Positions 1-27,705 are shown, numbered from the stretch's first letter. The stretch: DNA of 27,705 nucleotides from a virus (IMGVR_UViG_3300043313_001314:1-27705); one strand, 5' to 3'. Notes: generated from the letters alone by a model not told the origin. Numbers and translations are program-made.

Positions 1-38
1 GGGGCGGGCAGGGCGGGGCAGGGGCAGGGCCGGGGGGT
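1..38 (+). repeat. G-run array at the left end of the window
   Basis: Seven runs of three or more G separated by one or two bases fill the first 38 bases of the plus strand. They share the 13-mer GGGCGGGCAGGGC with the array at 688-729. Up to the stop codon at 84 no gene is seen. The sequence fits the G-quadruplex consensus. Whether it marks a genome end or packaging site cannot be told from the sequence. Confidence 0.5.
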
Positions 39-83
39 GGCGGCGGTGCTGGTCGTGGCCGCGCCCTACCCGCTGGGGGGTGG

Positions 84-239
84 TCATCGGCGGATGCTCC
101 GGTGCTGCGCCCAGTACGCCGAGCGCAGGGCTGCGACGCGCTCGTCCATCCGGTCCGGGTCCACCCCGTCGCCGTCGCCCCACTCGGCCACGACATCCCG
201 GGCGGCCATCATCAGGTCGGCCAGCAGGTCGGGGCTCAC
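84..239 (-). CDS. Small hypothetical phage protein (51 aa), last gene of the early operon
   Basis: I do not recognise this protein. It is short, acidic and probably helical, with the run GDGDGVDPDR at residues 21-30 and a basic C-terminus. The GTG start at 239 overlaps the stop of the upstream gene (GTGA), which argues for translational coupling and decided the start over a longer in-frame version beginning at 278. It closes the leftward early transcription unit behind two replication-type genes, so a role in replication or its control is possible but only inferred from position. No signal peptide, membrane segment or metal-binding motif is visible. Confidence 0.55.
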   Translation of the reverse strand: MSPDLLADLMMAARDVVAEWGDGDGVDPDRMDERVAALRSAYWAQHRSIRR

Positions 240-613
240 GTGCGGAACACCGCCCCCCGCTCGATGTTCTGCGCCCACACGTCGAGCACCTCGCCTGCGT
301 CGGTGTCGCCGGCGGTGGCGCGCCGGGTGAGCAGCGCCAGGTACTCGTCGAACGACATGACCGGCCCGTCACCCGGCGTGTCGGGGTGCGGGCGGCCGGT
401 GTTGCCGCGTGCATCGATGGCCCGGTACACGGCGAGGAACCTGCTCACCGCCAGGCGTGACTCGTCGTGCTCGCGGGTCAGTTGCGTGATGGCCGCTCGG
501 GCGATGGATGCGTCGAGCGCCAGCAGCTCCTCGGTCCACACGAACCCTTTCGGGCTCGCCGGCCACGTGCCGACGATGCGTTCGGTGAGCTTCTTCGCTT
601 CGGTTTCGTTCAT
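236..613 (-). CDS. Putative helicase-loader/replisome organiser-type protein (125 aa)
   Basis: The protein starts MNETEAKKLTERIV and continues with WTEELLALD and a helical stretch ending RFLAVYRAI. This arrangement resembles the N-terminal part of phage G39P-like helicase loader/inhibitor proteins, in which a short alpha-helical domain of about 70 residues binds the replicative helicase. The C-terminal half (DEYLALLTRRA and onward) is acidic and has no motif I can name. It lies downstream of a replication-initiator-like gene, which fits a helicase-loading role. ATG at 613 is the first start after an intergenic gap of about 190 bp, so this gene and the next may have their own promoter. The family call rests on pattern similarity only. 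Confidence 0.5.
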   Translation of the reverse strand: MNETEAKKLTERIVGTWPASPKGFVWTEELLALDASIARAAITQLTREHDESRLAVSRFLAVYRAIDARGNTGRPHPDTPGDGPVMSFDEYLALLTRRATAGDTDAGEVLDVWAQNIERGAVFRT

Positions 614-687
614 CGAATCGAATCCACGCCGCTAGTGGGAGTCTTAACTGAGGCCTCGGTGTGAGCTAGAGGAAGCGCGTCCCTTCC

Positions 688-729
688 GGGTCGGGTCGGG
701 TCGGGCGGGCAGGGCAGGGCAGGGCAGGG
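688..729 (+). repeat. Tandem GGG-run array (G-quadruplex candidate)
   Basis: Nine GGG triplets spaced by one or two bases lie between 688 and 729: three GGGTC units, then GGGC and GGGCA units. They sit in the gap between two minus-strand genes, so the G-rich strand is the template strand and the transcript would be C-rich. Part of the array repeats the G-rich left end of the window. A role in transcription pausing, termination or replication is inference. Confidence 0.55.
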
Positions 730-752
730 ATACGGTGGACAGGGGTCGTGTG

Positions 753-787
753 ACTCCAAGCGGACTCCGCACGGATTCCATGCGGAC
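753..787. repeat. Direct repeat with 22-bp period and a hairpin
   Basis: ACTCCAAGCGGAC (753-765) and ATTCCATGCGGAC (775-787) match at 11 of 13 positions and are two helical turns apart. The second copy overlaps an inverted repeat, TCCGCA (766-771) and TGCGGA (781-786). The site lies just downstream of the stop at 804 and upstream of the gene starting at 613, where a protein-binding site or terminator would make sense. No function is shown. Confidence 0.35.
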
Positions 788-803
788 ATGGCGCGGATGA
801 GGG

Positions 804-1163
804 TCATCTGTCGGGCGACCTGTACTGGCCGTTGGTGCCACGCTCGGGCTTCTCCCGGTCGGCGCGTTTGCGGTCGGCGTCGCGCTTGCGTCGGGCCTCG
901 ACCTCGCCCTTGGACTGGTTGTAGTCGAGGAAGTCGGGGATCAGCATCCCGTCGTCGGATGGCACCCATAGACGTGCCTTGACCAGCGCTTCGATCTCGC
1001 GGGGCTTGCCCAGGTCGCCGACGATGTGCGTCGGCACGAGCCCGTCGGTGAGGTACTGCGCCGACCACGTTCCGCACCGCACCCACAGTCCGACGGCGGC
1101 GTTTCCTGCCAGCTTGACCTTCGGGTGTGAGTGGAACGAATCCTCGATCCGAAACCAGGCCAT
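804..1163 (-). CDS. Phage replication initiator-like protein (119 aa)
   Basis: The N-terminus MAWFRIEDSFHSHPKV followed by AAVGLWVRCGTWSAQ and a C-terminal basic helix (EARRKRDADRKRADREK) matches a common actinophage and prophage protein type. These proteins are annotated as replisome organisers or DnaD/DnaT-like initiators: a winged-helix N-terminal domain with a highly charged tail. The sequence DFLDYNQSKGEVEARR near residues 80-95 is typical of the same family. The ATG at 1163 has a good ribosome binding site (GAGGAG, 6 bases upstream). Its neighbours are a helicase-loader-like gene downstream and DNA methyltransferases upstream, consistent with a job in phage DNA replication. Family known by pattern; exact biochemical role inferred. 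Confidence 0.65.
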   Translation of the reverse strand: MAWFRIEDSFHSHPKVKLAGNAAVGLWVRCGTWSAQYLTDGLVPTHIVGDLGKPREIEALVKARLWVPSDDGMLIPDFLDYNQSKGEVEARRKRDADRKRADREKPERGTNGQYRSPDR

Positions 1164-1181
1164 CGTCGCTCCTCAGTTCGT

Positions 1182-1319
1182 TCATAGATCCCCCTCGTCT
1201 TCGGCGGGTGGCGCGGCCTCGTCGCAGTAGCAGCACTCGTCGCCGTGATCGGTGAAGCACGTGCAGTGCGTCGCGTCGTCGCGGTTGCCGATGCATTCGT
1301 CGAGCGAGAACGTGCTCAT
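1182..1319 (-). CDS. Small cysteine-rich protein (45 aa), possible zinc binder
   Basis: This is a very short protein with six cysteines (residues 9, 19, 21, 29, 30, 32) and two histidines, ending in an acidic tail (PAEDEGDL). The Cys spacing could support one metal site but does not match a zinc-ribbon family I can name. ATG at 1319 overlaps the stop of the upstream methyltransferase gene as ATGA, supporting a real, translationally coupled gene. It is one of two small Cys-bearing proteins mixed with the two methyltransferase genes. Function unknown. Confidence 0.55.
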   Translation of the reverse strand: MSTFSLDECIGNRDDATHCTCFTDHGDECCYCDEAAPPAEDEGDL

Positions 1320-2677
1320 TGGGCCCCCTCGGCGAAGATGTCGAGCTGTCCCGGGAGCTGCGGACGGACGTCGAACAGCGCCTTGGCGCACTCGTCGCGC
1401 CGTCGCGGGTACAGCAGTTTGTTGCGTGCGTCGAGGTCGATGCCGATGGCGTCGCGCCCGTGCAGGTCGGCCACGGCGAGGGTCGTCCCGGTCCCGGCGA
1501 ACGGGTCCAACACGGTGCCCGGGTGGTAGTCGCCGTGGCCGCAGTCCGACCAGCCGAGGGTCTCGCGGGTCACCTCGTACTCGGCACCGAACGGCCCGGC
1601 GTTGACCGTGCGCGCCTCGCTGCGTCCCGCGCTGGGGCCGACCTTGGCGAAGGTGCGCTGGTGGTCGACGATCCGTCGCCGCCCCACCCCGCACGTCGCG
1701 CACACCTCGGCCGGGCACATCATCAGGATCAGCCGTTCGGCCAACTTGGCCGGCCACATCGCATAGTGCGCGAGCGATGACGGCTGGGTGGTGATCGCCC
1801 ACGTGTCGTGCTGGTCGAACCAGCAGTCGAGCGGCGGGGCGCCAGCGGCGTTGCTCACCACGTTCGGCCGCGTCGTCGAGCCCGCTTCGTCGGGATGTCC
1901 GCGGTACAGCCCGTTACCGACAGGCTGGTCGGGGCGCAGCCCGTTGAGCGGGTCCGTCCGCACCGCGTCGAGGTCGAACCACCGTTTGGCCGAGCGTGTC
2001 GCCACGGTGATGTACGACGTGGACGGGCGCACCTTGTCGCCGAGCGCGCCGACGGCCGGGTTGGGGCGGTGCCAGACGATGACGTTGCGCACCAGCCACT
2101 GCCCGGCGGGTGACGGTCGCCCGGTGAGCAGGTTGCGCCCGTAGGCCAGGCTGGTGGCGTACAGCTGCGGGATGAGCGCGAGCGACTTGGCGCGTGGCCA
2201 GCCGGTGCCGCCGCCTTGCACCTTGTTGTCCATGTTCCGGATGCCGGTCAGCGAGTTGTGGCCGTGGCCCGGCGCCTTGATGCGCTCGGAGATGTGGTAA
2301 CCCCCGTCTTGCGGCCGGTCGACGGCGCGGGACCGGCGCTGTGAGCCGTCCGCCTTGCCCTGCCCGTCACGTAGCCCGCCCTCGCCGTAGTCGCCACCTG
2401 CGCCGCCGCTGCCGGCGTACGTGTCGCCGAGCTCGATGGCGATCGAGCCCCACGGGGCGAGCACCCGCCCCCACTCGGCGGTCAGCTCGAGCAGCGTCTC
2501 GAGGAACGTCGCCGGGTCCGGTTCGCTGCCGATCTCCAGCGCCTTGTCCGGGTGGTCGTCGGGCAGGTAGGAGCGCAGGGCGATGAACGGTGGCGACGAG
2601 GCGACGAGCGACACGCCGGCGTCGGGCAGTGAGCGCACCACGTCGCGGGTGTCGCCGATCTCGTAGCGCACGGTCAT
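1316..2677 (-). CDS. DNA methyltransferase, beta class (N4-cytosine or N6-adenine), 453 aa
   Basis: The catalytic motif IV, SSPPF (residues 27-31), lies near the N-terminus and the S-adenosylmethionine-binding motif I, DPFAGTG (391-397), near the C-terminus. This permuted order defines beta-class amino methyltransferases of the DNA methylase N4/N6 family. The SPPF form is more usual in N4-cytosine enzymes than the DPPY of adenine enzymes, so N4 methylation is the better guess. The large middle section should include the target recognition domain. A Cys cluster (CATCG, with a later DCGHG) just before motif I may bind zinc. ATG at 2677 overlaps the upstream stop (ATGA). The protein probably marks phage DNA against host restriction. 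No obvious full cognate restriction enzyme is present. Confidence 0.9.
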   Translation of the reverse strand: MTVRYEIGDTRDVVRSLPDAGVSLVASSPPFIALRSYLPDDHPDKALEIGSEPDPATFLETLLELTAEWGRVLAPWGSIAIELGDTYAGSGGAGGDYGEGGLRDGQGKADGSQRRSRAVDRPQDGGYHISERIKAPGHGHNSLTGIRNMDNKVQGGGTGWPRAKSLALIPQLYATSLAYGRNLLTGRPSPAGQWLVRNVIVWHRPNPAVGALGDKVRPSTSYITVATRSAKRWFDLDAVRTDPLNGLRPDQPVGNGLYRGHPDEAGSTTRPNVVSNAAGAPPLDCWFDQHDTWAITTQPSSLAHYAMWPAKLAERLILMMCPAEVCATCGVGRRRIVDHQRTFAKVGPSAGRSEARTVNAGPFGAEYEVTRETLGWSDCGHGDYHPGTVLDPFAGTGTTLAVADLHGRDAIGIDLDARNKLLYPRRRDECAKALFDVRPQLPGQLDIFAEGAQ

Positions 2678-2988
2678 GAGACGTCAACCGTTCGTAGCGT
2701 CCACTTCTTCGTCACAGACGACTTCCGCCAGCCGTGCACGTGGATCGTCCAGCCGGCGGCGCGCATTGCGGGCAGGTGCGGGTTGTCGGCGATCTTGCGG
2801 ACGCGTGCAGCGACGCCGGTGGTGGTGGTCTGCACGGCCAGCGTCTCGTCTCCGCGTAGGGCGAGCAGGTCGATGCATCCGAACAGGTCTTGTCGGATCC
2901 GGGCGTGCGGGTTCCAGTGTTCGACGACCTCGACGGTGTAGCCGTCGGCGCGCAGGTGCGCGAGTGAGCGTTGGGTGGGACTCAGCAC
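2674..2988 (-). CDS. Small nuclease-like phage protein (104 aa), possible PD-(D/E)XK fold
   Basis: A core of RQDLFGCIDLLAL (residues 32-44) followed by LAVQTTT (50-56) and GWTIHVHGWRK (79-89) is seen in small phage proteins often regarded as PD-(D/E)XK-like. Asp34 or Asp40 would be the metal ligand, and VQTT would sit where a classical enzyme has V-E-x-K. The Glu/Lys of the canonical motif is therefore replaced, so activity is uncertain. The GTG at 2988 was preferred because it overlaps the stop of the upstream gene at 2982; longer in-frame versions start inside that gene. It lies directly between a C5 and a beta-class methyltransferase gene. Nuclease assignment is inferred. Confidence 0.55.
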   Translation of the reverse strand: MLSPTQRSLAHLRADGYTVEVVEHWNPHARIRQDLFGCIDLLALRGDETLAVQTTTTGVAARVRKIADNPHLPAMRAAGWTIHVHGWRKSSVTKKWTLRTVDVS

Positions 2989-3146
2989 GACTCGTCCCGC
3001 ATGCGACCGCAGTGCGGACAGGGTTCGCCGGCGGCGAGGCGGTATCCGTAGTCGGTGCCGTCGTGCCATCCGCACTCGTAGGAGACGTCATCGGGTGACG
3101 CGCTCACGTTGTTGAGGTCGTCGTCGGGCAGGTCGTCGTCGGTCAT
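2982..3146 (-). CDS. Small acidic zinc-finger-like protein (54 aa)
   Basis: The N-terminus is strongly acidic (MTDDDLPDDD) and the C-terminal half carries C25, C43, C46 and C54 with the local motif CPHCG. A single structural zinc site is plausible. The ATG at 3146 overlaps the stop of the C5 methyltransferase gene (ATGA) and the 3' end overlaps the next gene by seven bases. I do not recognise a family. Its acidic head could mimic DNA, but that is speculation. Position links it to the methyltransferase cluster. Confidence 0.55.
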   Translation of the reverse strand: MTDDDLPDDDLNNVSASPDDVSYECGWHDGTDYGYRLAAGEPCPHCGRMRDESC

Positions 3147-3799
3147 GCCAGCACCTCGACGAGTTGGCGGCCGAGGTGCTCGGTGTAGACCGGCGGGATG
3201 GCCTGCGTGAGCTGTTCCCACGGCATCCAGTCGATGCCCATCGCCGCGCACGCGTCGGCGTGGTGGCCGTTGTACTGCTGCGCGCCGTGGACGCCGACGA
3301 CGGCGGCGAGGATGCCGGCCTTGCGGTTCTCGTTGTCGAGCGACGGGTAACGCCCTGGCGCTTGGCTGTCGTGGTCGCACGGTGGCGCGGTGAGCGGCCG
3401 GTTGCTGGCGAACAGTCGGTGGCGGCGTACGTCGAGCCCGAACGACGAGCCGCACAGCATCACCGACCCGTCGGGCATCGGGGCGCCGGGCACGTTCTCC
3501 ACGATCCATGGGACGTCGATCTCGGCGAGTCGGTTGAGCATCGGTGTCAGGTGGTCGACGTGCGGGTCGAACAGCCGCAGCGCGTGGCGGTCGCCGCGGG
3601 CACCGGTGAACAGCTTGCACGGCGGCGAGGCGTGGATGGCGTCGAACCCGTCGAGCGCGAACGTGTCAGCGTCGCCGAGCACGAAGTCGAACGGGTAGTC
3701 GTACTGGCGCACGATGTCGACGCCGACGACCTCGAACCCGGCGCGGTGGTAGCCCATCGCCGCGCCCCCGGCGCCGCAGAACAGGTCCAGCAGCCTCAC
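3143..3799 (-). CDS. DNA (cytosine-5) methyltransferase-like protein (218 aa)
   Basis: Motifs of the Dcm/C5-cytosine methyltransferase family are in normal order: motif I LLDLFCGAGG (residues 3-12), motif IV SPPC with catalytic Cys61, motif VI ENV (101-103), and a motif VIII-like RRHRLF (125-130). At 218 residues it is much shorter than typical bacterial enzymes (over 300 aa), with little room for a target recognition domain, as is common in phage versions. GTG at 3799 overlaps the WhiB stop codon (GTGA) and starts right at motif I; a longer in-frame extension would run through the WhiB gene and was not used. It probably methylates phage DNA to avoid restriction. Confidence 0.85.
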   Translation of the reverse strand: MRLLDLFCGAGGAAMGYHRAGFEVVGVDIVRQYDYPFDFVLGDADTFALDGFDAIHASPPCKLFTGARGDRHALRLFDPHVDHLTPMLNRLAEIDVPWIVENVPGAPMPDGSVMLCGSSFGLDVRRHRLFASNRPLTAPPCDHDSQAPGRYPSLDNENRKAGILAAVVGVHGAQQYNGHHADACAAMGIDWMPWEQLTQAIPPVYTEHLGRQLVEVLA

Positions 3800-4050
3800 G
3801 ACGCCCGCCGGGAGCGGATCGCCCGTAGCTGTTTTTGTGAGCACCCGCCCCAGACGCCGAACGTCTCGCACCGCTCGAGCGCCAGGCGCAGGCAGTCGTC
3901 GCGCACGACGCAGCCGCGGCACACCGCCAGCGCCTGGACCTGCGGGTCGCCGCGCTCGCCGTAGAACATGTCCGGTCCGACGCCGCGGCAGTTGGCCCGG
4001 GCGTACCACTCGGGGACCACGGGCAGTTCGGCGTCGAGCACGGCGGTCAC
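3796..4050 (-). CDS. WhiB-family iron-sulfur transcription factor (84 aa)
   Basis: Four conserved cysteines (C21, C44, C47, C53, with the CxxC CRGC) would ligate a [4Fe-4S] cluster. The downstream turn GVWGG (65-69) and a basic C-terminal tail (QLRAIRSRRAS) for DNA binding complete the WhiB signature. WhiB proteins are confined to actinobacteria and their phages, where they bind the primary sigma factor and alter transcription; in mycobacteriophage TM4 a phage WhiB interferes with the host WhiB2 and septation. The GTG at 4050 overlaps the RecT stop (GTGA). Its place in the early operon suggests a role in host takeover or in regulating phage promoters. A further Cys at 70 is not part of the cluster set. 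Confidence 0.93.
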   Translation of the reverse strand: MTAVLDAELPVVPEWYARANCRGVGPDMFYGERGDPQVQALAVCRGCVVRDDCLRLALERCETFGVWGGCSQKQLRAIRSRRAS

Positions 4051-4904
4051 GTCGGCGGGTCGTCGTCGGCGTCGATGATCTCGCCGGTGTCGGCGTCGAC
4101 GTTGTCCGGGGCCTGGTCGATCTCGATGTAGTCGTCCGTCGACGGATCGACCGAATGGCCGATGTCGCCCAGGTTGGTGAAATGCAGGTCTTTGCCGTCG
4201 GCCTCGTCGGCGCGGGCGAGCTCGACCGTCTGCGGCAGGTACTTACACAGCCGGCGCAGCGCGGTCTTGAGCGCCATCTCGGTGTAGTGCGTCGTCCACG
4301 GCGAGCGCCCCGACCTTGCTCCGGGCGACCCGGCCATCACCTTGTCGATCTGTCGGCGGCTCATCACGACGAACTGCGGTTTGTCCTGCACCAGAGCGAC
4401 GGCGTAGACGTGGGTGATGTCCTTCGGGTCTTCCTCGCCGTCCTCGGCGGGGACGTGCTCGAGCGACGGGTACAGGCCGAGCTGATAGGTGAACAAGTCA
4501 CCGCGGAACACGGGGAACGCGTGGACCGATGAGACCATCCCCGAGCGGCGAGCCAAGTCGAGCATGCCCTTGTACCCGATGATCAGCTGCACGATCTTGC
4601 CGCGGCGCTTGTCGTTGAACGGGATGAGGTAGGCCAGCCCTCGGGCATCGTTGGGTTCGAGCCCGAGCTGCGCGGCACCAACACCGGCGGCAAGGAACGA
4701 CCCCGGGTCGCATTCCAGTAGCTCCCGGTTGGTGGTCGCCGCGGTGAGCAGCAGTCGCACGAACCGCTCCTGCTTGTACCCGGTGGGCAGCGATGCCCCC
4801 ACCGCGGATGCGTTGGCGTCGAGCATCTTGGTCAGCGCCTGCTTCGGGGTGACCTTCGGCGGGTTATCGCGGTTGGCGACGGCGGTCTCGATCTGTCCGG
4901 CCAT
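4047..4904 (-). CDS. recT: RecT-family single-strand DNA annealing protein
   Basis: The protein carries the RecT signature: AAQLGLEPN and AYLIPFNDKR followed by QLIIGYKGMLDLARRSG, then a conserved region to ALRRLCKYLPQT. The C-terminus is acidic, ending DADTGEIIDADDDPPT, like other RecT proteins. RecT anneals complementary single strands produced by a partner exonuclease. The partner, a YqaJ-type exonuclease, is directly upstream. Two adjacent ATGs (4907 and 4904) are possible; the second has the better spacing from AAGGAG, while the first overlaps the upstream stop as ATGA. The pair most likely repairs or recombines phage DNA and can promote mosaic exchange. Confidence 0.93.
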   Translation of the reverse strand: MAGQIETAVANRDNPPKVTPKQALTKMLDANASAVGASLPTGYKQERFVRLLLTAATTNRELLECDPGSFLAAGVGAAQLGLEPNDARGLAYLIPFNDKRRGKIVQLIIGYKGMLDLARRSGMVSSVHAFPVFRGDLFTYQLGLYPSLEHVPAEDGEEDPKDITHVYAVALVQDKPQFVVMSRRQIDKVMAGSPGARSGRSPWTTHYTEMALKTALRRLCKYLPQTVELARADEADGKDLHFTNLGDIGHSVDPSTDDYIEIDQAPDNVDADTGEIIDADDDPPT

Positions 4905-6061
4905 CATTTCTCCTTGGGTTCGTTGACCCGCAACATGCGGGCGGTGGCGGTGCGCTCGAAGTCGCGCACCAGGTCGGGGTGGCACTTGCGCAGCGCGGTG
5001 GTGTCGACCGTCGTGCGCTCGACCGGCTTGCAGGTGGCCAACTTGGTGCCGCCCGAACGCAACTCGGTGTCGTCGCCGAGCAGCAGCCGCAGACGGTTGG
5101 CGGCCTGCTCCTGGTCGGCCTCGGCGGCTTTCACCTGGGCGCGGTGGTAGCGGTACTCGGCGACCAGCTCCAACGCGGTGATGTCGGCCTCGACGATGCC
5201 ACCGGTGCCACCCCACTGGCCCCTGAGAGCCGCTGTGGTGGCCTGGTGGGCGTCGACGGCCGGAGGATGACCGGTGAGCACGTGGTCACGCCAGAAGGCT
5301 TCACAGCGGGGGACGATGAACTCGACGTCGTCGGGGTCGAGGTCGACTTCGTAGAGCCGGAAGCGGCGCGACATGGTGTGCAACGTCGGGACGAACGCGT
5401 GGGTCATGCCGGTGACGAACAGTTGCCACATGACCTGCACCCGGTACGCGATCGGGATGCCGTCTTCCCATGTGCTGTCGCTGGTCGACTTGGCTTCGAT
5501 GACGGCGAGCGGTTCGGTGCCGTTCTCCGATTCGTAGGCGCGCCCGTCGAGGGTGGCCATGAAGTGCGGGTGGTCGGGGTGGGCGACTTCGAGCTGGCAG
5601 TCGGCGACCCATAGTCCGGTGGTGTCGTGGAACCAGCGCAGGATCATCGGTTCGGCGTACTGGCCGAACAGCATGGCGTCGTTCGGTTCGTCGTCGGGCA
5701 GGTCGAGCACCTTGTCGGCCCACACGGAGTAGGGCGACGCGTAGGGCGACAGGCCGAGCACGGCGGCGACGTCGGATGATCCGAGCCCGCGCCGCCGCCG
5801 TGCTAGCCATGCCTGCCTTGCCGGGCCCGACCCCGCCGCGCCTTGCCCGGCCGCGCCTATCCGAGCCTTGTCAGTCGGGTCCGGGCCAGCCCCAGAAGTC
5901 GTCGTCGCCGCACCACTCCCACGCGGCGGGGTGCTCGGGCTCGACACCGCGGTCGTAGTCGCGGCGGTCTCGCCAGGTCCACCAGCGCGGGCAGTCGTCG
6001 TCGCGCACGTCTCGCATTGCTCTCCGATCGTCGCCACCCACGAACCACACGTGATGCACAT
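4904..6061 (-). CDS. YqaJ-family viral recombinase/exonuclease with an N-terminal zinc ribbon
   Basis: YqaJ motifs are complete: GLGSSDVAAVLGLSPY (residues 92-107), QYAEP with Glu137, TLDGR with Asp172, VIEAKS with Glu189 and Lys191, and a QVMWQ helix (209-213). These are the metal-binding and catalytic residues of lambda-exonuclease-like PD-(D/E)XK enzymes. A helical, probably coiled C-terminal region follows. It should resect double-stranded ends to feed RecT, encoded immediately downstream. The start is uncertain: no ATG or GTG lies just before the catalytic domain. Reading back to ATG 6061 (or GTG 6064) adds CITC and CETC, a convincing zinc ribbon, then about 50 residues of Thr/Ala/Gly-rich linker that overlaps another reading frame. 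Confidence 0.85.
   Translation of the reverse strand: MCITCGSWVATIGEQCETCATTTARAGGPGETAATTTAVSSPSTPPRGSGAATTTSGAGPDPTDKARIGAAGQGAAGSGPARQAWLARRRRGLGSSDVAAVLGLSPYASPYSVWADKVLDLPDDEPNDAMLFGQYAEPMILRWFHDTTGLWVADCQLEVAHPDHPHFMATLDGRAYESENGTEPLAVIEAKSTSDSTWEDGIPIAYRVQVMWQLFVTGMTHAFVPTLHTMSRRFRLYEVDLDPDDVEFIVPRCEAFWRDHVLTGHPPAVDAHQATTAALRGQWGGTGGIVEADITALELVAEYRYHRAQVKAAEADQEQAANRLRLLLGDDTELRSGGTKLATCKPVERTTVDTTALRKCHPDLVRDFERTATARMLRVNEPKEK
5871..6017 (-). CDS. Tryptophan/aspartate-rich small ORF overlapping the exonuclease 5' region (48 aa)
   Basis: In a different frame inside the linker part of the exonuclease gene, an ATG at 6017 preceded by GGAG four bases upstream opens a 48-codon frame. Its product contains RWWTWRDRRDYDRG and ends DDDFWGWPGPD. 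Third codon positions are almost all G or C, richer than in the overlapping linker frame, and the composition looks like a real small phage protein. It also fits an out-of-frame ORF by chance. If real, it is a fully overlapping gene; if the linker frame is not used, the exonuclease starts further in. I know no family for it. Confidence 0.4.
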   Translation of the reverse strand: MRDVRDDDCPRWWTWRDRRDYDRGVEPEHPAAWEWCGDDDFWGWPGPD

Positions 6062-6519
6062 CACGTCGACCACGCCCGATAGCCCTGCTCGGTCCACAAC
6101 GCCGCCGCGGCGCGCACGTTGAACTCGGCGTCGTTGAGCCGAGCGCGGGTGCACCACGTCCCCATCTGCCCGGCGAGCCACCCGCAGTGACTGCTCAACA
6201 CCTGCAGCAGCCCGGTCGCCGAGGACGACGAGTTGCGCACCTCCGGGCGGCAGCGGCTCTCGCGGTACATGATCCTGCTCATCCGCTCCACCGACCAGCC
6301 CGGCGAGTAGCGCTCGAGCAGCGGCTCCCAGCCGGTGCAGCGCCCACCAGCCGAGGCCGACGACCCGAACGGGACGGGGCCGGCCTCGACGGTGGCCAGG
6401 GGTGGCGGGTCCAGTCTGACCGCCGGCGCGGTGGCCACCGCGGTGGCGTCGATCTCTGGTGGCAGGTCGAGGTGCACCGGGGCGAGCACCAGCGCGGTGG
6501 CGAACAGGGCGGCGATCAC
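6061..6519 (-). CDS. Secreted lysozyme/lytic-transglycosylase-like protein (152 aa)
   Basis: The N-terminus is a hydrophobic signal-like segment (residues 1-15) followed by a Pro/Ala-rich linker to about residue 55. The C-terminal domain has ERMSRIMYRESRC with a candidate catalytic Glu87, then ATGLLQVLSSHCGWL and a final helix AAAALWTEQGYRAWS. This is the pattern of actinobacterial transglycosylase (SLT/lysozyme-like) domains that cut peptidoglycan glycan strands; paired cysteines suggest disulfides outside the cell. GTG at 6519 overlaps the upstream stop (GTGA). Its place in the early operon, next to recombination genes and far from the endolysin, is odd. It may act on the wall of the lysogen or infected cell instead of in final lysis. 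Confidence 0.75.
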   Translation of the reverse strand: MIAALFATALVLAPVHLDLPPEIDATAVATAPAVRLDPPPLATVEAGPVPFGSSASAGGRCTGWEPLLERYSPGWSVERMSRIMYRESRCRPEVRNSSSSATGLLQVLSSHCGWLAGQMGTWCTRARLNDAEFNVRAAAALWTEQGYRAWST

Positions 6520-7037
6520 TTCTGTTCGATCATTCGAACTTCAATGACGAACGGCACAGCCTCGCCCCAGTCCAAACGGTCCGGGCCGGTCGGCCATGAA
6601 TGCACGAAGCTGTCGGGGCTGGTCATGATCTCGTTCAACTCACTGAGCGCATGAGCGAGGCACAGCTCGTAGTCAGCCACCACCCACTCGGCCGCCATCG
6701 GCTCACTGTCGGGGTCGGCGTCGCAGAACAAACACGCCGCTCGACCGGGAACGGGTGCGCCCGCCGCGGCATATCCCGCGGGCGTGATCCTCCAGAGCAG
6801 TTGACGCCCGCCATTGCGTCGCGGGGAGTCCGACTTGACCGACCGTTTGGTGTTCACCAGCCAGCCCCGCTTGCTGGCCCAGGACGGCACGTGGCCGAGC
6901 CCGTTCTGTGCGGCGTTTGGATTGCCGGCCGGATCAAGCGCGAGCTTCCCGGACTCGGTGATGTCATCCATCTGGATCATCCCTGTGCGGCTGTTGCGGA
7001 TGGCGGCGAACAGCGCCTCGAGGAGCTGCGCGTTCAT
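6516..7037 (-). CDS. Putative winged-helix DNA-binding protein with a Cys pair (173 aa)
   Basis: The first 90 residues (from NAQLLEALFAAIRNS to LLWRITPAGYAAAG) look like a phage winged-helix domain, the WRITPAGYAA segment being a typical final strand and helix of such folds. Then CLFC (near 103-106) and a later YELCLAH may form a metal site. The C-terminal third is acidic and unassigned. The ATG at 7037 overlaps the upstream stop by one base (TGATG); an upstream TTG is possible but unlikely. It sits in the early operon. Function unknown; DNA binding is inferred from the N-terminal pattern only. Confidence 0.6.
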   Translation of the reverse strand: MNAQLLEALFAAIRNSRTGMIQMDDITESGKLALDPAGNPNAAQNGLGHVPSWASKRGWLVNTKRSVKSDSPRRNGGRQLLWRITPAGYAAAGAPVPGRAACLFCDADPDSEPMAAEWVVADYELCLAHALSELNEIMTSPDSFVHSWPTGPDRLDWGEAVPFVIEVRMIEQK

Positions 7038-7483
7038 CAATCGGGGATCACGAACATGTTGCGGTGCGAGACCTGGCGCCGACGGATGACGCCGTCCTGC
7101 GATCCGCTGCGGGTGTTCGTGCCGTGCTTCACGCCCTTACGTGCGCCAAGCGGTGGCACCTTGGCGTCTTGCGAACGGGGCGGCTCGAGCGTGAATACGT
7201 AGCCCTCGGCGAAACCGTCGCGGCCGGTGTCGAATCCGGCGACGAGCGCCCGGTCGTTCTTCGACAGGGCGTAGCGGACCGTCTTGTTCTCGTACTCGAC
7301 GCGGGCGATGCACGCGCCGATGCGTACGTCGACCACGCCCTTCTGGCGCAGCATCGCCCGCGCCATGATGCAGTTGGACGGGTCCGATCGTCGTGCGCCG
7401 ACGAGGTCGTCACCTTGGACGGTCACCTTGATCGGGCGGCCTCCGTCCATCAGCGGCTTCTTGGGGTCTGGGTTTCGCTTCAT
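7037..7483 (-). CDS. Conserved-looking hypothetical protein (148 aa)
   Basis: The product has a mixed alpha/beta look: PIKVTVQGDDLVGARRSDPSN, then MARAMLRQKGVVDVRIGACIARVEY and VRYALSKNDRALVAGFDTG, followed by a basic low-complexity C-terminus. I recognise no catalytic motif and no membrane segment. ATG at 7483 overlaps the ParB-like gene stop (ATGA). The gene is coupled on both sides, so it belongs to the early operon. A nucleic-acid-related job is only suggested by the neighbours. Confidence 0.6.
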   Translation of the reverse strand: MKRNPDPKKPLMDGGRPIKVTVQGDDLVGARRSDPSNCIMARAMLRQKGVVDVRIGACIARVEYENKTVRYALSKNDRALVAGFDTGRDGFAEGYVFTLEPPRSQDAKVPPLGARKGVKHGTNTRSGSQDGVIRRRQVSHRNMFVIPD

Positions 7484-8115
7484 CGCATTACGCTCCGAAT
7501 CTCGTTGAGGGTCCGGCGTTCGTCGTCGGTGAGGGCTGCCAGCACTGCGTCACGGTCGGGCAGCTCGTCGAAACCGACGAACGTCGTCCAGCCGGCAAGG
7601 AACCGGCGGATCGATGCCACGGCTGGCGGCGGTGGTTCCACCCCGCGGGCCTTGGCGTAGGCGACTGGCAGCGTCATCGCGCCAGACGTGATCTCGGGCA
7701 GCAGGTCCGGACGCTTGTCGGCGACGACCTTGGCCTTGCCAACCGAGCCGACATCGACGGCAGCGACTGCTGCCACACCCCGAACCGACGCCGGTGTTTC
7801 ATCATGAAACGCGGGTGACGTGCAGGCCGTGAGCCACGCCGCGGTGGCGCGCTGGCCGCTCGACATGTGGCGACGGTGCGCGTTACGGGCGAGCACGAAC
7901 GCGACCTGGTCGCCGTCGTAGACGATGGTCGTCGGCGCCACGCCAGCGCGAACACAAGCGTCCAGCCGGTTGCGTCCGTCGAGCAGCATCCCGTCGGGCG
8001 TGAGCACGAGCGGCTCGAGCAGCCCGACGGCGCGGATGGAGTCGGCCAACTCAACGAGCTCGTCCTCGGGCATCATCGGCCACGGGTCGGCCGCGGGGTG
8101 AACCTCGAAGATCAT
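7480..8115 (-). CDS. ParB-like nuclease-domain protein (211 aa)
   Basis: Residues 15-100 show the ParB/sulfiredoxin-fold pattern: ELADSIRAVGLLEPLVLT, the signature DGRNR (46-50), then VLARNAHRRHMSSGQR. Phage proteins of this kind often carry CTP-binding or nicking folds and are used in segregation, DNA modification or transcription control; the sequence does not decide which. The C-terminal part has SVGKAKVVADKRPDLLPEI, a helix-turn-helix-like region also found in ParB proteins. ATG 8115 has AGGGAGG upstream at good distance and overlaps the previous stop (ATGA). A longer in-frame version reaching back to 8388 crosses two genes and was rejected. No partner parA or centromere-like repeat array is visible. 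Confidence 0.8.
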   Translation of the reverse strand: MIFEVHPAADPWPMMPEDELVELADSIRAVGLLEPLVLTPDGMLLDGRNRLDACVRAGVAPTTIVYDGDQVAFVLARNAHRRHMSSGQRATAAWLTACTSPAFHDETPASVRGVAAVAAVDVGSVGKAKVVADKRPDLLPEITSGAMTLPVAYAKARGVEPPPPAVASIRRFLAGWTTFVGFDELPDRDAVLAALTDDERRTLNEIRSVMR

Positions 8116-8297
8116 GTCTCGCCCTCCCTGTCGTAGGGCCGCCGGTTGGACGGGTGGGCGCGGATCGAGTCGAGGAGCTGCGCAGCGACGTGGTCGATGG
8201 CCGCGGTCTGGCGGACCTGGTCGAGCGACGCCTGACAGTCGCGGGCGACGCGGGCGTCGGCCTTGGCCCGGCGGCGGGCGGCGAGGTCGTCGTTCAT
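8112..8297 (-). CDS. Small helical hypothetical protein (61 aa)
   Basis: A short, charged, probably alpha-helical product (RRRAKADARVARD, then LDSIRAHPSNRRPYDREGE). No family is recognised. ATG at 8297 overlaps the preceding stop as ATGA, and its own stop overlaps the ParB-like start. It begins MNDD, like its upstream neighbour, because a 19-bp sequence is repeated at both gene junctions. Confidence 0.55.
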   Translation of the reverse strand: MNDDLAARRRAKADARVARDCQASLDQVRQTAAIDHVAAQLLDSIRAHPSNRRPYDREGET

Positions 8298-8540
8298 GCG
8301 TCGGCTGCCGGTCGGTAGGTGGCCTCGAAGTGCACGTGAGAGAGCACGACGACGTCGACGCCGGGCATCTTGGCGACGAGATGGGCACGGATCTCGGCGA
8401 CCTGCTCGCGGGTCACGTCGTGGTCGACGGAGAACAGGGCGACGTCGCCCGGTGAGATGCTCGGCGGGAAGCTGGCATCGAGCAGGGTGTCGGGCTCGGG
8501 GAGCAGCGGCAGCATCGGCCAGTCGTCGTTCATGCGTCGG
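8286..8540 (-). repeat. 19-bp direct repeat at two stop/start junctions
   Basis: GTCGTCGTTCATGCGTCGG occurs exactly at 8286-8304 and 8522-8540. On the coding strand each copy holds the end of one gene (codons for Asp-Ala then TGA) and the start of the next (ATG AAC GAC GAC). The coupling junction has therefore been copied, by gene duplication with divergence or by recombination at a short homology. Confidence 0.75.
8294..8533 (-). CDS. Small hypothetical protein (79 aa)
   Basis: The product begins MNDDWPMLPLLPEPD and has a second half with HDVTREQVAEIRAHLVAKM followed by a strand-rich VDVVVLSHVHFE. This looks like a compact alpha/beta domain, but I do not know the family. ATG at 8533 overlaps the upstream stop (ATGA). 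A long alternative frame across this region belongs to no recognisable protein. Confidence 0.55.
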   Translation of the reverse strand: MNDDWPMLPLLPEPDTLLDASFPPSISPGDVALFSVDHDVTREQVAEIRAHLVAKMPGVDVVVLSHVHFEATYRPAADA

Positions 8541-8679
8541 GCTCGCGCTGGTGGCGGGTGCGGGGGACGCCGGCAGCGTCGAGGCGCCGGTGCGCCAGGG
8601 CGAGCAGCTGCTCGAGCTCGTTGCGGGTGCGGCGGTGCTCGGCGGTCTCCGGGGTCGGGTCGGTGGCGGGTTCGGGCAT
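8530..8679 (-). CDS. Small hypothetical protein (49 aa)
   Basis: A short helical product (RRTRNELEQLLALAHRRLDAAG) with an acidic, Pro-rich start and a basic end. ATG at 8679 has AAGGA seven bases upstream and is preferred; another ATG at 8730 in the same frame lacks a ribosome binding site. The gene is the second in the early operon behind the HTH protein and is coupled to the next. No family recognised. Confidence 0.5.
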   Translation of the reverse strand: MPEPATDPTPETAEHRRTRNELEQLLALAHRRLDAAGVPRTRHQREPDA

Positions 8680-8756
8680 GGCGGATCCTTCGTCGGGGTC
8701 GTCGGGTCGGGCCCACCGGTCGCCGGGCATGGTGGAAGGCGGCGACCGGTCGACGG

Positions 8757-8942
8757 TCAGGCGCGGGCGGCGCGGCGCTCGAGGAGGGTGGCCACGCCGT
8801 CGGGAGTGACGAAGTACGTGCGCCCGATCTTGGAGGCGGGCAGGTCGCCGTTGTTGACGTAGTCGTAGAGGGTGTCGAGCGACCAGCCGTAGGCGTCGAC
8901 GAGGTCCTGCAGCGTGTACAGGACGGGTAGCGGCGTGGACAC
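8757..8942 (-). CDS. MerR/excisionase-type helix-turn-helix protein (61 aa)
   Basis: The pattern LYTLQDLVDAYGWSLDTLYDYVNNGDLPASKIGRTYFVTPDGVATLLE is a complete HTH_17 (AlpA/excisionase-like) domain: a two-helix recognition unit and a short wing. It binds DNA as a small regulator or an excisionase. GTG at 8942 is preferred because AAAGGGG lies at proper distance; an in-frame ATG at 8963 would add seven residues. It is the first gene of the leftward early operon and is divergent from the repressor-like gene, the position where lambda-type phages put a Cro-like or early regulator. Confidence 0.78.
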   Translation of the reverse strand: MSTPLPVLYTLQDLVDAYGWSLDTLYDYVNNGDLPASKIGRTYFVTPDGVATLLERRAARA

Positions 8943-9008
8943 GGTGCGTCCCCTTTCATCCATTACCGGCCACCTTGGCTGGGATGGGTGTGGGTCACAA
9001 GGGGAGGA

Positions 9009-9030
9009 ACCTGTGAATTACCTGTGGATT
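9009..9030. promoter_or_regulatory. Tandem 11-bp repeat, candidate repressor operator
   Basis: ACCTGTGAATT (9009-9019) and ACCTGTGGATT (9020-9030) are immediate tandem repeats with one mismatch, one helical turn apart. They lie between the divergent repressor-like and HTH genes. A protein bound here would lie just downstream of a weak minus-strand promoter (TAGGAT at 9034-9039, TTCATC at 9056-9061). Site function is inference. Confidence 0.4.
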
Positions 9031-9033
9031 CTC

Positions 9034-9061
9034 ATCCTATTCGGGACTGGTTTGGGATGAA
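9034..9061 (-). promoter_or_regulatory. Possible early leftward promoter
   Basis: Reading leftward, TTCATC (9061-9056), a 16-base spacer and TAGGAT (9039-9034) give a weak sigma-70-type match (three and four of six positions). It would drive the early operon starting at 8942 and place the tandem 11-bp repeats in the initial transcribed region. TCATCC and GGATGA arms (9032-9060) also form a dyad across it. Confidence 0.25.
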
Positions 9062-9573
9062 TGGACCTGACTGGGGGTCCGGTGGTGCAAGATGTAATCG
9101 TGGAGGTGATCCCGACCGAGTCCATCGGTGTCCGACCGTCGCCCGACGGCACCCATCTAGGTTCGGTCGACGGGATGAGCACGACGGACCTGGCCGAGGC
9201 GATCAGGGCCGAGCTGACGGCCCGTGACATGACCTGGTCGGCGTTCATGCGCGCCGCGTCGATCTCGCAACGCACGATGCAAGCGCTACGCGACGGCGAC
9301 ACCGACCGGGTCTTCGGCCACACCCTGCTGGCCAAGATCGACGACGTCTTCGGCTTCGAGCGCGGCCACTTCTACCGGATCTGGAAGGCCCAGGCGCGCT
9401 CGCCGCAGCTCGACGAGATCGCCACCCAGATGCGCCTGCTGGAAGCCAAGCTGGCCGAGATGCGCGACCGCCCGCCGTGGTACGCGGAGGCGCTCGAGGT
9501 GCTCGGCGCCCTGTCCGTCGAGGACCGCGAGTGGGTGCTCAGCGGTGCTCGTCGTCTTGGCCGGCGGCGATGA
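9061..9573 (+). CDS. Repressor-like DNA-binding protein
   Basis: One of only two credible rightward genes. The domain from TTDLAEAIRAELTARDMTWSAF through SISQRTMQALRDGD to TLLAKIDDVFGFERGHFY is an XRE-like helix-turn-helix, followed by a helical C-terminal part (MRLLEAKLAEMRDRPPW) that probably dimerises. Position between the integrase region and the divergent early operon fits an immunity repressor that keeps the phage dormant. The start is not settled: ATG 9061 gives 170 aa with an unconserved head; ATG 9175 opens right at the HTH domain; a leaderless GTG near 9106 would fit the TGTAAT at 9093-9098. The 3' end overlaps the convergent gene by 35 bases. Confidence 0.72.
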   Translation: MDLTGGPVVQDVIVEVIPTESIGVRPSPDGTHLGSVDGMSTTDLAEAIRAELTARDMTWSAFMRAASISQRTMQALRDGDTDRVFGHTLLAKIDDVFGFERGHFYRIWKAQARSPQLDEIATQMRLLEAKLAEMRDRPPWYAEALEVLGALSVEDREWVLSGARRLGRRR

Positions 9574-9742
9574 CCTGATCGGCGATCGACCGGGCGTAGT
9601 CGACGCCGTAGGCGGGGCCGCGCAACTTGGTGATCGTCCGGCAGGTGGCCAGGACGTGGGAGAGGTGGAAGGCGAAGCGGTCGCAGTCCTCCTGGTCGAA
9701 GTCGAAGCCGACCAGCTCTGGATCGTTCACGGCATACCCCAC
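9539..9742 (-). CDS. Small hypothetical protein (67 aa) convergent with the repressor
   Basis: The product contains GFDFDQEDCDRFAFHLSHVLATCRTITKLRGPAYGVDYARSI, a compact helical protein with an acidic start and end. I do not recognise it. GTG at 9742 is the natural start. The 3' end overlaps the repressor-like gene tail to tail, so transcription of each could interfere with the other. A minus-strand TATAGT lies about 70 bases upstream inside an inverted repeat (9805-9822), a candidate regulated promoter. Confidence 0.5.
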   Translation of the reverse strand: MGYAVNDPELVGFDFDQEDCDRFAFHLSHVLATCRTITKLRGPAYGVDYARSIADQVIAAGQDDEHR

Positions 9743-9804
9743 TAGGGCTCGGTTGTCGTCCCGTTGGAACCCAAGTGGAGCGGCGCTGCCCCGGTCGTGT
9801 CCTT

Positions 9805-9822
9805 GTCACCACTATACGTGAC
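9805..9822. promoter_or_regulatory. Dyad over a -10-like sequence
   Basis: GTCAC (9805-9809) and GTGAC (9818-9822) are perfect inverted arms around CACTATAC. Read leftward the centre gives TATAGT, close to a -10 element, with no good -35. A regulator bound to this dyad would control the gene starting at 9742. Weak support. Confidence 0.3.
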
Positions 9823-9837
9823 CGCCACGATCGGGTA

Positions 9838-9853
9838 CCCCACCCGCGTGGGG
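9838..9853 (-). terminator. GC-rich hairpin downstream of the coiled-coil gene
   Basis: CCCCAC (9838-9843), loop CCGC, GTGGGG (9848-9853) form a perfect 6-bp stem about 35 bases past the stop codon at 9888. There is no T-run, so it is at most a terminator of the GC-rich actinobacterial type. Confidence 0.35.
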
Positions 9854-9870
9854 GGTCAGTCCGCGGACCG

Positions 9871-9885
9871 TCCGAAGATCACGCC
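9871..9885 (-). repeat. 15-bp motif GGCGTGATCTTCGGA, copy 1
   Basis: On the minus strand this motif lies two bases after the stop codon of the coiled-coil gene. Two more exact copies are at 11795-11809 and 11986-12000. In every copy the inner GTG ATC TTC GGA could encode Met-Ile-Phe-Gly; here that frame closes after eight codons. Confidence 0.6.
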
Positions 9886-9887
9886 GC

Positions 9888-10103
9888 TCACGGCCGGTTG
9901 TGCTCGCGCTCGTCCAAGCGACCCTCGATGCGCGAGACCCGCTCGGCGAGCGCCGTGATCCGCTCCTCGACGTGATCGAACCGGGCGCTCATCCGCTCCT
10001 CGAGCCGGTCGATCTTGTCGCCCAGCCTGGTGACCATCGTCGTCTGCCAACCGATGACGAGCAGCAGCAGCCCACCGACGACGGCGGTGACGACGGCGTT
10101 CAT
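9888..10103 (-). CDS. Small membrane-anchored coiled-coil protein (71 aa)
   Basis: Residues 3-20 (AVVTAVVGGLLLLVIGW) form one membrane segment. The rest is a heptad-patterned helix (RLGDKIDRLEERMSARF then RITALAERVSRIEGRL), so the protein is likely an oligomer anchored in the cell membrane with its coil in the cytoplasm or outside. Such small proteins are common near actinophage integrases, with uncertain roles (holin-like or superinfection functions). ATG at 10103 overlaps the upstream stop (ATGA), coupling it to the excisionase-like gene. Confidence 0.6.
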   Translation of the reverse strand: MNAVVTAVVGGLLLLVIGWQTTMVTRLGDKIDRLEERMSARFDHVEERITALAERVSRIEGRLDEREHNRP

Positions 10104-10291
10104 GTGGTGCCGTAGACGAAGGCTTCGACGTCAGCACGCCGGCACTTCAGGATCTTGCCGACGAGCACCGTGGGGATCGGGAACTCCCCCGCCCGATGCA
10201 GGGCGTAGCCAGTGTCGCGGGAGATGCCGAGCAGGTCGCAGACCTCAGCGAAGCGGAGGAACGGCGGAAGGGCGGTGTTGGTGTGTGGCAT
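10100..10291 (-). CDS. Excisionase-like helix-turn-helix protein (63 aa)
   Basis: The segment FLRFAEVCDLLGISRDTGYALHRAGEFPIPTVLVGKILKCRRADVEAFVYG matches the MerR-like HTH_17/excisionase family. It has the usual RxxxVxxF end helix that packs against the domain core. Small proteins of this type bind attachment-site arms and steer integrase to excision. It lies directly downstream of the integrase on the same strand, as expected for xis. ATG 10291 is favoured; a start at 10321 only adds an unconserved peptide. A 21-bp sequence repeated beyond the integrase lies about 45 bases upstream of the start. Confidence 0.72.
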   Translation of the reverse strand: MPHTNTALPPFLRFAEVCDLLGISRDTGYALHRAGEFPIPTVLVGKILKCRRADVEAFVYGTT

Positions 10292-10336
10292 GAGGCTCAA
10301 CCATAGAACCTCAGACGCCAACAGATTGAGACAGGT

Positions 10337-10357
10337 CCGAAGCTAACTCGCAAAATC
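10337..10357 (-). repeat. 21-bp inverted repeat flanking the integrase, copy A
   Basis: On the minus strand this reads TTTTGCGAGTTAGCTTCGG after GA; its partner on the plus strand at 11632-11652 matches at 19 of 21 positions, sharing the core TTGCGAGTTAGC. Copy A overlaps the last two bases of the integrase gene and precedes the excisionase-like gene. Candidates are integrase arm sites or a shared operator. Confidence 0.6.
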
Positions 10358-11339
10358 ATGACGCGACCGAGTGCAGGCGGCGCAGGCGGCCGGCGGCGGC
10401 GAGCCCGGCGGCCTGGCCTGCGTAGAGCAGCATCGTCTCCGACTTCGACCAGCCGCCGGCCAGCTTGATGTCGTCGTTGCTCGCCCCGGCGCGGTGCATC
10501 TCGGCGGTCCACTCGCGGCGCAGGTCGTGCGGCGACAGCTCGACGCCGACGCGTTTGGTGGCCCGCTTGACGACCTCCTGCAGGGCGCGGGTCGTCATCC
10601 GCCCGGTCGGGTCGTTGGTGTGCGCCTCGCGGCCGATGAACAGCGGGCCGGGGTCGGTGCCGCGGTGGCGCACGTAGCGGCGCAGGTAGCGGTTGGCCCT
10701 GGCTGACACCGGCACCTCGCGGCCCTTGGCGGTCTTGGTGTGCGACCCGTCGTCGCCGCCGACGGTCACCGCGACGTAGTCGCCGTTGGCGTCGGTGATC
10801 AGGTGGTGCAGGTCGATCCACGGCACCTCGCCGATGCGCATCCCCGAGTCGGCGACGAGCGCGAGCACGGCGGCGTTGCGCTTGGCGCGCAGGAACTCGC
10901 CGGTGCCGGCGCGGCGGCGGGTGGCGAGGCGGTCGAAGTAGGTGAGCATCTTGTCGACGTCGGCGGCCGACGCGTAGCGCCGGTTCGGCAGCCGGTCGGG
11001 CACCACCGGCGCGGGCACCTTGAGCATCGGGTTGCGGTCGATCAGGTTGCCGCCCGGGCGGTCCTTGCGTGTCGTCGGGTGCGGGCGCTGCGCCCAGCCG
11101 TAGAAGCTGTCGAGCACCTGCCACGACTTGAACAGCGTCGACGCGCCGACGGTCGCCGCCCGGTCGGCCTGGAACGCGGCGAGCTCGACGTGCGTGGCCT
11201 TCAAGATGTCGAGGCCGTGGGCCGTCGCCCAGCGCTCGAAGATGCACAGGTGCGAGGTGACCGAGCGGGTCGTCGACTCGGCGTAGGCCATGTCGTCGAG
11301 GAAGTCGCCGAGCACGGGGTGGGCGGTCTGCTGGGGCAT
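10356..11339 (-). CDS. int: Tyrosine-family site-specific integrase (327 aa)
   Basis: The catalytic set of tyrosine recombinases is visible: Arg168 in SGMRIGE, a basic beta-hairpin Lys near 205, HDLRREW with His271 and Arg274, Trp297 in GGWSKS in place of the second His, and the nucleophile Tyr306 in LLYAG. Residues 1-100 form the SAM-like core-binding domain (HPVLGDFLDDMAYAESTTRSV). The enzyme joins attP to a host tRNA gene. ATG 11339 has AAAGG upstream; the frame stays open through the tRNA-derived att sequence to 11498 but that extension is a reading of tRNA DNA and not protein. The gene is adjacent to attP and followed by an excisionase-like gene. Confidence 0.93.
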   Translation of the reverse strand: MPQQTAHPVLGDFLDDMAYAESTTRSVTSHLCIFERWATAHGLDILKATHVELAAFQADRAATVGASTLFKSWQVLDSFYGWAQRPHPTTRKDRPGGNLIDRNPMLKVPAPVVPDRLPNRRYASAADVDKMLTYFDRLATRRRAGTGEFLRAKRNAAVLALVADSGMRIGEVPWIDLHHLITDANGDYVAVTVGGDDGSHTKTAKGREVPVSARANRYLRRYVRHRGTDPGPLFIGREAHTNDPTGRMTTRALQEVVKRATKRVGVELSPHDLRREWTAEMHRAGASNDDIKLAGGWSKSETMLLYAGQAAGLAAAGRLRRLHSVAS

Positions 11340-11353
11340 CGGAAGGCCTTTCC

Positions 11354-11398
11354 AAGGTGATGCACTACCCCCGGTTTTGGCCGAAGGTGATGCGCTAC
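11354..11398 (+). repeat. 15-bp direct repeats between integrase and attP
   Basis: AAGGTGATGCACTAC (11354-11368) and AAGGTGATGCGCTAC (11384-11398) differ at one base and are spaced 30 bp. A third, weaker relative, AAGGTGAGGCACGCG, lies at 11608-11622 on the other side of attP. Placement within about 150 bp either side of the core suits integrase arm-type binding sites, or autorepression of int. Confidence 0.55.
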
Positions 11399-11434
11399 TG
11401 AGGTTTCGTCGGCCTTCCGAGCCCTGTGACGAAG

Positions 11435-11460
11435 TCTGAAAAGTGCCTGTGACCAGGCAT
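11435..11460 (-). terminator. Intrinsic terminator behind the tRNA fragment
   Basis: TGCCTG (11444-11449), loop TGAC, CAGGCA (11454-11459) form a perfect 6-bp stem. Read leftward it is followed by CTTTTC, giving a classic hairpin plus T-run a few bases after the tRNA 3' end. It probably came with the tRNA gene from a host and would also shield the integrase from upstream transcription. Confidence 0.65.
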
Positions 11461-11464
11461 TTCG

Positions 11465-11509
11465 AGCGGACGACGGGATTCGAACCCGCGACCCTCACCT
11501 TGGCAAGGT
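11465..11509 (-). other. attP core: 3' part of a tRNA-Gly(GCC) gene
   Basis: On the minus strand the sequence runs from the anticodon arm (ACCTTGCCAAGGT, 11509-11497, anticodon GCC) through the variable loop and T arm (GCGGGTTCGAATCCCGT) to the acceptor strand CGTCCGC and discriminator T. CCA is not encoded. Upstream of the anticodon stem the pairing breaks and there is no D arm or 5' acceptor strand, so this is a fragment and not a working tRNA. Integration here would rebuild the 3' half of the host gene. The perfect dyad ACCTT/AAGGT around GCC is the likely crossover site. The whole gene-free stretch 11340-11658 holds this core, the direct repeats and a terminator. Confidence 0.85.
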
Positions 11510-11631
11510 CGTCAGCCCTTTTCAGCTCTCCATCGTGGGGCTTGTTTGGCCTGACCTGGACTGTATCGGTCGACCGTCGGGATGACTAGGGTTGAATCGT
11601 ATGAACCAAGGTGAGGCACGCGAGTCGGCTT

Positions 11632-11652
11632 GATCTTGCGAGTTAGCGTCGG
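11632..11652 (+). repeat. 21-bp inverted repeat flanking the integrase, copy B
   Basis: Plus-strand sequence starting GATCTTGCGAGTTAGC, 19 of 21 matches to copy A (10337-10357) in opposite orientation. It ends seven bases before the small rightward gene at 11659, so a shared operator or promoter part is as possible as an integrase arm site. Confidence 0.6.
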
Positions 11653-11658
11653 TGGGCG

Positions 11659-11793
11659 ATGAGCGACGACGAGCCCGACGAGTTCGGCAAGCTGCTGGCC
11701 GAGGTCACCGACGACCCGCAACTAGCGCTGCGGATGCGCCGAGCCATCGAGCGAAACCGCGACCTACTCGACCGCATCGCTGGGCTGTCGTGA
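11659..11793 (+). CDS. Small acidic helical protein (44 aa), rightward
   Basis: An ATG at 11659 with GGTGGG just upstream opens a 44-codon frame: MSDDEPDEFGKLLAEVTDD, then ALRMRRAIERNRDLLDRIAG. The product is an acidic head and a charged helix, well behaved for a small protein, and its codons end mostly in G or C. It is one of only two rightward genes and lies alone between attP and the end of the late operon, so it may be expressed in the lysogen. No family is recognised. Confidence 0.5.
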   Translation: MSDDEPDEFGKLLAEVTDDPQLALRMRRAIERNRDLLDRIAGLS

Positions 11794-11794
11794 C

Positions 11795-11810
11795 GGCGTG
11801 ATCTTCGGAG
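11795..11810 (+). repeat. Motif GGCGTGATCTTCGGAG, copy 2
   Basis: Exact 16-base match to copy 3 (11986-12001) and 15 bases of copy 1. It begins one base after the stop codon of the small rightward gene, the same relation to a gene end as copy 1. Confidence 0.6.
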
Positions 11811-11932
11811 CTGGTCTAGAGTTCCGCCGGTCGACATGGCGGCACGGGCCTACGCGACATCGGAGCTTCGGCTGCCGACCGGTTCATGCGGCCGGGTACA
11901 AGCGCATGACCGCCGAGGACCAGCATCTGAGG

Positions 11933-11979
11933 CTGCGGGGAGTCGGGACGCCGTGTCCGTCCCGGCTCCTCAACCGCAG
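11933..11979. terminator. Long hairpin between convergent units, probable bidirectional terminator
   Basis: GGAGTCGGGACG (11939-11950) pairs with CGTCCCGGCTCC (11958-11969) as a 12-bp stem with one G-T pair and a 7-base loop. CTGCGG (11933-11938) and CCGCAG (11974-11979) extend it by six pairs after a 4-base bulge. It lies about 30 bp beyond the end of the leftward late operon and 140 bp beyond the rightward small gene, the right place to stop both. An unusual structured RNA is the alternative. Confidence 0.6.
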
Positions 11980-11985
11980 GACAAC

Positions 11986-12001
11986 GGCGTGATCTTCGGA
12001 G
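11986..12001 (+). repeat. Motif GGCGTGATCTTCGGAG, copy 3
   Basis: Third copy, eight bases beyond the last late gene and just outside the long hairpin. Its GTG would open a seven-codon frame (Met-Ile-Phe-Gly-Asp-Val-Tyr). Confidence 0.6.
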
Positions 12002-12008
12002 ACGTGTA

Positions 12009-12101
12009 CTAGTCCCGCGAGCCTGGCCAGGTGAGCAGCAGGACGAACCAGACGATCAGCACGATCGCCGCCAGCCGCCGCTCGACGGAGCCGAAGTCCA
12101 C
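12009..12101 (-). CDS. Tiny single-span membrane peptide (30 aa), end of the lysis cassette
   Basis: GTG at 12101 opens a 30-codon frame that starts two bases after the previous stop codon. The product has a short charged head (DFGSVERRL), one membrane segment (AAIVLIVWFVLLLTW) and a polar end (PGSRD). It follows another one-span peptide, a two-span holin candidate and the endolysin in tight series. The regular composition of the membrane segment and the tight spacing support a real gene. A role as an antiholin or lysis modulator is inferred from position. Confidence 0.5.
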   Translation of the reverse strand: MDFGSVERRLAAIVLIVWFVLLLTWPGSRD

Positions 12102-12103
12102 CG

Positions 12104-12211
12104 TCAGAGGCGGCGGAGGAGGTACACGATCGCGACGATGATCAGCACGATCAGCAGGATGATCAACACGCCGGGCCCGAACGTGACCGAGTCCTGGTCC
12201 TGGCCGATCAC
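12104..12211 (-). CDS. Tiny single-span membrane peptide (35 aa)
   Basis: GTG at 12211 overlaps the stop of the holin candidate (GTGA). The product starts VIGQDQDSVTFGPG, then has one long hydrophobic helix (VLIILLIVLIIVAIVYLL) and ends RRL. The layout, a short polar N-terminus, one span and a basic end, matches small phage lysis or membrane-stress peptides. The tight coupling makes it more credible than most frames of this size. No family assigned. Confidence 0.55.
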   Translation of the reverse strand: MIGQDQDSVTFGPGVLIILLIVLIIVAIVYLLRRL

Positions 12212-12405
12212 TGGTCGCGCTTCCCGCGCAGGATGGTCGGGACCGCTTCCACGGCGACGACGCCGAGGAGGATGAGTCCGAGCACGACGAGCACGGCCCG
12301 GTTCGGTGGCGTGGCGATCACGGCGTAGACGATGAGCACGGCGCCCACCAGCGCGGAGATGACGCCGCGGATGAGCGCGAGCCGGTCCAGGTCGTCGGCG
12401 CTCAC
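12208..12405 (-). CDS. Putative holin, two membrane segments (65 aa)
   Basis: Two hydrophobic helices (about residues 12-32 and 38-56) are separated by a short turn (ATPPNRA), with a charged N-terminus and a basic C-terminus (LRGKRDQ). This is the class II holin topology. It starts with GTG three bases before the endolysin stop at 12408. Holins form holes in the cell membrane at a set time so that the endolysin reaches the wall. The direct endolysin neighbour supports the call; sequence alone cannot prove it. Confidence 0.65.
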   Translation of the reverse strand: MSADDLDRLALIRGVISALVGAVLIVYAVIATPPNRAVLVVLGLILLGVVAVEAVPTILRGKRDQ

Positions 12406-12407
12406 GG

Positions 12408-13241
12408 CTACTTGGTGGCGAAGTCGTCGAACGTGGCGGCCTCGACGTTGATCGGGTCGCCGTACTTGGCGACGAACGCGCCGAGCGAGGTGCCGTCGAT
12501 GCCGGTCATCCGACCGTCGCCGTAGACGAGGGCGGGCTGGCCGGTGTCCTGGTTGATGATGATGAACGCCATGTCGTAGTCCTCGTCGTCGTCGGGTGGT
12601 GGTGTCGGGTCGGGTGGTGTCGCGGTCGAGGCGCGGCGGGCGCACTCGTCGCGGATGTCATCGAGGCTCCAGGTACCAGAGCTATTGACCGATGACGGCT
12701 GCCACGGCCCTTCGACCGCGCTGGCGGTGGCCGGGTCGATCTTGCGCGACGTGTAGCCGGCGTGGCTGATGATGTCTGTGGGCAGGTTGCCGAAGTGGGC
12801 GTTGAGTGCGTTCGCCCCGGCGAAATAGGCGTCCATCTGCGACTGCGGCCAGCGCTCGCCGACGCCGTTGTTGGCCGCTTCGATCTGGAACCCGCGGGTG
12901 TTGCCCGAGTCGAGCGGGATCGTCCCGCGGGAGAACGTGGACGGGCCGCCCTTCCCGGCACAGTTTGATGCGCCAGCAGCGATCGGCCAGTACACGCCGT
13001 CGCGGTCGAGCAGCACGTTGCCGATCGGGGCGTCGTCGGAGCCGTCGATCATGTACGACAGGTCGTTGGCCGGCGAGGTCGAGCTGGCGGTGTGATGTGC
13101 GAAGACGCACAACGGGGCAGATGGGAATCCGCCGGACGACCGAGCCCGGGTCTGCCAGCCGTCGGTGGTCGACGACTCGGCGACCCTGCAGCCGGCGGCG
13201 CGCAGGACGTAGAGCATGTCGGCGTAGTAGATCCCGGTCAC
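12408..13241 (-). CDS. Endolysin: N-acetylmuramoyl-L-alanine amidase with a C-terminal domain (277 aa)
   Basis: Residues 25-185 form an Amidase_2/PGRP domain: DGWQTRAR, the zinc ligands His49/His50 in FAHHTAS and His160 in ISHAGYTSRKIDP, and conserved GFQIEAANN with Glu121. The enzyme cleaves the bond between muramic acid and L-alanine in the host wall. A Thr/Pro/Asp linker (205-222) leads to a domain of about 54 residues (AFIIINQDTGQPALVYGDG to FDDFATK) that probably binds the wall or another phage part. There is no signal peptide, so export needs the holin. GTG at 13241 overlaps the upstream stop (GTGA). It lies behind the tail genes and ahead of the holin. Confidence 0.9.
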   Translation of the reverse strand: MTGIYYADMLYVLRAAGCRVAESSTTDGWQTRARSSGGFPSAPLCVFAHHTASSTSPANDLSYMIDGSDDAPIGNVLLDRDGVYWPIAAGASNCAGKGGPSTFSRGTIPLDSGNTRGFQIEAANNGVGERWPQSQMDAYFAGANALNAHFGNLPTDIISHAGYTSRKIDPATASAVEGPWQPSSVNSSGTWSLDDIRDECARRASTATPPDPTPPPDDDEDYDMAFIIINQDTGQPALVYGDGRMTGIDGTSLGAFVAKYGDPINVEAATFDDFATK

Positions 13242-13447
13242 GCCGCGCCCTGACGTTTCAGCCAGGCGAGGAGGATGGCCACGGCGAGGGTGGCGGCGAC
13301 GCGGTGCTCTTCGGTGAGGTCGTCCCAGTCGTCGCGCTCGAGGCCGAGGTCGAGGCGGAGGCGTTGCAGTTTGCGGGCGACCTGCTCGGGGTCGGCGGGC
13401 GCGGTGTCGTAGGCGTCGTCGTCGTCGAAGTCGCCGAAGCCGCTCAC
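13238..13447 (-). CDS. Small hypothetical protein near the endolysin (69 aa)
   Basis: The N-terminus is very acidic (GDFDDDDAYDTAPADPE), followed by a charged helix (RKLQRLRLDLGLERDDWDDL) and a hydrophobic C-terminal helix (VAATLAVAILLAWLKRQ) that could lie in or on the membrane. GTG at 13447 overlaps the preceding stop (GTGA), and its own stop overlaps the endolysin start. Possibly a tail or lysis accessory protein; no family recognised. Confidence 0.55.
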   Translation of the reverse strand: MSGFGDFDDDDAYDTAPADPEQVARKLQRLRLDLGLERDDWDDLTEEHRVAATLAVAILLAWLKRQGAA

Positions 13448-13701
13448 GGCGTCGGCGCGGCTTGCACGGCCGACAGGATCATCTGATCGGTGATCACCGT
13501 CTCGTCGCCGCCCGGGTTGTCGTTGCCGGCGGCGAGCGCCGAGGCGTACGCGGCCTCGACGTCGGCGGCGCTGGCGACGTCCCAGATGTATGCCCACACG
13601 TCGCCGGTCGGGTTCGTCGATCCTTCGCTGGCGAGGCAGGCGGTGACCCGTCCGATCAGCGCTTGATCGTTGGCGGCCTGGTTGATGGTGTTGAACGACA
13701 C
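13444..13701 (-). CDS. Small protein paralogous to the one at 21225-21497 (85 aa)
   Basis: The product starts VSFNTINQAANDQALIGRV and ends NPGGDETVITDQMILSAVQ. The same frame of residues, a helix with L-x-x-R-V, a tryptophan-centred middle, then PG-x-DE-x-VITD-x-MIL-x-x-VQ, is in the protein encoded at 21225-21497, so the two are paralogs. Both follow fibre or appendage genes, which suggests a structural partner or assembly factor for such appendages. GTG 13701 has AAGGAG six bases upstream. Similar small proteins occur in other actinophages, without assigned function. Confidence 0.65.
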   Translation of the reverse strand: MSFNTINQAANDQALIGRVTACLASEGSTNPTGDVWAYIWDVASAADVEAAYASALAAGNDNPGGDETVITDQMILSAVQAAPTP

Positions 13702-13711
13702 GGGATGCTCC

Positions 13712-14260
13712 TTAGGTGGGGTAGATGATCGCTGCCGCTTGGGCGTAGGCCGGATTGGCGGAGACGTCGATGTCGCCGGACGCGCCGATGTTGTGGGCGT
13801 TGACGTTGAACGTCCCACCGGGTGCGCCGACGCTCACCCACCCGGCGATCGAGTGCGAGGTGCCGCTGGCGATCGCCCCGACCACCGTGTGAAAGATGAT
13901 CCCACCGCTGATGTTGGTGATGTCGAGGGCCAGCGCGGGCGCGCCGTTGGTGGCGAACGAGCCGGTGTACAGGAACAGCATCTGGCGGCTGGCGGACCCG
14001 GCAGGGATGTCGACGGTGGCCACGTTCACCGCCGCGCCCGGCCCGAGGATCCCACCGGCGACGGTCGGGCGGTAGACGACGAACTCGAGCCGGGCGAGTC
14101 GGGTGGTGACGTCGACGTACGGCCCCGACGGGTCCGCGCCGAGCTCGGTGACGATCGTGTTGACCGCGGCGTTGGCGTTGTTGTGGTCGGCTGGGTGGGT
14201 GTCCAGCTGCGGGACGGCGTTCGTGCGGTTGATCGGCAGTACTGGCGGTGGCCATGCCAT
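13712..14260 (-). CDS. Minor tail / fibre-like protein (182 aa)
   Basis: The N-terminus (INRTNAVPQLDTHPADHNNANAAVN) is a typical head of phage tail-fibre or baseplate proteins. The rest is rich in Gly, Ala, Ser, Thr and Val with strands (LEFVVYRPTV, NVATVDIP, MLFLYTGSF, HSIAGWVSVGAPGG) and looks like a beta-sandwich receptor-binding domain. ATG 14260 has AAGGAG seven bases upstream. It lies between the large minor tail protein and the small paralogous protein. It probably forms part of the tail tip that meets the cell. Confidence 0.65.
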   Translation of the reverse strand: MAWPPPVLPINRTNAVPQLDTHPADHNNANAAVNTIVTELGADPSGPYVDVTTRLARLEFVVYRPTVAGGILGPGAAVNVATVDIPAGSASRQMLFLYTGSFATNGAPALALDITNISGGIIFHTVVGAIASGTSHSIAGWVSVGAPGGTFNVNAHNIGASGDIDVSANPAYAQAAAIIYPT

Positions 14261-14300
14261 GTCGTCGCTCCTTAGTTCGTCTCGGCGGTGTTGACGGCGG

Positions 14301-15848
14301 TCATTGCGTCGTCGTCACGGTCGACAGTTGGATCGTCGAGTCGATCCGCTTGGGGATGATGCGGTGCTCGAACCCGACGACCACGGCGTCGAGCACCAGG
14401 GGCCGGATCTCGTTGCGGGTCACGGTGACGGCCCGTCCGGTGTCGAGGTCGACGAGCTCGGAGAGCCAGCCGGCGTCGAGGTCGGTGTCGGCCTCGACGA
14501 TCGACACCTGGCGCACGATGTAGGCCCACCGGTTGGAGTAGCGCACGGCGAGCGCCTCGGCGTCGGCGGCGTGGGCGAACGCCAGCCCCGACATCGGGAA
14601 CCCCATCGCCTTGGAGCGGCGCCCGAACCGGGCGATCGAGAACTCCTCCTCGGCGGTGATGACGAGCTGCGGGTCGTCCTGGTTGGAGATCGCCACGACG
14701 TTGAGTAGTTGCGACATGTCGGCGCCGAACGTGATCAGGTGCGACTGGCGCGCCTCGGGCGGCGTCGTGTCGTGGCGGCAGTCGACCACCTCGAGCGGGG
14801 TGCCGGTCGGGGTGTGCGGCCAGTCGCGCAGCCGCGGTTCGCCCCATGCGGTGGTGTCGAAGAACCATCCGGCCGACATCGCCGTGCGGTCGATCTCGGT
14901 GCGGGTGACGATGTCGATCGGCTTGAGGTCGGCGTGCAGCTCGGCGTCGCCCGGGTAGACGAGCTCGCCGAGGCCGAAGCGCCAGCCGCCGGCGGCCATC
15001 AGCGCGGCGAACCGGGTCGAGGCGAGCTCGGCCGGGCGCTGCCAGTACAGGTGGTCGTTGGCCAGGTCCATGTCGTTGCCGAACGCCTCGACGGAGACGT
15101 AGCGCGGCAGGGTGTCGTGTTCGTCGCGGATCGTCTCGATCACCCCGACGGCTATCGGGTGGTACTCGAGCAGCGGGTCGAGGAACCCGACCCGGATCGG
15201 GTCGCCGACGAACGGTTGGAAGTAGTAGGCGGGCTCGGAGATGTCGAACCATGCGCCGGTGTCGTCGTACATCTCGATGTCGAGGCCGGTGACGGCGACC
15301 GACGGCGCACCGTCGCCGGTGCCGACGGTGACGTTCACCGCGAACGCCGGTCGGGTGATGTCGGCCCACCGCGGCGTGACGATGTCCTCGGTGTCGCCGT
15401 AGACGTAGTCGCCGTAGTTGAGTTGCCCGTAGGTGCGTGTCGGCGTGTCGTTGAACAGTGAGTCGACGACGATGCGCCAGCCGGGGTAGCGCTCGTCGTC
15501 GAACGGGCAGCCGGCGTAGGGGAACGGTGGCTGCAACCGCGGCGGGACGGTCGAGTCCCACACGGTGAACCCGACCGACTCGATCGGCCAATTGCCGTGC
15601 GGGTTGTCGCCGTACGTGCCGCCGCCGTAGTCGAACTGGCCGTAGGTGCGCGCCAGGTAGTGCACGAAGATGTAGTCGCCGGGGTCGGCAGGCTCGCCGT
15701 CGACGGTCCCCGAGCTGGTCGACGTCCACCACATGCCCGGCTGGTACAGCACCGCCGGCGGTTGCACCTGCGGCCAGGTGGCCAGGTCCGCCGCCACGTA
15801 GCTCGCCGCGTCGTACTGCCCCTGGTCGAATACCGGGCTCGGTGCCAT
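14301..15848 (-). CDS. Minor tail protein, tail-tip/baseplate component (515 aa)
   Basis: This large beta-rich protein follows the tape measure gene, the usual place of a distal tail or tail-hub protein. Two copies of a tyrosine/glycine motif, TYGQFDYGGGTYGD (68-81) and TYGQLNYGDYVYGD (139-152), are visible. The middle contains ITRPAFAVNVTVG and DDTGAWFDISEPAYYF; the C-terminal half has VVAISNQDDPQLVITAEEE and SIVEADTDLDAGW, resembling siphophage tail proteins of the Gp37-like kind. ATG 15848 is three bases after the tape measure stop. Exact position in the tail is inferred from gene order. Confidence 0.75.
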   Translation of the reverse strand: MAPSPVFDQGQYDAASYVAADLATWPQVQPPAVLYQPGMWWTSTSSGTVDGEPADPGDYIFVHYLARTYGQFDYGGGTYGDNPHGNWPIESVGFTVWDSTVPPRLQPPFPYAGCPFDDERYPGWRIVVDSLFNDTPTRTYGQLNYGDYVYGDTEDIVTPRWADITRPAFAVNVTVGTGDGAPSVAVTGLDIEMYDDTGAWFDISEPAYYFQPFVGDPIRVGFLDPLLEYHPIAVGVIETIRDEHDTLPRYVSVEAFGNDMDLANDHLYWQRPAELASTRFAALMAAGGWRFGLGELVYPGDAELHADLKPIDIVTRTEIDRTAMSAGWFFDTTAWGEPRLRDWPHTPTGTPLEVVDCRHDTTPPEARQSHLITFGADMSQLLNVVAISNQDDPQLVITAEEEFSIARFGRRSKAMGFPMSGLAFAHAADAEALAVRYSNRWAYIVRQVSIVEADTDLDAGWLSELVDLDTGRAVTVTRNEIRPLVLDAVVVGFEHRIIPKRIDSTIQLSTVTTTQ

Positions 15849-15851
15849 CGC

Positions 15852-17663
15852 TCAGCCCTTGCCATTGACGCGGGCCCATCGTGCGCTGACACGTGCCAAC
15901 TCGCGGGCGTTGGGGATGCGCGGAACCTGCACGTTGTACGTGTTGTTGACGCTGGTGCCGCCGGCGGCGAGGCGCTGGAGCTGGGCGAGCCCGGGGATAA
16001 TGGTGCCCGCGGCGGCGTTGAACTTGACGGTCCGGTCGTGTGCCGCGGCGTCAAGATCCTTGTTGGTCTGCGCCAGGGCGGAGTTGGTGGCGTCGGCGTT
16101 GAACGCTGCTTTGCGAGGTTCTGACGCCTCGTCGAGCAGCCGCTGCGCCTCGGCGAGATCGCCGCGCTCGATCGCGGCGCGGATCTCGGTCATCTTCTCC
16201 GGCGGGATCCCGTTGACGGCGCCGATGTAGTCGAGGATCGCCGACTTGGCCGGACCCCTGGCGGTTGCCGCCGACGCGAGCAGCGACTGGTTCTGGGCAT
16301 CGACCAAGCCGGTGGCCGTCGCCGTCGCCCCGGACGCCTCGGTGAGCGACTCGTACAGCGCCTGGTGGCCCTTGGCCGCGTCGATCGCCTTGTCCCGCAG
16401 GTCGGAGACCGACGCCGACGCGTCGGCGTTCAGCTCGGCGAACTCGGCGAGCGTGTCGTTGTAGGCGTTCTGGTCGTCGGCCGCGGTGGTGTACGCCCCC
16501 GACTGCTCGGCGAGCTGGTCGGCCTGTTCCTGCAACGCCTTGAGGCTGTCGCTGACCCACTTCGCTAGGTCTTTCTGGGTGTCGGCGAACGCCTTGACGT
16601 CCTCCTTGGACGCGTCGGACGCCAACCCGACATCGGTGACGCCGTCCGCGAGGGCGGCCATGCTGCCCTTCAGTTCCGGCGCGTCGCCGAACTGGTTGCG
16701 CCACATGTCCCACGCCTGCTGGCCCATCCCGAGCGCGCCGAGGAACGGCTTGAACTCGGCCTCGCCGGGCAGGTCGATCTTGACGTCGTGCAGCGCGCCG
16801 AGCCCCTTGGCCAGTAGCGCGATGCCGTCGATCAGCGGGCCGAGCGACTCGACCGAGTCACCGATCGACTCGCCGAGCGCCTCGAACGCCGGCTGGGCCT
16901 TGTCGACCAGGTTGGCGATCTCCGGGGCGATCTTGGCGATCGACGGGGCCAGCGACTTGCCGAGCGACAGCATCAGCCCCTCGCCGGCGTCCTTGATGCT
17001 GTCGAGCGCGTCGCGCAGCTCGCGGGCCGACTTGACGTCGGCGGCGGACAGCACCTTGGCGTCGCCGACCGAGTCGAGCGCAGCCTTCAACGCCGGGGCG
17101 CCACCGGTGACCACCTCGGCCATCGACTGCCACGACTTGCCGAACGTCGCCTGCGCCGCGGCGGCCTGCTGGGCCGGGTCTTTGATCTTCGAGATGGCGT
17201 CGACCGCGGCGAGGAACGTCGCGCTGACGTCGGTGGTCCCGTCGGCGGCCTTGACCGCTTCGATGCCGTACTTGTTGAGGGCGTCGGCGTTGGTCGCCAA
17301 GGTCTTGGACATCCGCCCGATCGCCGCCGCGGCGGCATCGGGTGCCACGCCGAGGTCGCCGAACACTTCGACGAAGCGCGACGCCTCCTCCGCGCTGGTC
17401 CCGGTCGCGTCGGAGAACTTGCCGACGGAGACTCCGAGATCCTGGAACGCGCCGACAGCCTTGGCGGCGAACTTCGCCGCCGCGCCGATCCCGGAATCGT
17501 CGAAGAGCTTGCCGACGCTCTCACGCACGTTCCGGAACGTCGAAACCGAGTTGGTGACCGCCCCTTCGGCCTGGGCGAGTTGCTGTCGGAAGCCAGCCAG
17601 GCCGCCCTTGGCCTGGTCGACCTTCGTCTCGATGAAGATCGTGACGCGCTCCTGGAAGCCCAC
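15852..17663 (-). CDS. Tail tape measure protein (603 aa)
   Basis: This is the longest gene, Ala-rich and helical from VTIFIETKVDQAKGGLAGFR onward, with KFSDATGTSAEEASRFVEVFGDLG, a well-known tape measure segment. The later PEKMTEIRAAIERGDLAEAQ is also typical. The middle helices (LMLSLGKSLAPSIAKIAPEIANLV) would insert in or line the tail tube. The C-terminus ends in a basic tail (ARWARVNGKG). At about 603 residues and the usual 0.15 nm per residue the tail would be near 90 nm. GTG 17663 begins three bases after the preceding stop. A long open frame on the opposite strand is a GC-rich shadow. Confidence 0.88.
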   Translation of the reverse strand: MGFQERVTIFIETKVDQAKGGLAGFRQQLAQAEGAVTNSVSTFRNVRESVGKLFDDSGIGAAAKFAAKAVGAFQDLGVSVGKFSDATGTSAEEASRFVEVFGDLGVAPDAAAAAIGRMSKTLATNADALNKYGIEAVKAADGTTDVSATFLAAVDAISKIKDPAQQAAAAQATFGKSWQSMAEVVTGGAPALKAALDSVGDAKVLSAADVKSARELRDALDSIKDAGEGLMLSLGKSLAPSIAKIAPEIANLVDKAQPAFEALGESIGDSVESLGPLIDGIALLAKGLGALHDVKIDLPGEAEFKPFLGALGMGQQAWDMWRNQFGDAPELKGSMAALADGVTDVGLASDASKEDVKAFADTQKDLAKWVSDSLKALQEQADQLAEQSGAYTTAADDQNAYNDTLAEFAELNADASASVSDLRDKAIDAAKGHQALYESLTEASGATATATGLVDAQNQSLLASAATARGPAKSAILDYIGAVNGIPPEKMTEIRAAIERGDLAEAQRLLDEASEPRKAAFNADATNSALAQTNKDLDAAAHDRTVKFNAAAGTIIPGLAQLQRLAAGGTSVNNTYNVQVPRIPNARELARVSARWARVNGKG

Positions 17664-17666
17664 GGT

Positions 17667-18059
17667 TCAGTAGATCCTGTGGAGGATGGTCTGCACCTCG
17701 TCGTCGACACGCTTGGGGGACTCGGCGGCGACCTTGCCGGCGCCGGACTGCCAGGTGCCCTTACCGGCGGTCGCGCCCCACGCCACCCTGCCGTTACTGC
17801 CCGGGCTGCGCCCGACGTCGAGCACCTTCCACGGCGCCTCGGGAGTCGGGACGATCCGCGTCGTGTCGCCACCGGTGTCGGCGCGCACGTCCAACGTCAC
17901 ACCCCAGCGGCGGAACCGTCGGCCGGGCAGGTCGGCGTCGAGCTCGGCGAGCATGTCGCGCCGGGCCAGGTCGCCGACGTTGCGGCTCAGCCGCGGATCG
18001 TCGAGCGACCGCGCCAGGTCGTCGAGCTTGCGTTGCATGTCGTTGAGGTCGTCGGCCAC
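17667..18059 (-). CDS. Hypothetical tail/neck protein (130 aa)
   Basis: The product begins DDLNDMQRKLDDLARSLDD and ends RVDDEVQTILHRIY, with a beta-rich, Gly/Thr-rich middle (GVTLDVRADTGGDTTRIV, WGATAGKGTWQSG). A helix-strand-helix layout and this position are shared with small HK97 gp10-like neck proteins, but I cannot assign it firmly. It lies between the tube gene and the tape measure gene, where many siphophages encode tail assembly chaperones; it shows no chaperone frameshift pattern. GTG 18059 starts one base after the upstream stop. Confidence 0.55.
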   Translation of the reverse strand: MADDLNDMQRKLDDLARSLDDPRLSRNVGDLARRDMLAELDADLPGRRFRRWGVTLDVRADTGGDTTRIVPTPEAPWKVLDVGRSPGSNGRVAWGATAGKGTWQSGAGKVAAESPKRVDDEVQTILHRIY

Positions 18060-18060
18060 G

Positions 18061-18240
18061 TCACACCCCGAGCACCGTCTCGAGGCGGGCGACGTCGGCG
18101 CGGACCGCGTCGCGTTCGGCGGCCAGTGCGCCGAGGCGCCGCGGGCGGGTCTCGTAGCGGATGGCCCGCTCGAGTGCGTGCAGGGTCGCCCTGCCGATGC
18201 GCAGCAGGTTGGTCAGATACGAGCGCTGCGCATCGGTCAC
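18061..18240 (-). CDS. Small helical protein between tube and tape measure genes (59 aa)
   Basis: GTG 18240 overlaps the stop of the tube gene (GTGA) and gives a helical product (TDAQRSYLTNLLRIGRATLHALERA then LAAERDAVRADVARLETVLG) with a coiled-coil look. It sits where tail assembly chaperones normally lie. It is short for a chaperone, and no slippery heptamer was found at its end. It is coupled to its neighbours on both sides, so I take it as real; the function is unknown. Confidence 0.55.
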   Translation of the reverse strand: MTDAQRSYLTNLLRIGRATLHALERAIRYETRPRRLGALAAERDAVRADVARLETVLGV

Positions 18241-18854
18241 GGCACCACGGCAGCGTCCGCCAAGTCGGCGTCCGCCAACGGCACCACGGGTGCGCCGGCA
18301 CCGAGGACGATGCGGGTCGTGAGGCCGGTGCCGAACTCGATGTCGGGGGCGCGCATGATCGGCAGCGACAAGCCGGTGAACGTCAGGTCGGTCCAGGCGT
18401 CGCCGCCCATCGGCATCGACGTCAGCCGCAACCGGCCGATGGCCCGCGGTGCGCTGTCGGGGCCGTCGGCGGAGAAGTAGAAGAACGCCTCCTTGGTCCG
18501 GTTCTCATACATGAACGCGGCGAGGCCCTGGGCTTCCTTGTGGTCCTGGAAGCCGCCGATCTCCATGGCGAACGTGTCCTCGCCGACGGTCGTGGTCTGG
18601 CCGGGGGCCTGGCAGAACGTGCCGGCACGGTCGGTGGTGTTCACGTTCGGGGTGGCCGTGATCTGCGCCGCGGTCAGCTGGCACTGCCACGTCGTCGAAC
18701 CGGCGTCGTAGTCGGCGAGCGTGACGGTCGGCAGCACCGCCCCGTCGGGCGCCTGCCAGGCGTCGGTGTAGCCGACCGCGGCGCGGTCGACGAGCGCGAG
18801 GCCGAAGCCGCCGACCTCGCCGACGGGGATGCGGAGGATGGACGGCTCGGACAT
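18237..18854 (-). CDS. Major tail (tube) protein candidate (205 aa)
   Basis: The size, beta-rich composition and position, after the neck genes and before the tape measure, fit a siphophage tail tube protein. Visible pieces are ILRIPVGEVGGFGLALVD, TTWQCQLTAAQITATPN, GEDTFAMEIGGFQDHKEA and DAWTDLTFTGLSLPIM; the FAMEI-x15-LAAFMYENRTKEAFFYF segment is typical of tube monomers. ATG 18854 overlaps the previous stop by one base (TGATG); a longer in-frame version starting at 19184 runs through the upstream gene and was rejected. Many copies should stack into the tube that conducts DNA. Confidence 0.75.
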   Translation of the reverse strand: MSEPSILRIPVGEVGGFGLALVDRAAVGYTDAWQAPDGAVLPTVTLADYDAGSTTWQCQLTAAQITATPNVNTTDRAGTFCQAPGQTTTVGEDTFAMEIGGFQDHKEAQGLAAFMYENRTKEAFFYFSADGPDSAPRAIGRLRLTSMPMGGDAWTDLTFTGLSLPIMRAPDIEFGTGLTTRIVLGAGAPVVPLADADLADAAVVP

Positions 18855-19258
18855 CAGATGGCCTCCTTGAGGAGCGGGGTGCACAGGGTGACGCCCTGCA
18901 CGGTGAAGTCGGCCTGGTACTCGATGGCCCGCAGCGACGGGCCGCCGACGTCGATCGAGGTGGAGAGGGAACGCACCGGGCGGCCCTTGGCCCGCCAGAT
19001 CGCATCGGACAACGTCGCGCCGAGGTCGTCGAGCGCGTCGACCTGGCGGTGATCGGCGCCGTCGTAGATCGCCACGACGGGGAACGAGATGGTGATCGTC
19101 GGGCCGGTCAGGTTCTGCACGTACGGGCCGATCCACACGCACGGCGCAGCCGGGTTGACCGGCGGAGTGCGGTGCACACGCCACACCGCGGCGATCGCCG
19201 CTGTGAGGGCCTCGTAGAGCCCTGTGCGGGCCTCGGAGATCTTCGAGGCGTCAGCCAC
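18854..19258 (-). CDS. Tail terminator/neck protein candidate (134 aa)
   Basis: A compact alpha/beta protein: a first helix (KISEARTGLYEALTAAIAAVW), then strands TITISFPVVAIYDG and a helix VDALDDLGATLSDAIWRA, ending IEYQADFTVQGVTLCTP. This is the layout of gpU-like tail terminators, which cap the tube and join it to the head. It precedes the tube gene directly. GTG 19258 overlaps the upstream stop by eight bases. Assignment by layout and order. Confidence 0.6.
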   Translation of the reverse strand: MADASKISEARTGLYEALTAAIAAVWRVHRTPPVNPAAPCVWIGPYVQNLTGPTITISFPVVAIYDGADHRQVDALDDLGATLSDAIWRAKGRPVRSLSTSIDVGGPSLRAIEYQADFTVQGVTLCTPLLKEAI

Positions 19259-19628
19259 AACCGAACCGCACCTTGAGCTTGACGAGCGACTTGCGGACCC
19301 GGGCCGCCGGGTCGCCGCCGACGGGCTCGTAACGGTCCGGGGTGAACGACGACGACACCCCGGTGGCGAAGTCCTTGTCGCGGTACAAGGTCACGGCCAG
19401 CGACGTCGCCGGGCCCTCGTACAGCGGGTTGCCGGTGGTGTCGACCGGGTCGACGGCGTCGAGCTCGAGGTCGATGCGCATCGTCGCCTCCTCCGCGCCG
19501 GCAGCGACCCGGCCGGCGTCGACGTCGCCGGGGTCGAGGCGCAGCACGGCGAGCGCCGCGGCGGTGATCGCCGCGACGTCCCACACGTTGGCCACGGGCG
19601 CGGCGACGGCGAACGGCGGGTACGTCAT
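19251..19628 (-). CDS. Head-tail connector (adaptor) protein candidate (125 aa)
   Basis: The product starts with a helical half (NVWDVAAITAAALAVLRLDPGDVDAG) like gp6/gp15-type connectors and ends in beta strands (PATSLAVTLYRDKDFATG, KSLVKLKVRFGCG). Connectors of this kind form a ring under the portal. The gene is the second after the capsid gene, a standard place. ATG 19628 overlaps the preceding stop (ATGA). Confidence 0.55.
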   Translation of the reverse strand: MTYPPFAVAAPVANVWDVAAITAAALAVLRLDPGDVDAGRVAAGAEEATMRIDLELDAVDPVDTTGNPLYEGPATSLAVTLYRDKDFATGVSSSFTPDRYEPVGGDPAARVRKSLVKLKVRFGCG

Positions 19629-19873
19629 TCTCCGAGGACTCCGACCCGGCCCTTGCCGGCACGCTCGGCCTCGAGGACCGCGTCGCGCTCGTCGGGGTGC
19701 TCGGCGAGGTAGGCGTTGACCTCGTCGACGGTGTGCGCCGACGGGTCGAACGTCGGCTCGACCTGCTCGCCGCCGCCACCCTCCGGCGGAGTCTCCGGCT
19801 CGGTCTCGCCCGCGCCGGTCCAGATCGGCGGCAGGCCGACCGACTCGCGGTTCGGGTCCGAAAAGGTGCTCAC
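19625..19873 (-). CDS. Small acidic protein following the capsid gene (82 aa)
   Basis: The N-terminal half is a disordered Pro/Gly/Glu-rich stretch (ETEPETPPEGGGGEQVEP). The last 40 residues (DPSAHTVDEVNAYLAEHPDERDAVLEAERAGKGRVGVLGE) form a small helical domain that I associate with proteins encoded after actinophage capsid genes. Its role is unknown; a capsid-associated or neck-assembly part is plausible. GTG 19873 overlaps the capsid stop (GTGA). A longer frame in this phase lies within the capsid gene and was rejected. Confidence 0.6.
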   Translation of the reverse strand: MSTFSDPNRESVGLPPIWTGAGETEPETPPEGGGGEQVEPTFDPSAHTVDEVNAYLAEHPDERDAVLEAERAGKGRVGVLGE

Positions 19874-21078
19874 GGGGTGACGCCGATGCGCACGACGCCG
19901 GTCGGCTCGATGACGACGGCGTCGAAGTCGCCGGCGTAGCCGACCTGCACGCCCCACACCGACGGCTCGACGACCTGCAGGTTGCCGTACTTGTACTCGA
20001 ACGCCTTCACCGCGGCGGTGGAGTAGACGAGGATCGTCCCCGGGTCGAGCCCGGCCGACATGATCGACCCGATCCCGGACAGCGCAGCCTGGGCGCCCTG
20101 GCCGATGGAACCGGCGGAGAACCCTGAGGTGATCGCGTTGGTCGGGTTCACGTTCGGGAAGATCGGACCGATGACGCCGAGCATGTCGGGCGAGACGGCG
20201 ATGATCGTGCGGCCCTGGCCCTTGGTGGCGGCGAACACCTGCCCGGCTGCGCCCCACACGGCGCGGGCGATGTCGTCGCCGTCCGGTGTCGCCGGCAGGA
20301 CCGGGCCGGCGGTGGCTGCGGTCACCATGGTCGTGCCCATCTCGTCCTCTGTTTCAATTCCATATTGCTGGGCCAAATCATTGATAACCATGTCCAGGAT
20401 AGACGGGGAACTCCGGTTGATATCCTGCTTACTAACATTGACGTAACCGCCAAATGTAGCTGCCCCTAATGGGGTCTTAGTAATCAGCATTTTGCGGCTT
20501 GGTAGCTCGGTCTTCTCCCCCGCCTGCAGGCCGACCTGCGTGTGCTGCGTGACACGGGCATAGGACCATGCGCCGGCGCCGAGGTCCAGCGGGCCGACCG
20601 AGGCGATCAGCGGTCGGGCCACATCGATGTAGTTGACGAGCGGCTGGACGATGTTTTCCGGAATTAAGCCCGGGTTATCCGCGGTCGTCTGGTGCGCCGC
20701 GACACGCTTGTAGATCTCCACGCGCTCCTGCGCCTCACGGTCACCGAGCTGCCCGTAGTACATGTCGGCGATGTAGGCGCCGGCGGTGCGGTACTCGACC
20801 GGCGGCTGCCCGTTGCGCTGGCGGGCGCCGATGATCTCGGCGCTCAGCTCACGGGCACGGTTGCGCGACTGGACCGACAGCTGCGACGTCGCCCGCAACG
20901 GCTCGAGCTGCCCGGCGAGATCGTTGATCCGCGCCCGCGCATTGCCGATCATCTCCATCTCTTGCGAGCTGAGATCACGGGCCTTGTCCTGGGCGTCGGC
21001 GACGAGCCCTTCGACGAACGCGTTGCGCTCTTCGAGTTCGCCCTCGAGGCGAGCGATCATGGCATCGGTGGCAGCCAC
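19870..21078 (-). CDS. HK97-fold major capsid protein (402 aa)
   Basis: Residues 1-115 are a helical scaffold-like delta domain (ERNAFVEGLVADAQDKARDLS, ARARINDLAGQLEPL), removed by the prohead protease in HK97-type phages. The rest has phage capsid motifs: NPGLIPENIVQPL, SYARVTQHTQVGLQAGEKTELPSRK, FGGYVNVSKQDINRSSPSILDM and the C-terminal VYSTAAVKAFEYKYGNLQVVEPS. GTG 21078 has GGGAGG at ideal distance. Two segments of the gene (20341-20510 and 20650-20685) are unusually AT-rich, using codons such as TTA, ATT and AAT. About 145 bp without a gene precede it. Pentamers and hexamers of this protein form the head. Confidence 0.93.
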   Translation of the reverse strand: MAATDAMIARLEGELEERNAFVEGLVADAQDKARDLSSQEMEMIGNARARINDLAGQLEPLRATSQLSVQSRNRARELSAEIIGARQRNGQPPVEYRTAGAYIADMYYGQLGDREAQERVEIYKRVAAHQTTADNPGLIPENIVQPLVNYIDVARPLIASVGPLDLGAGAWSYARVTQHTQVGLQAGEKTELPSRKMLITKTPLGAATFGGYVNVSKQDINRSSPSILDMVINDLAQQYGIETEDEMGTTMVTAATAGPVLPATPDGDDIARAVWGAAGQVFAATKGQGRTIIAVSPDMLGVIGPIFPNVNPTNAITSGFSAGSIGQGAQAALSGIGSIMSAGLDPGTILVYSTAAVKAFEYKYGNLQVVEPSVWGVQVGYAGDFDAVVIEPTGVVRIGVTP

Positions 21079-21224
21079 AGCGGCGGCCTCCCTTCGGTAC
21101 GAAGTGGATGGGTGCCAGCCGGCTGCGTCGCTTCGCTCGATCCGGGGGCCTAGCCACCTCGCCCGAGGGCTTCCTCGCTGTGGCCCGCAATGTAGTGCGC
21201 TGGCCCGTCCAGCGCAACGACCTG

Positions 21225-21497
21225 CTACTCGACGGTGAGCATCGATTGCACTTGAGCGAGGATCATCTCGTCGGTGATCACACCCTCATCAACGCCGGGG
21301 TCGTACTCCGGCTCGGGATGGGTGACCTTCGCCGAATCCCACGCCTCGGACCAGCCCGGCGCAGCGCCCCACTCGCGCCGGTTCTCGTGCGTCCACCGGT
21401 CAGGGTCGGTCGATACGTCCTCCTGCGCCGCGGCCTGCGCTACACGATTGAGCATGGCCGGATTCGTGGCGATTTCATTCTGCGTGAGGTAGGACAC
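21225..21497 (-). CDS. Small protein paralogous to the one at 13444-13701 (90 aa)
   Basis: The product starts VSYLTQNEIATNPAMLNRV and ends DPGVDEGVITDEMILAQVQSM. It shares the helix/tryptophan/PG-x-DE-x-VITD-x-MIL pattern with the protein at 13444-13701. The middle (WTHENRREWGAAPGWSEAWDSA) has four Trp. GTG 21497 was chosen because of AAGAGAG upstream and because it aligns with the start of the paralog; an in-frame ATG at 21557 adds an unrelated head and overlaps the previous gene further. It belongs to the fibre module, so a partner role for the fibre is likely. Confidence 0.65.
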   Translation of the reverse strand: MSYLTQNEIATNPAMLNRVAQAAAQEDVSTDPDRWTHENRREWGAAPGWSEAWDSAKVTHPEPEYDPGVDEGVITDEMILAQVQSMLTVE

Positions 21498-21639
21498 TGG
21501 TGCTCTCTTTGATGGCTTGGTCGAGTTCTTGGCGGACGCTGAAGATGAGCGCAGCAAACTCTTGGATGTTTGGTTCTTCCGCGCTGATCTGCTGACGAGC
21601 CAGCAGGTCGCGCAGAAAGCGCAGCGTCTCGATGCTCAT
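21475..21639 (-). CDS. Small helical protein of the fibre module (54 aa)
   Basis: An all-helical short product (SIETLRFLRDLLARQQISAEEP and IQEFAALIFSVRQELDQAIKE). ATG 21639 overlaps the fibre stop (ATGA), and the 3' end overlaps the following gene by 23 bases. Small helical proteins after tail fibre genes often help fibre folding or attachment; this is inference. Confidence 0.6.
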   Translation of the reverse strand: MSIETLRFLRDLLARQQISAEEPNIQEFAALIFSVRQELDQAIKESTSVLPHAE

Positions 21640-22940
21640 GTCAGGGTGACCTGCTTGGTCACGCCGTTGATCCGCACGAACAACCCCGCTGCCGTCGTCC
21701 ACATGTCACCGTCGGTGAGCACACCCGGTGCCGATGCCTGATGGACGAGTTGGACCTTCTGCGGGATGGTGACGAACTCCGAGGCACGCCCGAGCATGAT
21801 CTGTTGGTCGAGCGTAGCGATCGCTCCGAAGCCAAGCGCCGTCGAGTTGACCCCGCGGGCCTCGCTCACGGCGCCGATGGCGGTCGCCTGCGTGTGATAC
21901 ACCGCACCGTTGCCGATCCCGACTCCGTAGCTGCCTGTCCCCGCCGTGTATGCGCCTGTCTGCGATCCGATCGCCACCTGACCACTCGCGGTGGTCGTTG
22001 CACCGCCGACGCGAGGAACGTACAGGGCTAGGTTGCCGATGCCGATGTTGTCGATGCCGGTCGTGATCGACCAGCCGGTGGCGTAGCCGATGGCAACGTT
22101 GGTGCTCCCTGACGCAGCGCGCAGTGCGCCGTAGCCGATTGCGACGTTGCGCTGCCCCGTCTGATTGAACCGCAACGCCTCACTACCGATTGCCATGTTG
22201 TACAGCCCGGTCGTCAACGAGTTGGCAGCGTTGGAACCAACCGCGGCGTTGTTGTTGCCGGTCGTCAACGTCATCAGCGTGTTGTCGCCGTAGCCCGTGT
22301 TGAACTGTGCATCGGTTTCGAGCGGCGCCCGAGCGTCGACGTACTGCTTCGTCGCCGCGTGCAGATTGTTGACCGGGTTGGAGGGCAGCGTCAGCGGGGT
22401 CGATGCCACGCAATTCACCGTGTTCCACACCCACTGCTTCACGGCGTCATTCGCGGGACGGACGATGATCGCCGCTCGGCCGATCATGTACAGGGCGGTC
22501 GGGTCGGCGGCCGATCCCATCAACAGGGCGGAACCCGCTGTCGGCACGTTCGATCCGGTCGGGAGCTGTTGCACCCCGCTGTACGAGCCGTCCCACACCG
22601 CACCGATCTGGACGTTGCCGGGGGCGGTGCTCGGGCTCACCCGCAGCGCGCCGGTCATGGTGTCGCCGGCCTTGGCCACCTTCAGCGCGTCGGCCGAGTC
22701 CACATACTGCTGGGTCACTCCCGGCCCCTGCGGCCCGGTCGGCCCGGTCGGCCCTTGCACCCCTGGCGGCCCCTGCGGTCCAGGTGCGCCGTCCTCGCCC
22801 GGCGGTCCCGGTGTGCCCGTGGTCAGCTCGATCACGCCGACGGCGGACGGCACCGTGACATCGACGAGCGTCAGCGAATCGAGCACGATGACGTCGATCG
22901 TGCCCGCCGTCTCGACGATGATGACGCCGGGATCACTCAT
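21636..22940 (-). CDS. Trimeric fibre with collagen-like and YadA-like repeats (434 aa)
   Basis: After a short beta-rich head there are about eleven Gly-X-Y triplets at residues 42-74 (GPPGEDGAPGPQGPPG and onward), which form a collagen triple helix. Then comes AGDTMTGALRVS and NLHAATKQYVDA, standard trimeric phage tail-fibre segments. Residues from about 220 to 385 repeat units like NVAIGYGALRA, MAIGSEALR, GIGNLALY and VAIGSQTGA, as in YadA-type left-handed beta-roll heads. A C-terminal domain (LTDGDMWTTAAGLFVRING) probably closes the trimer. The position between protease and capsid genes is unusual for a tail fibre. ATG 22940 overlaps the upstream gene by eight bases. Confidence 0.85.
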   Translation of the reverse strand: MSDPGVIIVETAGTIDVIVLDSLTLVDVTVPSAVGVIELTTGTPGPPGEDGAPGPQGPPGVQGPTGPTGPQGPGVTQQYVDSADALKVAKAGDTMTGALRVSPSTAPGNVQIGAVWDGSYSGVQQLPTGSNVPTAGSALLMGSAADPTALYMIGRAAIIVRPANDAVKQWVWNTVNCVASTPLTLPSNPVNNLHAATKQYVDARAPLETDAQFNTGYGDNTLMTLTTGNNNAAVGSNAANSLTTGLYNMAIGSEALRFNQTGQRNVAIGYGALRAASGSTNVAIGYATGWSITTGIDNIGIGNLALYVPRVGGATTTASGQVAIGSQTGAYTAGTGSYGVGIGNGAVYHTQATAIGAVSEARGVNSTALGFGAIATLDQQIMLGRASEFVTIPQKVQLVHQASAPGVLTDGDMWTTAAGLFVRINGVTKQVTLT

Positions 22941-23298
22941 ATCGACGCGGCAACATCGGCAGCGAGTCGGTCACGTCGCCGTTCACGGCCACAGCGCCCT
23001 TGAGGACCGTGCGGACCGACGCGTCCGGGTAGGTCACCTGGAGATCCCACACGCCCTTGGTCGGGCAGCCCTCATAGCTCGCCGGGGTCATCTCCAGGTC
23101 GATCACGTTCGGCGGGGTGACCACCACGCCCAGGGTGACGACCGAGGTGCCGGCGGTCTTGTCACGGATCTCTGCGGCGACCGTGGCCCCGGTGAGGTCC
23201 ACGGGGATCGTGGCGGCGGTGTCCTGCCACAGTGCGACACGCCAGCGGTACGAGTCGCCGCGGTACATCGTCAGGTCATATACGCCCGGCTGTTGCAT
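22933..23298 (-). CDS. BppU-like N-terminal domain protein (121 aa)
   Basis: The pattern MYRGDSYRWRVALWQD, PVDLTGATVAAEIRDK and GVWDLQVTYPDASVRTVLKGAVAVNGDVT is an immunoglobulin-like fold seen in BppU-type baseplate and fibre-anchoring proteins. It usually serves as the adaptor that attaches a receptor-binding fibre to a virion. The fibre gene lies immediately downstream and overlaps it by eight bases, supporting joint function. ATG 23298 starts seven bases after the protease stop. Function by fold and context only. Confidence 0.7.
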   Translation of the reverse strand: MQQPGVYDLTMYRGDSYRWRVALWQDTAATIPVDLTGATVAAEIRDKTAGTSVVTLGVVVTPPNVIDLEMTPASYEGCPTKGVWDLQVTYPDASVRTVLKGAVAVNGDVTDSLPMLPRRYE

Positions 23299-23305
23299 GG
23301 CCCGG

Positions 23306-23866
23306 TCAGCGACCGCTGGTCCGCATGTCGAGCAGCAGCCAGTCCAGATTGGGCGTCAGGACCGGCTGTGTGGGCGCCTCGTCGGCGCTGCGCACCGCCA
23401 GCACCTTGGCGCCCTTGTACGCCGGGTCGCCGGTCAGGGCGATGTGCACCAGCCGCGCCTTGGTCACCTTCACCGCGCTGCGGTCGAGCGTCCACAGCTC
23501 TCCGATCGGGACGAACCCGATCGACGCCGACAGCAGCCCGTCTTCGGCCTGCACCAGTGCGTCGTCGCCGTCACGGGTGCGCGAGATCTTCAACTCGGAG
23601 CGCAACCCCCGCGGGTCGCCGGGGTGCAGGTCGCGGACCCGACCGATCGGCCGTTCGAGGTCGTGCGCCCTGTTGACGGTGATGATCTCGGTCGTCACCT
23701 CGCCCTTGGCGCCGATGAACGCTCCCGGGTCGACCGACTCGGTCACCCACTTGCCGCGGCGCATCACCTCGGTCGTCTCGTTGTACGGCACGGCGAGCAC
23801 CTCGACGATGCGCTGCTCATGGTTCACGCCGATCGTCGTCGCCGTGCGGTACTCGATCTCGTTCAC
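23306..23866 (-). CDS. HK97-type prohead protease (186 aa)
   Basis: A serine protease of the S78 family. Visible motifs are the catalytic His68 in NRAHDLERPIGRV and Ser113 or Ser115 in LLSASIGFVP, with VEVLAVPYNE and ESVDPGAFIG near the N-terminus. It cuts the delta domain of the capsid protein during head maturation. GTG 23866 overlaps the portal stop (GTGA). The basic C-terminal tail (RTSGR) is not part of the fold. The normal next gene, the capsid protein, is here separated from it by the fibre module. Confidence 0.88.
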   Translation of the reverse strand: MNEIEYRTATTIGVNHEQRIVEVLAVPYNETTEVMRRGKWVTESVDPGAFIGAKGEVTTEIITVNRAHDLERPIGRVRDLHPGDPRGLRSELKISRTRDGDDALVQAEDGLLSASIGFVPIGELWTLDRSAVKVTKARLVHIALTGDPAYKGAKVLAVRSADEAPTQPVLTPNLDWLLLDMRTSGR

Positions 23867-25098
23867 GAGATTGCTCCTGCTGGTGTGAAGGCGTGACCCT
23901 CGATGGCAAACCGCTCGATCTGCTGCACGTCCTGCGCGGTGAGCACCCCGATTCGGGTCAGGATCTCGTAGGTCTGCGCACGCTCCAACGGGCCCGGGCG
24001 GACGTACTCGTCGCGGTTCAACTCGATGTTCCGGCCACCCGGCAGCGCCCAGTTGGACAGGGCGGCGACGACCGGTTCGACCATCGGGCGCAGGCCAGCC
24101 CTCCAGTGGTAATCAAATAGTGTTTCTGTCGTGCTGTAAGTTAAGGAATCTCCGCCCGATGGCAATCCGACGAGGAATGGCGGCACGCCCAACAGCACGG
24201 CGATGCGCGCCTCGGTGTACTGCGACAACTCGAGCAGCATCATGTCCGTCGGTGAGATCTGCAACGCCTCGATCTCGATCCCGCCGGACATCACTGCCGG
24301 CATCCCGAGCTGGTTGACCCGCGACTGCCACCACTGCGACTGCAGGTCGGAGATCTGTTTGGCGGTCAGATCGTCGGGGTGCTTGAGCACGTAGTACGGG
24401 ATGCCACCGGACTCGACGACGCGGTTGGCGTAGCGCTGCAACACACCGGCGGCGACCATCCGGGCACGGCCGGCGTCGAGCGGGCCGGTGCCGCGTGCCG
24501 ACGACGTCGTCGACTTGTAGCGGATGTGCAGCAGGTCGTCGCCCGGGTCGATCGACCCGATCCGGTAGTGGCGGCGCCCGTCGCCGCCCATCTCGACGTC
24601 GACCAGCCACGGCTCGAGGACATGGAACCGGGCCGGGTAGCCGTCGGCGTAGCGCGCCGTGCAGACCACGAACGCCTCGCCCGTCTGGAAGTCCCACCAC
24701 AGCTGCTTGGCGAACTCGTTCCACGACGTGTACAGGTCCGGGTCCGGGTTGGCCAGCCACGCCGGCGGCTCGATCGGGGAACTACCGCGGGTGGCGTACG
24801 GCGGCATCGTCGAGATGATCGACGCGTTCTTGTCGAGACACGCCCAGGCGGTATCGACGAGCGTGTCGAACTGCCGGCCCATCAGCGGCGTGTTCCACTC
24901 GGCCGGCCACCCCGACCACGGCGACGCGGTGAACACCGACGGGCCACGCGGCGGGCCGACGGTCTCGTCGATCAGCTCGACGCCGTTCGGGTCACCGGGC
25001 CGGTAGTCCGGTGTGCCGACGGTCGCCGGTGGCACGCCGGGCGGGTTGTCGTTCGGCGTCTCGTCGAACGAGCGCTTCTCGACGCGCTGCTTGGCCAT
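23863..25098 (-). CDS. Portal protein (411 aa)
   Basis: Phage portal (HK97 gp3-like) features include the mid-protein ADLLHIRYKSTTSS-type segment (here DDLLHIRYKSTTSS), PYYVLKHPDDLTAKQISDLQSQWW and the conserved ARIAVLLGVPPFLVGLPSGGDSLTYSTTE, followed by the stem and clip helices to the C-terminus. Twelve copies form the channel for DNA entry and exit. ATG 25098 was preferred because a longer in-frame version reaches into the terminase gene; GGGG lies just upstream. The segment 24103-24178, encoding SLTYSTTETLFDYHW, is unusually AT-rich. Confidence 0.9.
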   Translation of the reverse strand: MAKQRVEKRSFDETPNDNPPGVPPATVGTPDYRPGDPNGVELIDETVGPPRGPSVFTASPWSGWPAEWNTPLMGRQFDTLVDTAWACLDKNASIISTMPPYATRGSSPIEPPAWLANPDPDLYTSWNEFAKQLWWDFQTGEAFVVCTARYADGYPARFHVLEPWLVDVEMGGDGRRHYRIGSIDPGDDLLHIRYKSTTSSARGTGPLDAGRARMVAAGVLQRYANRVVESGGIPYYVLKHPDDLTAKQISDLQSQWWQSRVNQLGMPAVMSGGIEIEALQISPTDMMLLELSQYTEARIAVLLGVPPFLVGLPSGGDSLTYSTTETLFDYHWRAGLRPMVEPVVAALSNWALPGGRNIELNRDEYVRPGPLERAQTYEILTRIGVLTAQDVQQIERFAIEGHAFTPAGAIS

Positions 25099-25123
25099 TA
25101 GCCCCACATCGTACGCATCCCGG

Positions 25124-26572
25124 TCAACGGATGGCCGGTATGCGCGCCGGTCGGGCCTCGACGAGCCACACCGCGAGCGACGCCGCGACGATCGCTGACA
25201 CGTCACCGCCGTGGCGGTCGAACACCCACCGGTCCCCGCGCTGGCGGCGGCCGAGCACCGAGACGGCGTCCTGGAAGCGGACGTCGCCGACATGGCCGAC
25301 CCGGCGGGCGGTGACCGCGTCGACCAGCCCCGCCGCGGCGTCGGCGACGTCGTGCGACGACACGGCGACGACCTTCACGCCGGCCTGCTCCAATCCGGCG
25401 GCGAGCGGGCTGGCCGGCCCGTAGCGGTCGAGCACCACCCGGCACCTCGTGCGCGCCGCGAGGTCGGCGACACGCTCGACGACCCAGTCGACACCCGGGC
25501 GCTGGTCGACGAGCTCGACGCCGATGTGCTCGCCGTCGCGGGCGGCGGCGACAACCACCGCGGACGAACGGTCTGTGGGTACCTCGACGGCGAGCACCGC
25601 CCGCGGGTCGGGGTGCAACACGATGTGCGGCAGGTCGGCCCACGCGTCGGGGGCGATCACCCGCCGGTTCTGCGACCACACCGTGCGGCACAGGTACTCG
25701 CGGGCGAACGCGTCGGTGCCCATCGTCTCGGCCTGCAGCGTCAGGAACTCGCGAGAGATCCCGTCGGGCTGCTCGTAGGTCGGGATCGTCGCCGCCCACG
25801 TCGCCGGCTCGAGCGGGTCTGCGTCATCGGCGCACGAGTACTCGAACCACACCCGCGACCGGTCCCCCTCGGCGACGGCCCGACGACCGAGCTCGCGCTG
25901 CATGTTGAGCAGCTCGCTGTCCTCGTCGCCGGCGTTGGAGATGACCATCAGTTGCGCCCCGAACGAGAGCCGGGCGCCGTCGCGCTGGGCCATCGTCGGT
26001 GCAATCGCGTTGAGCAGCCACGCCTTGTGGGTCAGCGCCTCGTCGATCACCGCCAGATCCAGCGACAGGCCACGGGCACCGTCCTTGGACGGGGTGACGA
26101 TTCGGTACCACGACCCGTTGACGAAGTTGAGGCACTCCGACCCGTTCTTCCTGACCGGCTTACCACGCACCAGCTCGGCGTACTCGGACGCCATGATCAG
26201 ATCCACGTGCTCGGCCCACTGGGTGAACGCGTTGGCCCGGTCCTGGGCGGTAAAGGCGATGTACTGCGGGCCGATCGGATGGCCGACTGCCTCGGCCACC
26301 TCGGGCAGCGACGGGGCGATGGCTCGGAACGTCACGTCGACCGCGGCGGCGGCTGTCTTGCCGCCCTGGCGACCGACCATCGTGCCCGATGACTTCGCCG
26401 CTAGCCGCATCCCGGCATCGCATGGGACCAGTTCGTAGCTCACGTCGGCGCGGTGCTGCTGCCAGACGTGCGGGACGAAGCCGACGCCGGCGGCGACGGT
26501 GGCCCACACCGCTCCGAGTGTCGGGCGCTCGGGGTGGCGCGGCGTGCCGATGCGCGGGCCGGCTGGCTTCAT
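25124..26572 (-). CDS. Terminase large subunit (482 aa)
   Basis: The packaging ATPase motif Walker A is GRQGGKT (67-73) and Walker B LAVIDEA (173-179), followed by a coupling motif region QLMVISNAGDED. The C-terminal nuclease domain has LAVEVPTDRSSAVVVA, VVLDRYGPASPLA and a final helix with AIVAASLAVWLVEA, as in RNase H-like terminase nucleases. It packs and cuts the phage genome. ATG 26572 overlaps the stop of the HNH gene (ATGA); the in-frame extension to 26722 lies inside that gene. No small subunit is recognised beside it. Confidence 0.92.
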   Translation of the reverse strand: MKPAGPRIGTPRHPERPTLGAVWATVAAGVGFVPHVWQQHRADVSYELVPCDAGMRLAAKSSGTMVGRQGGKTAAAAVDVTFRAIAPSLPEVAEAVGHPIGPQYIAFTAQDRANAFTQWAEHVDLIMASEYAELVRGKPVRKNGSECLNFVNGSWYRIVTPSKDGARGLSLDLAVIDEALTHKAWLLNAIAPTMAQRDGARLSFGAQLMVISNAGDEDSELLNMQRELGRRAVAEGDRSRVWFEYSCADDADPLEPATWAATIPTYEQPDGISREFLTLQAETMGTDAFAREYLCRTVWSQNRRVIAPDAWADLPHIVLHPDPRAVLAVEVPTDRSSAVVVAAARDGEHIGVELVDQRPGVDWVVERVADLAARTRCRVVLDRYGPASPLAAGLEQAGVKVVAVSSHDVADAAAGLVDAVTARRVGHVGDVRFQDAVSVLGRRQRGDRWVFDRHGGDVSAIVAASLAVWLVEARPARIPAIR

Positions 26573-26850
26573 CGCTGCCGTCGCTTGGGTGGCAGCCCGG
26601 CACGCTTGCGGGCGTCGCGCACCTTGACCGCCGCCCGCCAACCACCGCGGCGGATGTTGCAGCGCAGGTGCGCCGGCCGCAGCACGCAGCAGGGCGAGCC
26701 GGGCACGTGACGGTGTTGCCACAGAGCGGGGACGTGGTCGGCTGAGTCGGCGCCGGGCTGGCCGCAGATGTGGCAGTGCGGGCGCGTGGCCAACATCGCC
26801 GCTCGCGCCGCCTGGTAATGCCGGTCGTACTTACTGCCGCGACGTGGCAC
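26569..26850 (-). CDS. HNH endonuclease next to the terminase (93 aa)
   Basis: Two zinc-binding pairs (CHIC at 26-29; C54 or C55 with C64) frame the HNH motif: ADHV with His39, then RPAHLRCN with His61 and Asn65. Free-standing HNH proteins of this size beside terminases (as HK97 gp74) take part in cos cleavage during packaging. GTG 26850 has AAGGAG seven bases upstream and overlaps the preceding gene by 20 bases. The basic C-terminus (RAGLPPKRRQR) probably binds DNA. Confidence 0.88.
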   Translation of the reverse strand: MPRRGSKYDRHYQAARAAMLATRPHCHICGQPGADSADHVPALWQHRHVPGSPCCVLRPAHLRCNIRRGGWRAAVKVRDARKRAGLPPKRRQR

Positions 26851-27565
26851 TGAGGTACTCCTTGATCCGGTCTGGGCCGACGATTGCCATCAGTTTCTCG
26901 TAACCGGCGATGTCTCGGTTGCAGCGGTGGCAGATGATGCCGCGCACGCACCGCCCGCAACTCTTGAACTCGCTGGACTCGGCCTTGCAGCAGGCGTGGT
27001 CGTGGTCGACGCACTTGGCCCGTCGGCCGGACTCGGTGGTTGTGAACCGCTCGCCGCACAGGTTGCACTCGGTGGCCGTGATCAGCTGGAGAGCCAGTTC
27101 CATGCTCAGGTTGTAGCCACGGATCGTTCCCATGAAGTGCTTGCGGCACCTCGTGCACACCACTCGGCACAGCTCGTGCTGCTCGGCGCGAACGTTGTGG
27201 TCGAGCACGGACTGGTACCAGCCGAACTCGCCGCCACACGCGATGCACGTCGCCCACGTCCGCAGGCCTAGTGCTTCGGTTCGCTCGGCGACGGTCGTGC
27301 TCGAGCGGACCAGCGCGGGCGGGCGGTGCTCCTCGCAGTAGGCGTTGCCCTTCAGCCGGCGGCGGGTGCAATCACGGCGTGCGCACTTCGGATCGCGCCA
27401 GCGGACGCGAGACGACCGCTGGTGCTCGAAGCAGCGACGACAGCGACAGCCCCGTCCGTAGCCGGTCCCCGGCGAATGATCCGGGAAGCGGCAATTATCG
27501 TCCCGAGCTAATCCGATATCGTCCGATTCGTCCAAATTGAATAAGTCTAATTGACTCATAATCAT
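26831..27565 (-). CDS. Endonuclease VII-like His-Me finger nuclease with Cys-rich head (244 aa)
   Basis: The C-terminal domain has CNLCGERF, then CVDHDHACC (185-193) and RGIICHRCN (208-216), which is the recombination endonuclease VII arrangement: zinc ligands plus catalytic His/Asp. Upstream, CRCRRC and CARRDCTRRR, CIACG and CTRC give further Cys pairs, so two or three more zinc sites are possible. Such enzymes resolve branched phage DNA before packaging. It is the first late gene, with AGGGA just ahead of ATG 27565 (a second ATG follows two codons later). The first 25 codons are AT-rich and contain three TTA codons, unlike the rest. Confidence 0.8.
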   Translation of the reverse strand: MIMSQLDLFNLDESDDIGLARDDNCRFPDHSPGTGYGRGCRCRRCFEHQRSSRVRWRDPKCARRDCTRRRLKGNAYCEEHRPPALVRSSTTVAERTEALGLRTWATCIACGGEFGWYQSVLDHNVRAEQHELCRVVCTRCRKHFMGTIRGYNLSMELALQLITATECNLCGERFTTTESGRRAKCVDHDHACCKAESSEFKSCGRCVRGIICHRCNRDIAGYEKLMAIVGPDRIKEYLSATSRQ

Positions 27566-27584
27566 TAGTCCCTATCTATGGCCG

Positions 27585-27614
27585 ATTGTAGGGGTCACCT
27601 ACGAAAAACGTGAA
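27585..27614 (-). promoter_or_regulatory. Late operon promoter candidate
   Basis: Reading leftward, TTCACG (27614-27609), an 18-base spacer and TACAAT (27590-27585) give a good sigma-70-type promoter (four and five of six consensus bases). Transcription would begin near 27578, about a dozen bases before the first late gene. The surrounding 27480-27620 is much more AT-rich than the rest of the window. No other equally good promoter was seen ahead of the structural genes. Confidence 0.6.
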
Positions 27615-27639
27615 ACATGGGTCTGAAGTGGCGCGGCCG

Positions 27640-27705
27640 GGCGGCGCACGCCCGCAGCCGGGCGCGGGCGGGCCGGCCCCCTCCGGGGGGAGGGAGTCCC
27701 GTTGA
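27640..27705. other. GC-extreme right end without genes
   Basis: The last 65 bases are nearly all G and C, with GGGCGGGC-type runs and a CCCCC/GGGGG inverted repeat near 27677-27693. No ORF is credible. Together with the G-rich left end it could hold the cohesive-end or packaging site, since HNH and terminase genes are next to it. That is inference; the window edge may be arbitrary. Confidence 0.3.

Follow-up and report, generated by a model that had tools for sequence, protein, structure and literature searches.

The one unusual part of the methyltransferase block in this phage is the 104-aa protein in its middle, and not the arrangement of the methyltransferases around it. The protein belongs to a large phage family (about 218 loci) that is absent from the family libraries searched, and on balance we predict, from its modelled structure and genomic context, that it is a nuclease comparable to the RusA, Rap, and Hjc types, processing DNA junctions for the phage at a non-canonical active site. 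Its probable substrates would be branched DNA arising in recombination, such as Holliday junctions or forks, which it would cut as a structure-specific endonuclease, and its task would be the one that falls to RusA or Rap/NinG in other phages.

The window, by which we mean the whole stretch of DNA analysed, is a 27.7-kb IMG/VR virus record with a GC content of 0.69, and its tyrosine integrase, terminase, ParB-like, and WhiB genes mark the source as a temperate high-GC phage. The block forms the end of a recombination/replication operon, in which a YqaJ exonuclease, a RecT annealase, and WhiB are followed by five overlapping ORFs:

804–1163, minus strand: short replication-initiation-like protein, 119 aa (phrog_2447, 8.8e-40), just downstream of the block
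1182–1319, minus strand: 6-Cys protein, 45 aa
1316–2677, minus strand: beta-class N4-cytosine/N6-adenine DNA methyltransferase, 453 aa
2674–2988, minus strand: 104-aa protein, GTG start; uncatalogued family of predicted PD-(D/E)XK fold, predicted junction/branch nuclease
2982–3146, minus strand: acidic protein, 54 aa, four Cys, possible zinc ribbon
3143–3799, minus strand: C5 methyltransferase, GTG start, 218 aa
3796–4050, minus strand: WhiB-like regulator, 84 aa, overlapping the start of the C5 methyltransferase gene, same operon
4047–4907 (start approximate), minus strand: RecT-family ssDNA-annealing protein (phrog_148, 4.6e-66; PF03837, 6.7e-39)
4904–5818 (N-terminal limit approximate), minus strand: YqaJ/RecE-like recombination exonuclease (phrog_434, 6.8e-79; PF09588, 7.7e-25)

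An earlier, sequence-only reading of this DNA had described five overlapping genes in a row, and each of the five ORFs is found at the stated place, on the minus strand, with successive overlaps of 4, 7, 4, and 4 nt. All five have a GC3 of 0.83–0.93 with a lower GC2, like the adjoining phage genes, so that even the tiny ORFs look coding; the five are real genes. The same reading took the stop/start overlaps to suggest fixed stoichiometry. The overlapping run, however, exceeds five genes, with YqaJ, RecT, and WhiB preceding the block in the same style; overlap is thus the habit of the whole operon and no mark of a five-part complex. The YqaJ and RecT genes together (4047–5818, minus strand) form a recombination module leading into the methyltransferase block.

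That the block holds methyltransferases of two classes, C5 and beta N4/N6, is confirmed by profile matches. The C5 enzyme matches PF00145 (1.2e-4) and phrog_363 (4.8e-27) and carries motifs I (DLFCGAGG), IV (SPPC), VI (ENV), and VIII (RRHR), and the N4/N6 enzyme matches PF01555 (1.8e-19) and phrog_67 (3.7e-31), with SPPF ahead of DPFAGTGTT, i.e., the beta order. With complete catalytic motifs and a family match in each case, both are by their sequences members of common solitary phage families; kin of the C5 enzyme occur in 293 phage records, mainly of Mycobacterium and Streptomyces phages. What is uncommon in comparison with such solitary methyltransferases is the presence of two classes in one operon, and two classes are also found near the 104-aa family in loci L195, L023, and L026/L039. 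Solitary phage methyltransferases have been described as possible anti-restriction devices (PMC9957025), and the two in the window, sharing a transcript, probably shield the phage genome from host restriction.

The 104-aa protein itself has no significant sequence match in Pfam, PHROG, PADLOC, or PDB searches; 4 of 57 family members weakly match the PHROG “Holliday junction resolvase” (E 0.02), which is a hint at most. One scan of IMG/VR returned 282 candidate relatives, with more found via diverged queries; the 218 family loci include a few contigs represented twice. The family is also found in six annotated phage records and in eight bacterial contigs (including Luteibacter, Rhodanobacter, and Cupriavidus), the latter found with a 10-row alignment, the 57-row alignment being too diverse for a genome scan. 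Several of the eight bacterial flanks hold phage genes (NinB with terminase, a primase-like gene, or YqaJ), and a plasmid search with the family gave no match. In the alignment of 57 diverged members, E23, D34, D40, Q53, R62, and K65 are invariant (57/57), and P4, T5, T55, A61, I66, G86, and W87 are kept in at least 90%.

An AlphaFold2 model of the 104-aa protein, built with the family alignment (pLDDT 95.9, pTM 0.86), shows the helix-strands-helix-strands order of PD-(D/E)XK proteins, with D40 at the opening of one core strand (41–45, directly after it), Q53-x-T55 closing the next, and the subsequent helix bearing R62 and K65. Hjc-type resolvases occupy the top 14 places among the Foldseek matches of this model in the PDB (E 8.5e-4 to 4e-3, probability 1.00). 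A second model, of a family member 45% identical (L127; pLDDT 94.0), has weaker PDB matches (E of at least 0.02), mostly spread over the superfamily (R2 endonuclease, SfsA, HincII); here Hjc is not at the top, and the first PDB match is an unrelated protein. Over both models, the Foldseek matches comprise Hjc, HincII, R2 endonuclease, and tRNA-splicing endonuclease. Going by these models, the protein very probably has the PD-(D/E)XK fold. The earlier suspicion of a nuclease-like protein in the middle of the block is borne out to this extent by the model and its Hjc matches in Foldseek, whereas the kind of profile search proposed as a check lends no support, Pfam giving no match and hhalign, run against four Hjc sequences, a probability of 5.9%.

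The nearest solved structure is thus, from the modelling, that of Hjc (PF01870), likewise a small single-domain PD-(D/E)XK protein, yet the family is not a member of Hjc. There is no significant sequence or profile similarity between the two: the PF01870 profile has no match in the window at E ≤ 10 and matches 1 of the 57 family members (E 0.035), and hmmsearch of PDB sequences with the family gave no match. The second model has other best matches, so that the link to Hjc is drawn from the first one together with genomic context. The active sites differ as well. From the Hjc catalytic set E–D–ExK, the family retains the Asp alone (D40, the motif-II Asp at the start of core strand 2, in 57/57 members). 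The motif-III Glu and Lys, i.e., the (D/E)xK of core strand 3, are Q53 and T55, and helix 1 lacks the canonical motif-I Glu, whereas E23, D34, and R62/K65 are extra invariant residues. The 104-aa protein lacks tested features of every named nuclease family with which it was compared.

The spacing D40-x12-Q53-x-T55 is the same as that of D40-x12-E53-x-K55 in Hjc_15-6 of Thermus phage Tth15-6, an enzyme that cuts junctions and has the proposed site E10-D40-E53-K55 (PMC8805305). A displaced lysine also has published precedents: in DUF1626, the catalytic Lys is proposed to have moved to the helix after strand 3, and the motif-III Lys is often Thr, as in the 104-aa family (PMC1913061), and a migrated catalytic Lys has been proposed for COG4636 (PMC551604). 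The likeness to COG4636 and DUF1626/DUF506 lies in the Lys proposed in the helix after core strand 3 (PMC551604, PMC1913061); COG4636 differs in retaining the motif-III Glu (PD-EXX-K), where the 104-aa family has Gln (PMC551604), and these families have no sequence match to ours and come from other hosts and contexts. Taken together, these points suggest that the active site is rearranged and its Lys displaced into the next helix, as has already been put forward for other families of the PD-(D/E)XK fold. By analogy, K65 (with R62), in the helix after the QxT strand, may substitute for the absent motif-III Lys, and D40, with E23 and/or D34 and Q53, would be arranged around a metal ion.

The sequence-only reading had noted, correctly, a VQTT in place of V-E-x-K, had called the core possibly degenerate, and had left open whether the protein cuts or only binds DNA. 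Because Q53-x-T55 is fixed across the family and is accompanied by a Lys/Arg pair that never varies in the helix after it, the “VQTT” is a family variant rather than a sign of decay. A catalytically dead PD-(D/E)XK fold that binds junctions, ssDNA, or forks, perhaps in the service of NinB/Orf or RecT, fits the replacement of the motif-III Glu and Lys by Gln and Thr and the absence of the usual Glu from helix 1. Three invariant acidic residues and a Lys/Arg pair in 57 members are, however, beyond the normal need of a binding scaffold, and the protein occupies the slot of proven resolvases; we consider a binding-only function unlikely.

This slot can be defined from the genomic neighbors. By neighbor clustering, NinB/Orf (PF05772) lies upstream for 70 of the 131 distinct family members, and 65 have a YbcO/DUF968 nuclease on that side; for 67 there is a small downstream gene, mostly two places on, at the position of the antitermination genes in annotated phages. 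The annotated phages themselves have the orders NinB–family gene–Q and replication gene–family gene–Q. The family is hence placed downstream of NinB/Orf and before the antiterminator, as in a nin region; in lambdoid phages, the place after NinB/Orf and ahead of a Q-type antiterminator is that of rap or rusA. The window itself has no NinB, and RecT and YqaJ lie upstream of the 104-aa gene instead.

Within the surrounding DNA examined, RusA, NinG, and the PD-EVK nuclease were found at 0 of the 218 family loci. The 39 NinB loci divide into 16 with the 104-aa family and 23 without it, and the latter hold NinG (5), RusA (1), a PD-EVK nuclease of about 100 aa (3), or none of the tested nucleases (14). 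No NinB locus among the 39 holds two of the four (104-aa family, NinG, RusA, PD-EVK nuclease), an exclusion with a Fisher p of 0.005, which overstates the independence of loci that are related. In 38 whole contigs of family relatives, RusA and VRR_NUC are each found in 0/38 and NinG in 1/38, just over the cut-off. The exchange is visible in individual loci: L281, a Luteibacter-type prophage, has the order NinB, YbcO-like, 104-aa family (the last at L281:9122-9433); L282 has RusA in the slot that the 104-aa protein takes in L281 (NinB 75% and downstream gene 67% identical); and in L284, a 100-aa PD-EVK protein is in the slot, together with a NinB 61% identical, YbcO, and a downstream gene 45% identical. 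In the loci examined, the 104-aa family therefore replaces RusA/NinG rather than accompanying them. RusA (PF05866) and Rap/NinG (PF05766) share with it the slot after NinB/Orf and mutual exclusion, but their folds and sequences are unrelated to it, so the likeness does not go beyond position and presumed role.

Alternatively, a nuclease with this fold could have another job (end-processing exonuclease, degradation of host DNA, or origin nicking), its proximity to NinB being a mere habit of the nin region. The ties of the L127 model in Foldseek to the superfamily at large are in keeping with this, as are those loci that adjoin helicases, RecB-like exonucleases, or replication genes and not NinB. 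On the other hand, the structures in the PDB that come closest to the model of the window protein are without exception those of junction resolvases, and the mutual exclusion with RusA, NinG, and PD-EVK proteins also counts against it; we hold the other-job explanation to be quite improbable. For the wider form of the preferred reading, that the family constitutes a new class of nucleases acting on Holliday junctions or branched DNA in phages, widespread among environmental ones, with E-D-D-QxT-RxxK replacing E-D-ExK and as an alternative to RusA/Rap in the NinB–Q slot, we put the chances at about even.

RusA and Rap are missing from many environmental phages that have recombination genes of the NinB/Orf type. 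Should the 104-aa family supply the junction nuclease of these phages, a role would be gained for hundreds of “hypothetical” genes, and the PD-(D/E)XK fold would gain a natural test of a site lacking the motif-III Glu and Lys, for which the invariant residues point to mutants worth making.

Other small proteins are found at or around the same slot. Proteins of about 100 aa with a canonical PD...EVK/EIK motif (L284:2830-3132, L292:10022-10321, and L307:1043-1354) lie in or near the slot of the 104-aa family, RusA, or NinG, and those of L284 and L292 have no Pfam match. A 135-aa protein directly after NinB (L317:8305-8712), with an FVETK motif, is possibly another PD-(D/E)XK nuclease of the slot. 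A 183-aa phrog_12600 protein (L068:1559-2110) lies upstream of the 104-aa family in nine distinct contexts.

The neighborhood of the methyltransferases invites a restriction-type reading, which the present analysis corrects. The sequence-only reading had proposed that two methyltransferase classes wrapped around a nuclease-like protein form a compact modification or restriction-exclusion system. In the surrounding DNA examined, the 104-aa gene is near 0 of 13 loci of relatives of the N4/N6 methyltransferase and 0 of 55 of the C5 methyltransferase, and the five-gene order was not found in any other locus examined. With 0 of 68 methyltransferase-relative loci and no second instance of the order in the loci examined, a dedicated modification/restriction module is not supported. 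Seen from the other side, a methyltransferase of either class lies within about 4 kb of the 104-aa family at 44 of 204 loci (31 of 131 distinct sequences), leaving about three quarters of the distinct members with no such methyltransferase nearby. The linkage of nuclease and methyltransferase across relatives that would characterize a type II restriction-modification system is thus lacking, an adjacent related methyltransferase occurring in L195 only.

In L195, the 104-aa gene (59% identical) overlaps an N4/N6 methyltransferase gene (48% identical) by ATGA, as in the window, with a C5 methyltransferase upstream. The proposed search for a recurring gene order was therefore answered in part: the five-gene order does not recur, but the adjacent 104-aa–N4/N6 methyltransferase pair does, in this one distant phage only. 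We take the pair as weak evidence for a link between these two genes and as none for a five-gene unit, the C5 methyltransferase of L195 belonging to a different subfamily from that of the window. The translational coupling in the window and the methyltransferases directly upstream of the family gene in a few phages, e.g., CUB19, also agree with one restriction-modification or restriction-exclusion unit; set against them are the absence of the 104-aa gene from the relatives of both methyltransferases, the overlaps running through the whole operon, including WhiB and RecT, and the absence of a PADLOC match for the 104-aa protein. We rejected such a cassette, to which we give hardly any credence. 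In annotated phages, a DNA methyltransferase gene lies just upstream of a family gene labelled “hypothetical” in Methylophilales phage Venkman (gp32–gp35; L084) and in Stenotrophomonas phage CUB19 (gp60–gp61; L086).

The two small Cys proteins, which the earlier reading had called zinc proteins, are real ORFs, and zinc binding is suggested from their sequences: the 54-aa protein has sub-threshold zinc-ribbon matches, and the 45-aa protein has no zinc-ribbon match in the domain search. A search for relatives of both gave nothing better than E 0.4.

Finally, a 244-aa protein encoded near the terminase (window positions 26831–27565, minus strand) has an Endonuclease VII-like domain (PF02945, 1.7e-6) and is a possible second branched-DNA nuclease of this phage, which, like the absence of NinB from the window, tells against the junction role of the 104-aa protein; Endonuclease VII-like genes also score above the cut-off in 4 of the 38 whole contigs of family relatives.
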